Of a stretch of DNA of 64,000 nucleotides, positions 1-64,000 are shown piece after piece; positions within the stretch are counted from its first letter, which is position 1; each line of letters opens with the position of its first letter. Origin of the DNA: Gammaproteobacteria bacterium 42_54_T18 (GTDB taxonomy: Bacteria; Pseudomonadota; Gammaproteobacteria; Pseudomonadales; Ketobacteraceae); NCBI GenBank assembly GCA_002163245.1, contig MAAL01000182.1, positions 1 through 64,000 on the forward strand. Direction: 5' to 3'. Under the pieces are notes generated by a model. It worked only from the letters and a program-made list of their open reading frames with translations, had not been told where the DNA came from and did no database searches. Both the position numbers and the translations under genes were made by a program.

Positions 1-117
1 AACGTAATACAGGTGGGTCGTGAAATATCGGCCTTCAAAGGGCTTGAGCTGTATGATGGGAAACTATCACGTACAGTTCTTAGGGGGCGAAGGGCCGTAA
101 GGCCCCTAGCTACCCGG
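1..117 (+). ncRNA. 3' end of a group II intron (domains V and VI)
   Basis: Bases 46-79 fold as a 34-nt group II intron domain V. The basal helix 46-53/72-79 carries the catalytic AGC at 47-49, there is a bulge near 69-71, and the distal helix 55-59/64-68 is closed by a GAAA tetraloop at 60-63. Domain VI follows, with helix 92-96/101-105 and a GTAA loop. The CTACCCGG end near 110-117 resembles known bacterial intron 3' ends, so the splice junction is probably at 115-118. The intron and any reverse transcriptase lie to the left, outside the window. A 67-codon open frame at 13-216 crosses this structure and is not a gene. Confidence 0.85.
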
Positions 118-377
118 TTCAGTACTTTTACTGTTTGGCGGGCGCAGTTATGCAAGCCCTTTATTATCTATCCAGCAAAAATCGGTTTTTGTTGCAGAAA
201 ATGGCAAAAAAAATGAAAAAAAAGATAAATAGTTTTGAATTGAATGAAAAACAGGCAAAAAGGATAGTGATAACCTAAACAGGTCTGTCAATCCCTCGAC
301 ATGGCAGCTAGACAAGATAAACTAAAGCAGATTGTGGCAAATCCTGGGTAATAAAAAGCCCACTAGGTTTCTATTGC
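118..377. other. Intron downstream flank without a recognised gene
   Basis: This is the 3' exon side of the group II intron. It includes an A-rich stretch around 200-260. I see no convincing coding region, tRNA or strong terminator on either strand. Confidence 0.5.
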
Positions 378-515
378 TCAGCCACACACCACCCTACTGA
401 ACGTCTTCCCATAACGGTTGGCGCGATCTATAACAACGCCGCCCTTTGTTTCAATTGAATCTTCTAACGCGACTTGAGGCACGCTATAACGTAAAGGGTA
501 ACCCTTTTTACACAC
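378..515 (-). CDS. Possible small protein or gene remnant, about 45 aa
   Basis: Just downstream of the phosphorylase gene a minus-strand frame stays open from a GTG at 515 to a TGA at 378-380. It reads like natural protein (RYSVPQVALEDSIETKGG, then VIDRANRYGKTF) and contains no low-complexity run. An AGAGG sits only 2-3 nt before the GTG, which is too close for a good ribosome site. The frame is open a little further upstream, to a stop inside the end of the phosphorylase gene, without an ATG. It could be a small gene cotranscribed with the purine operon or the remains of one. I do not recognise the family. Confidence 0.3.
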   Translation of the reverse strand: MCKKGYPLRYSVPQVALEDSIETKGGVVIDRANRYGKTFSRVVCG

Positions 516-535
516 TACCTCTAGGTGAATACTAA

Positions 536-1255
536 CTACGCCACAGCACTAAGCAATACCCTCACCTGCCCCATTCCTGCATCCAATACTCGCTGAATAT
601 CATCCATTGTAATCAGCCCTTCACTTCGACCAGCGGCCATGTTCACAACGAGAGAGACGTTCGCATATTGTATATTCAGCTCTCTTGCCAGTATGGCTTC
701 TGGCATCGCGGTCATACCTACAATATCGCAACCGTCTTTTTCTAATCGATCAATTTCGGCGGCAGTTTCTAATCGCGGCCCCTGAGTTACGCCGTAAACA
801 CCGCTATCACAAACATTCACTGAAACTTTATTGGCTGCTGCAAATAATTGCTGTCGAAGCTCCTCTGTGTATGGGTAGGTGAAATCCGCGTGAATCACGC
901 GACCCTCTTCCGAAAACGAGGATTGCCTTCCCCAGGTGTAATCAACAATTTGATCGGGGATAACAATAACTTCTGGCCCCATACTAGCATTTATGCCCCC
1001 CACCGCATTGACCCCAATAATACGAGTCACACCCAGCGACTGCAAAGCCCATATATTGGCTCGATAGTTTACAGAATGCGGTGTTAAACTGTGCGCCTTT
1101 CCATGGCGGGCCAAAAAAAACACGGGCGAACCATTAAGTTCACCTTTTTCAATATTTGCTGAAGGCACACCATAAGGTGTTTCCATTACGATAGAATCTT
1201 CCAACGTTAGTCCTTCTAAGGCAGCTAACCCCGTACCACCAATTATCGCTAACAT
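536..1255 (-). CDS. S-methyl-5'-thioinosine phosphorylase (MTIP/PNP family)
   Basis: This 239-aa protein belongs to the MTA/purine nucleoside phosphorylase family. It has a phosphate-binding GGTG at residues 6-9, RHG at 50-52, the family motif TQGPRLETAAEI at 157-168 and MTAMPEA at 181-187. At the purine-binding position it reads VVNMAAGR (203-210) rather than the TDYD-type motif of adenine-specific enzymes. That favours a 6-oxopurine, as in the Pseudomonas MTIP phosphorylase at the same chromosomal position. It would split methylthioinosine into hypoxanthine and methylthioribose-1-phosphate. Its ATG directly abuts the stop of hpt, whose product recycles that hypoxanthine, so the pair forms a salvage operon. 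Confidence 0.85.
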   Translation of the reverse strand: MLAIIGGTGLAALEGLTLEDSIVMETPYGVPSANIEKGELNGSPVFFLARHGKAHSLTPHSVNYRANIWALQSLGVTRIIGVNAVGGINASMGPEVIVIPDQIVDYTWGRQSSFSEEGRVIHADFTYPYTEELRQQLFAAANKVSVNVCDSGVYGVTQGPRLETAAEIDRLEKDGCDIVGMTAMPEAILARELNIQYANVSLVVNMAAGRSEGLITMDDIQRVLDAGMGQVRVLLSAVA

Positions 1256-1813
1256 TTAATCCTCTTTTACCGCGTAGATACCTGCTGCGTTACGTAAATA
1301 CCCCTTATAATCCATGCCATAACCAAAGATAAAACGATCTTCAATATCCAGCCCTGTAAAGTCCGCTTTAAATTCCGGCTGTGCTTTTCTGTCATGTTTT
1401 TTATCTACCAATACAGCAGTAAGCACTTCTTTGGCGCCTTGAGCTTTACAGGCTTCAATGATAGAGGCTAACGTCTGACCTTCATCCAAAATATCATCCA
1501 CAATCAACACCGTTCGACCTTCAATATTATCCTGTGGTGTCACTTTCCACTGCAACTCGTTACCAGACAAACCAAACCCATAACGACTCACATGGATATA
1601 ATCAAGCTCCATTGGAAAGCTTAAACGCATCATTAACTTCGAGGTAAATACCAAACCGCCTTTCATTACAGAGAGAATAATCGGATTGGATTTTTCTAGC
1701 CGTTTTTCAACTTTCTGAGCCACTGTATCAATGGCTCGCTCAACTTGTTCCTTGGACCATAAACAGTCGGCGTCTTTCCAGATACGATCAATTTCTTCTT
1801 GTGTCACTGACAT
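1256..1813 (-). CDS. hpt: Hypoxanthine-guanine phosphoribosyltransferase
   Basis: This 185-aa cytoplasmic type I phosphoribosyltransferase joins hypoxanthine or guanine to PRPP to make IMP or GMP. The PRPP loop VLIVDDILDEGQTL is at residues 102-115 and the KGG pyrophosphate loop is at 51-53. Length is normal for the family. It is the first gene of a two-gene operon with the MTIP phosphorylase, and the stop and next start are directly adjacent. Some Pseudomonas-type members act mainly on hypoxanthine, which would suit this neighbour, but the sequence does not decide between bases. Confidence 0.92.
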   Translation of the reverse strand: MSVTQEEIDRIWKDADCLWSKEQVERAIDTVAQKVEKRLEKSNPIILSVMKGGLVFTSKLMMRLSFPMELDYIHVSRYGFGLSGNELQWKVTPQDNIEGRTVLIVDDILDEGQTLASIIEACKAQGAKEVLTAVLVDKKHDRKAQPEFKADFTGLDIEDRFIFGYGMDYKGYLRNAAGIYAVKED

Positions 1814-1903
1814 GGCGTTTCCTTATTTCTATTGTTTTATATAAGCAACATTCGGTATTACGGATACCAGGGATCAATTATTCTGATCAACGGCAGGCTA
1901 ACT

Positions 1904-3007
1904 TTAAACCTCGACGCATTCTGGTGGCATTTCCCCAGTCATATGCAATGTTTGCGTAGGAAAGGCAAATTCTGCACCATGCTGCTCAACAATCTCTGCA
2001 ATTAAAAATAGCACATCTTGCTTTACTTCATGGAACCTCACCCAATTGGTTGTTTTAGTGAAGGTGTATACAAAGAAATCCAACGAGGAGGCCGCATAAG
2101 AATTGAAATTCACAATCAATGTTTGTGTATGATCAATATCCTCATGATCTATTAGCATTTGTTTTACCTTAGTAATAATAGAAGGTAATTGACTCACATC
2201 ATCGTAACGGACCCCCATCGTTTCATAGATTCGTCGATGAGTCATTCTGGACGGGTTCTCTAGAGCAATACTGGTAAACATTGAGTTAGGTACATATAAA
2301 GGTCGTTTATCAAAAGTACGAATACGGGTTAATCGCCAGCCAATATGCTCAACCGTCCCCTCAATTTTCCGGTCAGGTGATCTTACCCAGTCACCAACAG
2401 AAAAAGGCCTATCCATGTATACCATCATGCCACCAAAGAAATTGGCTAGTAAATCCTTAGCTGCAAAACCAACAGCAATACCACCAACCCCACCAAATGC
2501 CAGTACACCGGAAACGCTATACCCCATTGTTTGCAGAATGACCAAAACACCGGTAATAATTACCGACAAGCGCAGTAGTTTGGCAACGGCTGTAACCGTT
2601 GTTTCATCTAGGGGTTCTTTGACGTAGCCAGGAGTTTTTAAATTCTTCTCTGCTTCAGAAATAAAACGTATTACCGCCCAAGCAATTATCGCGATAAACA
2701 TCACACCAACGACAGGTTTAACTATTTCTTGAACCTGGACTGATTGCAACTCGTGTGTGATTTTAAAAACCAAGCGTACGCCAACCAATAATACGAAATA
2801 ACGAATAGGTTTACGTCCTGCCTCTAACAACGAGTCATCCCACAAGTTCTTGGTCTTCTTTGCTTGCAAGGCTAACCTACTGAAAAACTTTCTCAAAAAA
2901 TAGTTCAACAATAACGTAAGAAATATAACGATGAAGACATGCAACACCCAATCATGGGTAGCCTCTTCACCAACCATCAAATTAATAAGCTGATCAAATT
3001 GATCCAT
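1904..3007 (-). CDS. Small-conductance mechanosensitive channel, MscS family
   Basis: This 367-aa inner-membrane protein has predicted membrane segments near residues 20-38, 66-84, 98-116 and 146-161. A glycine/alanine-rich pore helix (GGVGGIAVGFAAKDLL, 172-187) is followed by VYMDRPFSVGDWV, the start of the MscS beta domain. It should open under membrane tension to release solutes during hypo-osmotic shock. It has more membrane helices than E. coli MscS and resembles the larger YnaI/YbdG-type members. It lies between hpt and nagZ on the same strand and has its own 5' gap, so it may be transcribed separately. Confidence 0.9.
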   Translation of the reverse strand: MDQFDQLINLMVGEEATHDWVLHVFIVIFLTLLLNYFLRKFFSRLALQAKKTKNLWDDSLLEAGRKPIRYFVLLVGVRLVFKITHELQSVQVQEIVKPVVGVMFIAIIAWAVIRFISEAEKNLKTPGYVKEPLDETTVTAVAKLLRLSVIITGVLVILQTMGYSVSGVLAFGGVGGIAVGFAAKDLLANFFGGMMVYMDRPFSVGDWVRSPDRKIEGTVEHIGWRLTRIRTFDKRPLYVPNSMFTSIALENPSRMTHRRIYETMGVRYDDVSQLPSIITKVKQMLIDHEDIDHTQTLIVNFNSYAASSLDFFVYTFTKTTNWVRFHEVKQDVLFLIAEIVEQHGAEFAFPTQTLHMTGEMPPECVEV

Positions 3008-3047
3008 ACCGCCCTTTCACCCTATCGTTATTGCTATGAAAATCACT

Positions 3048-4061
3048 TTATACAAGCTTAGACATTAATTGCTGAGTATTACACCAGCGGTCCGTCCGTT
3101 TTAATTCATCAAAGTCCCACAGGCACTGAGAGCGCATCCCCAACAGCCGCTGCTGATCTGGTTGCCATGCTTCTCGCTCAACCCAATCAAGCACTTCCAA
3201 CGCTTTATCAAATTGGTTGCACACTAGCACCATATCACAACCCGCCTCTTTTGCTGCCTGGGCTCGTTCTGGGTAACTTCCCGCCATCGATGCACCTTCC
3301 ATGGTTAGGTCATCACTAAAGATCACCCCGGAAAATTGCTGCTGCTTTCGTAGCACATCTTGCAACCAGTATGGAGAAAAACCTGCGGGTTGCGGGTCCA
3401 CTTGATGATAAATGACATGAGCTGGCATGATGCCCTTTAACTGCTGAGATAGTGCAGCAAAAGGTTTAATATCATCACTCGCTATCACAAATTCAGCGCG
3501 TCTGTCTGTGGGTATTGCCACGTGTGAATCCGCCTCGACCCAACCATGTCCTGGAAAGTGCTTACCTGTAGCGGCCATTCCTGCGTCCTGCATTCCTGCG
3601 ATGTAAGCTCTGGCTACTTGAATAACAATCTCAGGGTCTCGATGTATAGAGCGGTCACCAATAACTGCACTGCGACCAAAATCAAGATCCAATACAGGAG
3701 CAAAGGATATATCCACACCCAAAGAAAGCATTTCTGCAGCCATCAACCAACCAAAATCCATGGCTAACGACAACGCTCCATCTTTATCACTCTCGTAGGC
3801 GTCTCCCAATACACGCAAAGCAGGTAATCGTGTAAGTCCGGTCTGAAAACGCTGAACACGACCTCCCTCTTGATCTACCGCAACAATGATATCAGGACGA
3901 ATAGCACGAATAGCACTGACCAATGATTTAACTTGGCCTACAGATTCAAAATTCCTACGAAATAAAATCAAACCACCCACTCCTGGGCGACCCAATATTT
4001 CAACTTCCAACGGGGTTAACTCTAACCCTTCAACATCCAACATCAATGGACCCAAAGGCAT
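3048..4061 (-). CDS. nagZ: Beta-N-acetylhexosaminidase, peptidoglycan recycling
   Basis: This 337-aa glycoside hydrolase family 3 enzyme removes GlcNAc from GlcNAc-1,6-anhydro-muropeptides in the cytoplasm. The GH3 NagZ signature KHFPGHG is at residues 167-173, with D178 and H180 on the same catalytic loop. The nucleophile motif FSDDLTMEGA is at 248-257. There is no signal peptide, as expected. The position beside psrA and lexA matches the Pseudomonas arrangement. NagZ products feed the AmpG/AmpR recycling pathway, but no beta-lactamase regulator is in the window. Confidence 0.95.
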   Translation of the reverse strand: MPLGPLMLDVEGLELTPLEVEILGRPGVGGLILFRRNFESVGQVKSLVSAIRAIRPDIIVAVDQEGGRVQRFQTGLTRLPALRVLGDAYESDKDGALSLAMDFGWLMAAEMLSLGVDISFAPVLDLDFGRSAVIGDRSIHRDPEIVIQVARAYIAGMQDAGMAATGKHFPGHGWVEADSHVAIPTDRRAEFVIASDDIKPFAALSQQLKGIMPAHVIYHQVDPQPAGFSPYWLQDVLRKQQQFSGVIFSDDLTMEGASMAGSYPERAQAAKEAGCDMVLVCNQFDKALEVLDWVEREAWQPDQQRLLGMRSQCLWDFDELKRTDRWCNTQQLMSKLV

Positions 4062-4181
4062 AATAGCTCCTGCGATTTTCTCAAAATCAAATGATTATAA
4101 ATAGGGATCAGGGAAATGAGAGAATAATACCGAAAATACGCAGTCGATGCTTGTTTTTCGTTAATAACCACAGGCTCGACG

Positions 4182-4748
4182 CTAATCAACCGTTATCAAA
4201 ACTTTCATTCCTACACTGACAAGATCAAATAATTCAATCACATCGTGGTTTCTCATGCGAATACAACCATGTGAAAGAGGTTGCCCCATTGGTTCGCTAT
4301 CAGGGGTTCCATGGATATAAATAAATCGCCTCATACTATCCACTGAACCTAGTCGGTTATATCCAACCTCATTCCCACACAGCCATAAAATTCGCGAAAG
4401 GATCCAATCTCGTTGCGGAAACTGTGCAGCCAGATCGTCAGAATATACTTCCCCAGTGGCTCTGCGCCCAACAAAAACTGCATTAATAGGTTGTAAATCG
4501 CCTATTTTGGCTCTAACACGATGTGCCCCCAAAGGTGTTTGTCCACTGTTCTCAGTGTTACCCGCACCAGCAAATGAGCTAGAAATTGACCATTCGTTTA
4601 TCAACGAACTCCCGTCGTATAACACAAGAGTTTGCCGAGCGATTGAGATAACAATGGAATAGGAGCGAATACGACCACCAATGATGAATACAGTTATTGC
4701 GAATATACTGCTACAGGGACACTTTAACCCCAGCAGAAATAAAGGCAA
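4182..4748 (-). CDS. L,D-transpeptidase (YkuD family)
   Basis: The protein is about 188 aa and carries the YkuD active-site signature SHGCIRMRN near residues 150-158, whose Cys attacks the peptidoglycan tetrapeptide, preceded by the conserved YIHGT. It would form 3-3 crosslinks or attach proteins to the wall. The start is uncertain: no ATG precedes the domain, and the best in-frame choice is TTG at 4748, which overlaps the end of psrA by 38 nt. The N-terminus then contains a hydrophobic stretch (FAITVFIIGG) that could be a short membrane anchor. It is probably translationally coupled to psrA, and nagZ downstream also handles peptidoglycan. Confidence 0.82.
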   Translation of the reverse strand: MPLFLLGLKCPCSSIFAITVFIIGGRIRSYSIVISIARQTLVLYDGSSLINEWSISSSFAGAGNTENSGQTPLGAHRVRAKIGDLQPINAVFVGRRATGEVYSDDLAAQFPQRDWILSRILWLCGNEVGYNRLGSVDSMRRFIYIHGTPDSEPMGQPLSHGCIRMRNHDVIELFDLVSVGMKVLITVD

Positions 4749-5340
4749 GCAGACGTTTAATTACGTTTTGAATTTGCGACTCCTCTCCAGAGTCATCGCT
4801 TAACATCGCCTCTAAAGCGCCATAGTTCGACAATGAGAAAACAGCAGCTCCCAATGCAAAATGCGTATTCCAAAAGAGATCGGTATCTGAAAGCTCAGGG
4901 CATGCAGGGCGCAACAAATCTATATATCTCGTCGAAATGCGACCATAACGTTCACTCAAATAATCACGCAAATGCCCCTGTGATTGCGTATATGCCAACC
5001 CTAACAATCGCATAAATGATGCGGTTCTAGTTACATCATCACCATGTGCAGACAAAATTGCCTTCGACAACAACACAAGTAAATCGTCCAATGACAATGC
5101 TTTAGCACTTGTTTCAGCTTCATCAAGCCGCAACGATAGTGAGTTAGCTAGGGGCTCTAGAAAACGCACGAATACGGCTTGAATTAGTGCTTTTTTTGAG
5201 CCAAAGTGATAATTCACAGCAGCTAAATTAACATTCGCAGTACTAGTAATGGTTCGCAATGAAGTTTCCGCAAAGCCACGCTCAGCAAATAACGCCTCTG
5301 CTGCGTCTAATATGCGGTCAACCGTATCTTTTTGCGCCAT
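4711..5340 (-). CDS. psrA: TetR-family fatty acid regulator PsrA
   Basis: This 209-aa repressor has an N-terminal TetR helix-turn-helix (about residues 8-55) with the sequence AAVNYHFGSKKALIQAVF, closely like Pseudomonas PsrA. Gene order (nagZ-psrA-lexA) also matches. In Pseudomonas PsrA binds long-chain fatty acids and controls rpoS, beta-oxidation genes and itself. Two AAAC-N4-GTTT sites just upstream (5361-5385) fit the published PsrA box and suggest autoregulation. It overlaps the L,D-transpeptidase gene by 38 nt. No fadBA genes lie nearby; a crotonase and a desaturase occur 45-50 kb away in this window. Confidence 0.88.
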   Translation of the reverse strand: MAQKDTVDRILDAAEALFAERGFAETSLRTITSTANVNLAAVNYHFGSKKALIQAVFVRFLEPLANSLSLRLDEAETSAKALSLDDLLVLLSKAILSAHGDDVTRTASFMRLLGLAYTQSQGHLRDYLSERYGRISTRYIDLLRPACPELSDTDLFWNTHFALGAAVFSLSNYGALEAMLSDDSGEESQIQNVIKRLLAFISAGVKVSL

Positions 5341-5360
5341 GAAACACCTTTTTTATTCAT

Positions 5361-5385
5361 AAACAGATGTTTGAAACATACGTTT
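5361..5385 (-). promoter_or_regulatory. Tandem PsrA-type operators upstream of psrA
   Basis: Two inverted half-site pairs of form AAAC-N4-GTTT lie at 5361-5372 (spacer AGAT) and 5374-5385 (spacer ATAC), 13 bp apart. They begin 21 bp before the psrA start codon. The form matches the known PsrA consensus, so autoregulation is likely. The assignment rests on motif match only. Confidence 0.7.
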
Positions 5386-5421
5386 ACAAATTGATTCTGT
5401 CAAGGCAGCAAATTGCGTGCA

Positions 5422-6744
5422 TCAAAAATACCTAACAACTTCGAATTGAATATAACTGTCACGAGTAAAAGCGGCTAGTTTTCGATTAGTTCCACCATCC
5501 CCTGACTCGAACTGATCCAAGCTTTCCTCAACCGTAGGGGCATCCCCCGTATTCGCAAACACAAACATGTCAATGGTCACAAACCAATCTGCATAAAACC
5601 GTCGGCTTGCTTCCAACGTCCATAATTGCTCTTTTGTGGTGCTATCAACACTAACAAAAAACAAGGCTTGAGAGCTAGCGACATCATTTAATGTCCAACG
5701 TGTACCCACTACTACGTCCCTTTCGGAAGCATTGGGCGCATCAAACCCCCGGTCATCAAAACTGTATTCAGCAATCCATCCCAAATCAATGTCTGTATCA
5801 AATACACCTATTTGAGTATATTCAGCACCAACCACTGCGGCAGTATAACGATCACCTTGGCCGCTACGAAAAACACTCTCCAATTTCCATATCCATTCAC
5901 CTCCAATATATTGCGCCTCCAGCCCTGTCTGGTCGATAACAGGATAATAGGTCAGCAGTTCATCTTTATCGTTTAACCCAATAATTGTTGGCTCTTTTGA
6001 AGTACCACTAAAGTGAGACAATGCCAATTCCCAGTCATCAATAGATACTTGCCATCGAAACGCTGCATCAACACGCTGACCTTTATCGCCCGACTCATAC
6101 TTTGCATGATCTTTAGTAATAACAAATGTAGAACGAGGCCGGCCGTCTTCACCGGCAAACATACGCTTACGATGCCCTGGTAAAATAAAGAAATCTATTA
6201 TGCCCCAGTCATTCACCAATGAAAGATTAACCATCGGCTGCCCTAACTTGTCTTCACCATCCAAACCGCGCGATAGATCTGACTGGTTAATAATATCAAC
6301 CAGATGCACACTTTCCGTCACCCCCCAAAACACCTTACGTATCCCAGTACGCAACTCCCAGTCATCACCAACATGAATCCATGCTAAATCTTGAATATCT
6401 CCATGAGTTCTCTCATCATCCTCCTGATCTACGACAAACCATGGGATAAACTCAATGCTATCCATGCCTTCATTCCATTGATAATAAAACTCTAGCTGGG
6501 TACGCACAGACACATCAGAGCGACTCTGGCCATAAGATGCACCCTCTGCAAACAAACGCACCTGAGCACCCAACTCCCAATCCAGTTTATATTCACCAAC
6601 ACCCAAAACACCTTCTGAAGCCACTGAAAATGTAGGAATAACTATTGTTAAAAAGATAAGTAAAAAAGATCGAACAACACCGAGCCGGATAACTTCGCGT
6701 AGAGACCGCTCCGACAACGGTACAGATTTTGTAAACCTAGCCAT
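5422..6744 (-). CDS. Putative outer-membrane beta-barrel protein
   Basis: This 440-aa secreted protein has an unusually long N-region before the hydrophobic signal core (about residues 24-42, ending SVAS). The rest shows alternating polar/aromatic strands and ends in Phe (EVVRYF), typical of BAM-inserted barrels. A WGVTESVHLVDIINQSDL segment near residues 140-157 resembles a conserved turn in DUF1302-type barrels, which is only a weak family hint. It may be a porin-like channel, substrate unknown. It sits upstream of psrA on the same strand, separated by 81 bp holding the PsrA operators. Confidence 0.6.
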   Translation of the reverse strand: MARFTKSVPLSERSLREVIRLGVVRSFLLIFLTIVIPTFSVASEGVLGVGEYKLDWELGAQVRLFAEGASYGQSRSDVSVRTQLEFYYQWNEGMDSIEFIPWFVVDQEDDERTHGDIQDLAWIHVGDDWELRTGIRKVFWGVTESVHLVDIINQSDLSRGLDGEDKLGQPMVNLSLVNDWGIIDFFILPGHRKRMFAGEDGRPRSTFVITKDHAKYESGDKGQRVDAAFRWQVSIDDWELALSHFSGTSKEPTIIGLNDKDELLTYYPVIDQTGLEAQYIGGEWIWKLESVFRSGQGDRYTAAVVGAEYTQIGVFDTDIDLGWIAEYSFDDRGFDAPNASERDVVVGTRWTLNDVASSQALFFVSVDSTTKEQLWTLEASRRFYADWFVTIDMFVFANTGDAPTVEESLDQFESGDGGTNRKLAAFTRDSYIQFEVVRYF

Positions 6745-7117
6745 AATTACTCAACCTTTCTTATTATTAACCTGACGCACCGTCATTTTTTGACACAAAC
6801 CTATCTTCTACCGATAAATAGCAATCTACAAGTTTCATTTCAAGAACAGACTATTCTATTATTGCTTATTAGACTAATTGGGAATTATAAAATACCTTTT
6901 ATGAACACATTCGACGGCCCATATTCCCAGACCTTTTATAAGTAACTGTTATCACTCTTTTTTTACTCTTAATCAGCTCCCTCATCAGCATAACTGAGGA
7001 GTATAGCCTTTCCTTTGTGCGCATTTATGACTAGCAAGTCACAGTTACAGAACTAAAATTACAGTACTGACAGAATGAATTGCGCGCCCCCAACTTTGCG
7101 CGCAAACGGAGTGTCTT
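6745..7117. other. Divergent intergenic region, no gene seen
   Basis: This 373-bp AT-rich gap separates the leftward barrel gene from the rightward small gene at 7118, so it must hold both promoters. No tRNA, small RNA or convincing small ORF is visible. A GGAG 9 nt before 7118 is the ribosome site of the right-hand gene. Confidence 0.5.
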
Positions 7118-7426
7118 ATGTTAACAAGAACCTTACCTGAAATTGGCCAATGGTATGAAAACAAAGATACCGGTGCTCTGTTCGAAGTTGTTGCTATTGA
7201 TGACCAGGGTTTTGTAGCAACACAATACTTTGATGGTGAAGTTGAAGAACTAGACCCCGAAACCTTTATCAAAATGCCTTTACGCATGACAGAGCAGCCG
7301 GAAGATTGGGGGGGGCCATTTGAAGTTGATACTGAAGATCGTTTTGAAAGTGATTTTTTTGCAATTCCCAACGAAAACAAACAAGAGTCTGGGCTCGAAC
7401 CAGATTACATGAGAATTGTTGAATAA
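7118..7426 (+). CDS. Conserved small acidic protein of unknown function
   Basis: This 102-aa acidic protein begins with an ATG preceded by GGAG at good spacing. It contains PEIGQWYENKDTGALFEVV and a TEQPEDWGGPFE segment, followed by an acidic tail. It has no signal peptide, membrane segment or cysteine. It resembles small DUF6763-type proteins of gammaproteobacteria; that match is from memory and tentative. It lies just upstream of lexA on the same strand, but lexA has its own SOS promoter, so joint transcription is uncertain. An 8-G run at 7308-7315 encodes the W-G-G of the DWGGP motif. Confidence 0.7.
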   Translation: MLTRTLPEIGQWYENKDTGALFEVVAIDDQGFVATQYFDGEVEELDPETFIKMPLRMTEQPEDWGGPFEVDTEDRFESDFFAIPNENKQESGLEPDYMRIVE

Positions 7427-7495
7427 TTTATCACTGCCTTTTCTCTTTACATTCCATACAGTTGCGATATCCGTGTAGTTGCAATACCCACAAAG

Positions 7496-7511
7496 CTGTA
7501 TATACTTCCAG
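7496..7511 (+). promoter_or_regulatory. Weaker LexA binding site (SOS box 1)
   Basis: The sequence is CTGT-N8-CCAG, one base off the CTGT-N8-ACAG consensus, 18 bp upstream of the better box. Paired boxes before lexA are common in gammaproteobacteria. Confidence 0.6.
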
Positions 7512-7513
7512 AA

Positions 7514-7529
7514 CTGTATATTGAAACAG
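7514..7529 (+). promoter_or_regulatory. LexA binding site (SOS box 2)
   Basis: The sequence is a perfect CTGT-N8-ACAG with an AT-rich spacer (ATATTGAA), 44 bp before the lexA start codon. It supports negative autoregulation of lexA. Confidence 0.9.
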
Positions 7530-7573
7530 TTCATTGTTTCACGTATTTTTCTTACCTAATGCGGCAACTAATT

Positions 7574-8176
7574 ATGGAAAAGCTAACCAAGCGTCAACAA
7601 GAGATTTATAACCTTATTCGTGACCACATTATCGACACCGGAATGCCTCCTACGCGAATGGATATTGCCAACCACTTTGGTTTTCGTTCTCCTAATGCTG
7701 CAGAAGACCATTTGCGCGCTTTAGAAAGAAAAGGGGCAATCGAAATGCTTCCAGGAACTTCTCGCGGAATTCGCCTTATGGATGAAGCAGAGCCAGGAAT
7801 TCCAATTATTGGTGAAGTTGCAGCAGGCCACCCTGTGCTAGCAGAAGAAAACATCAGTAGTTATTGTGACGTTCCACAGAGCATGTTTACACCACAGGCC
7901 GATTACTTTTTAAGGGTAAAAGGTCTAAGCATGAAGGATGCAGGGATTTACGATGGAGATTTACTTGCCGTTCACAAAACAACCAATGTACGTAAAGGGC
8001 AGATAGTTGTCGCACGCATAGGCGCTGAAGTTACCGTAAAACGATTCGACAAAAAAAGAAACAAAGTGTTTCTTTTGCCTGAAAATGAAGATTTTGACCC
8101 TATTGAAGTAGACTCAAACTCAGAAGAATTCGCTATTGAAGGCATTGGTGTTGGCATCATCAGAGACGGTATTTAA
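7574..8176 (+). CDS. lexA: SOS-response repressor LexA
   Basis: This 200-aa repressor/autoprotease has an N-terminal winged helix ([12 protein letters not shown] onward) and a C-terminal S24 peptidase domain. The ATG at 7574 is preferred over one at 7559: it gives the standard start MEKLTKRQQ and puts the A84-G85 cleavage site, Ser119 and Lys156 at exactly the E. coli positions. Two SOS boxes precede it. It should repress itself and the imuA-imuB-dnaE2 operon at 41-47 kb, which carries a perfect box. The sulA gene that usually follows in pseudomonads is absent. Confidence 0.96.
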
Positions 8177-8210
8177 AAACCCTGATTGGGGAAACAAATT
8201 GTGAAAACAA

Positions 8211-8241
8211 TTCGCCAAACAGGTTATACCGGTTTGGCGAA
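8211..8241 (-). terminator. Inverted repeat, likely terminator of the gene at 8291-8536
   Basis: A 10-bp perfect stem (TTCGCCAAAC with GTTTGGCGAA) encloses an 11-nt loop. Read leftwards, the stem is followed by TTGTTTTC, so it suits the minus-strand gene. The plus-strand side lacks a T run, though lexA also ends here. Confidence 0.6.
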
Positions 8242-8290
8242 GCAGCCCGTTAAAACGTTGCTGCATATAACAAATTTCTACTTACGTGCT

Positions 8291-8536
8291 TTAATGTACT
8301 ACACGAGATGAATGCGACTCTCCGTTCTCATCTACTTCGTACAAGTCATACATCTCTCCAACCATCTGCACACCTGCACCGATCATTGTCTTGCCAACTT
8401 CAAGAGATGAATCACCTAAAAACACGGTTGTTTCTGCAGAAAACTGTATTGTCGCTAAAGGCTCACCTTCACCGTCTGCACGTCGTAAGACAATTTCACC
8501 GGTGGGTAATTGAGCTATTTCTAAAACCGAAGACAT
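8291..8536 (-). CDS. Conserved small protein of the lexA-topA interval
   Basis: This 81-aa protein begins MSSVLEIAQLPTGEIVLRRA, with AGGAG at good spacing before the ATG. It looks like one compact beta-rich domain (LPTGEIVLRRADGEGEPL) with no signal peptide or membrane segment. Similar small hypothetical proteins occur between lexA and topA in pseudomonads, which I judge from memory of gene order. It is transcribed convergently with lexA and ends at a shared hairpin. No function is known to me. Confidence 0.75.
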   Translation of the reverse strand: MSSVLEIAQLPTGEIVLRRADGEGEPLATIQFSAETTVFLGDSSLEVGKTMIGAGVQMVGEMYDLYEVDENGESHSSRVVH

Positions 8537-8833
8537 GTAAGCGATACTCCTGCATTCTTGCCTGCTCTTTCTGCACTATGCAAAAAAGTGGCGCAAATAC
8601 TACCATGTAAAATATGCAGTCTCAATGAGCGATAACACCTGATCTCATCAATTTCGCCTCTACCATCAGCCATATTGTGCTAACCCTATGATTCAATTGA
8701 CAGTTACTAATCTATACAAAATTGTGACAATTAATACGCATAGTTTATGAGCATTTCCTATACTCAAAGTAGACTCAGCCCGTTTATGAGTATATCAGGA
8801 TCGCTTTAACTAACGGAAAACAAACTGGATTAT

Positions 8834-10882
8834 ATGAGAAAATTCCTAGGTTTGGCCCTGTTCATAATGAACAGGCTTAATTACCCATACAAGTTCTCGT
8901 TGATAAGTGTTTTATTCCTATGCCCGATTTTACTATTAGGGGTACAACTGTGGAATGAAATTCAAAGCGACATTCAGCTCACTGCCGATGAAGTTCACGG
9001 CATAGAACTCATCCAAAAACTATCGAAACTAAACCAGGCCGCTAACACCTTTCACGACGTCATGATGAGTGCCGCCGTCGATATCGGGTCAAACAAAGAC
9101 GTTGATGAAAATGCCTCCAAGCTATTACGCCCAGCCAAAGCCGCCATTACTGAGCAACTCGAAAATCTCATCCGCGAAGTAATCGATAAGGGATCAAATC
9201 TCATATCACAAGAACGTATAGAAGCACTTGATGCAGCATGGATAAAATCTCGGAAAACAAACTTAGGCGGGCAATACGTAATGATGCGTGATTATGCTAA
9301 TGCCTATGGTTTATTTTCACGAAACATCAAAGACTTAATTACAAATGTAGCCAAAACCAGTGGCCTTACTACTGATCAAGCACCAGTCATCCAGAACAAA
9401 ACAGCATTACTGTTCGACAATTTAATTAGGTACTCTCAATCGTTTTTCAACCTACGTAACCTGAGCGTTTTCGCCCTAAGAATTGGTACATTAGACTCGC
9501 AAAGTTTTGGGGAAATTGACGGAGTATTTGCAGCATCAAACGATGCTCAGTCAATATTAAAAACTACATTTGAAGAACGGCTATCAAAACGCCCTGGGCA
9601 CCCTTTAAAAGAAGATTTCAATGCCATTTCATCAGGTATCGACAAGTTGATTCTCAGCGTTGACGAGCAAATTATAGGGGAATACGGAGATATCCAACCC
9701 TGGAATACGTTTCTTGCAAATGCCGACAAACTACTAACCCCCATTTACACGCTACAAAATAAAATATTAGATGATTTAAGTATTATCGTACAAGCCAGAC
9801 TCGATGAAAAAACAAACAATCGTTTTGTACTGGTCGCCAGCTTACTCTTTTTGCTGATCATCATTTCATACCTGTATTATGGGCTGTATTATTCTATGCA
9901 ATCCAGTGTAAACCAACTTATACGGTCTGCTGAAGAAATGGCTCAGGGTGACATGACATCCCGTGTAGCAACAGAAAGCCACGATGAAATATCCCACTTG
10001 GTGGAAAATTTCAATGCAATGGTAGAACAAGTTAGCACCCTAATTAACACCGTTCGACACAGCACAGATACCACTGCCAATACCGCAGAACAAGTTAAGA
10101 ATATGGCAGACCAAAGCAGTGGGGTTATTAAAGAACAGCAAGAAGAAACACGTAAAATAACTGTATCCATGGAGGAAATGGCTGAAGCTGCTGAAGAAGT
10201 ATCAAGGGAAGCTGAGCTAACCGCCTCCGCTGCCCATGATGCTGACGATGCAGCTCGCAGCGGACAAGAACTGGTCAACGAGGCCGTTGACGCCTTTGAC
10301 CAATTAACAATTACGATTAACGGCTCTAAAGAGGTAGTGGAGCTTCTAGCGGAACACAGTCGTGGAGTTACAAAAATCCTTGATGTTATTAAAGGCATTG
10401 CTGGGCAAACCAATTTGCTTGCGCTAAATGCAGCCATTGAAGCTGCTCGTGCAGGTGAACAAGGACGAGGCTTTGCCGTTGTTGCTGATGAGGTACGCAC
10501 CCTAGCTCAGCGCAGCCATGAGGCAGCTATCGAGATTGAGAGTGTACTTGGCACCATCCAAGAAGGTGTTTCCAATGCAGTGGACTCTATGAGTACAAGT
10601 GTTGGTGTCACCGAGAAATCGGTCGCAACCGCGCAACATCTAAAGGAAAGGTTGGCAATAATCCTCTCCACTATTCTTGCCATTTCAGAACGAATTCAGG
10701 CCATATCAGCCGCAACACTTCAACAAAGCACCACAGCTCACCACGTAAAGGAAAGTGTCTCTATCATTGATAGTCGCGCAGCCTATTCAGCCCATACAGC
10801 TAACATCACGGTTAAATCAGTTGATAGCATGAATGTTGCGTTAGCAGAACTTATCAAACAACTCGAACATTTCAAAGTTTAA
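8834..10882 (+). CDS. Methyl-accepting chemotaxis protein
   Basis: This 682-aa transmembrane receptor has a first membrane helix near residues 21-41, a roughly 290-aa helical periplasmic sensor region, a second helix near 332-355, a HAMP domain (about 355-410) and a cytoplasmic coiled coil. The canonical hairpin tip near 522-563 contains [20 protein letters not shown], which binds CheA and CheW. An alternative ATG at 8867 has no good ribosome site. No CheA, CheW or CheY gene is in the window, though a CheV is at 57.6 kb. An 8-bp inverted repeat (TATACTCA 8759-8766, TGAGTATA 8787-8794) lies in the promoter region. The ligand is unknown. Confidence 0.93.
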
Positions 10883-10901
10883 CATCTAAACCCTCTGACA
10901 T

Positions 10902-10941
10902 AAAAAAACCGTCATATTCACAAAAATATAACGGTTTTTTT
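10902..10941. terminator. Bidirectional rho-independent terminator
   Basis: A stem AAAAAACCGT/ACGGTTTTTT (10903-10912 with 10931-10940), extended by an inner ATAT/ATAT pairing, has A and T runs on both sides. It separates the convergent chemoreceptor and topA genes and can serve both. Confidence 0.85.
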
Positions 10942-10959
10942 ATTGACCAACCTTATTGA

Positions 10960-13680
10960 CTATTCTTTGTCAGACTTCTTTTTTGCAGCAGCCTTTTTCT
11001 TAGCAGGGGCTTTTTTTGCAGCAGCTTTCTTTTTAGCCGCTTTTTTAGGGGCCAAAGTTTGCTCCCACTTATCCTCTACAAACAAGGCTTTCCACCCGGT
11101 CGCCTTCCCTTCGACTTCAGTCATCACATATTGTTGCTTAGTTTTCCGGCTGTAACGAATGACCGCTTTATTACCATCCGGGTCTTCTGTCGGAGCTTCG
11201 ACCAAAAATGCAAATTTAGGATCAAGCTGATCTTTTACTGATACCAACTCTTCAACTAGAGGGGCCCGAGTTTCCCGATGCCTAGGGAACTGGCTGGCAG
11301 CTAAAAACATTCCCGAAGCACCATCTCTTAGCAAGAAATAATCATCATTTTTCTCACACAGCAAGTGCTTCATTGGAATTGGGTCCGCTTTAGGTGGAGC
11401 AACCTCACCACTTCGAAGCAGTTTTCGAGTATTTTTACACTCTTCGTTGGTGCAACCAAAGTACTTACCGAACCGACCGCTTTTGAGTTGCATGTCAGAA
11501 CCACATTTATCGCAATCAACAATAGGGCCTTCATAACCTTTAATCTTAAACGTACCCTGCTCTATTTCATGCCCAGAGCAATCTGGGTTATTACCACAGA
11601 CATGCAGTTTACGCTCCTCATCGATAAGGTAACTTTCCATTGCCGTACTACAAATCGAGCAACGGTGTTTTTTACGTAGCGCGTTTACTTCACTGTCTTC
11701 GCTATCCTCATCAACATCCACCGAATCATCGCCCGGTATAAGGTTAATCGTTTCTTTGCATCGCTCTTTTGGTGGTAAGTCGTAACCAGAACAGCCTAAG
11801 AAAACACCTGTTGTACCCGTTCGAATCATCATGGGCCGCGAACAACTCGGACATGCTATATCATCAGTAATAACCGGGTCATTTGCCCGCATACCGTTTT
11901 CACTGCCCGCAACTTCAATCTTGCCTTTAAAATCGCCATAGAAGTTATTCAGCACATCTTTCCAATCTAATTTACCTTCCGCAATCTCATCCAGCTGCTC
12001 CTCCATGCTGGCGGTAAACCCGAAATCCATAAGATTATCGAAATTCTCATTCAAACGGTCAGTAACGATATCTCCCATTTTTTCCGCGTAAAAACGGCGA
12101 CTATCTATTTTGGCGTAACCACGATCCTGAATAGTAGAAATAATAGAGGCGTACGTTGAAGGTCGACCAATACCACGCTTTTCCAGTTCTTTTACCAAGC
12201 TTGCTTCCGTAAAGCGAGCAGTTGGTTTAGTAAAGTGCTGGCTTGGGTCTAAGTCCTTTAGCGTTAGAGCATCGCCAATTTTTGCATCCGGCAAAATCAC
12301 ATCTTCTTCAGCTTTGCCCGCACCAGGCATTCTAGCAGCTAGATGCCCTTGGAACTTGAGAATCCGGCCTCGGGTACGTAATTCAAAATCGCCACAAGTT
12401 ACGGAAATATTCGAGCTTAAGTACTCCGCAGCTGACATTTGACATGCTAAAAAGCGGCGGCGAATAAGGTCATACAAACGATTGGCATCAGGATCTAATC
12501 CTGTGACATCACCTTCTAAAACAGCAACGTCGGTAGGTCGAATGGCCTCGTGAGCTTCTTGCGCGCCTTCTTTACTAGAATACACATTGGCTGTATCTGG
12601 CAAATAGCGCTTGCCATAAGTATCATCAATAAAGCCTCTACAAGCCTCTACAGCACCCTTGCTCAAGTTAGTTGAGTCAGTACGCATGTAAGTGATATGA
12701 CCGGCCTCATAGAGCCTTTGAGCCATCATCATGGTCTTTTTAACACTAAAGCCTAATCGAGTACTGGCCGCCTGTTGCAATGTTGACGTTGTGAACGGTG
12801 CCGATGGTTTGGATTTTGTTGGCTTATCTTCTCGCCCTGTAACGGTTAACGGATTTGAGCGCAAACTATCTAAGGCTTTATCTGTTTGTTTTTTGTCGGT
12901 CGGTCGAAACCCTTTTCCAGACTCTTTAGTAACCTGGAGGCGCAACATCTCATTTGCCTGGGTTTCTGTATCCGCAAAAACATCCCAATATTCTTCTGGT
13001 ATAAAAGCTCGAATTTCCCGCTCTCGCTCGACCACAAGCTTTACCGCTACTGACTGAACCCGACCGGCTGAAAGGCCTCGAGCTACTTTTGCCCATAACA
13101 ATGGCGAAACCATATACCCAACGACCCGATCTAAAAAGCGCCGCGCCTGTTGTGCATTCACACAATTCTGATCTAATTTGCCCGGCTGCTCAAAGGCACC
13201 TTGAATCGCTGTTTTGGTTATTTCATTAAACACCACACGCTTGAAACGTGAGTCGTCACCGCCAATCACCTCTTTAAGGTGCCACGCGATAGCCTCTCCT
13301 TCTCTATCCAAATCCGTCGCGAGATAGATTTCATCGGCATCATCCGCTAGGCGACGCAACTCTGCGACAACTTTCTCTTTATTCGGTAGCACCTCATACC
13401 GAGCTTTCCAATCATTTTCAGGGTCAATCCCCATGGTAGCAATCAGCGCCTTTTTCGCTTTTTCCTTTTTATAGGCGGCCTTCTCATCAGGCGCCATTTT
13501 CCGTGTCTTGGCAGCCTGCTTCGCTCGTTCTTTCGGATCAGAGGCTTTTTTACCCGAACCACTTGTTGGCAGGTCTCGTACATGCCCAACACTTGATTTT
13601 ACGATAAAGCTATTGCCCAGATATTTGTTAATGGTTTTCGCCTTGGCGGGCGACTCCACAATGACCAGTGACTTACCCAT
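10960..13680 (-). CDS. topA: DNA topoisomerase I
   Basis: This 906-aa type IA topoisomerase relaxes negative supercoils. The Toprim domain starts at residue 3 ([15 protein letters not shown]), the acidic triad region is [16 protein letters not shown], and the catalytic tyrosine lies in [10 protein letters not shown] (about residue 331). Three C-terminal Cys4 zinc ribbons start near residues 608, 672 and 721. The last 30 residues are a Lys/Ala-rich basic tail of KKAAAKK-like repeats, probably a DNA-binding extension. The position downstream of lexA matches Pseudomonas. It converges on the chemoreceptor gene across a bidirectional terminator. Confidence 0.97.
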
Positions 13681-14044
13681 AAATTCTTTCTATCGCCTCC
13701 ATTGGCGCAAATACTGACAAATTGTCAGGCAGATTTCGTTCTTCAACATATGATAAATAGCTAACGTGCAGCTTTTAGATAATTTGCGAAATTTATATGT
13801 GTAAGTTTCCATTTCGTCAAGGATTTATCGCTTTTCTTTTCAATTAACACGATTAAATAGTAAATTTTACGCAACTATTGTGCTTTATCATGTTTTATAT
13901 TCTACATATCCCCTATTTATATTAGATAATCTGCTAATCTTCCAGTTAACATCTTTTAACTTTGCTTTCAGAAGGTTACAAGCCTTATCCAAAGAGAAGC
14001 AAACCGCGCCCCCAAGGGTAACAATAACTACAAGAGGCTCCTCG
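13681..14044. other. Divergent promoter region between topA and a secreted-protein gene
   Basis: This 364-bp AT-rich gap holds the promoters of topA (leftward) and the gene at 14045. A 15-nt inverted repeat, CTGACAA-A-TTGTCAG at 13714-13728, lies 34 bp upstream of the topA start and could be an operator. The frame of the right-hand gene stays open back to 13880, but that part is not protein-like. Confidence 0.5.
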
Positions 14045-14869
14045 ATGAGAAAAACACGACATTCAGCCCTATTCGCGACCCTATTCGCAATGCTAGTGAC
14101 ACTCGTAGTGATGCCTTTTAGCTCTAATACCTATGCGTCTGCCGAGACATTACAAGCCGTACATAAAACCAAGCTTCTGGTCTTTGAGACTGCAGCCTCT
14201 TTTCACAAATACCAGGGTTCAGAGGGGGACCCTAGCAAACGCAAAATCGTTGATGAAAAAGTAACCGAGCTAAAAGAGCAGCTTGCATCCGTTGAGACTC
14301 TGCTGACTGACCTATCTCTAGAAGCAGAAAAGAAAGCCTTAAAAAACAACTGGAAAACAATGTCCAAGAATCTAAGCATTGCGCTTGCGGCCATTAAACG
14401 TAGTGGCTTTGCTGAATTCCAGGTTATTGACTCATATTTATCCACTAGCAACGAAATCATAAAATCCCTTGATCACAGCTATGAACAAATCAAAGATTCT
14501 ACGGGATACAAAGTTCCACTCGTAGTGCAAGACTTGAGAAACCTCACTATCACAATGGAACGTATGGCAGCAAAATACATTGAGCGAGCAAATTCACAAT
14601 TTGGTGCATCAAACCGCTCAGGCCAAGAAGATACGGATACCATTGATACACTGGCCGCTCGTTTCAGCAAAAATCTAAACAAGATAAAATTAACGACACC
14701 CACCACATCAAATCGCTATGAAAAGCTTTCGAAGATACAGACAAAATGGGCGTTTTTAGAAAAATCATTTTTAAACTACACAGAAAGAACGGTTCCCTAT
14801 TTGGTGACTAAGTTTGGCAGTCAAATCACCAAAGACCTAAACGATATGGCAAACCAGGCAGAGAAGTAA
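14045..14869 (+). CDS. Exported helical protein of unknown function
   Basis: This is a 274-aa protein starting at ATG 14045, chosen because AGAGG precedes it and it opens directly with a signal peptide (MRKTRHSALFATLFAMLVTL, probable cleavage after TYASA, about residue 31). The mature part is rich in Lys, Glu, Ser and Leu and appears all-helical, with coiled-coil-like stretches and no cysteines. It should be periplasmic. I do not recognise the family. An imperfect hairpin (14877-14902) after the stop may terminate transcription. It converges with the membrane protein gene at 14920. Confidence 0.75.
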   Translation: MRKTRHSALFATLFAMLVTLVVMPFSSNTYASAETLQAVHKTKLLVFETAASFHKYQGSEGDPSKRKIVDEKVTELKEQLASVETLLTDLSLEAEKKALKNNWKTMSKNLSIALAAIKRSGFAEFQVIDSYLSTSNEIIKSLDHSYEQIKDSTGYKVPLVVQDLRNLTITMERMAAKYIERANSQFGASNRSGQEDTDTIDTLAARFSKNLNKIKLTTPTTSNRYEKLSKIQTKWAFLEKSFLNYTERTVPYLVTKFGSQITKDLNDMANQAEK

Positions 14870-14919
14870 AACCAAAGGCAGAAGAGCAACCTCTTTTCTG
14901 CCCTTATCACATCAAAAAC

Positions 14920-15417
14920 TTAAGATTCCCCTAGCCCTTTCAGCATAGAAATCAACTTTTTAACATCCTCAACACTACCTTTCTCAGACCAAACAACCGA
15001 TACTGTTCTTGGACCAAACTCTAATGCCAGAAAGCGCACATCTTGATCCTTTCGCCATTGATCTATATAAGCCTTGATGGATTCTGGCTCCTTTAACGTA
15101 ACGGGGTCAGGCTCCCATAACAACTGCCCTTGCCGGTCTTTTCGTTGAGTCCACTGCCCCCTTATTGCTGATCCAGCCTCTCCTTCTTTTGAAATACGTC
15201 GATAACGTACCCACTGATAATCAGCAACATGCAAATTACGCTCAGACACTCGCTGATAGTATTCATTAGAAATCAAAGAAATAGGCTCAACTTTAATGCC
15301 TGCCTCCATTGCTAACGACCTAAATTGTGCAATGCGACGCTCTTTCGGACTCGGCCGCACCCATAAAATAGGGCCAACAACCATTGCCATTGCTAGAATA
15401 ATAATAAGGTAAACCAT
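14920..15417 (-). CDS. Single-span membrane protein of unknown function
   Basis: This is a 165-aa protein. The ATG at 15417 is preferred because AAGG precedes it by 5-6 nt; the frame can start at a GTG at 15459, but without a clear ribosome site. The N-terminus is one membrane helix (MVYLIIILAMAMVVGPILWV) followed by basic residues, so the rest is probably cytoplasmic. The soluble part has many Arg and Trp residues (DYQWVRYRRI, GQWTQRKDRQGQLLW) and no known catalytic motif. Comparable single-span proteins occur near topA in other gammaproteobacteria, but I cannot name the family. Confidence 0.7.
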   Translation of the reverse strand: MVYLIIILAMAMVVGPILWVRPSPKERRIAQFRSLAMEAGIKVEPISLISNEYYQRVSERNLHVADYQWVRYRRISKEGEAGSAIRGQWTQRKDRQGQLLWEPDPVTLKEPESIKAYIDQWRKDQDVRFLALEFGPRTVSVVWSEKGSVEDVKKLISMLKGLGES

Positions 15418-15498
15418 AGAAGCCTTGTTTTGTTGATTTCTGCTGATTGGACTCAACACTTGATTTTCTTAATTCAGCCACTATTTTACGTAATATAG

Positions 15499-15530
15499 AA
15501 ATGAATTAGTATAAAAATGAATTAGTATAA
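15499..15530. repeat. 16-bp perfect tandem duplication upstream of the stress-protein gene
   Basis: The unit AAATGAATTAGTATAA occurs at 15499-15514 and again at 15515-15530. Each copy contains a TAGTATAA resembling a -10 element, so the duplication may have doubled a promoter core 52 bp before the ATG at 15583. Confidence 0.75.
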
Positions 15531-15582
15531 AAGTACACCTGCATTAATGCGGTATTTTGATCCCTAAAAGAGGTTCCCCATT

Positions 15583-16023
15583 ATGTCACTCTATTCTCAC
15601 ATACTGTTGGCAACAGATTTTAATAGCGAAACAGAAACCGTTGTTGAGCGAGCTAAGGCGATGGCAAGCAGCAACCAATGTGCATTATCACTGATTCATG
15701 TGATAGAACCGATTTCAATTGCTTATGGGGGGGAGTTCCCGATTGACTTAGGTGACCTTCACAAAGAGCTGGAAAAGCAAGGGCGTGAACGCCTTAGTGA
15801 ACTAGCAGAAAAACTCGCAATACCTGAAGCTAACAGTTACTTAGAGGTAGGCTTAACAGAAAAAGAAATTCTACGCATAGCGAATGAAAATTCCGTAGAT
15901 TTAATTGTTGTTGGCAGCCATAGCAAACACGGGTTGTCGCTTTTATTAGGGTCTACTGCTAACGCTATCCTGCATCATGCTGAATGTGACGTGCTCGCAG
16001 TAAGGGTTAGAAAAGTAAAATAG
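15583..16023 (+). CDS. Universal stress protein, UspA family
   Basis: This is a 146-aa single-domain Usp protein. It opens with SLYSHILLATDFNSETETVV, where the conserved Asp binds nucleotide, and ends with the family's ATP-binding loop VVGSHSKHGLSLLLGST before LAVRVRKVK. Proteins of this family accumulate under starvation and stress; the specific role is unknown. A good ribosome site (AAAGAGG) precedes the ATG. The upstream region carries a duplicated 16-bp promoter-like unit. It appears monocistronic. Confidence 0.92.
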   Translation: MSLYSHILLATDFNSETETVVERAKAMASSNQCALSLIHVIEPISIAYGGEFPIDLGDLHKELEKQGRERLSELAEKLAIPEANSYLEVGLTEKEILRIANENSVDLIVVGSHSKHGLSLLLGSTANAILHHAECDVLAVRVRKVK

Positions 16024-16081
16024 GCTCACCGAAAACCACACAACCGATCACAACCGGTGAAAAGCAAAACAGTACCCTATA

Positions 16082-16801
16082 TTAAAATAGAGTACTAACG
16101 CTGTTACCCCTGTTTACCGCGTGCTCGCCGTCTTCATTCTGCATCAAGGGTTTAATTTGCTGCAATTGCGACTCAAGCGAATAGCTAACACTTGAAGACA
16201 AGTTAAAGAAGCTCAATAACGCTTTCAAATTTGTATCATTCTCACAAGCATCATGCACCCGTTGCCAAAATGCCTGATTCAGAATCTGCAGTTCTTGATT
16301 GATTTTTATCAAGCCTTGTAAATCCCAATCCGGCCGCCCCCCCTCTCGATAGGTAAAATATTGTCGTAACAAATAAATTGCGGAGGAACGTAAAATAAAC
16401 TCATCTTGTGAGGCAAAAGGAAGGTGATTACGCGCATTAGGCTTCAAATGCCCAAGTATTGGGCAAGCACTTGTCGCCATGATCAACCCCATCAACGAGC
16501 GAACGCCTTCTTCAAGAGATGTTTCTTTATAGTATTCTCTATCGCCAGTGATAACTCTAATCTTGGCTTGTTTCACTGCTGGGAGCTGCTGAAAATCCAT
16601 GACTACAGCTTCTAAATCCACCGCGGCTGGGCAATGTGTACAGTTTTTTGTGGTTAATGGGCAATTACTGCATTGATGGTGGGCCAATTGAGTCCACTCA
16701 GCCGAGTCTTTCCTTTCTGCCGAAAAGTCAAATTCTCGATCTAACTCAACCGTATATCGGTGCTCTTTTTCATCTATTGTAAAAATATATTCAACACTCA
16801 T
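16082..16801 (-). CDS. Cysteine-rich conserved protein of unknown function
   Basis: This is a 239-aa soluble protein starting MSVEYIFTIDEKEHRY. The N-terminal third has a dense cysteine cluster, HHQCSNCPLTTKNCTHCPAA (about residues 41-60), with CxxC spacing suggestive of zinc or iron-sulfur binding. A later ACPILGHLKPN is followed by a helical region. It resembles DUF6901-type proteins, from memory only. The ATG at 16801 is chosen; a GTG at 16825 exists only because a 14-bp tandem duplication extends the frame. No operon partner is evident. Confidence 0.72.
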   Translation of the reverse strand: MSVEYIFTIDEKEHRYTVELDREFDFSAERKDSAEWTQLAHHQCSNCPLTTKNCTHCPAAVDLEAVVMDFQQLPAVKQAKIRVITGDREYYKETSLEEGVRSLMGLIMATSACPILGHLKPNARNHLPFASQDEFILRSSAIYLLRQYFTYREGGRPDWDLQGLIKINQELQILNQAFWQRVHDACENDTNLKALLSFFNLSSSVSYSLESQLQQIKPLMQNEDGEHAVNRGNSVSTLF

Positions 16802-16823
16802 CAATCCACACTCATCAATCCAC
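16796..16823. repeat. 14-bp tandem duplication across a start codon
   Basis: ACTCATCAATCCAC occurs at 16796-16809 and 16810-16823. It spans the start codon of the minus-strand gene and creates a second in-frame upstream start, so the ribosome site itself was duplicated. Confidence 0.8.
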
Positions 16824-17104
16824 ACTCAGTCTGTCTCACAATATTGCTCTACTTTAGACAAAAGCATAGCAGTTTCACACCAAAGATCGCTCATTTCAGG
16901 CAGTAATCTCTTTGTTTATACTAAAAAACGACCAAAAGTTATAGCTCTAAGGGCCTACCCGCCTCTAAGGTTATCTTTCTTATAAATACCCCTTTCTTTT
17001 TCATATCTTGATCTACTCTTAAATAAAGCGGCAGTCAACGCCACCACTGTCAAACATGGCCAAATCCAAACAACAGGATTCCATACACCTCAGGAGTACG
17101 TAGG

Positions 17105-17707
17105 GTGGAAACATCTAGTCCATTACCTAACCCTGGCTCTAGCGCAGTTAACCCAGATCTTAACTGGAGCCAAATTAGAGAAACGATCTCCTTGTTATGC
17201 CTAGCAATGGCACAAGTAGAAACCACGCTCAACGACAGTTCTAAGGATGTCAGCACGTTAACGACTGCATTTACACACATTGCTTCCGATGCCCAGAAAC
17301 TAGGAGCTGCCTGCAGTAAATTAGAAAACCCAGACGATTTTGCCACTGCTAAACCCGAAATAATGTCAATTGCAGGCTCTATTTCTCAAGAGATGGGGAT
17401 GGCGATTGTTGCTTTTCAGTTTTATGACCGCTTGAGCCAAAAGCTGGGGCACGTCAATGACTCTCTAACACATCTAGGAGATATCATTGGTGACTCTTCT
17501 CGTCTATACAACCCTGATGAATGGCTAAAGATACAAGACGAAATCAAAACCAACTACACAATGGAATGTGAGCGAATCATGTTTGACCTGATAATGAAGG
17601 GCGCAACTATTCGTGAGGCATTGGAATTATATAAACATGAATTTGATCAAATCAGCTTAGAAAAAGACAGCGACGACAACACAGATGATGATATTGAGCT
17701 GTTTTAA
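17105..17707 (+). CDS. Helical protein with a CheZ-like D-x-x-x-Q motif
   Basis: This 200-aa soluble protein starts at GTG 17105, with AGGAG nine nt upstream. It is predicted almost entirely alpha-helical and ends in an acidic tail (DNTDDDIELF). Residues 102-118 contain FQFYDRLSQKL. Within it, D108 and Q112 have the D-x-x-x-Q spacing of the CheZ active site (FQDLTGQ), where Gln positions water to dephosphorylate CheY. The acidic C-terminus also recalls the CheY-binding tail of CheZ. Overall similarity to CheZ is low, so it may be a divergent response-regulator phosphatase or merely share the fold. No che genes adjoin it. Confidence 0.6.
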   Translation: METSSPLPNPGSSAVNPDLNWSQIRETISLLCLAMAQVETTLNDSSKDVSTLTTAFTHIASDAQKLGAACSKLENPDDFATAKPEIMSIAGSISQEMGMAIVAFQFYDRLSQKLGHVNDSLTHLGDIIGDSSRLYNPDEWLKIQDEIKTNYTMECERIMFDLIMKGATIREALELYKHEFDQISLEKDSDDNTDDDIELF

Positions 17708-17790
17708 CACCTCAATATCATTCAGCAAGCATCACAACACAGAAATACCCTACATTGAGCTGTATTAAGCAACAATGTACTTACATTAAT

Positions 17791-18633
17791 TTACTCAATA
17801 ATTTCTACCTTATCACCAACAGAAATTACCCCTGTATTCATTGCTAACAAGTTCTGCCCAAAGAAAACCTCCTTCCCGATTGAGCGATACTGCTTTAACG
17901 CTTTAAATACCGCCGGCTCTTTTTTCGCAGAAAGCCGGTTGATTGTCGGGATAACACACCGCGAACAGGGCTTAGCTACACAAAAATCAACGTTACCCAC
18001 CCGCAGCCTCTTCCAACTATCTTCCGCAAAAGCATAGTTTTCGCTTATCACCATATTTGGGCGAAACCTTAACATCTCAATAGGAGACTCTAGGTGTTGA
18101 TTAAATGCTGCTAACGAAGGTTCCGTTGTTAACAGGAGCGGAAATCCATCGGCAAAACTAACGGTTTCATTATTTTTTGCATATTCTTTATCGACATTTC
18201 GATAATATGCCTCCTCCATAAAAACCAAACGACAAGGCACGTCCAAAACTACACTTAGCCACTGATTAATAAAATCATTCGCTACCTTTCCTTCACAAAT
18301 TTCACTCCACACCTCTACAGATATGGACTCATTCATAGCAAAGTGCTTGCTCACTACAAACGATAACGTGGGTTCACATTGTTCAGGCAACACAGTATTC
18401 TGAGCGGTTTGAATTGTTAGCCCCCAACCCCCTTCGTCAGACTGATGCTCAGTGACACTGAGCAGAGTCATTTTGGCAATATTTCGTTGTGTAAGAAATT
18501 TACCGTTATTATCAATCAACATCCAACGTCGATCTTTTTCGATGCCAAACCGGTCAATCTGTGCGTGCGGTAGTGCTACCGCCCCCATGGATTTAACCGG
18601 ATAACGATACAATTGGGAAATATGTAAATCCAT
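17791..18633 (-). CDS. MOSC-domain protein (YcbX-like, no ferredoxin domain)
   Basis: This protein of about 280 aa has an N-terminal MOSC beta-barrel domain (MDLHISQLYRYPVKSMG) and a C-terminal MOSC domain with the characteristic Cys motif CVAKPCSRCVIPTIN, a likely molybdenum-cofactor sulfur site. In E. coli YcbX a C-terminal ferredoxin completes an N-hydroxylated base reductase; here that domain is missing, so a separate electron carrier would be needed. The ATG at 18633 is chosen with AAAGG about 7 nt upstream; an ATG at 18648 is possible. Confidence 0.85.
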   Translation of the reverse strand: MDLHISQLYRYPVKSMGAVALPHAQIDRFGIEKDRRWMLIDNNGKFLTQRNIAKMTLLSVTEHQSDEGGWGLTIQTAQNTVLPEQCEPTLSFVVSKHFAMNESISVEVWSEICEGKVANDFINQWLSVVLDVPCRLVFMEEAYYRNVDKEYAKNNETVSFADGFPLLLTTEPSLAAFNQHLESPIEMLRFRPNMVISENYAFAEDSWKRLRVGNVDFCVAKPCSRCVIPTINRLSAKKEPAVFKALKQYRSIGKEVFFGQNLLAMNTGVISVGDKVEIIE

Positions 18634-18761
18634 TACCTTACCTTTCATTTGCTCTCTTGTATTTCAACACAACAATGTGACCTAAATCTCGATAATCTAC
18701 ATGCTGCAACTTTATTGTCTACACTAACTACAACACTCCTAACAAATTATGGGATCACTTT

Positions 18762-19019
18762 ATGACACAGGGTACAAAACAGAAAGACTCTTTCTTCTTT
18801 TATTTCAACACCCTTTGTAGCGCCCTTCTCGTGGGAGCGTTATTAACGGGGTGTGGCAACAGTAAATATAAAGACTTAAGCAACAGTGAGCTACAGGAGA
18901 AGTTCAGTCGCTGTGAAAATGCCAGCGGACTATCCCCCGGTGGTGCGATCATCTGTGATAATGTGTACAGAGAGTGCGAGGACAGGGCCAAAAGAACAAA
19001 ACGAAAAGCATGTTACTAA
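18762..19019 (+). CDS. Small predicted lipoprotein
   Basis: This is an 85-aa protein with an N-terminal hydrophobic segment ending in the lipobox LLTGC (Cys31), so a 55-residue mature lipoprotein begins CGNSKYKDLS. The mature part is highly charged with four more cysteines, allowing disulfides in the periplasm. Residue +2 is Gly, giving no inner-membrane retention signal, so outer-membrane placement is likely. The family is unknown to me. The stop codon lies inside the loop of its own terminator. Confidence 0.7.
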   Translation: MTQGTKQKDSFFFYFNTLCSALLVGALLTGCGNSKYKDLSNSELQEKFSRCENASGLSPGGAIICDNVYRECEDRAKRTKRKACY

Positions 19020-19030
19020 GCATGCTTTTC
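19003..19030 (+). terminator. Terminator hairpin overlapping the lipoprotein stop
   Basis: A perfect 10-bp stem GAAAAGCATG/CATGCTTTTC (19003-19012 with 19021-19030) has an 8-nt loop containing the TAA stop. The short T run favours rightward termination. Confidence 0.65.
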
Positions 19031-19135
19031 ATCGAACTTTCCTAACCTGTCTCTACCCATCACTTCAAACACACCCCTAAACTCTCATTATCCCATTAAT
19101 GCAACGTATTGTTTCACCCCTTCTTATTGCACTTT

Positions 19136-19154
19136 AAGACGACTGGTCATATTA
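19136..19154 (+). promoter_or_regulatory. TetR operator copy 1, before the regulator gene
   Basis: The sequence AAGACGACTGGTCATATTA ends 7 bp before the tetR start codon. Two closely similar copies lie before the lpxR-like gene. The core is close to the palindrome GACCGGTC, a form seen for several TetR-family repressors. Confidence 0.75.
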
Positions 19155-19161
19155 TAGCCTC

Positions 19162-19770
19162 ATGAACAAACGAGACGACAAACAACAGCTAATACTCGAA
19201 GCTGGATTGGAGGAAATCCTTATCCATGGGTATAACGGCACCAGCGTGAAAGACATCACCGTTGCTGCCGGTATCCCTAAAGGCTCATTCTACAACTACT
19301 TTGAGAGTAAAGAGCATTTTGGCCTTGAAGCCTTGCAATACGTATCAAGCCAAGGGTGTCAAGCCGCTCGTCAAACCCTTTCCAACTCAAAGCTACGCCC
19401 TCTAGAGCGGCTGGTGAAATATTTTAATGATGATGCTCTCGAACTCGAAGCATCAAATTTTGAAAAAGGCTGCCTGCTAGGCAACCTCGGCCAAGAATTA
19501 TCTGATGCAAACCCTGTTTTTCAAGTGAGAGTTGAAAGCCTTATGGCAAAGATGACGTCCGAACTGGAATCATGCTTACTTGACGCTATAGAACAAGGGG
19601 ATCTTGACGCAGATATTTGCCCAAAAATGATGGCTGAGTTCCTATTCAACGCATGGGAAGGCACAATTACCCGAATGAAAACGTCAAAGTGCAACCGCCC
19701 ATTTACCGTATTCCAAAATGGGCTACGTGTTCTCTTTCAACAATCAAGTACCGTTTCCTGCTCCGATTAA
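19162..19770 (+). CDS. TetR/AcrR-family repressor
   Basis: This is a 202-aa regulator with an N-terminal helix-turn-helix (AAGIPKGSFYNYFESKEHFG, about residues 34-53) and a C-terminal ligand domain of the TetR_C type. Its operator-like sequence lies immediately before its own start and twice before the next gene, so it most likely represses itself and the lpxR-like gene. The inducer is unknown. Cysteines in the C-terminal domain (for example KGCLLGNLG) could allow electrophile sensing as in NemR-like repressors, which is speculative. Confidence 0.9.
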   Translation: MNKRDDKQQLILEAGLEEILIHGYNGTSVKDITVAAGIPKGSFYNYFESKEHFGLEALQYVSSQGCQAARQTLSNSKLRPLERLVKYFNDDALELEASNFEKGCLLGNLGQELSDANPVFQVRVESLMAKMTSELESCLLDAIEQGDLDADICPKMMAEFLFNAWEGTITRMKTSKCNRPFTVFQNGLRVLFQQSSTVSCSD

Positions 19771-19838
19771 CCGTACATTCAATAACCTTTTAACAAACCC
19801 AAACAACCTGTCCAGATACTATTAATGCAACCAAAAAC

Positions 19839-19857
19839 AAGACGACCGGTCACTTTA
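19839..19857 (+). promoter_or_regulatory. TetR operator copy 2, before the lpxR-like gene
   Basis: AAGACGACCGGTCACTTTA is a near-identical copy of the regulator's own operator and contains the perfect palindrome GACCGGTC. It starts 35 bp upstream of copy 3. Confidence 0.75.
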
Positions 19858-19873
19858 TATGACAACAAAATAT

Positions 19874-19892
19874 AAGACGACCGGTCATATTA
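19874..19892 (+). promoter_or_regulatory. TetR operator copy 3, before the lpxR-like gene
   Basis: AAGACGACCGGTCATATTA matches copy 1 except for one base and ends 10 bp before the ATG at 19903. Two operators suggest tighter repression of the target than of the regulator. Confidence 0.75.
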
Positions 19893-19902
19893 AGAATTTA
19901 TT

Positions 19903-21090
19903 ATGAATACCAAAAAAGTTCACATAGCAACGATCCTACTTGCCCTGGCATCAGGTATCTCAACGGCACAAGCATCCGTCGCACCTTTTCAGCCCTATCA
20001 AGCGCAATTATTTGCAACTAACACTGCAATGCCGAATGCACTTAACACATCCCTGACTAGATACCCTTCTTTTAGAAATCAAGAAAAGTACAATTCAGGT
20101 TTTGCTTTTTATGTAGATAACGACTTGCTTGTACCAGGCAGTGACGACCGAGATTACACAGGGGGACTTGCTCTGACATTATCTGGAAAACGTGCCAAAG
20201 AATATTGGTTCTCACTTGATACTGCGTTATCTGCCACAGAGTCCTTGCTAGGTCTTGATACCTTTAGCAGTGGCTCAGGGCAACGTCAATTACATAGCGT
20301 TGAATTTGGAGCAACCGCCTTTACTCCGGGCGATGTAGAGAATAGTGATGCCAACCAAAACGACCGCCCTTATGCAAGTTTGTTTTATTTATCGAACACT
20401 CGCCACCACATCAATCACAACACAAAAACTGCAGTTACCACCACATTAACGATCGGCGCTATTGGCTTACCCATCGCTGGAGACATCTATAACGGCATTC
20501 ACAGCACAATAGGCAGTGACAAGGGTGAGGGCTGGTCTCATCAAATATCGAGCGGTGGCGAGCTTACCGCCCGCTTTGGCAGCTCTCGCCAACAAGTGAT
20601 AGCGTCAAACTACTCAGCTGACAGCAGCTATGAAATCAAAACCTTAGCTCAAGGAAGCCTTGGATATCTAACAGAGCTATCCTTTGGTGTAACCGGGCGC
20701 TGGGGACGGATCAACACCCCTTGGTGGACATTCAACCCAGCAAACGCAAAGTACACAGAGAAGTCATCCGCGGTAACGCCATTCAAACGAACAAATGACC
20801 TATTTGTGTTTGGTGGTTTTAGCAGTCATGTACGAGGTTATAATGCTTTTTTGCAAGGTCAATGGAAAAACAGCGACGTATCATACGATCGTAATGAACT
20901 AAATACGATCATTCACGAAGCATGGGCAGGGGTCACTGTAGGGATTGATGCTAAAACAAATATTTCCTACTTTATTCGTGGCCAAACCAGTGAAATAAAG
21001 CAAGGGGATGGCGATAGAAACCCTGTCTGGGGGGGGGGTTGTATTCAATTATTCCATTTAAAACTAACGTCTATAAAACCAGAGCCTTGA
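19903..21090 (+). CDS. LpxR-family lipid A 3'-O-deacylase with a frameshifted C-terminus
   Basis: This is an outer-membrane beta-barrel of the LpxR (DUF2219) family, which removes the 3'-acyloxyacyl chain of lipid A. The signal peptide ends near residue 24 (AQAS). Family landmarks are VDNDLL, DRDYTGGLAL, NDRPYASLFY and the catalytic-His region GIHSTIGSDKGEGWSHQ. The last barrel strand is disrupted: a 10-G run at 21029-21038 puts the end into a foreign frame (WGGGCIQLFH, stop at 21090). With 9 G it would read WGGVVFNYSI and stop at 21061, a proper barrel end. This is either slipped-strand phase variation or a sequence error. Two TetR operators precede it. Confidence 0.85.
   Translation: MNTKKVHIATILLALASGISTAQASVAPFQPYQAQLFATNTAMPNALNTSLTRYPSFRNQEKYNSGFAFYVDNDLLVPGSDDRDYTGGLALTLSGKRAKEYWFSLDTALSATESLLGLDTFSSGSGQRQLHSVEFGATAFTPGDVENSDANQNDRPYASLFYLSNTRHHINHNTKTAVTTTLTIGAIGLPIAGDIYNGIHSTIGSDKGEGWSHQISSGGELTARFGSSRQQVIASNYSADSSYEIKTLAQGSLGYLTELSFGVTGRWGRINTPWWTFNPANAKYTEKSSAVTPFKRTNDLFVFGGFSSHVRGYNAFLQGQWKNSDVSYDRNELNTIIHEAWAGVTVGIDAKTNISYFIRGQTSEIKQGDGDRNPVWGGGCIQLFHLKLTSIKPEP
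21029..21038 (+). repeat. Poly-G tract (10 G) near the end of the lpxR-like gene
   Basis: Ten consecutive G lie in the last coding strand. Loss of one G restores the expected C-terminus, so the tract could act as an on/off switch by slippage. Confidence 0.8.
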
Positions 21091-21131
21091 TATCGTTTGT
21101 TAATATCTTAATTCTAGAATATAAACGATCA

Positions 21132-21863
21132 TCAAGGCGACACAACCCCCTCAACTGGAGCTTTGCTAACAGGGATATCAACGGTCATCACATCCCCTGC
21201 TCGATCGATTGCCATTTGAATGACATCAACATTACTAAACACAACCGTTTTAAATGATGAGTAATCTGAAATATCGCCAATACTGACATTGTTGATCGTT
21301 AGAATTGTGTCACTTTGCTGCACACCCGCCTGAGCGACCGCTTGCAAAAAAGGACCATCCTGTATCTGATAGCCACACACCCCATTATTACAGCGTTGTA
21401 CCAACCCCATATCCGATAACATCGCTTCCGGGTTATCGAGATATTCAACCATCATTGCATCGAGAACCTCTGGTTCTAGGTTCCCTAACGTATACTCTAA
21501 CCGCTCAATAACTGCTGCTGCACGTATTTCATCTTCGGATATATCAGGTGTACGAACAACAAAACCACCATCAATTACTTGCGTCAACGTGCCAGGAGCA
21601 ATGAGATTGCTAACAGCCTTATCTGGCTCATCACCTGAAAATGCAACATCCTTTATTGCCGAACTAAGCTGTTTGGCGTATTTCTCCTCAAAATCACGCA
21701 CCTGTGCTTCTTTTTTGCTTAGTGCTGATTCTAAAGTTGAAGTCGATGCTGCTATTGGCTCACTGTCTAACGCCCCTGTTATGGATGCATTATTAATATG
21801 CATTCCATAAACAACGGCACCAATGGCAACAACAATCGTGGCAACTCCTATGATTTTCTTCAT
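21132..21863 (-). CDS. Membrane-anchored PDZ-like protein
   Basis: This is a 243-aa protein starting at ATG 21863 (MKKIIGVATIVVAIGAVVYG), which opens with one membrane helix or signal anchor; frame upstream of this is inside the phosphatase gene. A polar linker and helical region follow, and the C-terminal 90 residues resemble a PDZ domain of the GspC kind (AGVQQSDTILTINNVSIGDI), with two cysteines (CNNGVC) just before it. It should lie in the periplasm. No other type II secretion genes are here, so a T2S role is unsupported. It starts 1 bp after the phosphatase stop and is surely cotranscribed. Confidence 0.75.
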   Translation of the reverse strand: MKKIIGVATIVVAIGAVVYGMHINNASITGALDSEPIAASTSTLESALSKKEAQVRDFEEKYAKQLSSAIKDVAFSGDEPDKAVSNLIAPGTLTQVIDGGFVVRTPDISEDEIRAAAVIERLEYTLGNLEPEVLDAMMVEYLDNPEAMLSDMGLVQRCNNGVCGYQIQDGPFLQAVAQAGVQQSDTILTINNVSIGDISDYSSFKTVVFSNVDVIQMAIDRAGDVMTVDIPVSKAPVEGVVSP

Positions 21864-21864
21864 A

Positions 21865-22842
21865 TTACTTGGTAAACACCTTTTGGAAAGCCTGCACGGT
21901 ATCACCAACTTCATCAACAACATAAGCAGTTAATGTAAACGTCGTATCAGTTACCTGCCCGTGGAAATATCCCCATTTATCATCATAACTATCCCACATC
22001 ACACTGTGAGTAGGGTTATCTCGGTAGCGACCTGTATTTTTAGCAGCCGCACCAGAAACCACATGCACAGTTTTCCCACAACTATCAACAGGCTCCAACA
22101 CTTCTAAAGCGTGCTCATGGCCGGCGAATATGAAATCTACCTTGTCACACAATGTATCTTCCACAAATTGATTGTAAGGTTTACGCCCTTGAATTAATTT
22201 ATCGGCCTCATGATGCCCGTTTGTTACGTAAGGGTGGTGCGCAAAGGCAAATTTCCACGGAGAGTCATTACCGGCAATTTCTTTTTTAATCCACGATTTT
22301 TGGCTTTTCATATACCAGCCATTTGGCCAGAAATAAGGGTTAAAGATGGCAGGCAGGTAAGCACTTGGTGGATTCGAATCGTACCCAATAAATAGCGCTT
22401 CATTTGCGGGCGTCTCAAACGAATAGTAGCGCTTAGGCATTTTCCATTTTTCACTAAGTTTAGTGTACTTAACCTCAAGATAACCCCGAAGATTCAAACC
22501 GCCATCACCGGGAATTAACAGGCTATTATCGTGATTGCCTAACACCATAAAAAATGGAAAATCGAGATCGTTATAAGGGGCTTCAAACTTCGTATTAAAC
22601 TGAGAGTCTTTGGTACTCCATGGGCCTACTTCATAGATGTTATCGCCCAAACCCAAAGCAAAATCACACTGATTCACTGTACACGTTTGTTTGATAGATT
22701 CGGCAACCTTGAATTGAGGGTCTTTACCCGTACCTGAGTCACCCAAAATAATAAATCCTGTATTAGCAATGGATACAGAACTCCAAGATATTAATAACGA
22801 CGCCGTAAATGCTAAACGACCTTTTATTGTTGTTATTTTCAT
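21865..22842 (-). CDS. Exported metallophosphoesterase, purple acid phosphatase-like
   Basis: This is a 325-aa calcineurin-like phosphatase. The ATG at 22842 has GGGGGAG just upstream and opens a signal peptide (ending near SIANT). Metal-ligand motifs occur in order: LGDSGTG, GLGDNIYEVG, VLGNHDN, AHHPY and AGHEHALEV. The set and spacing resemble tartrate-resistant (type 5) acid phosphatases, whose di-metal centre hydrolyses phosphate esters. It should act in the periplasm or outside the cell. The PDZ-like gene follows directly and may encode an accessory or anchor. Confidence 0.88.
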   Translation of the reverse strand: MKITTIKGRLAFTASLLISWSSVSIANTGFIILGDSGTGKDPQFKVAESIKQTCTVNQCDFALGLGDNIYEVGPWSTKDSQFNTKFEAPYNDLDFPFFMVLGNHDNSLLIPGDGGLNLRGYLEVKYTKLSEKWKMPKRYYSFETPANEALFIGYDSNPPSAYLPAIFNPYFWPNGWYMKSQKSWIKKEIAGNDSPWKFAFAHHPYVTNGHHEADKLIQGRKPYNQFVEDTLCDKVDFIFAGHEHALEVLEPVDSCGKTVHVVSGAAAKNTGRYRDNPTHSVMWDSYDDKWGYFHGQVTDTTFTLTAYVVDEVGDTVQAFQKVFTK

Positions 22843-23003
22843 AGGTCTCCCCCAATGCAAGGCATTGAATTTATTTATATTTTATTATTATTCATTTTAT
22901 ATAGAGGCTATATCACCACTAAAAACCGGACAAAAAATCAGCCCACCAAGAATTGGATAATACAATTTTATGATTAATTATGCCATTCTCCGCTCCAGGC
23001 CTC

Positions 23004-26000
23004 TCAAGGAATTGGTTCCCCTACACCCAATACAGCTCCTACCAACTCAGTGTAACTACCGCGATGACTCGCTATCACATCCAAGCGTAACGGTATTTGA
23101 TCCTTAAGATCTGAGACATGAGAAATAACACCAACCATCCGACCCGCCTTTTGTAAATCCAATAGCGTTCGAATCGCCAACTCCAAAGACTCAGGGTCTA
23201 AACTACCAAACCCTTCATCGATAAATAACATATCTAAACGGATGCCACCGGAATAGGCCTGCACAACGTCCGACAGACCTAACGCCAACGACAGCGCTGC
23301 CATAAAGCTCTCCCCGCCCGATAACGTAGCAACAGCTCTTTGCACCCCAGTATAGGCATCATCAACCACAAGCTCCAAACCAGACGCCTTGTTCCCTTTC
23401 GCCTTTTCTGTTTTTCGAAGCAACAAGTACCGCCCTTTACTCATAAGACTTAAGCGCTGGCTAGCCTCTATCAACACATCGTCCAACAACACCCCCAATA
23501 CAAAACGCTGCAAACTTATCTTTTCATAAGTCTGGCCATTTGCCACATTCGACAGCGTACCAAACAGAGCGAAACTGTCCTCTAGCTCTTGCGCTTGAGC
23601 CTGCATCTGCTTCAAGGTTTTTTGTGTCGACAGCAGCAAACTGACTCGTTTATCTAACACCATCCATTCTGCTTCAACCGTGTTATAAGCCTGCTTCGCC
23701 AACTGCAACTGCTCTTGTGATTTTGGCAATACAGGCCGCTCACTATCAACCAACTGTTCTTTTTGTTGCTTAAGCACTCCTAGGTTTTCCGTGAGGTTCT
23801 TCTCATAAGCCAACAAAGACTGCTTCATTTCATTTAATTGATGTTGATCTAATTGATAAGAACGATATTGCTCTTCAGAATCAAATGGGCTCGCCAACAA
23901 TACATCACACCAACGCTGGCTCGCAGCGTCACACTGCTCGTTCACATTCTTTAGTGCAGATTGTCTTTCTTGTTGTTGAGAAATCAGAGAGTGACAGGTA
24001 GCAGCCGCTGCCTCCCATTGCTGTTGGACCTGTTGTTGGCGGTTTCCAGCCTCCTCCACAATGTTTTCTACCTGTTGAATATGAGATTGCAACGCACCCT
24101 GCACTCTATACTCTTCTGGCAATTCCTCCGCAGCTTTATTTAAAACCGCAAGTGCAACTGAATAATGCGATTGAGCCTGCACCTCTTCGGCCCTAGCTTT
24201 ATCCAGTGTCGAAATCAGATGCTGCTCAGACAATCGTAAGCTATCAACACGCTGCTGATCACGTCGAAACTGCTCTTTATCTTGCTGCCATTGCTTCAAG
24301 GCAAGCGTTAAACGTTCCATTTCTGCCTGCACTGTTACCATGGGCGTTGCACCAACATCCCCTAAAGCTTCACAAAGAGCGCTAGCTTGCTGCTTTGCAC
24401 TTTTTATCTGGGCTGCTTCTTGCGCATATTTCTCTCGAGCAAAAAGTAACTGTTGCTGGCATTGCTGCTCCTTCTGTCGTGCAGCAGTCAATTGCTCATC
24501 GCTGGGGACTGTATTTCTATTATCAGAATTTTTATCTTCTGAACGTTTAACCTCGCTACCCAAGTGGGCTGGCACCGGGTGATCCAGGCTACCACAAACC
24601 ATACAAGGTTCACCCTCGTTCAGTGCTTTTGCAAGAACAGCTGCCTGACCTTGATGCCAAGCAAGTGTTAATCGCTGCGTATTCTCTATCGCATTACCCG
24701 CAGCAATTTTAAATTTTTCTCCTTGCTCTTTTAACAAGGCAAGTGATGCATCTTGAATTGCAACGTCTTTTAATAACGATTCCGATTGTTGCTTTAACTC
24801 CAGCGTCTTTTGCCAACTCGCATGCTGCAACGGTAATTCGCTATTCACCTCTATTTTATTTTGCAAAGCCAACATATCAGCCAACGCCACCTGCTGATTG
24901 TGCTCTGCAGCTTTACATGCAGCACTCGATTTTTCCAACTGTTGTTTTATGGTGTACTGTTTATTCTTCGCAGACAACTCTGCTTGTTGCGCTTGAGAGA
25001 AATCGAGCGCTCTACTTTGAAGACTTACTAGATACGTTTGTTTCTTCTTGTTTTCATCAAGTATTGCTAAATCTACTTTGGCACTGACTTTTAGAGCATC
25101 CATCGCCTTCTGTTGAAGTTCCGCTTTCACTAACCGTTGCTGCGTTTCGCTCAATGCAACCTCGGTCTTTTTTAACTCTTCCTGGTACCGTTGCAATTCA
25201 ATATCAACCGGCTGAATTCGTTCCGCTCCCTCGGCCATTTGTATATGTACACGCTGCAGAGAAAAACCTTCTTGACGTGACATCAGCTGATCAACCGTCT
25301 CTTGTGTTCTCTCTAACTGCTGAAATAACCCTTCTAACGTTTGCTCTTGTTGATGCTGCTTCTCAACATTTTGAACCGCGCTCTGTAAGAATTTCTTCTT
25401 TTCCGCAACTATCGCTAACGCAGCCTTATTTTCTACCAATGACACATCCAATGCATCTACATCTACTAGCCCTGCCCCTTCCAGCACCCCTTGCTGTAAT
25501 TGCTGCTTCTTTTCCACCTCTCTGGCTATAGCATTGGCTTTTTGCTTCAGCTTATCTTCCAGCTTTTTATAAATATCGGTTTGAAACAATTTGCCAAATA
25601 TATATTCTCGATCCTTTGACTCTGCCAACAATAACTGCCTAAATTTCCCTTGGGGTAATACCATGACCTGTCGAAATTGATTTACAGTTAATCCCGTTAT
25701 TTTCTCAATTTCCAACGTCGCGTCTTTTACTTTGCTTGAAACAATAACTTCTGACTCATCAGCAATCTCAATATCAACAGCCTCAACGCCCCCAGCGCGG
25801 TTTGATTTCCCTTTTAATTTCCACAACTGTGCTTCAGGGGCATGTGTTGTCGTACCCTCCCCCCTTGCTTTAGGTCGAAGCTGCTCCGGCACCCGTCGAA
25901 TATGATACCGCTGCCCAGCCAACTCAAAAACCAGCGCCACTTCAGTAAGTGTATCGCCATGCGCAAAATCACAACGCATTTGGCGAGCTTCTCGCTCCTC

Positions 26001-26174
26001 TCCTGTAGTTTCACCATAAAGAGCAAAACAAATAGCATCCAAAATGGTGGTTTTACCAGATCCAGTAGGCCCATTTATTAAAAATAATGGTGACTCACCC
26101 AAATCATCAAACTGAATAATTTCCTTCTCTGGAAAAGAACCAAATGCAACCATGGTCAAACAAATAGGTTTCAT
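23004..26174 (-). CDS. sbcC: Exonuclease subunit SbcC
   Basis: This 1056-aa SMC/Rad50-like ATPase pairs with SbcD to cut hairpins and DNA-protein blocked ends. Walker A GPTGSGKTT is at residues 35-43. A long Gln-rich coiled coil is split by the zinc hook C524-M-V-C527. The C-terminal half-ATPase has the signature TLSGGESFMAAL and Walker B LDMLFIDEGFGSLD. Length is typical. It starts 3 bp after the sbcD stop, with GAGGAG inside the sbcD end as ribosome site, so the two are coupled. Confidence 0.96.
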   Translation of the reverse strand: MKPICLTMVAFGSFPEKEIIQFDDLGESPLFLINGPTGSGKTTILDAICFALYGETTGEEREARQMRCDFAHGDTLTEVALVFELAGQRYHIRRVPEQLRPKARGEGTTTHAPEAQLWKLKGKSNRAGGVEAVDIEIADESEVIVSSKVKDATLEIEKITGLTVNQFRQVMVLPQGKFRQLLLAESKDREYIFGKLFQTDIYKKLEDKLKQKANAIAREVEKKQQLQQGVLEGAGLVDVDALDVSLVENKAALAIVAEKKKFLQSAVQNVEKQHQQEQTLEGLFQQLERTQETVDQLMSRQEGFSLQRVHIQMAEGAERIQPVDIELQRYQEELKKTEVALSETQQRLVKAELQQKAMDALKVSAKVDLAILDENKKKQTYLVSLQSRALDFSQAQQAELSAKNKQYTIKQQLEKSSAACKAAEHNQQVALADMLALQNKIEVNSELPLQHASWQKTLELKQQSESLLKDVAIQDASLALLKEQGEKFKIAAGNAIENTQRLTLAWHQGQAAVLAKALNEGEPCMVCGSLDHPVPAHLGSEVKRSEDKNSDNRNTVPSDEQLTAARQKEQQCQQQLLFAREKYAQEAAQIKSAKQQASALCEALGDVGATPMVTVQAEMERLTLALKQWQQDKEQFRRDQQRVDSLRLSEQHLISTLDKARAEEVQAQSHYSVALAVLNKAAEELPEEYRVQGALQSHIQQVENIVEEAGNRQQQVQQQWEAAAATCHSLISQQQERQSALKNVNEQCDAASQRWCDVLLASPFDSEEQYRSYQLDQHQLNEMKQSLLAYEKNLTENLGVLKQQKEQLVDSERPVLPKSQEQLQLAKQAYNTVEAEWMVLDKRVSLLLSTQKTLKQMQAQAQELEDSFALFGTLSNVANGQTYEKISLQRFVLGVLLDDVLIEASQRLSLMSKGRYLLLRKTEKAKGNKASGLELVVDDAYTGVQRAVATLSGGESFMAALSLALGLSDVVQAYSGGIRLDMLFIDEGFGSLDPESLELAIRTLLDLQKAGRMVGVISHVSDLKDQIPLRLDVIASHRGSYTELVGAVLGVGEPIP

Positions 26175-26177
26175 CTC

Positions 26178-27353
26178 TTACGACTCCTCACCATTAACAC
26201 ACTCATCCAACATTTCCTCAATGACCGCTCTTTGTTTATCCGTCAGCGTCCCATCACTTACCTGCTGGTAAAAATCTTCAAACATTGATAAAGCCCCTCG
26301 CCGCTGTCCACCTACGCTCGTTTTTAACAACTCACGATCAACGCCGTACTGTCGTCCAGATGCAGCCAACGCTGGACGCTCCAAGTGCAGTACATTCGGG
26401 TACACTTTTCTTAACTTGCCCATAGGGTCCAAAATTGCTCGCGTATCAGTAAGCCTTACCAACAAATAATCATCACTATGCTCATCACTTTCAGCTTGTT
26501 TAATTAACACCTCAAGCTCTCCCTCAATGGTTCGCATACGATGAGGGGAATCTAGTGCTATATCATCAATTTCCACAGAGCCATCTTCGGACAACTCAAC
26601 CAGAGTCACGACCTTTTTGTGCCGTTCTTCTGAAAACGAATACTGCATGGGGGAGCCTGAATAACGAATATAGGGTTTTCCTTTAAATTGGCGACCATGT
26701 AAATGTCCTAACGCGGTATAACTGAATGCTTCAAAATGCTTCGAAGATACCTTATCCGCACCACCCATTGATAATGGCCGTTCAGAATCACACTCGTCAC
26801 CACCATCAATAAAACAATGGCTTAGCACGACAGTTCTGCCTGCCCCATCTCTCCTACCAGCATCATCCTCTCGAATACTTTCCGTTAAATACGCAATGGC
26901 ATCATCATGACTTCCACACCGCGCCCCATAGACTCCATTCACAATGACAGGGTCAACGTAGGGGATGCCGTAAAATGCAACCTCACCCCACTGATCTGAT
27001 AACACGACCGGGTTCCACGATGTTGTTAACGGTCCAACAATATGTAAACCAGCCCCTGTTAACTGCCTTGATCCAAAGGACAAGCGACCTGCACTATCAT
27101 GATTACCAGCAATCATAATCACCGAAACCGATAATTCATGACAAATACGGTGTAAAACATCATCCAACAAAGCAACGGCACTAGCGGGAGGAACCGAGCG
27201 GTCATAAATATCACCAGCAATCAATAATACATCAACCTCACGTGACTGAATGATATCGATGATTTGCTCCAGCACAACACGCTGATCATCAAGCAAGGAA
27301 ACATTATGGAATTGACGGCCGATATGCCAATCAGAGGTATGTAATATACGCAC
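26178..27353 (-). CDS. sbcD: Exonuclease subunit SbcD
   Basis: This is a 391-aa Mre11-like nuclease starting at GTG 27353 with the standard opening RILHTSDWHIGR. Phosphoesterase motifs follow: LLIAGDIYDR, MIAGNHDSAGR, and VVLSHCFIDGGD, where H binds metal, then ALGHLHGRQ. It forms the nuclease head of SbcCD, with SbcC encoded next. The cold-shock gene's terminator stands just upstream, so sbcDC has its own promoter in the 45-bp gap or depends on readthrough. Confidence 0.96.
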   Translation of the reverse strand: MRILHTSDWHIGRQFHNVSLLDDQRVVLEQIIDIIQSREVDVLLIAGDIYDRSVPPASAVALLDDVLHRICHELSVSVIMIAGNHDSAGRLSFGSRQLTGAGLHIVGPLTTSWNPVVLSDQWGEVAFYGIPYVDPVIVNGVYGARCGSHDDAIAYLTESIREDDAGRRDGAGRTVVLSHCFIDGGDECDSERPLSMGGADKVSSKHFEAFSYTALGHLHGRQFKGKPYIRYSGSPMQYSFSEERHKKVVTLVELSEDGSVEIDDIALDSPHRMRTIEGELEVLIKQAESDEHSDDYLLVRLTDTRAILDPMGKLRKVYPNVLHLERPALAASGRQYGVDRELLKTSVGGQRRGALSMFEDFYQQVSDGTLTDKQRAVIEEMLDECVNGEES

Positions 27354-27389
27354 TTATTTCACTCTTGAACTAACTCAAATAATTAACAA

Positions 27390-27424
27390 AAAAAAAGGGT
27401 AAACCCGGAGGTTTACCCTTTTTC
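27390..27424 (-). terminator. Rho-independent terminator after the cold-shock gene
   Basis: A perfect 9-bp stem GGGTAAACC/GGTTTACCC (27397-27405 with 27410-27418) with a 4-nt loop is flanked by A and T runs. It stands between the cold-shock gene and sbcD on the minus strand. Confidence 0.9.
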
Positions 27425-27475
27425 ATAACACTTTAGTTCCACCGCTTAGCTCAATGAGCGAAGCGAAACAGAAGC

Positions 27476-27682
27476 TTAAAGAGCTACGATGTTCTCAGCT
27501 TGAGGACCTTTCTGACCTTGAGTTACAGTGAACTCAACGCGCTGGCCTTCAACCAAAGTTTTGAATCCGTCACCAACGATAGCGCTGAAATGTGCAAATA
27601 CGTCTGCGCCATTTTCTTGCTCAATGAAACCAAAACCTTTAGATTCGTTGAACCATTTAACTGTACCAGTAGTAGTAGACAT
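27476..27682 (-). CDS. CspA-family cold-shock protein
   Basis: This is a 68-aa OB-fold RNA chaperone starting [23 protein letters not shown]1 (KGFGFI) and RNP2 (VFAHF) are intact. The ATG at 27682 is preferred: it has AGGATATT upstream and gives the family's normal length, whereas an earlier frame start at 27721 lies in the leader. Such proteins bind single-stranded RNA and melt structure; paralogue identity (CspA to CspE type) cannot be fixed here. A strong terminator follows. Confidence 0.95.
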
Positions 27683-28033
27683 AATAATATCCTGTATTGT
27701 ATTGATTAGTTGTGCCTTCAAGAGGCCTGAATAGCGGAAAAGCAGACTGACACTTATAAACTTACAGGACGTCGTATTACGAATAAAACAGTACTGTGTA
27801 GATTGTAAACAAAAGACTTTTTTCTAGCTTGGTGCGAAAATTACGGGATTAAGGGGGTGATGTCAAACACATTTTACGTGTATTTAGCGATATCTAAGAT
27901 TTTAAATCCAACAAGCATATATTAAAGACAAAACGGCCTCTAAATCACTCTCTGACTGACGACCAAAGCATTGCACAAAACGCATAGAAAAAAACCTTAT
28001 CTTTGTAGGCATTTTTCTATGCGCTATAGCACC
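27683..28033. other. Cold-shock gene leader/promoter region
   Basis: This 351-bp stretch between the cold-shock gene and the SNF2 gene (both leftward) has no ORF worth calling. The part nearest 27682 must hold the cold-shock promoter and leader, which in this family is often long and temperature-responsive. The far end carries the SNF2 gene's terminator. Confidence 0.5.
27981..28023 (-). terminator. Probable terminator of the SNF2 gene
   Basis: A 12-bp perfect stem (CGCATAGAAAAA with TTTTTCTATGCG) starts 11 bp beyond the SNF2 stop codon. Read leftwards it is followed by TTTTGTG. Confidence 0.7.
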
Positions 28034-31000
28034 TTAATCCTCTTCGCTAATCAACTCCAGCATATCACCTACGGACATCTTACCGCTCATCTCACTGCCT
28101 TCTAATAGGCTATTCGCCAAATCACGCTTATGCTGATGAAGGTCAACTATTTTATCTTCAATTGTATCTTTCATTACAAAACGATAAATAGTAACAGGCC
28201 TCTGTTGGCCCATCCGATGGGCTCGATCTGATGCTTGATCCTCGACTGCTGGGTTCCACCACGGATCCATATGTAACACATAGTCTGCTGCGGTGAGATT
28301 AAGCCCTGAACCACCAGCCTTTAAGCTAATAAGGAACACATCACCTTTACCCGCCTGAAAATCATTAACGGCTTGTTTACGCTTCTTTGCAGGTGTGCTG
28401 CCATCAAGGTATTGGTAATGGACACCTTTTTCATCTAAAAGCTTTCTAATAAGGGATAAATGCCCCACAAACTGGCTAAATACCAGTGCTTTATGTCGAT
28501 TTTCTAACAACTCATCCAGCACGGCCTCAAAAGCTTTAAGTTTTTCACTTTCAATACCTGCATCAGGTAACACCAACTCTGGATTACAGCAGGCTAGGCG
28601 CAATCGTGTTATTTCTGCCAGAACCTTAATATGTTGCTGGCCTGCCTTGTCTTCCGATTGTGTTAATCGGTCCATTGCTTGACGGCGCAAGGTTTCATAC
28701 ATAACGGACTCTTCTTCACTTGGTTGCACACGCAACGTTATTTCTGTTCGTGAAGGTAGCTCAGTTAACACATCCGACTTTAATCGACGCAGTATAAATG
28801 GCCGAATCAATTTTTTTAGATGTTGTCGAGCTTCCGCATCATTATCATTCTCAATTGGGCCAGAAAACAATTGGCCAAAACTATCAAGTGAACCCAGCAA
28901 ACCAGGATTGATAAACCGAAAAATGTTCCACAGCTCCCCTAAGTGATTTTCAATAGGAGTGCCTGTTGTTACCATTTTGAAGTCTCCTTGCAGCGCCATA
29001 GCCGCTTTAGAGCGCTTGGTTGCAGGGTTCTTAATTGCCTGAGCCTCATCCGCCACAATGGTATGCCACTGCACACCCGCAAATGCCTCTGCCTCACTTT
29101 GCAACAAGCCGTAAGTACACACAACCACATCAAATGCACCAACACTACTTAAACATTGCTGGCGATTTTCAGCCCCAAGTAGACCACCAAAATACACGGA
29201 TTTAAACGTAGGTGCGAAACGGGCAATTTCATCCATCCAGTTCATACACACCGAAGTCGGCGCTAATACCAGCGTGGGGCCATCTGGCGCTCGCGTTAAC
29301 ATTAACGCTAACGCTTGAATCGTTTTACCCAAACCCATATCATCCGCTAAGCACGCCCCCGCTCCCCAATGGGCTATACGCGCCAACCAACTAAACCCTT
29401 CTACTTGATACTCTCGCAACTCCGCTTGTAAGGTCGATGGTATAACAGGCTGTAACTCTTGTGCCTGATTGATTCGCTCTATTTGTTGTTGCCATACTGG
29501 GTTTTCACGAACATCCATGCCTTCTGTTAACTCATCTATGGCATGGCTTGCAAGTGGATGAAAAACACCGTCATCACTGAAACGCCTCATCGCGTCCAAC
29601 CTGTGCTGAAGATCTCGCGTTAGCGCGAGCACTTCCCCGTTTTCTAAGTGGAGAAAACGCCCTGATGACTTTTCCATCAACGTCATCAACTGACTCATGG
29701 CAATAACATCGCCATCATCCATCGTTAATTCGCCACCTAGTTCAAACCAATCCCGCTTTTTGCCCACGGTCACATGAAACTGATCTTTTGAAATTTCTCG
29801 AGACAATCGGATCTTTTTCCCTTTTGGCCAAGACAACACCAACGATTCTTGCATATCCTGCAACTGCAGCAACACTTCCAACGCAAGCTCTGGGTCATCC
29901 AATAACCATTCGCCTTGTTCATCCCCAAGTGCTGGGCACTGCTCCCAAAGCTCTGCTCTGTTTGCCGCCTCTAATGGCAGATCACGGTTGGTTTGAAAGC
30001 GCTTCCCTTCAATTTCCGCAAACACTGTTGCGCCGCCTTCTCCCGGTCTAAACAGTGGACCACCACCCGAAAAGGGTTGAATATAACACTCAGCCTTTAA
30101 GCCATTACCTACTGCTTGCAAATGAATATGTAAGCGAGGGTCAGCATCTACGACATCAATGCTGCTATTTTCTCCACCACCTATATCTGAATGAATAGTC
30201 AGCAAAGGCGCTACAGCTCCAATACTATCCAGCACCTGAGCTTTCGCCTTGAGAGGAACAGTTAACCCTTTACGCCCAACAATAGTAAATATATGTAAAT
30301 GTTGTCGATTAAATTCGATAATTCGTAAGCGGTTTGGGCCTTCTTGTTGAACCATTGAGTGTCGCAAAAGACCCTCATGGGATTCATCAATGCTAGGCAC
30401 TGGTGATAACTGCAAGGTGATTTTTTTACCGTCTTGCAACACCATCAATTCAGGTTCTCCACGCTGAATTTCAACCCGTGTATTAGGCCGGTCTGCCCAA
30501 TATAAATTCGGATGATCAACCGCAGCTGCAAATGCTTTCTCAGCATCTAAATAATAACTTGAACGTCCATAATACCCATAACCAACCTCTTCTCGAATGG
30601 CTTCACAAATGACTTTATCTTCCTCAGTAAGATCTTCAATTTGGTCTCGCTCTTGATATAACCGAGATAATGCTATTGCTCGACCTTTGGTCCACTGACC
30701 ATTCTTTTTACGCTTTTGCTGCCGCGGGGCCAATTCACAATGACCACTGTAAGCATCCTTTTCAACCATCCACACGATGCGCGTCTCACTCACTGCATCG
30801 GCTTTCCCCGCACTGTCGGGCTCTTTCTGACATATATCCTGTAACGCTCCCAGCGCAATTTCCCACGACGAGGTCGGCTCAACCAGGTCAACAAATTGAG
30901 GTACAAACGCTTCCTCTTGTGATTGGGCCAATATCTCTGCACATAAATCTGCTTTATCAAGCCGCTGCAATAACGCCACACTCTCATAAGCATACCAATT

Positions 31001-32230
31001 CCACTTTTCAGTGAAGGCGGCATGGCAACATTCCACCAACATATCGATCTGTGCAGCAGAGACATCTTCTCCCAGCCAATAACAGGCTGAAACCTGAAGC
31101 AGGCAAAAGAAAGGGGCTTCTCGTAACAACTCTACCTGCAACTGATAACAATCACCCGCCTTGGACTTACCTTCCAGGACCATTAAGACTTCTTGTAACA
31201 ACTCTACCGATTGAACGTGAGTTTCACCCTCGTCAAAATCTTGCTCAATAGATTGCAAACATTTTAGTGCTTCTTTTTTGTGCTCAGCAGTTCCAGATTT
31301 AATCAATGCCAGAACGTAAAATATGGCAGGCAGCCCCGTAATATATACCGACCTTTTTCTAGTGGCTTTGCGGTACGCTTTTAAGCCCAATTGGTAGCTC
31401 GTAACCGCCTCTTCAGCTTTACCCTGTAAAAAACGCAGCCACGTTAGCATTCCCAAGCCATTTACTAGGTCAACACCTACCAATAATGGCTCCACATCAT
31501 CCAGCGCCCCTCTGAGCAGACGCTGCTCTAGCAGCAAGCGCAAAAAGTTAGGATGTGTGATTTTGCCTTCACGAAACAATGCCTCAATCACATCATAATA
31601 CGTACAGATATCTGGAGAAATCGACGGAGTTCCGTACGTCAAATAAGTATTCAACACCTGATATTGAATAGCGATATCTCGCTGAGAAAACCACTTAGGA
31701 TCAAAAGGCGTGCCACACATCAACACCAGCGGCATCGCCACAGGGAAGTCTGCCGACTCAAACGGCTCGTCAATACATAGCTCGTTAAGTACAGCCGCAA
31801 CGTCATTCTGATACAGCGCATTCCGTAAACAGCGGTCTTCAGAACCCTGAGCGGCTACATAACCACCAAAATCTCGGTACGGTCGAGCAGGTATAGCGCA
31901 TTCAGCTGCACCCACAACTTCATTTAAAACGCCATCAACTTCCATCTTTCGAGTTAGCACTTCTTCAATCAATGGTGAGCATTTCACACAATCCTCAGCC
32001 TCAACTATAAGCCCCGCATCAAACCACTGCATTTTCTGCAGGCTGTTCACACGATCGGCCAACAACTGACCTGACCCAGAGACCCACCCTAATCCTTTTA
32101 GCACTTTCTTAAGGTCTGCTTGCGTAACAGGTTGAAATATCACGGAAAGCACCTGCAGGATGCGTTGATCCGCCTCCCCAAGCTTCTTATAGTTCTGAAT
32201 GAGCGTATGAATACTGTCTTGCGCGACCAT
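28034..32230 (-). CDS. Large SNF2-family DNA-dependent ATPase
   Basis: This is a 1398-aa protein. The C-terminal 480 residues are a full SNF2 helicase-like motor: LADDMGLGKTIQALALML (Walker A, near 955-975), VADEAQAIKNP (motif II), then ISLKAGGSGLNLTAADYVLH and SDRAHRMGQQRPVTIYRF. The N-terminal 900 residues have no catalytic motif and look like helical repeats followed by a beta-rich part, perhaps for protein or nucleic-acid contact. Such bacterial SNF2 proteins remodel protein-nucleic acid complexes; the role here is unknown. It is not RapA by architecture. It has its own promoter and terminator, and no defence or methylase gene adjoins it. Confidence 0.92.
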   Translation of the reverse strand: MVAQDSIHTLIQNYKKLGEADQRILQVLSVIFQPVTQADLKKVLKGLGWVSGSGQLLADRVNSLQKMQWFDAGLIVEAEDCVKCSPLIEEVLTRKMEVDGVLNEVVGAAECAIPARPYRDFGGYVAAQGSEDRCLRNALYQNDVAAVLNELCIDEPFESADFPVAMPLVLMCGTPFDPKWFSQRDIAIQYQVLNTYLTYGTPSISPDICTYYDVIEALFREGKITHPNFLRLLLEQRLLRGALDDVEPLLVGVDLVNGLGMLTWLRFLQGKAEEAVTSYQLGLKAYRKATRKRSVYITGLPAIFYVLALIKSGTAEHKKEALKCLQSIEQDFDEGETHVQSVELLQEVLMVLEGKSKAGDCYQLQVELLREAPFFCLLQVSACYWLGEDVSAAQIDMLVECCHAAFTEKWNWYAYESVALLQRLDKADLCAEILAQSQEEAFVPQFVDLVEPTSSWEIALGALQDICQKEPDSAGKADAVSETRIVWMVEKDAYSGHCELAPRQQKRKKNGQWTKGRAIALSRLYQERDQIEDLTEEDKVICEAIREEVGYGYYGRSSYYLDAEKAFAAAVDHPNLYWADRPNTRVEIQRGEPELMVLQDGKKITLQLSPVPSIDESHEGLLRHSMVQQEGPNRLRIIEFNRQHLHIFTIVGRKGLTVPLKAKAQVLDSIGAVAPLLTIHSDIGGGENSSIDVVDADPRLHIHLQAVGNGLKAECYIQPFSGGGPLFRPGEGGATVFAEIEGKRFQTNRDLPLEAANRAELWEQCPALGDEQGEWLLDDPELALEVLLQLQDMQESLVLSWPKGKKIRLSREISKDQFHVTVGKKRDWFELGGELTMDDGDVIAMSQLMTLMEKSSGRFLHLENGEVLALTRDLQHRLDAMRRFSDDGVFHPLASHAIDELTEGMDVRENPVWQQQIERINQAQELQPVIPSTLQAELREYQVEGFSWLARIAHWGAGACLADDMGLGKTIQALALMLTRAPDGPTLVLAPTSVCMNWMDEIARFAPTFKSVYFGGLLGAENRQQCLSSVGAFDVVVCTYGLLQSEAEAFAGVQWHTIVADEAQAIKNPATKRSKAAMALQGDFKMVTTGTPIENHLGELWNIFRFINPGLLGSLDSFGQLFSGPIENDNDAEARQHLKKLIRPFILRRLKSDVLTELPSRTEITLRVQPSEEESVMYETLRRQAMDRLTQSEDKAGQQHIKVLAEITRLRLACCNPELVLPDAGIESEKLKAFEAVLDELLENRHKALVFSQFVGHLSLIRKLLDEKGVHYQYLDGSTPAKKRKQAVNDFQAGKGDVFLISLKAGGSGLNLTAADYVLHMDPWWNPAVEDQASDRAHRMGQQRPVTIYRFVMKDTIEDKIVDLHQHKRDLANSLLEGSEMSGKMSVGDMLELISEED

Positions 32231-32480
32231 ATAGTGGTTTCTTCTATGCAGAAATCGAATCGCGTATTGTACAGCCTATTCGCTTCAGCAACAAAGCGAT
32301 CATTTCTAGTGACGGTAGAGTAAACCCCTAGGGCTAAGAAAACTGGCCCACCCACTCAGGAAATTTGCATTAAAAGACTTCTAGACAACAGCGTTGAGAA
32401 GCATGATTCTTTATATCACGTTAACATATACCCCAAGACGTAGGGCCCAAACATCTGAGAAAACAGAACTGGAGCAATTA

Positions 32481-33062
32481 ATGACCAATGATAAATCCAT
32501 TGATTTTTATTTCGATTATGCAAGCCCATACGCCTACCTTGCGAATCACTCTGTACGCAAAGAATTCCCCAGCGAAAAAATAACCTATAAACCCATTTAC
32601 TTGCGTGGCCTTGAAGCTTTTAGAGTCGCCATGCCATTCGTCCCCAACAAACTCACAAATATGTTAGTAGACCTTCAACGCTGCGCAGATATACAAGGTT
32701 TACCTTTTCACATTCCTAGCCAGCTACCCATCAATGGAATCTACGCCTGTCGAGGTGCATTATTTACATTGAAACAAGGTGGCTTCGAAAAGTATCACCA
32801 ACTCATGTTTTCAGCCGCATGGGAAAACAATATCGATATATCAAGCAAAGACTGTGTCATCGATATTGCAGTTAGTGCAGGACTCGATAAAGAGGCTTTC
32901 ACCACCGGTATCGATAGCCTCAAAATCAAAAGCGCGTTAAAAGAACAAACCGCAATCGCTGAAAAAGCAGGTCTTTTTGGCGTTCCTAGCTTTATCGTTG
33001 GCGGGGAGCTATTTTGGGGAGCAGACAGGATTGAGCACGTAAAGCGGAAATTAACCGCCTAA
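32481..33062 (+). CDS. DsbA-fold 2-hydroxychromene-2-carboxylate isomerase-like protein
   Basis: This is a 193-aa cytoplasmic protein of the DsbA/GST-kappa group, like NahD. It starts MTNDKSIDFYFDYASPYAYL, with GGAG before the ATG at 32481. The Ser-Pro pair in DYASPYAY replaces the CxxC of true thiol oxidases and marks the glutathione-dependent isomerase branch. It ends GVPSFIVGGELFWGADRIEH, the usual cis-Pro loop and C-terminal motif. The substrate may be an aromatic degradation intermediate or other glutathione adduct; there is no aromatic pathway nearby. Confidence 0.88.
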   Translation: MTNDKSIDFYFDYASPYAYLANHSVRKEFPSEKITYKPIYLRGLEAFRVAMPFVPNKLTNMLVDLQRCADIQGLPFHIPSQLPINGIYACRGALFTLKQGGFEKYHQLMFSAAWENNIDISSKDCVIDIAVSAGLDKEAFTTGIDSLKIKSALKEQTAIAEKAGLFGVPSFIVGGELFWGADRIEHVKRKLTA

Positions 33063-33085
33063 TATTCCCACCACCAAACAACCAT

Positions 33086-34123
33086 TTAATTAGATTCACA
33101 AGCAAGCCTTGATGCCTTTCTTGCCTTTACCGTCATCACCTCTTTCCACCAATAATTTACCGGCTCTGGTGCATCGATAAAAAGAGGTTGGCCAATTCTT
33201 GGGGTTGTGATCGCTAATTGCTTCTGTCTGCACAAAGCCGTGACCTGCTCAAATGGATCAAACCAAGCATGCATTGCCAGGTCAAATGTGCTGTTATGTA
33301 TCGGCAACAGCCACTTGCCTTGTAAATCAATATGGGCTTGCACGGTATGTTCTGGCAACATATGCACATCAGGCCATCCCCGATCGTAAGCTCCCGTTTC
33401 CACCAATGTGATATCAAATGGCCCATACTTTTCACCAATCGCCTTAAATCCAGAAAAGTACCCTGTATCACCACTAAAGAAAATTCGCTTTTTCGGTGTA
33501 AGAATCACCCAGGAAGTCCACAAGGTTGCAAAGCGATCGTGTAGACCTCGACCAGAAAAATGCTGAGCCGGGGTTGAAACCAATTCCATGTCACCCACAA
33601 CGACAGATTGCCACCAATCTAACTGGGTGATTTTTGTTTTTGCAATACCCCACGTTACCAGCAAGTCCCCCACGCCAAGAGGTGCGTAGAAGTGCTGTGC
33701 TTTGTGCGCCAAAGCCTTCACTGCAGCTTTATCTAAATGATCATAATGATCATGAGATAAAATCACACCTTTAAGATCTGGTAGTTCAGCAATACTTATT
33801 GGTGGTTTATGGAATCGTTTAGGTCCAGCCCACTGCACGGGAGATGCTCGTTCGCAAAATACGGGATCCGTTAGCCAAAATTCACCCTCTAACTTCATCA
33901 ACACCGTAGAGTGCCCCAACCGATATAAAGTGTTATCCGGTGCAGACAATAATTGCTGACGTGTTATCGACTCAACTGGGATTGGATTTCGAGGCAATGC
34001 TTCTCGTGACTTCTGAAAGATATAACGCGCCGCAACATCATGAGTTTTATCCCAACTTAACATATTGATTTTTTTAGCGTTATTAAACCTTCCAGCTTTA
34101 AACTGTGGCGATTGCTTATACAT
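33086..34123 (-). CDS. Metallo-beta-lactamase-fold hydrolase, NAPE-PLD/UlaG-like
   Basis: This 345-aa protein has the MBL signature LSHDHYDHLD near residues 119-128, an upstream GHSTVLMKLEG strand, and the later metal ligands FFSGDTGYF and MLPEHTV. The opening WLTDPVF is typical of the branch containing N-acylphosphatidylethanolamine phospholipase D and bacterial RomA-like proteins. It may hydrolyse a phosphodiester or lactone, possibly in a lipid; the substrate is not shown by sequence. No signal peptide is evident. It converges on the isomerase gene with only 23 bp between. Confidence 0.85.
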   Translation of the reverse strand: MYKQSPQFKAGRFNNAKKINMLSWDKTHDVAARYIFQKSREALPRNPIPVESITRQQLLSAPDNTLYRLGHSTVLMKLEGEFWLTDPVFCERASPVQWAGPKRFHKPPISIAELPDLKGVILSHDHYDHLDKAAVKALAHKAQHFYAPLGVGDLLVTWGIAKTKITQLDWWQSVVVGDMELVSTPAQHFSGRGLHDRFATLWTSWVILTPKKRIFFSGDTGYFSGFKAIGEKYGPFDITLVETGAYDRGWPDVHMLPEHTVQAHIDLQGKWLLPIHNSTFDLAMHAWFDPFEQVTALCRQKQLAITTPRIGQPLFIDAPEPVNYWWKEVMTVKARKASRLACESN

Positions 34124-34288
34124 TTCCGAGCTTACCTCTACCTTTAATAATTGACGATACCGTCATACACCTTGCTTAGCCAGCGTCTAAATCAGCAATA
34201 AAGGTAAGCATATGACGACAATAACGACAAAAGGCACCCAAGAGCAACTGGGATTAGACTGGTTTATTAAAAGAACGAGGGAATCAGG

Positions 34289-35242
34289 TTATTTATAACT
34301 TTTATTTCGCAGAGCACTGCCAAGTAACATTACCCCCATCAACATCAAATATATCGACCCCGGCTCAGGCACTTCCACTATATTCATAACACTATGTTGA
34401 AAAAACGGTGCATTTAATTGTGTAGCACCTTGCCAAGAGTTGGCAATAACCTGTCCATCAACTGACCCACCTGAGGCGATAATATTCGCTTCCACTGCTA
34501 GTATTGTTCCGTGAAAAGCACCACCAAGAATAATTTCTTCTGCTTCATAGAAGTTAAACAATATATGGGCATCATTACCAATCCAAGACCAATCCGTTGC
34601 TTTTACTAAATAATCAGCGCTATCAATATCAATATGAGTTCCTCCCACATTCACAATTATTTCTTGATCTTGCTCGATATTGTTAGCGAAAAAACCCCAC
34701 GCAGATTCGAAAGACAATTCAGTTAAATTAAAAACCTGTTGATCTGCACTCCCATCCCCATTGTAATCTACCTGACCCCACGCCCCTGCTGTCGGTGAGC
34801 CTAATGTAGAAAGCGTAGTAGACATAGCGGTAAGCTGGGCAAATGTGGATTGAAAATTAATAGGTATATTCTCAGCAAGGTTATCTGTTACAACGCCATT
34901 AACCCCTGCGCCATTGCTTGCGGAATAAATACCGCCAATAACCACATCGCCATTAACATCACCACCATCCTGCATGAGGTTTCCACCTACCACAAGGGCC
35001 GGTGCCGTCGCCTGCCCTTGTGTATTAACCCCCAGTGTATTAACAGAGTATCCTTGCAGGTTAGCATTTCCACCCACTGCAAGCCCTCCCTGGCTATCAT
35101 TGGCTGTGGAGTTAAAATCACTAAGAAAAAAACCGTTGTAACCCGTGGCATCTCCTAAGTTGATAGGCAGTGCATTTGCGACAGGAGTGAATATTGATGT
35201 GGTTAATACACACCCCAACACAAAAGTTAACTTATTAAACAT
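34289..35242 (-). CDS. Choice-of-anchor A protein with PEP-CTERM sorting signal
   Basis: This is a 317-aa exported protein. A signal peptide (residues 1-24, ending ANA) precedes a beta-rich domain with the motif YNGFFLSDFNSTANDSQGGL and repeated GGN/VGG stretches typical of choice-of-anchor A proteins. At residue 291 is VPEPGS, followed by a hydrophobic helix and a basic tail ending NKSYK: a classic PEP-CTERM signal cut by an exosortase. It should be delivered to the cell surface or extracellular polymer. No exosortase or EPS gene is in the window. AAGGAG precedes the ATG. Confidence 0.9.
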   Translation of the reverse strand: MFNKLTFVLGCVLTTSIFTPVANALPINLGDATGYNGFFLSDFNSTANDSQGGLAVGGNANLQGYSVNTLGVNTQGQATAPALVVGGNLMQDGGDVNGDVVIGGIYSASNGAGVNGVVTDNLAENIPINFQSTFAQLTAMSTTLSTLGSPTAGAWGQVDYNGDGSADQQVFNLTELSFESAWGFFANNIEQDQEIIVNVGGTHIDIDSADYLVKATDWSWIGNDAHILFNFYEAEEIILGGAFHGTILAVEANIIASGGSVDGQVIANSWQGATQLNAPFFQHSVMNIVEVPEPGSIYLMLMGVMLLGSALRNKSYK

Positions 35243-35422
35243 TAAAGGCTCCTTTATTAAGTAATAATCACCTGTTGATTACTGAAGCCAATAGTACATT
35301 TACCATCCAAAAAGAGGCATTCCCCACATGACCTACGCTATCTGGCCTACACCATGTGGATATACAAACTCTCTTGAACCCTGTACATTGCATGCTCAAA
35401 TATTTATCTGGAGTCCTACGCA

Positions 35423-36262
35423 TTGCCTACTGCATCCACCCTTTCCAATAACTTTTTTCGCTCATTATGGATCATTTCAGAATTTGAGCTGATTCGGTTA
35501 TTTGCCACCCGCCGTGGATTATTAACGCTGCTTACCTTTGCCATTGTCTGGTATTTCATGCTTACAGGAATTGTCATGACGGCTGCGGATTTCATTCAAC
35601 AAAATGCATCGGGCCAAATGTCTAGCATGATGTTAAATTCTGCAGGGTTTGGGCAATTACTGGCATGGCCTATTGCTGAATTCTCCGCTTATTGGCGCCT
35701 ATCCCTATATCTATTCCCCATCTTCTCAGTGCTATTTGCAGCCGACCAAACGGCATCAGATAGGGACAGGGGCAGCTTACGTTTCTTAACCATGCGATGC
35801 TCTCGTGACAGTATCTTTTTTGGCCGCTTTGTTGGGCAAATGATTATTCAATCGACATTAGTCATTCTCACTCTGGCCACTACCTTTATTGTCGCGGTTT
35901 ACAACAATCCAGAAATCTTAATGTCCAGCATCCAATGCTTATTATTGATTTCAGCCAATTTGTTTTTTGTCTTGCTCCCGTTTACAGCAATGATGGCGTT
36001 ATTATCTGCAGCAGTCCGCTCTCCTCGCCAAGCGATGATTCTTGCTGTTCTTTTATGGACTCTAGTATCTGCTACGTTAACCTCCATTAGTCAGCACTGG
36101 CCAATCTTTGAATTCTTAACCTATTTAATTCCTGGCGTACATTTAGAAAACCTAACAGAATTACAACCATCGGAAACCTTGTCGCTGGCTTACATTCCAG
36201 TACTACAAACACTAGTAATACTCATCATTGGACGATTTGTGATGGCTAGGGGGTCAGTATAA
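35423..36262 (+). CDS. ABC-2 type transporter permease
   Basis: This is a 279-aa membrane protein with about six predicted helices (for example LLTLLTFAIVWYFMLTGIV, then LYLFPIFSVLFA). It carries SDRDRGSLRFLTMRCSRDSI, the cytoplasmic coupling loop typical of ABC-2 permeases. The start is TTG at 35423, with GGAG nine nt upstream. Its stop overlaps the ATG of the ATPase gene by one base (TAATG), so the two form an exporter. The substrate is unknown. The PEP-CTERM gene is divergent next door, but a functional link is not shown. Confidence 0.88.
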   Translation: MPTASTLSNNFFRSLWIISEFELIRLFATRRGLLTLLTFAIVWYFMLTGIVMTAADFIQQNASGQMSSMMLNSAGFGQLLAWPIAEFSAYWRLSLYLFPIFSVLFAADQTASDRDRGSLRFLTMRCSRDSIFFGRFVGQMIIQSTLVILTLATTFIVAVYNNPEILMSSIQCLLLISANLFFVLLPFTAMMALLSAAVRSPRQAMILAVLLWTLVSATLTSISQHWPIFEFLTYLIPGVHLENLTELQPSETLSLAYIPVLQTLVILIIGRFVMARGSV

Positions 36263-37179
36263 TGTCATTAATCCAATGCCAAGGGCTAAACAAAAAATTC
36301 GCAGAAAAAACCGTCTTGCATGAGCTGTCATTCGATTTACCTAGCGGCCAACCCATTGCTCTGGTTGGTCCCAACGGTGCGGGAAAAACCACGCTATTCA
36401 GTATTCTTTGTGGTTATATTAGACCAACAAGCGGGTCGGTAGAAATCCTTGGCCAAACCCCAGGCTCCTCAGCGTTATTTGGCCGCGTTAGCGCCTTACC
36501 TCAAGACGCCCAACTAGACCCACGATTCAGTATTTGTCGTCAGCTGATGCTCTACGCTCAATTACAAGGTTTCAATCGACGTAATGCAAAAATAGAAGCT
36601 GAACGTGTTTTATCATTAATGCAATTGAGTGATGTACTACATCAAAAACCTGCCGCGCTAAGCCATGGCATGAGAAAACGAGTCACTATTGCGCAAGCAT
36701 TGATTGGCTCTCCTGAATTGGTACTGCTAGATGAACCGACGGCCGGTTTAGACCCCGTTAACGCTCGAAATATTCGAGACCTAGTCAATGAACATTCTGA
36801 TAACACCACATTTATTATTAGCTCTCACAATCTTTCAGAATTAGAAGAGCTTTGCGATACGGTGCTTCATCTCAACAATGGTCGCTTGCAACAACAGGTA
36901 GATCTTACGGGAACACAAGAAACACCAAACCCGCTATCCTACCTCACCGTACAAATGGACAATTGTCCTGCGGATGCTTTCATTCGCAGAATATCTGACA
37001 TACCTGGTGTAGAAACCGTTGAAACTCGACAAAAAAACCATTTCCTTATTAGCTATTATTTGATCAACACATCACCATTAGATCAAGCACTTCTACAATG
37101 CATTAAAGACAGTCAGTGGGATTATAGGCAATTAATAAAGGGTAAAACGCTAGAAGAGCAACTTTTCTCTAATGCTTAA
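36262..37179 (+). CDS. ABC transporter ATP-binding protein
   Basis: This is a 305-aa cytoplasmic ATPase. Walker A is GPNGAGKTT (about residues 36-44). The Q-loop region is SALPQD, and the signature is SHGMRKRVTIAQAL, a variant of LSGGQ in which SHGM replaces SGGQ. Walker B is LVLLDEPTAGLD and the H-loop is IISSHN. After the domain is a roughly 80-residue extension seen in drug- and polymer-exporter ATPases. It pairs with the overlapping ABC-2 permease. The gene starts in the permease stop codon, so translation is coupled. Confidence 0.93.
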   Translation: MSLIQCQGLNKKFAEKTVLHELSFDLPSGQPIALVGPNGAGKTTLFSILCGYIRPTSGSVEILGQTPGSSALFGRVSALPQDAQLDPRFSICRQLMLYAQLQGFNRRNAKIEAERVLSLMQLSDVLHQKPAALSHGMRKRVTIAQALIGSPELVLLDEPTAGLDPVNARNIRDLVNEHSDNTTFIISSHNLSELEELCDTVLHLNNGRLQQQVDLTGTQETPNPLSYLTVQMDNCPADAFIRRISDIPGVETVETRQKNHFLISYYLINTSPLDQALLQCIKDSQWDYRQLIKGKTLEEQLFSNA

Positions 37180-37507
37180 TTTTCACCCAATCAAAACACT
37201 GACCATCTTTATAAAGTTAATAGCTTCATCAATTTACGTGTTAAAGCTCTCAAATATCAACTTCCACACAAATATCTCTTGCGAAAATACAAAAAAAACG
37301 TAAAAGTTCATTTCGATTATTACGATAAGATGACGGGGAAGTGACAGTAGTACTTAACTGCTTGCATTCATCGAATGATGTTTTAATGATCCACACTTTC
37401 AACAACACAAGTTTCAGTAACACAAGCATAAAAAATAATGTTGTTACTGACTAGGCCTCACTTGAGCGCCGACGATAACTTTTGAATTATCTTTTGGAGA
37501 TACCACA
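37180..37507. other. AT-rich intergenic region, no gene seen
   Basis: This 328-bp gap holds the promoter of the small secreted protein gene at 37508, which has TTTTGGAGA as ribosome site. No RNA gene or clear terminator for the ABC operon was found. Confidence 0.5.
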
Positions 37508-37702
37508 ATGAGCATTAAAGCAATCGCAGTAGCATTCACAATGGTTTTCGCAGCAGTTTCTGGGCAAGCTTTTGCTGACGAAGCAGCAACATCTACTGAA
37601 GCTAACACCACTATCACTCAAGAAGCACCTGCTGCTGGTGAGCAAGAAGCTGCCACAGAAGAAGCCGCTAAAGAAGAAAAAGCGACTGAAGCTGCTAAAT
37701 AA
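37508..37702 (+). CDS. Small secreted acidic low-complexity protein
   Basis: This is a 64-aa protein with a clean signal peptide (MSIKAIAVAFTMVFAAVSGQ, cleavage after AFA, residue 23). The 41-residue mature part is made mostly of Ala, Glu and Thr with a few Lys (for example EEAAKEEKATEAAK) and is strongly acidic, so probably disordered. GGAG precedes the ATG at good spacing and codon use is ordinary, so it is a real gene despite its size. It should be periplasmic or secreted; the function is unknown. A 13-bp inverted repeat follows downstream. Confidence 0.75.
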   Translation: MSIKAIAVAFTMVFAAVSGQAFADEAATSTEANTTITQEAPAAGEQEAATEEAAKEEKATEAAK

Positions 37703-37722
37703 TTTTTCTTAAAATTATTCGT

Positions 37723-37766
37723 TCTAGGTACTTACTATCATTGTAAGCATATTGTAAGTACCTAGA
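37723..37766. repeat. 13-bp perfect inverted repeat after the small secreted-protein gene
   Basis: TCTAGGTACTTAC (37723-37735) and GTAAGTACCTAGA (37754-37766) flank an 18-nt spacer. No T run follows on the plus strand, so this is not a standard terminator; it may be an RNA-stabilising hairpin or an operator. Confidence 0.7.
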
Positions 37767-37897
37767 CACCCTCTCGTTATCCCCTCGTAATTTACCCCTT
37801 CATGTTTTTTTGTAAGAAAAGCCCCCCTCCTAACGACTACCCCCATATACTGTTCGTTTTACCACCATTTTTATCGTCACTTTTGCAATTATTTTAA

Positions 37898-37923
37898 GCT
37901 ACTATCTTAGGCTATTATCTTAG
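37898..37923. repeat. 13-bp near-perfect tandem repeat before the flavoprotein gene
   Basis: GCTACTATCTTAG and GCTATTATCTTAG lie end to end, differing at one base, 20 bp before the start codon of the oxidoreductase. They could be a regulator site or duplicated promoter element. Confidence 0.6.
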
Positions 37924-37943
37924 GCAAGCTCACGGGGATTTAC

Positions 37944-39092
37944 ATGAAGCGCGTTATATTGGTCGGTGGGGGCCATGCTCATTTATCTGTATTGGAAGAT
38001 CTAGCTCGCAAGCCTCTGCAAACTAAAACACCCACAGAGGTGTTAATGATCACTCCTGAAGCCTTTCAATGGTACTCAGGTATGCTTCCCGGTTTAATCG
38101 CAGGGCATTACCAAGCACCTGAATGTCGGATTGACCTGCAACCGCTAGCCAAAGAGTCTGGGGTTAAACTCATCTTAAATTCCGTTATCGGAATAGATGC
38201 CAATCGGCAATGTGTGTGCTTACCTGACGGCACCCCTATTGAATATGATGTATTATCTCTCGATGTTGGCAGCACCACTGACACCTCTTGGTTATCCCTA
38301 AGTAAGCAACCAATTATTCCCATCAAACCTTTAGACAACTTTATTGATCGCTGGAATCGATTTCTAGATCGGGCCAAAACACAAGGGTCATGTCATATTG
38401 CTGTTGTTGGTGCAGGAGCTGCAGGTATAGAATTAGCGCTAGCCGCTCGCCACGTTTTAGGGGATAACGCAAAAAAATACAAAGTGAGCTTAATAGGCAC
38501 TTCATCAGGCCTATTACCCGGCCATGGAAAGAATGTTATTCGCCGTATTCAAAGTATTCTCGATAGATCAAACATCACCTTTTCCCCCCATAAAGCAACA
38601 GCAACCGATGATGGCCTTTTGCTATCTTCCGGGGAGTTACTTCCCGCAAACTGTGTACTCGCCACCACAGGCGGCACCGCCCCAGACTGGCTAGAACTCT
38701 CCAAGTTAGCACTAGATTCATCAGGTTTTGTGGCCGTCGACGCCTGTCATCGCAGCATATCCCATCAAAATGTCTTTGCTGTAGGTGATGTTTGCGCCCG
38801 GCAAGACAAATACGTCGCTCGCTCTGGTGTACACGCCGTACACGCAGGCCCTATCCTTGCACACAACATTCGAACCACCATTATGGACCACGCTTCAAAA
38901 GAGCCTCCACGGGGAAAGTATATATTAAAAGAATACAACGCTAAAAAAAGATCCTTATACCTGCTATCTTGCGGAAGTCGATACGGTGTAGTCTCATGGG
39001 GTGGTCTTAGTTTCTCTGGGACCTGGGTTTGGAAGTGGAAAAACCGCATCGACACGAACTTTATCAAGCGATTTTCAAGGATAAACGAATGA
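37944..39092 (+). CDS. NAD(P)/FAD oxidoreductase, SelD-N-terminal-like family
   Basis: This is a 382-aa flavoprotein of the pyridine nucleotide-disulfide oxidoreductase superfamily. It opens with the FAD-binding RVILVGGGHAHLSVLEDL, has a second dinucleotide fold at VVGAGAAGIELALAA, and VFAVGDVCA near the end. The GGHAH opening and overall form match the family also found fused to the N-terminus of some selenophosphate synthases (TIGR03169), here free-standing. It lacks the CxxC of disulfide reductases, so it may be an NDH-2-like quinone reductase or redox sensor. Its stop overlaps the sigma factor start (ATGA), which suggests a joint redox-response role. Confidence 0.85.
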   Translation: MKRVILVGGGHAHLSVLEDLARKPLQTKTPTEVLMITPEAFQWYSGMLPGLIAGHYQAPECRIDLQPLAKESGVKLILNSVIGIDANRQCVCLPDGTPIEYDVLSLDVGSTTDTSWLSLSKQPIIPIKPLDNFIDRWNRFLDRAKTQGSCHIAVVGAGAAGIELALAARHVLGDNAKKYKVSLIGTSSGLLPGHGKNVIRRIQSILDRSNITFSPHKATATDDGLLLSSGELLPANCVLATTGGTAPDWLELSKLALDSSGFVAVDACHRSISHQNVFAVGDVCARQDKYVARSGVHAVHAGPILAHNIRTTIMDHASKEPPRGKYILKEYNAKKRSLYLLSCGSRYGVVSWGGLSFSGTWVWKWKNRIDTNFIKRFSRINE

Positions 39093-39715
39093 CCGGTAGT
39101 ACCTCACAGGCAGAAGGTAAACAACTCGACGGGGCATCTCAGTTAAATGATGCCGACTATCTAGAGACCTTACGCCAGCAAATGCTGAAATTTGCAAACC
39201 TTCAAATCAGTGACACTCACCTTGCTGAAGATGCCGTACAAGAAGCACTGATAGGCGCCCTGAAAAAAGCTGACTCATTCGGTGGCCGATCAGCATTTAA
39301 AACCTGGGTCTTTGCTATTTTAAAAAACAAAATTGCCGACGTATTACGTAAGCGACAGCGTTTAGCTGAAGTCAGTGAACTTATGGGAAGCGATGAAGAT
39401 GATGAAGCGCTTTCATCGCTCTTTGACAAAAGAGGTCATTGGAACCCTGAAGACAAACCGAATCGCTGGGGGGATCCTGAAGATTCATTCAAACAACAAC
39501 AATTCTGGGTTGTCTTCGAGACCTGCTTGAATAACTTACCCGGCAACCAAGCGAAAGTGTTTATGATGCGTGAATACATCGGTTTAAACACTGATGAGAT
39601 CTGTAAGGAAGTGGACTTATCTGTCAGCAACCTACATGTCATGCTGCATCGAGCTCGACTTAAACTGCAAAAATGTTTAGAAATCAAATGGTATGACGGA
39701 GGTAAACATGCTTAG
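39089..39715 (+). CDS. ECF-type sigma-70 family RNA polymerase sigma factor
   Basis: This is a 208-aa sigma factor starting at ATG 39089 within the ATGA overlap with the flavoprotein gene. Region 2 is seen in DTHLAEDAVQEALIGALKKA and TWVFAILKNKIADVLRKRQR; region 4 is LPGNQAKVFMMREYIGLNTD through SVSNLHVMLHRARLKLQKCL. The linker is unusually long (about 45 residues) with an acidic stretch and NPEDKPNRWGDPE, as in the TIGR02943-like subgroup. The next gene, overlapping by 8 bp, encodes its likely zinc-binding anti-sigma factor. Target promoters are not evident. Confidence 0.9.
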   Translation: MTGSTSQAEGKQLDGASQLNDADYLETLRQQMLKFANLQISDTHLAEDAVQEALIGALKKADSFGGRSAFKTWVFAILKNKIADVLRKRQRLAEVSELMGSDEDDEALSSLFDKRGHWNPEDKPNRWGDPEDSFKQQQFWVVFETCLNNLPGNQAKVFMMREYIGLNTDEICKEVDLSVSNLHVMLHRARLKLQKCLEIKWYDGGKHA

Positions 39716-39920
39716 CTGTCACCAAGCAACACGGCTCGCATCAGAAGCACAGGAGCGTCCATTAACATTCAAAGAAAAAGTGTCCTTAAAGATTCACACA
39801 ATGATGTGCGCTGGCTGCCGCAACTTTGAAACCAGCATGAACACTCTTCGTAAAGCTATGCAGGGGTTTGCAAGTGGTAATTATGATTCTCCAGATAACA
39901 AAGATAATGACCAGCAGTAA
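39708..39920 (+). CDS. Small zinc-finger anti-sigma factor (zf-HC2/ZAS type)
   Basis: This is a 70-aa soluble protein starting at ATG 39708, with GGAGG seven nt upstream and 8 bp overlap with the sigma gene. It has MLSCHQATRLASEAQERPLT, then the canonical anti-sigma motif H-x3-C-x2-C in IHTMMCAGC. It lacks a membrane helix, so it is cytoplasmic, like redox-responsive ZAS proteins (for example RsrA), where thiol oxidation expels zinc and frees the sigma factor. The flavoprotein at the head of the operon strengthens the redox reading, which remains inference. Confidence 0.85.
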   Translation: MLSCHQATRLASEAQERPLTFKEKVSLKIHTMMCAGCRNFETSMNTLRKAMQGFASGNYDSPDNKDNDQQ

Positions 39921-39955
39921 GCAATACATAACAAAAACAAGGCAGGAATAAACAA

Positions 39956-40603
39956 CTATTGACGCTGCATTAATTGTACATCAGGCAGATTGTCGTATAA
40001 CGCCTCTATATCATCATAAGCATTTAATGCATCGATAACGATAGGCAACGGCTCCGACCAAATTTCCGGTAAATCTGCCTCTAGCGACACCTCAATAGGA
40101 AAAGCAAGTTGCTCCATTGGCGGAGTGAACTGCGCATCAACACCCTCTTTATTCCCTCTAGCATCAATACGATACCAGCCATAATCCTGCAAATACACCG
40201 CATTCAATCCATGTAAACAATAAGGTGGGCCGCTACCCTCTAAACTTAACCGCTGATAACAAAAACCTGTTGGTATATGGTTGGCACGCAATAACGCAGC
40301 CAGCAAATGACTCTTGCTGTAACAATAACCTGTTTTATGCGCCAACACAGAAGATGCTCGGCAAGTCACAGGGTTCAGCTTATAGTCCCAGCTATGCTGA
40401 ATATTATCTCGCACCCATTCAAAGCATCCCTTGGCAACCACTGCATCCGCTGATATTGAAAGGGCCTCACTCGCTTGTTGCTCAGTACATTGCCTGGCAA
40501 TTTCTTTTGCTAACGCAAGCACATTCTGCTCTTTCCAATCAATAATATCCGTCGCGTATGAATAGCAATCCATTGTGCTAACATTCTTGTTATCGTTATC
40601 CAT
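39956..40603 (-). CDS. Transglutaminase-like cysteine protease domain protein
   Basis: This is a 215-aa cytoplasmic protein with the transglutaminase-core triad: Cys in TGYCYSKSHLLAALLRA, His in CLHGLNAVYL and Asp in WYRIDARGN. Length is close to the bare domain. Such bacterial proteins are peptidases or amidases of unknown substrate. AGGTGAG precedes the ATG. It converges on the sigma/anti-sigma operon and is divergent from gloA, with 148 bp between. Confidence 0.88.
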   Translation of the reverse strand: MDNDNKNVSTMDCYSYATDIIDWKEQNVLALAKEIARQCTEQQASEALSISADAVVAKGCFEWVRDNIQHSWDYKLNPVTCRASSVLAHKTGYCYSKSHLLAALLRANHIPTGFCYQRLSLEGSGPPYCLHGLNAVYLQDYGWYRIDARGNKEGVDAQFTPPMEQLAFPIEVSLEADLPEIWSEPLPIVIDALNAYDDIEALYDNLPDVQLMQRQ

Positions 40604-40751
40604 CGATGAAACTCACCTAATCTATGCCGTCTTTCGTTGTATTAACTCACTCAATATGACCGTATATTAACTTTATTTTGTCATCCTTTTACATTCCTTC
40701 GATGATTTTTTATGATTCACCCACAACAGCCTTAAAAAACAGAGAATGCTT

Positions 40752-41132
40752 ATGCGACTTTTACACACTATGTTACGTGTTGGTGATTTAAAAAAATCCA
40801 TCACTTTTTATACTGAAGTCTTGGGAATGGAGCTATTACGTCAAAAAGAATACCCTGATGGTCGCTTTACCTTAGCTTTCCTCGGTTATGGCCCTGAATC
40901 AAACAACACCGCATTAGAACTTACTCATAACTGGGATACAGACACCTATGATTTAGGCAATGCCTATGGACACATTGCCATTCAAGTAGGCGATGTTTAC
41001 CAAGCTTGCGAGGCCATTCGAAACAAAGGGGGGGCTATCACACGGGAGCCTGGCCCAATGAAACACGGCTCGACTATTTTGGCATTTTGCCGAGACCCTG
41101 ACGGTTACGCCATTGAATTACTTAGCAAATAA
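40752..41132 (+). CDS. gloA: Lactoylglutathione lyase (glyoxalase I)
   Basis: This is a 126-aa enzyme converting the methylglyoxal-glutathione hemithioacetal to S-lactoylglutathione. It starts [20 protein letters not shown] and carries the metal-ligand positions His5, Glu56-region ([10 protein letters not shown]), His in YGHIAIQV and Glu in GYAIELL. Length and motifs match the Ni-dependent gammaproteobacterial type. An ATG two codons earlier (40746) is possible. A perfect SOS box for the imu operon follows, so the next gene is separately controlled. Confidence 0.95.
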
Positions 41133-41191
41133 CACACGAACAAAATAACACCAAAACATAAGCGAAAACACATCTTGCCAGCTTGAATATA

Positions 41192-41207
41192 CTGTATATA
41201 ATTACAG
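41192..41207 (+). promoter_or_regulatory. LexA binding site controlling imuA-imuB-dnaE2
   Basis: A perfect CTGT-N8-ACAG with spacer ATATAATT lies 29 bp before the imuA ATG at 41237. It is extended by flanking TA steps into the palindrome TACTGTATAT..ACAGTA. Confidence 0.92.
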
Positions 41208-41236
41208 TATATTCATTTTTACAGGCAATACCTCTC

Positions 41237-42001
41237 ATGACTGGGCTGCAAGATGTATTACAACACCCCTCCGTATGGCGCGCCTCTGACGCACTTCAGC
41301 AGGAAAGTTGCGCCCAACAAACACAACAACACACAGCAACAGGCTTCCCTCAACTCGACAAAGAGCTTCCCCAACACGGCTGGCCCAAAAACGAGTTATC
41401 TGAATGGTTAAGTCCGCAATGGGGCATCGGGGAGCTGCAATTACTAAGCCCCGCCCTAGCACAGCTTAGCCAACAGCAACGCTGGATTGTTTGGATATCT
41501 CCTCCTTGGCAACCTTACGGCCCCGCTTTGATACAACAAGGGGTAAATATTAGCAATGTGTTATTAATTTATGCAAAAACCAATAGCGAAAGGCTATGGG
41601 CAATGGAAACCTGTTTGCAATCTGGAGCCTGTAGCATGGTGTTAGGCTGGCCTAACAACGTGCTACCACAACAAATCAAACGTTTACATTTAGCGGCAAA
41701 GAAAGGTAATTCATGGTGTTTATTAATGCGTCATAGCGATTATGCTCAACACGCCTCACCGGCACCATTACGCATAATGGCTCGCATGGCTGGTGCCCAT
41801 GTTGAATTACGGCTCATTAAGCGGCGTGGTAGTTGGACAAGCCATTGGATCCAATTCCCAAACCTACTTACGGCATCAATTACATCAACAAAACCCACAA
41901 CCGCCATAAGTGCAGCCTCTACCGATATAAATCTAACCCAACAATTCACCCCTACTCATTTTATGCCCACACTCCACGCACCTATCCTAAGGGATCATTA
42001 A
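41237..42001 (+). CDS. imuA: Translesion synthesis accessory protein ImuA
   Basis: This is a 254-aa RecA/SulA-related protein of the mutasome. The ATG at 41237 (MTGLQDVLQHPSVWRAS) is chosen because the longer frame would start before the SOS box. Conserved features are FPQLDKELPQHGWPKNELSE and IVWISPPWQPYGPALIQQGV. It is thought to help load the ImuB/DnaE2 polymerase at lesions. It is first in the operon imuA-imuB-dnaE2, with a perfect LexA site in its promoter, so it is induced by DNA damage. Proline-, Gln- and His-rich wording of the N-terminus is normal for the family. Confidence 0.93.
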   Translation: MTGLQDVLQHPSVWRASDALQQESCAQQTQQHTATGFPQLDKELPQHGWPKNELSEWLSPQWGIGELQLLSPALAQLSQQQRWIVWISPPWQPYGPALIQQGVNISNVLLIYAKTNSERLWAMETCLQSGACSMVLGWPNNVLPQQIKRLHLAAKKGNSWCLLMRHSDYAQHASPAPLRIMARMAGAHVELRLIKRRGSWTSHWIQFPNLLTASITSTKPTTAISAASTDINLTQQFTPTHFMPTLHAPILRDH

Positions 42002-42010
42002 GGTATTACT

Positions 42011-43621
42011 ATGCTATGGATCTGTATTTACCTCCCCCTATTACCTCTTGAAGTTTTTACGCAGAAGAAACAACAAGGGGCTCTTGTGGTTGAAGAAAAG
42101 TCCAACCACCGTCGCCAAGTACAGCTTGCCAATGCCGAGGCTTATGAAGCTGGCATCAACATTGGTAGCAGCATTTCCACCGCGTTAAGCTTAGTTTCGA
42201 CACTTACCATCAAAAAGAAAGATGAAACCGCGGAGTGGCAAGCCTTAGAACAACTAGCAACGTGGGCCTATCAATTTACACCCTACATTACGCTACAAGA
42301 ACACACGTTATTACTAGAGGTGGAGTCATCTTTAACCTTGTTCAAAGGCAAGGAATCTCTGTGCAAACACGTAACCGATGGATTACAACAATGGGGTTAC
42401 CAATACAGCATTGCTTGTTGCTCAACGGCAAAATCAGCACACCTACTTGCAAAGGCAAAAATAAGAGACAAGGAAAACAAAAATCTCAACAAACTGTTTT
42501 TTCACACCGATGACATACAACAATGTCCGATTGACTTACTGGATATGAATGAAAAAACAAAAAACTCGCTCATCAGCATGGGGCTAACACAAATAAAAGA
42601 CATCACATGCCTACCCGAAGATGCCATTAACCGGCGCTTTGGTACCAGCTTATCACGCCAATTACAGCAAGTTACGGGAAAAACCAATGACATACAAAAG
42701 AATTTCTCATTACCCAGAACGTTTGACCAGAGCATTCATTTTACTGAAGAACTTACCCACAGCAGTAGCCTTCTCTTTCCTCTCAAGCGTCTACTGAGTT
42801 ATCTGGAAAATTATTTATTAGCACGTCAGCTTTTATGTAACAGCTTTGTTGTCACATTCAATGAACGTTCTCAACAACGCCATTCGTTGGTTATGCAACT
42901 AGCTCAACCCCATTACCGTAGCGACTATTTTCTCAGTTTAATAAAACTTAAATTAGAAAACATCAATCTCCAACAGCCGGTTGTTGGTATAAAAGTGACG
43001 GCACGCTACTTCTCACCAATGACACAGCAAACCCGAGATCTATTTTTATCCTATCAAGAAACTGCGCAATCTAAACATGCATTAATCGACACACTAACTC
43101 ATCGACTAGGGGAAAGATCCATGCATCAAATTGTTATCAATAATGATTATCGCCCTGAAATAGCAGCTCAAACTCGCCCCATCAGCATCAATTTACACAA
43201 TATCGCTCCAAACAACACGATCAAAGAGAATAACGCTCAATACGATGCAAAAAAAACACGTGAAAAACAACGAAAGATAACCCAGGCCAGCAACCCTCAG
43301 CAAGACATTGATGCCACAATACAAACTCAACACCCTGAATTAACACGCCCGTTATGGTTGTTTCAACAACCCCAGCCACTGCACAATAAAAAAGGTGTGC
43401 CAGTATACGGGGAACGGTTACAACTCATAAAAGGCCCTGAACGCATAGAAACTGGTTGGTGGGATAAACGGCCGATTAATCGTGACTATTACGTTGCCCA
43501 ACACCCTACCGGTGTTATTTACTGGGTTTATGTTGATAGAGACAAAAGTACACAAGACCAATCATCCTATACTCCGAAATATCAAGACAAACAATGGTTT
43601 TTACATGGTGTCTTTGGCTAA
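42011..43621 (+). CDS. imuB: Y-family polymerase-like protein ImuB
   Basis: This 536-aa protein is a catalytically dead Y-family relative. The usual metal-binding DxDxFF start is replaced by MLWICIYLPLLPLEVF. The little-finger and C-terminal parts remain, including RPLWLFQQPQPL and the clamp-adjacent RIETGWWD. ImuB is the hub that connects ImuA, DnaE2 and the sliding clamp. It starts 9 bp after imuA with AAGGT as ribosome site, and its end overlaps dnaE2 by 17 bp. A Gln/Asn-rich insert around residues 395-440 is longer than I would expect. Confidence 0.93.
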   Translation: MLWICIYLPLLPLEVFTQKKQQGALVVEEKSNHRRQVQLANAEAYEAGINIGSSISTALSLVSTLTIKKKDETAEWQALEQLATWAYQFTPYITLQEHTLLLEVESSLTLFKGKESLCKHVTDGLQQWGYQYSIACCSTAKSAHLLAKAKIRDKENKNLNKLFFHTDDIQQCPIDLLDMNEKTKNSLISMGLTQIKDITCLPEDAINRRFGTSLSRQLQQVTGKTNDIQKNFSLPRTFDQSIHFTEELTHSSSLLFPLKRLLSYLENYLLARQLLCNSFVVTFNERSQQRHSLVMQLAQPHYRSDYFLSLIKLKLENINLQQPVVGIKVTARYFSPMTQQTRDLFLSYQETAQSKHALIDTLTHRLGERSMHQIVINNDYRPEIAAQTRPISINLHNIAPNNTIKENNAQYDAKKTREKQRKITQASNPQQDIDATIQTQHPELTRPLWLFQQPQPLHNKKGVPVYGERLQLIKGPERIETGWWDKRPINRDYYVAQHPTGVIYWVYVDRDKSTQDQSSYTPKYQDKQWFLHGVFG

Positions 43622-46600
43622 CATAAAATACGCAGAACTACATTGCATCAGCAATTTCAGTTTTTTAACCGGAGCCTCTCATCCAGAAGAATTAGTACAA
43701 GAGGCCGCAAAACAAAACTATCAAGCGCTGGCGATCACTGACGAGTGCTCTCTCGCAGGTGTCGTTCGCGCTCATGTCGAAGCAAAAAAACACAACATTT
43801 CATTGCTGATTGGTAGTCAATTCCACACCCAAGAAGGTTTACACCTAATTGTCATAGCTCCCCACAGATTAGCTTACGGAAAACTATCCAGCGTTATTAG
43901 TAAAGCTCGCAGGCGGTGTAAGAAAGGAAAGTACTCCGTTACATTAAATGACTTCCAACACACACTAGATGATTGCCTTATCATCTGGCTTCCCACCAAA
44001 ACGCAATGCCTTCAACCTTTATCTAACGTACCAGAAGCAATAAAGCAATTCATCCAACAATCAACAGGGCGGTTATGGGTAGGTATTACCAATCAATGGA
44101 GAAACAGCGACCATCAATTAACCATTCAGCGTGAGCATGTCGCATGTTTATATTCACTCCCCACAGTAGCCTGTGGCAATGTGTACATGCACCAAAAACA
44201 ACGAAAGCCGCTACATGATGTATTAACGGCAACCCGATTAAATACCTCAATCCACCATTCTGGATTTGCATTACATAGCAACAGAGAAGGCTATCTGCGA
44301 ACATTATTGGATATCAGCCAGTGTTATCACCCTCAACAAATCCAAGCCAGTGCTGATATTGCTGAACGCTGCAACTTCTCTTTAGGCGAGTTACGCTATG
44401 AATACCCAAAAGAACTCGTTCCGCCCAATTATACCCCACAACAATACTTGCTCGAGCTAGTCACGATTGGCGCACAACAACGCTGGCCACCAGGCATCAG
44501 CCCAAGCGTACAACAACTATTAAACAAAGAACTACGTATTATCGAAGAATTACAGTATGAATATTACTTCTTAACCGTTTATGACATTGTACAATTTGCT
44601 CGTAGCGAAAACATACTTTGCCAAGGCAGAGGGTCTGCCGCGAACTCTGCAGTATGTTTTTGCTTGTTCATTACTGAAGTTGACCCCGACAAAAGCACAC
44701 TATTGTTTGAACGTTTCATATCTAAAGAACGCGACGAACCGCCTGACATTGATGTGGACTTTGAACATGAACGGCGCGAAGAAGTCATTCAATTCATTTA
44801 TCGAAAATACGGTAGGCAACGAGCTGCACTAACAGCAACCGTTATCTCTTATCGTTTAAAATCTGCGATACGGGATGTAGCAAAAGCGTTAGATTTTGAC
44901 CAATCACTCATTGATCAACTTCTAAAAACTATCGCTTGGTGGGATCAAAAAAAACACCTAGAAGAACGATGTAAAAGCCTAGGCATTGACATCAACAACC
45001 CTCAAATTCGTCATTTCATGTATTTGGTTAACGAGATATTAGGCTTTCCTAGGCACCTTTCACAACATGTCGGTGGTTTTATTATATCTAGCGGCCCACT
45101 GGATCAATTGGTCCCTATAGAAAATGCCGCAATGGAAAATCGCAGCATTGTGCAATGGGATAAAGATGACATAGAAGCTCTAGGTTTAATGAAAATTGAC
45201 GTGTTGGCATTAGGGATGTTGTCGGCTATCCGAAAAAGTTTTCACTATATTAAAACACTTCGAGGTACCCACTGGACACTTGCAACCTTGCCCTCTGAAG
45301 ATAGAAAAACTTATGAGTTACTGCAGAAAGGAGACAGCGTAGGTATATTTCAAGTGGAATCACGGGCGCAAATGGCTATGCTACCTCGCCTTAAACCCGC
45401 ATGTTTTTATGATTTGGTTATTGAAGTCGCCATTGTTCGACCCGGGCCAATTCAAGGCAACATGGTCCATCCTTTTTTAAAGCGTAGGGATGGATTAGAA
45501 GACATCACCTACCCTCACGAAGAAATAGAACACATATTAAAGCGCACCATGGGCGTTCCTATATTCCAAGAACAAGTGATTCAGCTTGCAATGGTTGCAG
45601 CCGGTTTTACTGCGGGTGAAGCAGATCAGTTACGCAGAGCAATGGCCAGCTGGAAAAAAAAAGGTCAACTACGCCAATATCAACAGCAATTACGTGAAGG
45701 TTTATTATCCAAAGGCTATACCGTTGAGTTCGCAGAACAGCTAATTGAGCAAATCAATGGGTTTGGTGAATATGGTTTCCCAGAGTCACATGCCGCTAGC
45801 TTTGCATTATTGGTGTACGCATCAGCATGGTTAAAATGTCATGAACCTGCCGCCTTTTGTTGCGGTTTACTGAACAGTCAACCTATGGGGTTCTATACGC
45901 CATCTCAGCTAATCCAAGACATTCGTCGGCATAACATACAGATCAACCCGATTGACATCTCGTGTAGTGATTGGGACCATTCACTCGAAGCCTTAGCACA
46001 AGGTACATCTGCACAAGAAACATATGTAAACACACAACCCGCTATTCGCTTGGGGTTGCGAATTGTAAAAGGGTTATCCCATAACGGAGCCAAAGCAGTA
46101 CTCGCAGCAAGAAACAAAGCACCATTCCAATCACTCTCCGACCTAAAACAGCGCAGCCAATTAAACCGAAAAGACATGGAAGCTTTAGCTAACAGTAACG
46201 CATTATCATCACTGTCTGGCCATCGTTTTCAAGCACGCTGGGAAGCGGAAGGTATCCAGCCCTCCTCCCCCTTGCTCCCCAGCAACATCCAACAAGAAGA
46301 ATTCATCTCTTTGTCATCACCAACACCTGGGCAAAGCACCCATGAAGATTATCGCAGCACAGGCTTAACCCTTGGCCAACATCCTATGTTGCTATTGCGA
46401 AATCATCCCGCCATCAAAGGCTGTAAAACCCATCGCGACCTATATAATCTTAATCATAAACGTTTTGTTCGAATAGCAGGTATCGTTACCGGCAGACAAC
46501 GTCCCGGCTCTGCATCTGGCGTGATTTTTATCACCTTAGAAGATGAGACCGGTAACAGTAATATTGTAGTATGGAAAGATCTTGTAGAAAGACGCAGAGC

Positions 46601-46742
46601 CATTATCGTGCAAGCAAAATTACTCAAAGTAAAAGGCATTATTGAACGTAAAGATTCTGTCATTCACATCATCGCCGGGGACGTTGAGGACTTAACACCG
46701 CTGCTAGGTGATTTAGATACAACATCCCGCGATTTTCATTAA
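43605..46742 (+). CDS. dnaE2: Error-prone DNA polymerase III alpha subunit DnaE2
   Basis: This is a 1045-aa C-family polymerase for mutagenic lesion bypass. The PHP domain opens YAELHCISNFSFLTGASHPE. The palm acidic motif PPDIDVDFEHERR lies near residue 381, and GRGSAANSAVCF and QHVGGFIISSG are family landmarks. A C-terminal OB domain (VRIAGIVTGRQRPGSASGV) matches DnaE2 rather than DnaE1. The ATG at 43605 overlaps imuB by 17 bp. It is the last gene of the SOS operon. A frame running back to 43482 is not protein-like. Confidence 0.95.
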   Translation: MVSLANIKYAELHCISNFSFLTGASHPEELVQEAAKQNYQALAITDECSLAGVVRAHVEAKKHNISLLIGSQFHTQEGLHLIVIAPHRLAYGKLSSVISKARRRCKKGKYSVTLNDFQHTLDDCLIIWLPTKTQCLQPLSNVPEAIKQFIQQSTGRLWVGITNQWRNSDHQLTIQREHVACLYSLPTVACGNVYMHQKQRKPLHDVLTATRLNTSIHHSGFALHSNREGYLRTLLDISQCYHPQQIQASADIAERCNFSLGELRYEYPKELVPPNYTPQQYLLELVTIGAQQRWPPGISPSVQQLLNKELRIIEELQYEYYFLTVYDIVQFARSENILCQGRGSAANSAVCFCLFITEVDPDKSTLLFERFISKERDEPPDIDVDFEHERREEVIQFIYRKYGRQRAALTATVISYRLKSAIRDVAKALDFDQSLIDQLLKTIAWWDQKKHLEERCKSLGIDINNPQIRHFMYLVNEILGFPRHLSQHVGGFIISSGPLDQLVPIENAAMENRSIVQWDKDDIEALGLMKIDVLALGMLSAIRKSFHYIKTLRGTHWTLATLPSEDRKTYELLQKGDSVGIFQVESRAQMAMLPRLKPACFYDLVIEVAIVRPGPIQGNMVHPFLKRRDGLEDITYPHEEIEHILKRTMGVPIFQEQVIQLAMVAAGFTAGEADQLRRAMASWKKKGQLRQYQQQLREGLLSKGYTVEFAEQLIEQINGFGEYGFPESHAASFALLVYASAWLKCHEPAAFCCGLLNSQPMGFYTPSQLIQDIRRHNIQINPIDISCSDWDHSLEALAQGTSAQETYVNTQPAIRLGLRIVKGLSHNGAKAVLAARNKAPFQSLSDLKQRSQLNRKDMEALANSNALSSLSGHRFQARWEAEGIQPSSPLLPSNIQQEEFISLSSPTPGQSTHEDYRSTGLTLGQHPMLLLRNHPAIKGCKTHRDLYNLNHKRFVRIAGIVTGRQRPGSASGVIFITLEDETGNSNIVVWKDLVERRRAIIVQAKLLKVKGIIERKDSVIHIIAGDVEDLTPLLGDLDTTSRDFH

Positions 46743-46758
46743 CCTAACCATTATTTCA

Positions 46759-47487
46759 TTAAAAATGAATCTCGATAGAGGCAGTTAAGTTTCTTTCGTT
46801 AGTATCATTGTTAGCGTCGTCTTCGATGCCAAACTTATTTTCTATGAAAACATATTTGATTCCAGCGTATAGCGTTTTTGGTGTTCCCAAAAAAGCACCA
46901 ATATCTAGTTTTAATTCTGAGGTGAAGTTTAATACAGCATGGCCGTCCTCCGAGCCACTACTCCAATCGGCGAACCCTTCATAGGATAACTCCATATTAC
47001 CAACTGAAAAAGGAACTGCCCAGACAGGAGTAAGTTGCCAATTATCTTTTTGGTTTTCATTATTTCTGCGATAGAAATTCAATTGAAAAACAGCAAACCC
47101 TGGAATGTCCAAATCGATTGCAGGCCCATACAGATAGTTAGTGGCGCTGGTAGCTATTTCTGTTGTGGTTGTTATAAGGATATCGCTAATAACTCCACCT
47201 TCTAATTTAGAATCAAATGCCTTGCTGATGCTAAGTCGAGGTGATACCTCCCAGTAAGTTTCCTTATCACCGTTGTCTGATTCCACGCGGTCTGTAAACA
47301 TAAAAATATCACCCCAGCTATGACCGCTTACGTGCTCGTAGGTCAAGACTGTGCGATTTTTATCGCCAAGCTTAAAATCAGTGCCTCTCCAGAGAGCAAA
47401 AGAATTATCGCTCCAAAGCTGTTTTCCATAACTTGGCATTGCCAAAATCGATGTTATAACGACAAGAATAAGCTGCTTAAACCCCAT
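46759..47487 (-). CDS. Tsx/OmpK-like outer-membrane channel protein
   Basis: This is a 242-aa barrel protein starting at ATG 47487 with GGAG upstream. A signal peptide (MGFKQLILVVITSILAMPSYG) precedes LWSDNSFALWRGTDF. Strands such as TVLTYEHVSGHSWGDIFMF resemble the nucleoside-specific Tsx/OmpK channel family, and the chain ends in Phe (ASIEIHF). It may take up nucleosides, which would suit the purine salvage genes far to the left, though that link is only thematic. It converges on dnaE2 with 16 bp between. Confidence 0.82.
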   Translation of the reverse strand: MGFKQLILVVITSILAMPSYGKQLWSDNSFALWRGTDFKLGDKNRTVLTYEHVSGHSWGDIFMFTDRVESDNGDKETYWEVSPRLSISKAFDSKLEGGVISDILITTTTEIATSATNYLYGPAIDLDIPGFAVFQLNFYRRNNENQKDNWQLTPVWAVPFSVGNMELSYEGFADWSSGSEDGHAVLNFTSELKLDIGAFLGTPKTLYAGIKYVFIENKFGIEDDANNDTNERNLTASIEIHF

Positions 47488-47669
47488 AGACCACTCCAGG
47501 TAATAGTAATATCTCTTTGTTAATCGGCTAACTATAGTCGAACATAGATTTCTTACAAAAAATCCTATATACATTAGTCCCAATTCGATGCTTTTATTCA
47601 CAATCATCACCCATTAAACTGTATCTGTTTACCTCTTATGTACAGGCCGCAATTATTAGGGTTTTAATC

Positions 47670-50630
47670 TTGCCGATCTCACGCTTACTGCGAATTATTT
47701 TTTCTTTGTCCATTACTATCCTTTTTATGATGGTATCGTCGCTAAAAGCTGAGAACACGACTGGTTCGCATTCACTTACCCCGATAACCGTCCAACTAAA
47801 ATGGAAGCATCAATTTCAATTCGCTGGATTTTATGCCGCTGTTGAAAAAGGGTTTTATCAAGAAGCGGGGTTTGACGTTACCCTCAAAGAAGCGGGCTAC
47901 ACGACCAACCCTATTGACGAGGTACTGTCCGGTAGAGCTGATTATGGTGTAGCTAATTCCGAATTAATGTTATATCGAATGAATGGAGAGCCAGTAACTG
48001 TGTTGGCCGCTCTAATCCAGCATTCTCCCATTGTATTAATGAGCCTTAAAAGCTCCAATATCCTTAGCCCTCAAGACTTAATTGGAAAAAAACTTATGTA
48101 CCCCGAGGGGCATTATGGAGCGAACACCTTAGGCATACTACTCAAAGAAGGAATTGACAAAACACAGGTTGAGTCAATCCCCCTATCTTTCAATATTAAT
48201 GACCTCATTGAAGGAAAAGTTGATGCAATGGTAGGTTATGTTACCGATCAGCCATATTTGCTAAAAGCCAAAGGTGTTGAATATAACTTAATACACCCAA
48301 GAAGTTATGGGATTGATTTTTATGGTGATACGCTGTTTACCCGTGAGAGTCAGGTAAACCAAGACCCTGAAGAAGTCAGCAAATTTCGTAATGCAACCTT
48401 AAAAGGTTGGAAATATGCCACTGACCACCCCAGAGAAACCATTGACCTCATCATGGATCAGTATCATTCTGAGAAAAATAGAAGTGAACTACAGTATGAA
48501 GCCAATGAAACTATCAAACTGATTGTCCCTAAACTTGTTGAAATCGGGCACATGAACCCTGGGCGATGGCAACATATAGCAAAAACGTTTTCAGACTTAG
48601 GAATGGCACAAGGAAAGTTCTTGAATGACGGGTTTATATTTACCCCTGAAAAACAACAGGCAGACCATACGCTACAAATATTCATTCGCGTTGTTCTTAT
48701 TATATTTATTATCAGCGCTGGATTTATCATGCTACTGGCTTACTTTAATAAGAAGTTAAAACAAGCCGTTAATGAAAAAACAGGTCACCTTACCGATGTA
48801 AATGACCGTCTGTTAACAAGCACGAAACAACTATCAGAAAAAGAAATAGCACTTAATACATTAAATCATGAGCTAGAGCAGCGCATATCTACCCGCACAG
48901 AATCGCTGAACAGGGCTAACACTGAACTCTTTCAGGAAATCGAACATAGAAAAGAGCGAGAGCTGTCACTTCAATTGCTATCCAAGGCAATTGAGAATAG
49001 TAGCAGTGCGGTGCTTATTGTCGATAGTCAGAAAATTATTAGCTATGCCAGTTCAGCTTTTTTGCGGTTAATGGGGTTATTAGAGCGAGAGCTAACCGAT
49101 CAACCCATTAATATATTGGAGGGTAAGTTATCACTGCCTGTGCTGTCAAACACACATTTTCAAGCAGGGTCACAAGGTACAACTCAGCATGACCTGGAGT
49201 GCGTGGGGCGCGAAGGAAAAACCCATTGGCTGCAAACCACCATTTCACCGTTATGGGCGGAAGACAAAGAAATATCTCATTTTGTAATGGTTTTTGAAGA
49301 CGTAACAGATCTTAAGCAACGTAAAGATGAGATGGAAAAAATAGCCCTTTATGATCCGCTAACGGGTTTAGAAAGTCGTGTGTTATTCCGAATTCGTTTG
49401 GATAAAGCGATTCAACGAGCCAAGCGAAATAAAGTAAAAACGGCATTACTCTTTATTGACGTAGATAATTTCAAAGAAGTTAATGATACATCGGGGCACG
49501 AAGCAGGCGATGCCGTTTTAAAGACTATCTCTGAGCGGCTGAAAACTCATGTACGAAAGAACGATACCATCGCGCGTATTAGCGGAGATGAATTTACGGT
49601 ATTGTTGAGTGACATCAATAGTTATGATGATGCCAGTAAAGTTACCAATAATATTATCGAATCATTTCAGACGCCAATCCGCCTCAAAAACACAGAAACT
49701 TTTGTTACTGTCAGTATAGGTATTAGTGTCACGCCTGATGATTCAACGAGTATGGATGAGCTTATTAAAAATGCTGATCTTGCAATGTATAAAGCGAAAC
49801 AAGATGGGCGCAACGTTTTTCGGTTCTTTTGTCAAGATATGAATATTGAGGTTAGCCGAAAGACCGCCATCGAAAGAGAACTAAAGGGAGCCTTGGAAAA
49901 TGAAAACTTCTTTTTGCTGTATCAACCAAAGGTATTGTTTAGTGACAATATAATTGTGGGTGCTGAAGCACTTATACGTTGGCAGCATTCTGTCGATACA
50001 GTCAAAAACCCTGATGATTTCATTCCAGTTGCAGAAGATACGGGTTTAATCATTCCTATTGGGCGATGGGTGATAAAGCAGGCAATTAACGATATTAGGC
50101 AATTACTAGACCTATATGTTGAGCGCATTAAAATATCCGTTAACATATCGCCACGTCAGATTAAAGACAGTAATTTTGTTGTTGAAATACGAGAAATGTT
50201 TTTGGAAATCCCGGAATTCATTCAGTATTTTGAATTTGAAATTACTGAAAATGCTTTCATAGAAAATCAATTGGGAAATATTAGCCGACTCAATGAACTT
50301 AGAGATATGGGATTTTCAATTTCTATTGATGATTTTGGTACTGGCTACTCTTCGTTGAGTTATTTAAAACGCTTACCCATTGATACCATTAAAATTGATC
50401 GCGCTTTTGTGCAGGATCTGCCTGATAATAAAGATAGCGCGGAAATCACCAATGCGGTAATTGCAATGTCTCATAAACTTAACCTTGCCGTGGTTGCAGA
50501 AGGTGTTGAGAATCTAGAGCAAGCACAATTTCTAGAGGCTATATCTTGTGATATTGCCCAAGGTTTTCATTATGGAAAACCAATGCCCCTTGACAGTCTG
50601 ATGGAAGAATTCTTAACAAATACAGCTTAA
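47670..50630 (+). CDS. Periplasmic-binding-protein/PAS/GGDEF/EAL hybrid signalling protein
   Basis: This 986-aa inner-membrane c-di-GMP protein starts at TTG 47670 and opens with a signal sequence. Residues about 40-330 are a THI5/NMT1-type substrate-binding domain (VQLKWKHQFQFAGFYAAVEK). Then come a membrane helix (about 340-362), a coiled coil, a PAS domain (about 435-550), and a GGDEF domain with SGDEF in the signature place and an RKND inhibitory site five residues before it. Last is an EAL domain with GAEALIRW and IDDFGTGYSSLSYLKRLPID intact. Both making and breaking c-di-GMP look possible. The ligand may be a thiamine-precursor pyrimidine or similar small molecule. Confidence 0.9.
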   Translation: MPISRLLRIIFSLSITILFMMVSSLKAENTTGSHSLTPITVQLKWKHQFQFAGFYAAVEKGFYQEAGFDVTLKEAGYTTNPIDEVLSGRADYGVANSELMLYRMNGEPVTVLAALIQHSPIVLMSLKSSNILSPQDLIGKKLMYPEGHYGANTLGILLKEGIDKTQVESIPLSFNINDLIEGKVDAMVGYVTDQPYLLKAKGVEYNLIHPRSYGIDFYGDTLFTRESQVNQDPEEVSKFRNATLKGWKYATDHPRETIDLIMDQYHSEKNRSELQYEANETIKLIVPKLVEIGHMNPGRWQHIAKTFSDLGMAQGKFLNDGFIFTPEKQQADHTLQIFIRVVLIIFIISAGFIMLLAYFNKKLKQAVNEKTGHLTDVNDRLLTSTKQLSEKEIALNTLNHELEQRISTRTESLNRANTELFQEIEHRKERELSLQLLSKAIENSSSAVLIVDSQKIISYASSAFLRLMGLLERELTDQPINILEGKLSLPVLSNTHFQAGSQGTTQHDLECVGREGKTHWLQTTISPLWAEDKEISHFVMVFEDVTDLKQRKDEMEKIALYDPLTGLESRVLFRIRLDKAIQRAKRNKVKTALLFIDVDNFKEVNDTSGHEAGDAVLKTISERLKTHVRKNDTIARISGDEFTVLLSDINSYDDASKVTNNIIESFQTPIRLKNTETFVTVSIGISVTPDDSTSMDELIKNADLAMYKAKQDGRNVFRFFCQDMNIEVSRKTAIERELKGALENENFFLLYQPKVLFSDNIIVGAEALIRWQHSVDTVKNPDDFIPVAEDTGLIIPIGRWVIKQAINDIRQLLDLYVERIKISVNISPRQIKDSNFVVEIREMFLEIPEFIQYFEFEITENAFIENQLGNISRLNELRDMGFSISIDDFGTGYSSLSYLKRLPIDTIKIDRAFVQDLPDNKDSAEITNAVIAMSHKLNLAVVAEGVENLEQAQFLEAISCDIAQGFHYGKPMPLDSLMEEFLTNTA

Positions 50631-50676
50631 TATACGTTTATTAAATAGCATTAAGTCTTCAGGAACAGAAAAATTA

Positions 50677-50955
50677 ATGAAACAACAATGTAGAGCACTA
50701 TTTTCTTTTATTCTAACCCCTTTAGAGTCCGGCACAGCCCCCTATGCCTATAAGCGCTCCCACCGAATAGCCTTGTTAGTATTAAGTGTATTGTTTGCTT
50801 TTTTAGCAAGCATTGTCCTCTTCATTGGGCAAGATGAAGATCCGACCTACCTAATCCCAGTCATGCTATTTGGAGGCGTAGGTTTTCTAGGGATAATTGT
50901 AGGGGTACTTGGAACTGAACGCGCTGTTGCCAAAATATGGGGGACAAAACCTTGA
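50677..50955 (+). CDS. Small two-helix membrane protein
   Basis: This is a 92-aa protein with two predicted membrane helices (IALLVLSVLFAFLASIVLFI and YLIPVMLFGGVGFLGIIVGV) joined by a short acidic loop (GQDEDPT). No known family motif is visible. Its end overlaps the NADAR gene start by 19 bp, so the two are probably translated together. Confidence 0.65.
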   Translation: MKQQCRALFSFILTPLESGTAPYAYKRSHRIALLVLSVLFAFLASIVLFIGQDEDPTYLIPVMLFGGVGFLGIIVGVLGTERAVAKIWGTKP

Positions 50956-51428
50956 GCGGTGGCTTATTTTCAGAGGAAGATATCAACACAACATACTTCT
51001 CTCGTGTAGACAGTGATGAGGAATTTGGGACATTCTCGTTACACCCTTTCACATTGGAAGATAAAGTCTGGCCGACCGTCGAACATTATTACCAAGCCAT
51101 GAAATTCGAAGACACTTGCTACCAAGAAACAATTCGTCTTGCAGAAACACCTAAAAAGGCGAGAAAACTAGGTAGACACCGCTTCAAACGCTTACGCAAA
51201 GATTGGAAAAAAGTAAAACAACTCTATATGACTCGTGCCGTGTACACTAAATGTTGCACGCACCCAAACATCTCGACAAAACTGCTTGCGACAGACAATA
51301 CTCGACTAGTAGAAAACAGTCTTTATGACTATTACTGGGGCTGTGGACGAGACCGAAGAGGTAAAAACATCTACGGCCAAGTGCTCATGAATGTTCGGAA
51401 GAAATTAGCCGATGAACACGAAACTTAA
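50937..51428 (+). CDS. NADAR-family (YbiA-like) N-glycosidase
   Basis: This is a 163-aa single NADAR domain protein. The landmarks WPTVEHYYQAMKF, the basic middle (KKARKLGRHR) and the closing WGCGRDRRGKNIYGQVLMNV are all present. YbiA-type proteins hydrolyse the N-glycosidic bond of early riboflavin intermediates, and other NADAR proteins remove ADP-ribose from guanine. A free-standing copy fits either use. The start is ATG 50937 within the upstream gene; a TTG at 50952 is an alternative. Confidence 0.9.
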   Translation: MGDKTLSGGLFSEEDINTTYFSRVDSDEEFGTFSLHPFTLEDKVWPTVEHYYQAMKFEDTCYQETIRLAETPKKARKLGRHRFKRLRKDWKKVKQLYMTRAVYTKCCTHPNISTKLLATDNTRLVENSLYDYYWGCGRDRRGKNIYGQVLMNVRKKLADEHET

Positions 51429-51465
51429 CGCCAAATACGGATAAAACACCAAATAAAAATCTACA

Positions 51466-52263
51466 CTAATACATCGGCCTAACCGCACTCGCACCATCAA
51501 CAGGAATCACTGCGCCAGAGATAAAAGCACCACCTCGAGCACATAACAACGTTACGATCCCTTGCATATCTTCAGCTTCACCAAAACGCCCCATTGGGAT
51601 CCCTGCATTCGAAATATCAAATTTTCCATCGTCATCTCGCCACCCGTCCAGCATTCTTGTATCAAACGTGCCAGGGGCAATGGCGTTGACGTTAATACCC
51701 TGCGATGTCAATTCACTCGCCAGCATCACAGTAAGATGTTGTAATGCATTCTTAGCCGTAGCGTAGCCCCATGAATGCCAAGCACAGTGGGTTAACGCGA
51801 TATTGCTACTAATGTTAATCACTCGCGCTGGGTCTTTATCTTGTGATGCACACTTAAGTACTGGTAATAATTGACGAGTAAGTTCAAACGCAGCACTGGT
51901 GTTCAGTTGTAATAATTGATTAAAACTGTCGTAACCCGTTTCTTCTAATGAACCAACAGCATAAACGGCTGCATTGTTCACCAGAACATTCAAAGCGGGG
52001 GCCTGTTCAGTAATCTTTAGCGCCAAATCTGTAATGCCTTGCTTATCAGACAGCTCTGCTACCACACCAAAACAACGACCTATCTCAGACATTTCTTCTG
52101 CTACTGTTGCCACATACTCTCCATCTCTACCGGTAATCCACACAGTAGCACCTGCACGTAGCAACCCTTCTGCCATCATTCGCCCAATACCACGACAACC
52201 ACCAGTGACTAGCGCCACCTTTCCCTCTAATGAAAACAACTCCTGCATACTCTCTTCGAACAT
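51466..52263 (-). CDS. Short-chain dehydrogenase/reductase
   Basis: This is a 265-aa classical SDR. The cofactor loop is TGGCRGIGRMM (TGxxxGIG), with NNAAVYAVG, a Ser in INISSNIAL and the active-site pair Y-A-T-A-K in GYATAKNALQHL. The Arg after TGGC suggests NADP use, which is only a guess. A strong AGGAGG precedes the ATG. It is divergent from an AraC-type regulator across 157 bp, so it may be regulated by it, and a fatty acid desaturase follows that regulator. The substrate is probably a lipid-derived or sugar alcohol/ketone. Confidence 0.9.
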   Translation of the reverse strand: MFEESMQELFSLEGKVALVTGGCRGIGRMMAEGLLRAGATVWITGRDGEYVATVAEEMSEIGRCFGVVAELSDKQGITDLALKITEQAPALNVLVNNAAVYAVGSLEETGYDSFNQLLQLNTSAAFELTRQLLPVLKCASQDKDPARVINISSNIALTHCAWHSWGYATAKNALQHLTVMLASELTSQGINVNAIAPGTFDTRMLDGWRDDDGKFDISNAGIPMGRFGEAEDMQGIVTLLCARGGAFISGAVIPVDGASAVRPMY

Positions 52264-52420
52264 ATTCCCTCCTGCAATAATCTTTTAAATATGAGGCCAA
52301 CAAAAACCAAGCTTACAGTGTATACGTAACATTGCCGATATTCACAGCAATTTGTCACTTGCTTTGACGGGGTTTCACTGCTTTAGTTAGCAACCAACAG
52401 ACTCACGAGTCCCCTCCCCT

Positions 52421-53473
52421 ATGACACCCAACATTGTTGTTTCCATAGATTATTCTCGCGTACTCGCTAATACCATTGGTATCAATGAAGACACATTACC
52501 TACTTTTTTAAGAGGTACTTCATTAACGCCTGCCCGTTTTTTAGAGAGTGAGGACTACATCAATTGGGAAGATCAACGCAGGATCATTCAGAATGCTATC
52601 GACCTTTTTGATCAAGAAGGGCTGGGGGTTATCGCAGGGTGTTACTACCCTCTTGCAAGCCATGGAGCGATGGGGAGTGCTGCAATGTCTAGCCCAACCG
52701 TAAGGGAAGCTATTGGCATTTTCTTAAAATATTACGGGATGCGCGCTCAGTTCACTAGCCTGACTAGTAAGATAGACGGCAATTCATTTAAAATGATTCA
52801 AACACTACTAGTAGACAATGATTCAGTTGGCCAATTTCTTATTGAAGCACTTATTGTATCAACAAAATTGTCCTTTGATTTTCTTTCTGGCCGACAGCAA
52901 ACCAATGTAGAAATTTATTGTTCCTTTGACAAACCTAGCTACAGTGAACTCCTTGAATCCACATTAAAATGCCCTGTCCATTACAACCAACCTCAAACAT
53001 TATTTTCATTTCCCTGCTCATATTTAAATATGCCAGTAGCGACACGCAATGAAGCTATACGCAAATTTTCCGAGCAACAATGTGAATCATTGAACAAAAG
53101 CATACAACAACCCGATACGTTTTCAGAAAAAGTCAGCGCCCTCCTTCGTCAGCTACCGGGTCGCCAAGTCACCCAAGCTCAAGCAGCACAGTTACTGAAT
53201 GTTTCTCCAAGAACGTTATTACGGCGCCTGAAGGAAGAAAACGTTCGCTACCAATCCCTGCATGATACGGAACAAAAGAAGCTCGCCTTATATTACCTAG
53301 AGCAACCCAATATAACGCTGGAGTTAATATCAGAATCGATGGGTTACCATGACCCATCGAGTTTTCGTCGAGCCTTCAAGCGCTGGTTTGGTCTACCACC
53401 GTCAGAGTATAAACATTCAAAAACATCTTGTCGTAAAATGTCCCCCAACAGTCGGAATATCACCTCACAGTAG
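52421..53473 (+). CDS. AraC-family transcription regulator
   Basis: This is a 350-aa regulator. The N-terminal 200 residues form a helical ligand-binding domain of the Arabinose_bd type found in lipid-related AraC proteins. The C-terminal double helix-turn-helix runs from about 245 (QAAQLLNVSPRTLLRRLKEE) to 335 (SFRRAFKRWFGLPPSEYK). A classic Shine-Dalgarno is not obvious before the ATG. It lies between a divergent SDR gene and a desaturase gene 74 bp downstream on the same strand; both are likely targets. The inducer may be a fatty acid or alkane derivative. Confidence 0.9.
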   Translation: MTPNIVVSIDYSRVLANTIGINEDTLPTFLRGTSLTPARFLESEDYINWEDQRRIIQNAIDLFDQEGLGVIAGCYYPLASHGAMGSAAMSSPTVREAIGIFLKYYGMRAQFTSLTSKIDGNSFKMIQTLLVDNDSVGQFLIEALIVSTKLSFDFLSGRQQTNVEIYCSFDKPSYSELLESTLKCPVHYNQPQTLFSFPCSYLNMPVATRNEAIRKFSEQQCESLNKSIQQPDTFSEKVSALLRQLPGRQVTQAQAAQLLNVSPRTLLRRLKEENVRYQSLHDTEQKKLALYYLEQPNITLELISESMGYHDPSSFRRAFKRWFGLPPSEYKHSKTSCRKMSPNSRNITSQ

Positions 53474-53547
53474 CGCGAATATTCTGACAACCTAACTCTT
53501 CAGCCCTAACGCATTTCTATAGTAGGCAAACCCTGAGGAGTATATAC

Positions 53548-54441
53548 ATGGCAGAGAATACGGTAATTGATGGCAAAGACGATGTGGCTGCATTAAAACA
53601 ACTAAAGAAAAAACCTCTCATTGCGTGGCCAACCGTTTTATTGCAATTGTCATCTCAAGTAACCATTATATCCGCCTGGTACCTATGTCTTTTTAACAGC
53701 ATGCCATTATGGGTCGGCTGTTCCATTAACATTATTGCCTACTATTTTCTTTTTACTCCTGCTCACGACGCTATGCACCGCTCAATCTCCTCAAAAGGCT
53801 GGATAAATGACCTTACCCTATTTTCCTTAATGTTCACTTATGTACCAGGTAATACAGGTAAATTTTTAGGCCTGATGCATATGCAGCACCATCGCTTTGC
53901 CAATGATAAGCTTGACCCTGATCATCAATTAGTTGCTAACCCTTTTAATATTTTCTTTCTTTGGTTCTTTTGGGATTTTCGATATTTATTTATCTATTTT
54001 AAAAACCAACAACATTACCCAAAATATAATCTTGTGCGCATGTTGACAGAAATTATCGTTGGTTTTTCAATTGTTGGAGGTATTGCATTTTTCTTTCCAG
54101 TGGAAATACTCTTCCTCTGGCTTATACCTACTAGAATCATGGTTTGGTTAGTATGTTTAGTTTTTATGTATTTACCCCATACCCCTCATGACGTTGCCCA
54201 CAAAGACGATCCATATCGCGCCACATCAATGCGCTTTGGATGGGAGTGGTTATTAACGCCGCTAATGATGTATCAAAATTATCACCTAATTCATCACCTG
54301 TACCCAACAATTCCGTTCTATCGATACAAAAAAGCATGGCTTGCCCGTAAAACATTCCATGAAGACAACAACCCAGCAATAGTCGATGCTTTTCGATTAA
54401 CACCCAAACCAAGTAAGCAAATGTTAGAAACAGGAAAATGA
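53548..54441 (+). CDS. Membrane fatty acid desaturase/hydroxylase
   Basis: This is a 297-aa di-iron membrane enzyme with the three histidine boxes in order: HDAMH (about 73-77), HMQHH (about 111-115) and HLIHHLYP (about 250-257). Several long hydrophobic segments lie between them. The last box (NYHLIHHLYPTIPFYRY) resembles those of carotenoid and fatty acid hydroxylases/desaturases. GAGGAG precedes the ATG. A 16-bp terminator starts at its stop codon. With the AraC regulator and SDR it makes a lipid-modification cluster. Confidence 0.88.
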   Translation: MAENTVIDGKDDVAALKQLKKKPLIAWPTVLLQLSSQVTIISAWYLCLFNSMPLWVGCSINIIAYYFLFTPAHDAMHRSISSKGWINDLTLFSLMFTYVPGNTGKFLGLMHMQHHRFANDKLDPDHQLVANPFNIFFLWFFWDFRYLFIYFKNQQHYPKYNLVRMLTEIIVGFSIVGGIAFFFPVEILFLWLIPTRIMVWLVCLVFMYLPHTPHDVAHKDDPYRATSMRFGWEWLLTPLMMYQNYHLIHHLYPTIPFYRYKKAWLARKTFHEDNNPAIVDAFRLTPKPSKQMLETGK

Positions 54442-54476
54442 AAAAGGCCAGTGCTCTTATGAGCACTGGCCTTTTT
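54441..54476 (+). terminator. Strong rho-independent terminator after the desaturase gene
   Basis: A perfect 16-bp stem AAAAAGGCCAGTGCTC/GAGCACTGGCCTTTTT with a TTAT loop overlaps the last base of the stop codon. The T run is in the right arm. Confidence 0.92.
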
Positions 54477-55078
54477 AAGGGGGATATCTATTTTATGCCG
54501 ACGTTACACATTTCGTGTTTATTGTTATTGGTACTCTCTTATTATTTATTTTCTTATTTTTGTTAAAGTCTTTCTTATTGTTAGTGTTGTTCTTATTGTT
54601 AGTGTTGTTCTTATAGTTGCCTGACCGTTATTACTAGTCTTGTTGTTATTACATTTTTATTATTTTTTATATTCTTATTATTCGTTGTATTTCACGTAGT
54701 TTCTTCTAATTATTTGTTTTTTATAACGTTCTTATTATTGTTGAGAGGCATGTTTGTTTTTGTTGTTAGGCCCTGCGTTTCAGTGATTAAACTATAACCC
54801 CACCTCTTCTTTCTGTCCGTAGATTGAGTGTTAACAATGGTAACAGTTATGTATACGTGCCTTTAGTTTAGTTAACGTACAGTCACAATAAGGGTATACC
54901 TGACGTTTCCCTTTAGGGATACAGCGCGTTCATTTGACAGTGAACATGCTGTTTCTCCTAAAGCAACCTCTATATCTCCAACATCAACTTATAAAAAACA
55001 CTCGCTCTGCGAACAATTTTGATAGACTGCATGGCCGTTTAATCATCAACATCCCATAAGAGAACAGATCAGCCTGCC
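54477..55078. other. T-rich intergenic region without a gene
   Basis: In about 600 bp no gene is seen. From 54500 to 54770 the plus strand is strongly T-rich with few C, in a loose TTATT/TTGTT pattern with an 18-bp tandem repeat. The part from 54780 to 55078 has ordinary composition and holds the yejK promoter. Confidence 0.6.
54572..54614. repeat. 18-bp tandem repeat, about 2.4 copies
   Basis: The unit TTCTTATTGTTAGTGTTG occurs perfectly at 54572-54589 and 54590-54607, then partly to 54614. It lies within the T-rich intergenic stretch. Confidence 0.8.
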
Positions 55079-56086
55079 ATGCCCGTAACTCACTGTATTG
55101 CCCACGAAATCACTCGACACAACGCTGAAGAAACCGCCAAAGTTAACTACCGAAGCGATGAAATGGCCGTCGAAGACAACACAAATCAGCTACTGGAAGA
55201 GCTAAAATCCGTATTTACCAGCCGCTCCAGTAAGCGTTATGGACAATTTAGTGACTCAAGTGCTGATTCACCACTGCCCGCATGGACTAAAGAGTACCTA
55301 GAAGGCCGAATCCCCTTTTTAACGCTAACCAAAAATGCAACTGAACTGTTTGTTGAGATGCTTGACAGTACCCCGACACCTTTTTTTGGTCATTTATTGT
55401 TTGTCGAAGAAGAAACCGCAAACTTCCGTTGGTTGCATATATTCCACTTACAACACCAACCCGGCCTCCTCATAAACAGTCGTTTAGAAATTACTGAAAC
55501 CGAGTATGCAGACATTGCCCACATGGGCTTCGGTGCACGTATTAACCTTTCGCTGCTCATTGAAAACAGCTCGGAGAAATACGTCACATTATCCAAGGGT
55601 CGTGGAGAACGTGTTATTCAAGAGCTACTAGGCGACTTCATCGGTTTTATGGATACCGTTGATATTACCGAAGATACCAACGAATTTATCAATATCGTTG
55701 AAGCTTACTCTGAAAAGATGCCTGAAGATGCGGGGCAAGAATATAAAAGCCGCGTGGTAGATTACTGCATTGAGCAAGGTAAAATTGGCGAACCTGTCGT
55801 GTATAAAGACTTATCACATTACATTGACGAAGAAGCACCTGAGCAATTTGAAACCTTTGCCCAAGCACAACAGGAAGAAAGGGAGTACAGCCCTAAAGCT
55901 GAATTTATCCCTGATAGAAAGAGTCTAAAACGTTACGTCACTTATAGCGGCAGGAATAAAGATATCAGCTTAAGCTTTGCTTCCAAATTGCTAGGGGAAG
56001 ACATTCAATTTGACCGAAACAATGAAACCATTACGATTAAAAACCTCCCCAAAAGCCTATTAAAGCAGTTAAAGGAACAGTTCTGA
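55079..56086 (+). CDS. yejK: Nucleoid-associated protein YejK (NdpA family)
   Basis: This is a 335-aa cytoplasmic protein of the YejK/NdpA family. It opens with CIAHEITRHNAEETAKVNYR, has FFGHLLFVEEETANFRWLHI and RINLSLLIENSSEKYVTLSK, and ends with a short positively charged stretch (KNLPKSLLKQLKEQF). Family members are found in the spermidine nucleoid fraction and bind DNA or associate with topoisomerase IV. The ribosome site is weak. It is monocistronic and converges on a crotonase gene 19 bp away. Confidence 0.92.
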   Translation: MPVTHCIAHEITRHNAEETAKVNYRSDEMAVEDNTNQLLEELKSVFTSRSSKRYGQFSDSSADSPLPAWTKEYLEGRIPFLTLTKNATELFVEMLDSTPTPFFGHLLFVEEETANFRWLHIFHLQHQPGLLINSRLEITETEYADIAHMGFGARINLSLLIENSSEKYVTLSKGRGERVIQELLGDFIGFMDTVDITEDTNEFINIVEAYSEKMPEDAGQEYKSRVVDYCIEQGKIGEPVVYKDLSHYIDEEAPEQFETFAQAQQEEREYSPKAEFIPDRKSLKRYVTYSGRNKDISLSFASKLLGEDIQFDRNNETITIKNLPKSLLKQLKEQF

Positions 56087-56105
56087 TCTAACTGGACGAA
56101 TACCT

Positions 56106-56903
56106 CTACAAACGCCGCTTCCCGTATTCAAAGGGCTTTTTCGAAAGATTCTTACTGGCAGCGGCGATTTGATTCCAGCGCCCAATCAATTTCTTCTGCA
56201 GGCTTGTTTCAAGGTTAAGTGCCGTTTTCTCATCTGCGACCCAAGTATCATTAAATAACTGCTTAGCGGCTGCCACTGCATCCGGTGATCGTTCTGCAAT
56301 TTCATTAGCCAGGTCAAAGGCCTCTTCAAGAGGTGTATCCGTTACCCGAGTAACCAAACCTAATTCCTTTGCCTCAACACCAGAAAATAACCGCCCTGTC
56401 ATCGTCAGCTCTTTAGCAACATCAATGGAGACGAGTTCTCGCAACGTTACACTCGCCGACATATCAGGTATCAACCCCCACTTGATTTCCATAACGGAAA
56501 GCTCAGCACCGGGCGTTACAAAACGAAAATCTGCCCCCAGCGCAATTTGTAATCCACCGCCATAACATTTACCATGTACCACTGCAATAACGGGTACTGA
56601 CAACTGACGCCAACAAAATGCGACCTCTTGTGCCAAGTTAATGTACGTCAATCCAGGTTTAACCAGCAGCTTCCCAATGAGTAGAGGGTTTTTCTTTATT
56701 CCCGAGATATCCAATCCTGCGCTAAATGCTTCCCCCGCGGCTTTGATAATCACAGCCCGGATTTGCTTGTTTTTACGAATACGCTTGGCTGCACTAATCA
56801 AGCCATCAAACATCGCCATATCAAGACCGTTATATTTTTCTGGTCGGTTAAGCGTAACAATAGCAATATGGTTTTCGATGGATAACAGTACACGATCAGA
56901 CAT
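56106..56903 (-). CDS. Enoyl-CoA hydratase/isomerase (crotonase) family protein
   Basis: This is a 265-aa protein with the crotonase fold. RPEKYNGLDMAMFDGLI opens the domain, AFSAGLDISGIKK forms the CoA oxyanion loop, and KCYGGGLQIALGADFRFV forms the second. It contains MEIKWGLIPDMSASVTLREL at the usual position of the catalytic acids: where short-chain hydratases have two Glu, here Asp follows, which suits isomerases of the delta3,5-delta2,4 type. AAAGGGGAC precedes the ATG. It appears monocistronic. Confidence 0.88.
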   Translation of the reverse strand: MSDRVLLSIENHIAIVTLNRPEKYNGLDMAMFDGLISAAKRIRKNKQIRAVIIKAAGEAFSAGLDISGIKKNPLLIGKLLVKPGLTYINLAQEVAFCWRQLSVPVIAVVHGKCYGGGLQIALGADFRFVTPGAELSVMEIKWGLIPDMSASVTLRELVSIDVAKELTMTGRLFSGVEAKELGLVTRVTDTPLEEAFDLANEIAERSPDAVAAAKQLFNDTWVADEKTALNLETSLQKKLIGRWNQIAAASKNLSKKPFEYGKRRL

Positions 56904-57135
56904 AACAGTCCCCTTTAACAGGATAATTCAATTAACAAAAATATTTCAACAGCGGTAATACCGGGCCCTTATACCGCATAGTTACAGGGATTACTATTGC
57001 ACTAACGCCTGAACCGACTTTTTGGCAGTTCCTGCTAGGATACTTCACAGAATTTGGCATATTCTGACCTATTGATTTTAGTGAGTTTAAGGTACCCTCG
57101 AATGCTTATATGTAACGTAAGAACGGATCTAAATA

Positions 57136-57615
57136 ATGAATAAAAAAGCGCCTCATAAAAAATCATCCCAGAAAAAACCTACAGGCAAAATCACAACGCT
57201 CCTGGCTACCCTCCTTACAACCTTCGGTCTTTCCGGTTGTGCAGGTACTTCGCCAACAAACTTGGGGGTTAACGACAATCGATTAGCTCCCTGCCCAAGC
57301 TCACCCAACTGCGTCGGTAGTTATGATAAGGATGAAGGGCACGCAATCTCCCCGATTCCATTATCTGGCTCAATAGAAGACACTAAAACAGCATTACTCG
57401 CTGCACTTAAAACAATGGGCGCGAAGGTTATATCAACTCAAGGCCAGTACATTCGAAGTGAATTCACCTCAAGCTTGATGGGTTTTGTGGACGATGTAGA
57501 GTTTTATATTGAAGCCTCTGGTATTCAGGTACGCTCGGCTTCTCGACTAGGCCATTCTGACTTCGGAGCTAACCGTAAACACATCGAAAGCATACGCTTA
57601 GCACTCCACCCCTAA
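57136..57615 (+). CDS. DUF1499-family lipoprotein
   Basis: This is a 159-aa protein with a long Lys-rich N-region, a hydrophobic core and the lipobox GLSGC (Cys35). The mature part is DUF1499: CPSSPNCVGSYDKDE, then SSLMGFVDDVEFYIEASGI and SASRLGHSDFGANRKHIESI. This family is widespread in envelope proteins; its function is unknown. It should be an outer-membrane lipoprotein on the periplasmic face. It converges on cheV with 16 bp between. Confidence 0.88.
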   Translation: MNKKAPHKKSSQKKPTGKITTLLATLLTTFGLSGCAGTSPTNLGVNDNRLAPCPSSPNCVGSYDKDEGHAISPIPLSGSIEDTKTALLAALKTMGAKVISTQGQYIRSEFTSSLMGFVDDVEFYIEASGIQVRSASRLGHSDFGANRKHIESIRLALHP

Positions 57616-57631
57616 CATTAAACACTTAGTG

Positions 57632-58579
57632 CTAACTCCCGATAGGGAACTTCTCTCGATAAGCTCGCACTTGTTCCTGCACTGCTTCGGCGAGTTTATC
57701 GGGTTCAAATTTTGATAAAAAATTATCGCAACCAACCTTTTCTACCATCGCCTGATTAAACGCACCACTTAATGAGGTGTGTAAAATAACATGAAGATCT
57801 TTAAGTCGTGGATCATTTCTAATTTCAGTGGTGAACCGATAACCATCCATTTCTGGCATCTCAGCATCAGTTATGACTAATACAAAGCGTTTCATCATAT
57901 CCACGCCTTCATCTGCAATCTGTTTAAGCATCGCTAACGCCTGAGCTCCATCCCTAGCACTGGTTACCGTTAACCCTATCTGCTCTACCGTTTCTTTTAC
58001 CTGAGCCAAGCCCACCGTCGAATCATCAACAGCAAACACGTCTAACCCCGCTGCAAGCGTTTGAATGTCTTCGTGTAACACACCTTCAGAGATAGCTGTA
58101 TTACAAGGTGCAATTTCCTGTAATACTTTTTCAACATCAATAACTTCAACAATCTTATCATTTACTTTAGTAATCGCGGTAAGGTAATGATCTCGCCCAG
58201 CCCCTTTTGGGGGTGGCATAATATCCTCCCAGTTCATATTAACGATATGATCAACACTTTTCACCATAAACGCCTGAACCGTCATATTATATTCTGCAAT
58301 GATAATATTGCAGTGCTCCCTTTCTGATAGCGGCGGCATGCCAATAGCTTGCCCTAAATCGATAACCGGAATAGTAACGCCTCTCGCGTGAGTAACACCA
58401 ACAACACAAGGGTGACTATTTGGCAACATAGTCAACTTGGGCATCACCTGAACTTCTTGTATCTTAAACACATTGATGGCAAAAATTTGCCCGCGCTCCA
58501 GCCGAAACATTAAAATTTCCAACCGGTTTTCACCTACCAACTGGGTACGCTGATCTACCGTATCGAGTACACTTGCCAT
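57632..58579 (-). CDS. cheV: Chemotaxis coupling protein CheV
   Basis: This is a 315-aa protein with a CheW domain (about 10-165, with VQVMPKLTMLPNSHPCVVGV) and a C-terminal receiver domain (about 185-310). The phosphoacceptor Asp is in VLVITDAEMPEMDGYRF. It couples chemoreceptors to CheA and tunes signalling by its own phosphorylation. It fits the receptor at 8.8 kb and the receptor-like protein at 61.7 kb. AGGA precedes the ATG. No flagellar genes accompany it here. Confidence 0.93.
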   Translation of the reverse strand: MASVLDTVDQRTQLVGENRLEILMFRLERGQIFAINVFKIQEVQVMPKLTMLPNSHPCVVGVTHARGVTIPVIDLGQAIGMPPLSEREHCNIIIAEYNMTVQAFMVKSVDHIVNMNWEDIMPPPKGAGRDHYLTAITKVNDKIVEVIDVEKVLQEIAPCNTAISEGVLHEDIQTLAAGLDVFAVDDSTVGLAQVKETVEQIGLTVTSARDGAQALAMLKQIADEGVDMMKRFVLVITDAEMPEMDGYRFTTEIRNDPRLKDLHVILHTSLSGAFNQAMVEKVGCDNFLSKFEPDKLAEAVQEQVRAYREKFPIGS

Positions 58580-58836
58580 TACACTATTTTCCTAAACACA
58601 ATCAAACATAATATGAGTGTAGACGGTGACGCTGTATTTAGCTGAATATTCATACACCGACATCGTTATAGCAAATCGAGATATAAACCCCCATATTTAC
58701 CCCTAAGAACATTTCTAAAACACCCAAAATAATGAAAAATAAACAGACAAACTTACTATCACTTGCTCTAAATCCGCTAGACTTATTTCATAGATAACGT
58801 CATCCGCCCCCTTTAGTCTCACATATAAGCTAACCA

Positions 58837-60075
58837 ATGGATTCAGAAAACGTATTACTCGCCCGCCAACCCATATATGATGACAACCTTTCTGTTGTTG
58901 CCTATGAACTTCTGTTTCGTCCGTCAAAAGCAGATCAACATAGTGACAACCAAGAAAACCAAGCTGACTGGGACGGTGACAAAGCAACGTCTCAGGTCAT
59001 TATCAATGCTATGGCAGAGATCGGCTTACATTCGGCAGCGGACAACAAACCCGCATTTATAAACTTCACCCAACGTTGGTTAGAGTCCCCTCCTCCTTTT
59101 GACAAAAAAGCGGTTACCATCGAGCTCCTTGAGTGCATCAAACCATCACCCAGCGTGATTGAATCCGTTCAATCACTAGTAAAAGACGGTTACACCGTTG
59201 CTTTAGATGATTTTGAGTTTGGCGAAGAGTGGATACCATTACTTGAGTTAGTGCAAATTGTAAAAGTAGACGTTCTCGTGCACACCGGTGAAAAGCTGGA
59301 AGCTCTGATCAAACAGCTAGAACCTTTCCAAGTAAAGCTTCTAGCTGAAAAAGTAGAGAACTATGCCGTATACGAACATTGCAAAGAACTCGGTTTTGTC
59401 ATGTTTCAAGGGTACTTCTTTTGCCGCCCTCAAAACATCACAGGCACCGCAATTCCAGCCAATAAGCTAGTCGTTATGAAGCTGCTGGCGGAGTTACAAA
59501 AACCAGACGTCGAAATAGCAGACCTGGAAAGCCTTATCACTAATGACCCCTCACTTAGCATCAAACTATTACGTATATTTGATTCCGCCGCGTTCACTTT
59601 ACGTTCTAAAGTGGACAGTGTTCGAAAAGCCATCGTGTTATTTGGGTTAAAACAACTAAGATCCTGGGCCAGTGTTATTGCACTATCCCAACTTTCGGAC
59701 AAACCGAATGAATTAATCATCACAACGCTGACTCGGGCCAAAATGATGGAGACGATGGCCAGCCATATTCCCGGGGCTAATCCTGATAGTTTTTTTACTG
59801 CCGGATTATTTTCAACTATCGATGCATTTTTCGACCAAACTAAAGACGTCATCTTTAACTCACTCCCCCTTGATGAGAGCATAACCAACGCCTTGTTAAA
59901 GTTTGAAGGTGAGATGGGTATTTCATTACGTAATGTTATCCGCCAAGAACAAGGGCAATGGGACCAGATCGAATGGGATTACCTGGCATTATATGAAATA
60001 GATGAAAACCGTATAGAAACCATCTACCTAGATGCGTTAAAATGGGCTGGAGAAATAGTGCGATCGCTTATATAG
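58837..60075 (+). CDS. EAL-HDOD domain protein (YuxH type)
   Basis: This is a 412-aa cytoplasmic protein. The N-terminal EAL domain is degenerate: it begins LARQPIYDDNLSVVAYELLF, and the expected EAL and DDFGTG motifs appear as YELLF and LDDFEFGEEW, so phosphodiesterase activity is doubtful. The C-terminal HDOD domain (about 200-400, DPSLSIKLLRIFDSAAFTLR) lacks HD catalytic residues. Proteins of this plan act as signalling adaptors, some binding c-di-GMP. It ends 5 bp before the TatD start, so they may be cotranscribed. Confidence 0.88.
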   Translation: MDSENVLLARQPIYDDNLSVVAYELLFRPSKADQHSDNQENQADWDGDKATSQVIINAMAEIGLHSAADNKPAFINFTQRWLESPPPFDKKAVTIELLECIKPSPSVIESVQSLVKDGYTVALDDFEFGEEWIPLLELVQIVKVDVLVHTGEKLEALIKQLEPFQVKLLAEKVENYAVYEHCKELGFVMFQGYFFCRPQNITGTAIPANKLVVMKLLAELQKPDVEIADLESLITNDPSLSIKLLRIFDSAAFTLRSKVDSVRKAIVLFGLKQLRSWASVIALSQLSDKPNELIITTLTRAKMMETMASHIPGANPDSFFTAGLFSTIDAFFDQTKDVIFNSLPLDESITNALLKFEGEMGISLRNVIRQEQGQWDQIEWDYLALYEIDENRIETIYLDALKWAGEIVRSLI

Positions 60076-60080
60076 GCTTT

Positions 60081-60914
60081 ATGTATAATTCTATTTGTAT
60101 TTACGTCCACACTTTAAAATACGGTCCCTCCCTTGTGATAGATATTGGCATAAACTTTACCGACAAAGCGTTTAGCAAAGACTTGTCTGAGTGTGTGTGT
60201 TCAGCTCTCGCAGCGGATGTCACCCAAATGATTGTCACTGGCACAGACATCAAGGGCTCCCAACAGGCCGCACAACTCGCAGAAGCATACCCTGAGTCAT
60301 TATATTCTACCGCTGGTGTTCACCCTCATCACGCCAAAGATTGGCAATTCAGCGACTATGAATCATTAAAAAAACTGGCAAAATTAGACCAAGTTATTGC
60401 TATAGGCGAAGCAGGTCTAGATTTTAATCGTGACTTCTCCCCCCGCAACCAACAAGAAGCTGTATTTCAATTTCAAATACACCTTGCTATAGAGCTAAAT
60501 CTACCACTATTTTTGCACGAAAGAGATGCACACAAACGCCAACGAATGATTCTACAGGAATACAGCAACAAACTCCCCAACACCGTCATTCACTGCTTTA
60601 CTGGGGACAAAACAGCCCTATTTAACTATCTCGATTTAGGCTGCTATATTGGAATTACCGGCTGGGTGTGTGATGAAAGACGAGGAAAAGAACTACAAAC
60701 GTTAGTTAAACAAATACCCAAAGATCGATTAATGATTGAAACAGACGGGCCTTACTTACTTCCAAGAAACATCAAACCAAAACCAAAATCCCGTCGCAAC
60801 GAACCCAAATACCTACCCCACATTGCCAACACCATCGCTCAATTACGAGGGGAAACGGTTGAGGCCTTCACTTTACAAACAACAAACAATACAAAGCACT
60901 TCTTCTCAATATAA
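60081..60914 (+). CDS. TatD-family metal-dependent DNase/hydrolase
   Basis: This is an amidohydrolase-fold protein of about 277 aa. The conserved parts are VIDIGINFTDKAF, AGVHPHHAKDW, IGEAGLDFNRDFSPRNQQ (metal Glu), LFLHERDAH, VIHCFTGD and MIETDGPYLLPRN. TatD proteins have 3'-5' DNase activity. The start is uncertain: the ATG at 60081 with AGGC upstream gives an N-terminal extension of about 18 residues before the usual start, and a GTG at 60135 would give the normal form. An ATG at 60042 overlaps the EAL-HDOD gene. Confidence 0.9.
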   Translation: MYNSICIYVHTLKYGPSLVIDIGINFTDKAFSKDLSECVCSALAADVTQMIVTGTDIKGSQQAAQLAEAYPESLYSTAGVHPHHAKDWQFSDYESLKKLAKLDQVIAIGEAGLDFNRDFSPRNQQEAVFQFQIHLAIELNLPLFLHERDAHKRQRMILQEYSNKLPNTVIHCFTGDKTALFNYLDLGCYIGITGWVCDERRGKELQTLVKQIPKDRLMIETDGPYLLPRNIKPKPKSRRNEPKYLPHIANTIAQLRGETVEAFTLQTTNNTKHFFSI

Positions 60915-60927
60915 CCAATAAAAAGCA

Positions 60928-61662
60928 TTACTGCGATACAGCAATACCGACGTCCAAATTCTCAAACCAATTTAAAAATTGATTAACCGATTCCCCAACG
61001 AAAATACGCCCATGCTGCGGCACCATCATATCAATGTCTAATGCTCGCACTCGTCGCACCCAATTAATCTTTGCCTCATTTGAAGGCATCCAACGCTGAT
61101 GAAACAGCTTCATTTTCGGAATATGCTCATTAAAATCACCAACTTCTAGTGGCGCTTCTGGTGCTTCTAAACACGCACCAACATCTCCACTAAAAAGAAT
61201 TTTGGCTTTTGGATCATATACATTAAAGTTGCCAGAAGAATGCAGATAATGTGCCGGGATAAATTGAAGGTCAACATCCCCAACCCGTACTGACCCACCC
61301 TCATCACGAATCGGTTCAAACTTGATAGAGCTCATCCCAAAATGTCGAATAAAGCCGTCCCACAACCAAGAGCAATGTATCGTCGCATCCACTAATACCT
61401 GATCCCATAAACCTAATGATGAAATAATGTCAGGGTCTTGGTGAGAAGCAAATAACGTTTTAATATTCTCAATCGGTACAAATTTAAGAGCCGCAGCCAA
61501 CATAGGCGCAAACAACTCAATTCCACCAGGATCCAAAAGAATCGCCTCATCGCCGCTAACAATCATGAACTGATTGGAATCGATGATTTTTTCCGGCTTA
61601 TCCTTATCACGACCAAACATTATCCATTGATGATCACCCTGATAAATTACCCTTGATAACAT
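60928..61662 (-). CDS. Di-iron oxygen-binding protein, ODP/flavodiiron-like MBL fold
   Basis: This is a 244-aa stand-alone metallo-beta-lactamase-fold domain like the di-iron part of flavodiiron proteins, with no flavodoxin domain. Ligand residues are readable: H74-x-D76-x-D78 (SHQDPDIISSLGLW), H141 with GNF (LHSSGNFNVYD), D160 in FSGDVG and H217 in VPQHGRIF. Asp at the second position and the SHQDPD/SGNF motifs match the ODP group, one member of which senses oxygen for chemotaxis in Treponema. Two cotranscribed genes upstream encode a receptor-tip-like protein and a glutaredoxin-like protein, so a sensor role is favoured over a lactamase or hydrolase role. Confidence 0.85.
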   Translation of the reverse strand: MLSRVIYQGDHQWIMFGRDKDKPEKIIDSNQFMIVSGDEAILLDPGGIELFAPMLAAALKFVPIENIKTLFASHQDPDIISSLGLWDQVLVDATIHCSWLWDGFIRHFGMSSIKFEPIRDEGGSVRVGDVDLQFIPAHYLHSSGNFNVYDPKAKILFSGDVGACLEAPEAPLEVGDFNEHIPKMKLFHQRWMPSNEAKINWVRRVRALDIDMMVPQHGRIFVGESVNQFLNWFENLDVGIAVSQ

Positions 61663-61696
61663 ATCTAACCCTATCTACGCCCAGAAAGCGTTCTCT

Positions 61697-62356
61697 TTAA
61701 GTGTATGCGTTCAGTAACGAGACTGACTTAGCGACATGATTTTTAATTTCGCTAGCCTGGTCCTGAATACTATTGGCCATTTGCATCAAGCCCTCCTTGA
61801 ACTCCCCGGTTTGTTGCGCTTCTAAACGTGACGTCACGGCAATAACATCAATCGCTCTCATATTGCGCTGCACTTCATCCAGCTGTTCATATAACTCTTT
61901 TAATAACACCTGAAACCCATCTGACAAATGCTCAAGTTCGGCCTCAACCTTAACCCCAAGCTGCGCAACTGTGCGGGCTGATTCGGGGTCATCCATCATA
62001 TCCCTTGCACGCTCCACTTGAGTAACAACAGCACTGGTTCGCCACTCAGTTACTGATACCATCGATAACTGAACCGCAGTTATATTTATCGAGCGGGCCA
62101 ATGTGATAGTTTTACTCGCCAGCTCATCATAATAACTGGAAATTACCGACAACCCAGCAGCCTGGCTTCCGGCTCTTAACACAATAGCGGCAGCATTTTT
62201 GGCAGATATAGTCAGTTGTTTTGCAACCACCTCCGCATGAAATAACTCTGCAGCGACCGTTGCGGCAGCAATAGTTAGTTTGGTGTGGTCAATCTGTTGC
62301 ATTATCGCTCTCTTAACACTGCCATCCTTATTCTCTATTTTTATAGTAGTTGACAT
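61697..62356 (-). CDS. Soluble protein with a degenerate chemoreceptor hairpin tip
   Basis: This is a 219-aa all-helical protein without membrane segments. Residues 52-80 align gaplessly with the tip of methyl-accepting chemotaxis proteins: N54, R61-A62-G63, G68, V71 and L79-A80 sit at the canonical spacing (AKNAAAIVLRAGSQAAG), but the Glu residues that contact the kinase are lost. The tip is near the N-terminus and a long helix (81-219) follows, unlike a normal receptor. The ATG at 62356 lies directly after GAGG; an ATG at 62302 has a better-spaced AGAGAG. It lies 34 bp before the ODP gene and 11 bp after the glutaredoxin-like gene, forming an operon. Confidence 0.7.
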   Translation of the reverse strand: MSTTIKIENKDGSVKRAIMQQIDHTKLTIAAATVAAELFHAEVVAKQLTISAKNAAAIVLRAGSQAAGLSVISSYYDELASKTITLARSINITAVQLSMVSVTEWRTSAVVTQVERARDMMDDPESARTVAQLGVKVEAELEHLSDGFQVLLKELYEQLDEVQRNMRAIDVIAVTSRLEAQQTGEFKEGLMQMANSIQDQASEIKNHVAKSVSLLNAYT

Positions 62357-62367
62357 CCTCGGGTTTG

Positions 62368-62628
62368 CTATCCATCAGTAAATAAAACCCTATTCACAAA
62401 TTCTATTAGGTCATCCTCATTAAATGGCCAACCCAATTCATCTCCTGTTCGTTGTACTTTCAAGACAGGAATACGAACACCATACAGCTCAATTAACTCA
62501 TCTGAATCCGCTATATCAATAATAACCTTCTCAAAATAATCAGGGCTTAACGCGGCGTCTATCACCCTCAAAGCCAAATCACAAAGGTGGCACGCAGAGG
62601 TACTATAAACACATAGCACTTCTTTCAT
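62368..62628 (-). CDS. Glutaredoxin-like protein (DUF836 type)
   Basis: This is an 86-aa thioredoxin-fold protein with one CxxC: STSACHLCDLALRVI (Cys14, Cys17), a cis-Pro loop in RIPVLKV, and an ELGWPF end typical of the DUF836 glutaredoxin-like group. It may donate or accept electrons or act as a thiol switch. GGAGG precedes the ATG. It is the first gene of the three-gene operon with the receptor-tip protein and ODP, making a redox partner role plausible. Confidence 0.88.
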   Translation of the reverse strand: MKEVLCVYSTSACHLCDLALRVIDAALSPDYFEKVIIDIADSDELIELYGVRIPVLKVQRTGDELGWPFNEDDLIEFVNRVLFTDG

Positions 62629-62663
62629 TTATCTATCCTCCTGTTCCATAAATAAAAAGTATA

Positions 62664-62726
62664 AATAAAAAACACCCAATAAAAAAGGCAGTATATCACT
62701 GCCTTTTTTATTGGGTGTTTTTTATT
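62664..62726. terminator. 29-bp perfect inverted repeat, bidirectional terminator
   Basis: Arms at 62664-62692 and 62698-62726 are perfectly complementary over 29 bp with a 5-nt loop. The stem includes CACCCAAT/ATTGGGTG and GGCAGT/ACTGCC blocks separated by A/T runs. It lies between the glutaredoxin operon and the gene to its right, whose transcript it should end. Confidence 0.9.
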
Positions 62727-62740
62727 GTCTAATATCGCTA

Positions 62741-64000
62741 TCAACCTAGAATGCTATCAATGAACCCCTTAAAAGCATCATGTATTTGCACACCCGTTGC
62801 ATCACTATCTTTTTCTCCCGTACCCTCACCTATCGCACCCTGTGACTCAGCATCATTTACTGGAATCATCTCAGATAATAGGTCACTAAAAAGTGCTTGT
62901 TGATTACTGGGCTTGTTAGGATTATCTAATAATACATCATGTGACGCTAATACCTGAGCGGAAAATTCAGACAAGCGATCCATAATGCTCTGTAATGGAT
63001 TGCCACCACCGTCTCCTCCCTGCTCAGATTCAGCAACCTCTCTGTAAGTTTGCGCTACAGCAACGACTTCGCTATGGGTCATGTTCACCGCAAACGCTGC
63101 AAGCTCGTCGGAATCATAACCTACAGCCAATGCCTGCTCAAAGGCTTCACCGACATTCCCTGAATAGAACGAATCGGCAATGTCATTAACTTGTACAAAT
63201 AAATCATTTAACGCTGCCAACTCACCTTCATCCAAGTCACCCTCAACAGAGAAAGAGATATCATAATAGCTACTTTGCGTTAATTCAAACCCTGATATAG
63301 AACCTCGCGGGGTCACTTGCGACCCAGAACTGAAATCCAGGCTCTCTCCTGCTCCAACATGGATAGTCACCTTATCTCCGTCCTGAGTAACCACCTCCAT
63401 ATCAAATTGGTTGTCTTGACTAAAAAACAATGCATTTGATTGTGCAGCATACCGCTCATTGCCTTTAGATACTGAAGAGAACGCCCTTTCAATGTCCAGC
63501 GCCTTCTCTGTAACACGCTCGCTTGCTGAGGCACTAACATTTGTCGAAACACCACTGGCAATCGTCGCATCTGAATCGTCTGAACCAAACAACAACTTTT
63601 CTAGTCCGCTCATTCGCTCATCAAGCAATGACACTGTTTCGAAAAACGTATCTTTCACTTCGCCATCAAACATATCCAGAGCAGTAATGACTTCTTTGGC
63701 TTCTCTCAAGCCTTGCTCAAGGCCTTTCATTGCCTGACCAAACATTGATTGCAGTTCTTCTTCGCTTGCGCCATTTGCCCGCTCAGCCTCTATTCGAGAC
63801 TCAATAAACCCCATAATCCTATCTGTCACGGCTTCGGGTGAAAAATCATCCGAAGAAAAGCCTGTGTCCGATGCCGCAGGCGCCAATAGTTCTGCGGCCT
63901 CCGATTTAACCAAGGCCATTTGTGCATCCATTTTACTTTTCAGTTCATGTTCAACTGTTTTTTGAGCGGTATGCACATCCTGAACCGTAAACCGCTGAAT
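62741..64000 (-). CDS. DUF5610-like protein, 5' end beyond the window
   Basis: This large, mainly acidic, helical soluble protein resembles DUF5610 proteins (SPEAVTDRIMGFIESRI near its start). It has a Ser/Asp-rich middle, LDFSSGSQVTPRGSISGFEL, and a C-terminal DIQSIMDRLSEF-like part. The frame is open to the right window edge without a stop, and the only start inside is a GTG at 63976, so the gene is probably truncated here. A 29-bp stem terminator follows it. It has no signal peptide in the visible part. The function is unknown; related proteins often occur near flagellar genes, which is from memory. Confidence 0.7.
   Translation of the reverse strand: MQRFTVQDVHTAQKTVEHELKSKMDAQMALVKSEAAELLAPAASDTGFSSDDFSPEAVTDRIMGFIESRIEAERANGASEEELQSMFGQAMKGLEQGLREAKEVITALDMFDGEVKDTFFETVSLLDERMSGLEKLLFGSDDSDATIASGVSTNVSASASERVTEKALDIERAFSSVSKGNERYAAQSNALFFSQDNQFDMEVVTQDGDKVTIHVGAGESLDFSSGSQVTPRGSISGFELTQSSYYDISFSVEGDLDEGELAALNDLFVQVNDIADSFYSGNVGEAFEQALAVGYDSDELAAFAVNMTHSEVVAVAQTYREVAESEQGGDGGGNPLQSIMDRLSEFSAQVLASHDVLLDNPNKPSNQQALFSDLLSEMIPVNDAESQGAIGEGTGEKDSDATGVQIHDAFKGFIDSILG

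Follow-up and report, generated by a model that had tools for sequence, protein, structure and literature searches.

The window, by which we mean the whole 64,000-nucleotide stretch of DNA that was analysed, carries on its forward strand a gene for an LpxR-family lipid A 3'-O-deacylase-like outer-membrane barrel (19903..21090; 395 aa in the annotated frame; Pfam PF09982). Directly upstream, on the same strand, lies a gene for a TetR-family regulator (19162..19770; TetR_N and TetR_C_13 by Pfam). Two copies of the palindrome GACCGGTC, the first at 19844..19851 and the second at 19879..19886 (no strand assigned), form a pair of GACYGGTC sites and are candidate TetR operators. Such pairs, with 22-36 bases from start to start, stand before lpxR in 4/4 loci of the genus (the window, L046, L047 and L048), and inspection by eye of the latter three loci revealed the end of a similar ORF ahead of lpxR. 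The GACYGGTC sites may well be bound by the TetR protein, and repression by it would be the likelier everyday regulation of lpxR, being better conserved than the G run described below.

The match of the ORF to PF09982 scores 127.6 bits (cut-off 26; 6.6e-37; residues 55-370) and is the sole PF09982 match found in the genome, a 6.66 Mb draft of 199 contigs. A phmmer search with the window LpxR protein returned no solved structure at 0.001, and a profile built from eight relatives gave a weak match to Salmonella LpxR (3FID, E 0.0055). The AlphaFold model of an intact relative (L046; mean pLDDT 68.1) displays 12 strands, the last spanning residues 375-384, in agreement with the 12 strands of an LpxR barrel. 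The first-ranked fold match of this model is 3fid_A (E 6.0e-14, TM 0.62 by query length, 17% identity). The preliminary description had called the product an LpxR-type lipid A deacylase; the PF09982 match together with the fold match of the relative to 3fid_A confirm the ORF as an LpxR enzyme at the level of the family, with lipid A deacylation as its predicted activity.

Residues N9, D10, T34, H122, E128 and K129 of Salmonella LpxR are discussed as catalytic in the accessible part of PMC6260217. According to the weak profile alignment (E 0.0055), T34, H122 and K129 correspond to T86, H200 and K207 of the window protein, and the position of E128 is occupied by Asp (D206); N9 and D10 would correspond to N73 and D74, a pairing made by position only. 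N73, D74, T86 and H200 are invariant among 11 aligned sequences, and all six residues (T86, H200, K207, D206, N73 and D74) are located upstream of the G run.

This run consists of 10 G by exact count in the sequence (21029..21038, + strand) and is the window's only run of at least 9 G. It falls on the conserved W-G-G motif and starts in the codon of W376, within the last strand (375-384 in the L046 model). The annotated frame ends in ...NPVWGGGCIQLFHLKLTSIKPEP*, the end of the annotated protein being WGGGCIQLFHLKLTSIKPEP*; translation places the tail CIQLFHLKLTSIKPEP* (21039..21090, + strand), which is modelled with weak confidence, outside the family frame. Read in the other frame after the run, the bases through 21061 give an ending like that of the relatives, and the stretch 21029-21061 is made up of the G run and the bases completing the family frame. 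Exact count and translation bear out the earlier claim that 10 G put the last barrel strand out of frame. Likewise, a 9-G reading ends in WGGVVFNYSI* as had been proposed, and the identical ending is found in the congeners G001 and G002. The AlphaFold model of the window protein itself shows a strand of low confidence at 375-383 followed by an unstructured tail, model confidence being 48 in block 381-390 and 29 in block 391-395. The run is long enough to slip and is placed so that its length alters the frame, as is expected of a contingency locus.

The G 8-mer has 4 matches in the window against a mean of 0.86 after shuffling. As many were obtained in 2 of 100 shuffles, and the lpxR run itself supplies three of the four in the window. 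A run of 8 G at 7308-7315 also falls on a W-G-G, in frame, within a 102-aa ORF (7118-7426, + strand). GGG accounts for 22.5% of the 902 Gly codons in the long ORFs of the window, and two consecutive GGG codons at a conserved W-G-G are therefore expected about 5% of the time. At that frequency, the slippery run could have arisen via synonymous drift alone.

We compared the site with its counterparts in other LpxR genes. A survey of 390 genomes of the order gave 45 LpxR matches; 31 loci were examined, and 30 endings could be read (all but L233). These endings were chosen by a W-small-small motif, so the presence of the motif among them is partly by construction: W-G-G stands in 29 of the 30, and L032 has W-G-S. 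The W and the first G are also invariant in the 11 aligned sequences, which were chosen without a motif condition. All 29/29 other LpxR genes read, those of three congeners included, have a longest G run of 4 here, versus 10 in the window; conservation of a long run, a further mark of a contingency locus, was seen in 0 of these 29 genes. The homologues of the three congeners share 89%, 86% and 68% identity with the window protein and end in WGGVVFNYSI* (G002 and G001) or WGGFVVNYSI* (G003). The fourth congener, G004, gave a distant match only (25%, E 2.6e-6).

For codons 1-375, comparison with two congeners yields dN/dS values of 0.069 and 0.081, and the two congeners compared with each other yield 0.079; these values point to strong purifying selection on the codons before the run. 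After the run, the unread family frame differs from L046 by two third-position changes, both synonymous. An old pseudogene was ruled out, as dN/dS is as low as between the two intact congeners and the ending is still family-like. The low dN/dS and the preserved family frame together indicate a break that arose very recently, can revert, or is only apparent.

Long G/C runs were counted throughout the genome. There are 59 runs of exactly 8, 44 of at least 9 and 16 of at least 10. Geometric extrapolation from the short runs of the window predicts ~63 runs of at least 8, ~14 of at least 9 and ~3.1 of at least 10 for the 6.66 Mb, whereas 103, 44 and 16 are observed; long G/C runs thus exceed the geometric expectation, about 5-fold at a length of at least 10. 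Among the 14 genomes counted in total, four congeners hold 17-60 G/C runs of at least 9, and nine other genomes of the family or order hold 0-16. A profile search detected mutS and mutL above cut-off in the genome of the window, which rules out missing mismatch repair as the cause of slippage; the same search did not find mutS in G001 (84% complete).

We then asked how often runs break reading frames. Frames were scored on either side of each run by codon usage, and each apparent shift was checked by eye. The sample covered all 44 runs of at least 9 and 30 of the 59 runs of 8; runs of 6-7 and A/T runs came from the 74 run loci of this genome plus the window. Six coding runs of at least 9 G/C break a frame. 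Besides lpxR with its 10 G, they affect a short-chain dehydrogenase, a methyl-accepting chemotaxis protein, a thrombospondin-type-3-repeat lipoprotein-like protein (L023/L108), a GGDEF-EAL protein (L106) and a small ORF (L094); the other two loci kept as breaks are L010/L107 and L084. The automatic rule called lpxR one-sided because little of the gene remains after the run, and we accepted it as a break. The breaks in the dehydrogenase and in the GGDEF protein are firm, since in each a single Pfam domain is carried on in a different frame; the remaining breaks were called from frames and codon usage, and the small ORF (L094) has no Pfam match in either frame. Open frames run through 9 coding runs of at least 9 by the strict automatic rule (L003, L083, L088, L089, L090, L093, L102, L103 and L105), and through 16 once those accepted by hand are added (L002, L017, L080, L085, L091, L096 and L097). 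The other 22 of the 44 runs lie outside genes or at gene edges, or are unscorable.

No frame break was found at the scored G/C runs of 6-8 (0/36) or at A/T runs of at least 7 (0/64). Cases scored as in frame with a stop within 45 bases were dropped, namely L082 (1/10, runs of at least 9), L169, L004 and L099 (3/39, runs of 6-8) and L176 (1/65, A/T runs). Automatic shifts at L012, L158, L176 and L093 in this genome, and at L150 and L152 in G002, proved on reading to be gene boundaries; the A7 of L012 and the A8 of L158 were rejected on this ground, L158 being the least clear of the rejected shifts and one that could be argued. Compared with the runs of 6-8 (0/36), runs of at least 9 are more often broken by Fisher's test, with p = 0.0003 in the strict set (6/15) and 0.002 in the broad set (6/22). 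Leaving lpxR out of the broad set gives p = 0.005 (5/21), leaving out L094 as well gives 0.013, and counting in addition one control as broken gives 0.047. Among the congeners' scored coding runs of at least 9, 3 of 24 look broken (L122 in G003, L134 in G002 and L057 in G001), not clearly fewer than the automatic 5/14 in this genome (p = 0.12).

Intact runs occur in genes for an SDR, an AFG1-type ATPase, LolB, a molybdopterin oxidoreductase and kinases, as found by a Pfam scan that covered 10 of the 17 genes whose frame stays open across a run, 2 of the 10 being without a match. On inspection, broken and intact runs alike are spread over mixed gene types. Together the results indicate that frame breaks track the length and base of the run; a link with surface function is not evident.

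To see how lasting the runs are, 74 run loci of this genome were compared with 86 of the congeners, drawn from G001 (28/28 runs), G002 (31 loci with 33 of 60 runs) and G003 (27 loci with 30/30 runs). Only 2 of the 74 have a run at the matching place, L091/L118 in the LolB gene and L105/L213 in a Lit-domain gene. Among the 86 congener loci there is none matching the run of lpxR.

Several individual loci deserve description in their own right. In L106 (1442-1500; G000:C187), 9 G at the GGDEF motif split the domain of a GAF-PAS-GGDEF-EAL protein over two frames. In L108 (G000:C190:54000-63000), a run of 10 splits a large protein, rich in thrombospondin type 3 repeats, near its N-terminal part; the start of this protein appears lipoprotein-like by eye. 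In the congener G001, a run of 10 (L057:1500-1509; G001:C1) apparently breaks a small ORF, once more at a W-G-G motif. The 10 G of L012 (1455-1520; G000:C117) separate the stop of an ORF, recognised by eye as an ABC-type ATPase, from the gene that follows; they stand where its ribosome-binding site is to be expected, so that a change in length could alter translation. In L002 (1435-2082; G000:C6), 10 G stand in frame within a segment resembling a signal peptide at the beginning of a likely outer-membrane barrel, so called from a weak OMP_b-brl match below cut-off; the position of this run is more typical for phase variation than that of lpxR.

The genome also contains a repeated element that ends in CAATGCTGTTGC(A/G)TTAA and is present in 16 end copies (e.g. 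L253-L264, L019-L021, L092, L095 and L106). The short contig of L106 (G000:C187) itself ends in this CAATGCTGTTGC repeat, and wherever the distance was read the element lies within ~120 bases of a contig end. Of the 14 ends inspected, 9 have a poly-G or poly-C tract of at least 5 within 8 bases of the element, and 5 of the 44 genome runs of at least 9 adjoin it. By these features it looks like an insertion sequence with a preference for poly-G/poly-C targets.

We favour the explanation that the lpxR run is a slippage hotspot of a generic, length-dependent kind, which the assembly shows in an out-of-frame state, and give it about an even chance of being correct. Under this explanation, conserved Trp-Gly-Gly codons would drift to G-rich synonyms until a long G run arises by chance; the run would slip in replication, leaving an lpxR copy, or the consensus, outside the family frame. 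Most of the last beta-strand would then be replaced by an unrelated tail, with the catalytic residues kept and the C-terminal strand recognised by BAM altered. According to the accessible text of PMC10945584, BAM takes up barrels through a signal carried by their last strand, and there are also internal signals as well as barrels in which no C-terminal signal can be recognised. Given a signal in the last strand, poor assembly of the window LpxR is likely, and the protein would probably have lost its function. The spread of runs and their turnover are what neutral slippage would give, or a calling error limited to the longest G/C runs. As about six genes of mixed function are broken at runs of at least 9 G/C, the hotspot appears to be a generic mutational effect and not a dedicated switch. 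Several points count against it: mutS and mutL are present, AlphaFold still gives the window protein a last strand at 375-383, the excess of runs of at least 10 could hint that runs are kept, and chemotaxis receptors, GGDEF-EAL proteins, lipoproteins and LpxR are of kinds that are often phase-variable elsewhere.

Slippage presumably happened in the organism rather than in sequencing, although an assembly with a miscounted run would be indistinguishable from a slippage break. A wrong consensus length in an organism that has the family-frame length would account for the purifying selection seen up to the run and for the family frame being intact beyond it; a length-calling problem would likewise break some six unrelated genes at long G/C runs, and the draft state of the genome (199 contigs) fits as well. 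General homopolymer errors were rejected, as no break at G/C runs of 6-8 or A/T runs of at least 7 survived inspection; errors would have to be confined to the longest G/C runs, and even there 9 to 16 coding runs are in frame. We regard an assembly or sequencing error as somewhat doubtful. A fixed frameshift that is tolerated, with slippage of RNA polymerase or the ribosome on the G run yielding some full-frame protein, appears very improbable. The frame beyond the run is still family-like and long homopolymers can be slippery in expression; against this, the relatives read have no comparable run and nothing else in the sequence suggests programming.

The preliminary description had seen a classic contingency-locus arrangement. 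In a selected locus of this kind, slipped-strand mispairing at the G run would toggle LpxR assembly so that the population always has both lipid A forms. Here a surface-modifying enzyme does carry a long G run at a frame-critical position, lpxR is kept by purifying selection, runs of at least 10 are in excess, and precedents exist in H. pylori pldA (PMC3490997) and neisserial EptA (PMC6111236), as far as the accessible parts of these papers describe them. However, the three congeners and all 29/29 other LpxR genes read lack the long run, having 4 G at most; the run lies at the extreme 3' end of lpxR; runs are also spread over housekeeping genes, with breaks in genes that have no evident surface role; mutS and mutL are present; and the TetR/operator arrangement of 4/4 genus loci may already provide regulation. 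A classic contingency locus is thus not supported, and we consider a selected switch at lpxR unlikely. A wider version is more doubtful still: the genus, made up of uncultured gammaproteobacteria with large genomes and with mismatch repair genes present, would keep its excess of G/C runs (44 of at least 9 here) as a genome-wide set of switches. Such a set might comprise lipid A deacylation, c-di-GMP turnover (through the run that breaks the GGDEF motif), a large repeat lipoprotein and chemotaxis, and the genes bearing the runs would change rapidly; we hold it to be improbable. The observation itself and the family of the protein are confirmed; the contingency reading is not favoured.

If switching were true, a lipid A 3'-deacylase would be phase-variable via its last strand. 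If it is not, the case warns against inferring a contingency locus from a single stretch of G in a draft-genome surface gene before the other runs of the genome and the relatives have been looked at. Searches of a library of open-access papers, judged from their listings and from the accessible parts of PMC3245313, PMC5013297 and PMC12342981, revealed no phase-variable LpxR.

Salmonella LpxR (3FID, PF09982) resembles the window protein in the fold match of the relative and in the equivalents T86, H200 and K207, and differs in that the window protein has D206 in place of E128 and its last strand out of frame. Homopolymer indel hotspots in mutation accumulation lines of Vibrio are comparable in that the rate of single-base indels climbs with homopolymer length; in the accessible part of PMC5854121 this correlation comes from mutS-deficient lines, whereas the genome studied here has mutS and mutL. 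H. pylori pldA encodes an outer-membrane enzyme that acts on lipids, a phospholipase A, and a homopolymer run changes its frame. That run lies at residues 226-228 and, according to the accessible text of PMC3490997, was seen by its discoverers in every isolate that they sequenced, whereas the lpxR run is unshared and located at the last strand. A selected locus should keep its run, as pldA does, and the unshared run of lpxR therefore counts against a switch. Neisserial EptA (LptA) is a different enzyme from LpxR, and the available part of PMC6111236 reports for it a T run at the 5' end of the gene with a measured frequency. Like LpxR, it modifies lipid A, and it is truncated by one-base slippage at a homopolymer; this precedent makes the idea of phase-variable lipid A modification reasonable in kind.
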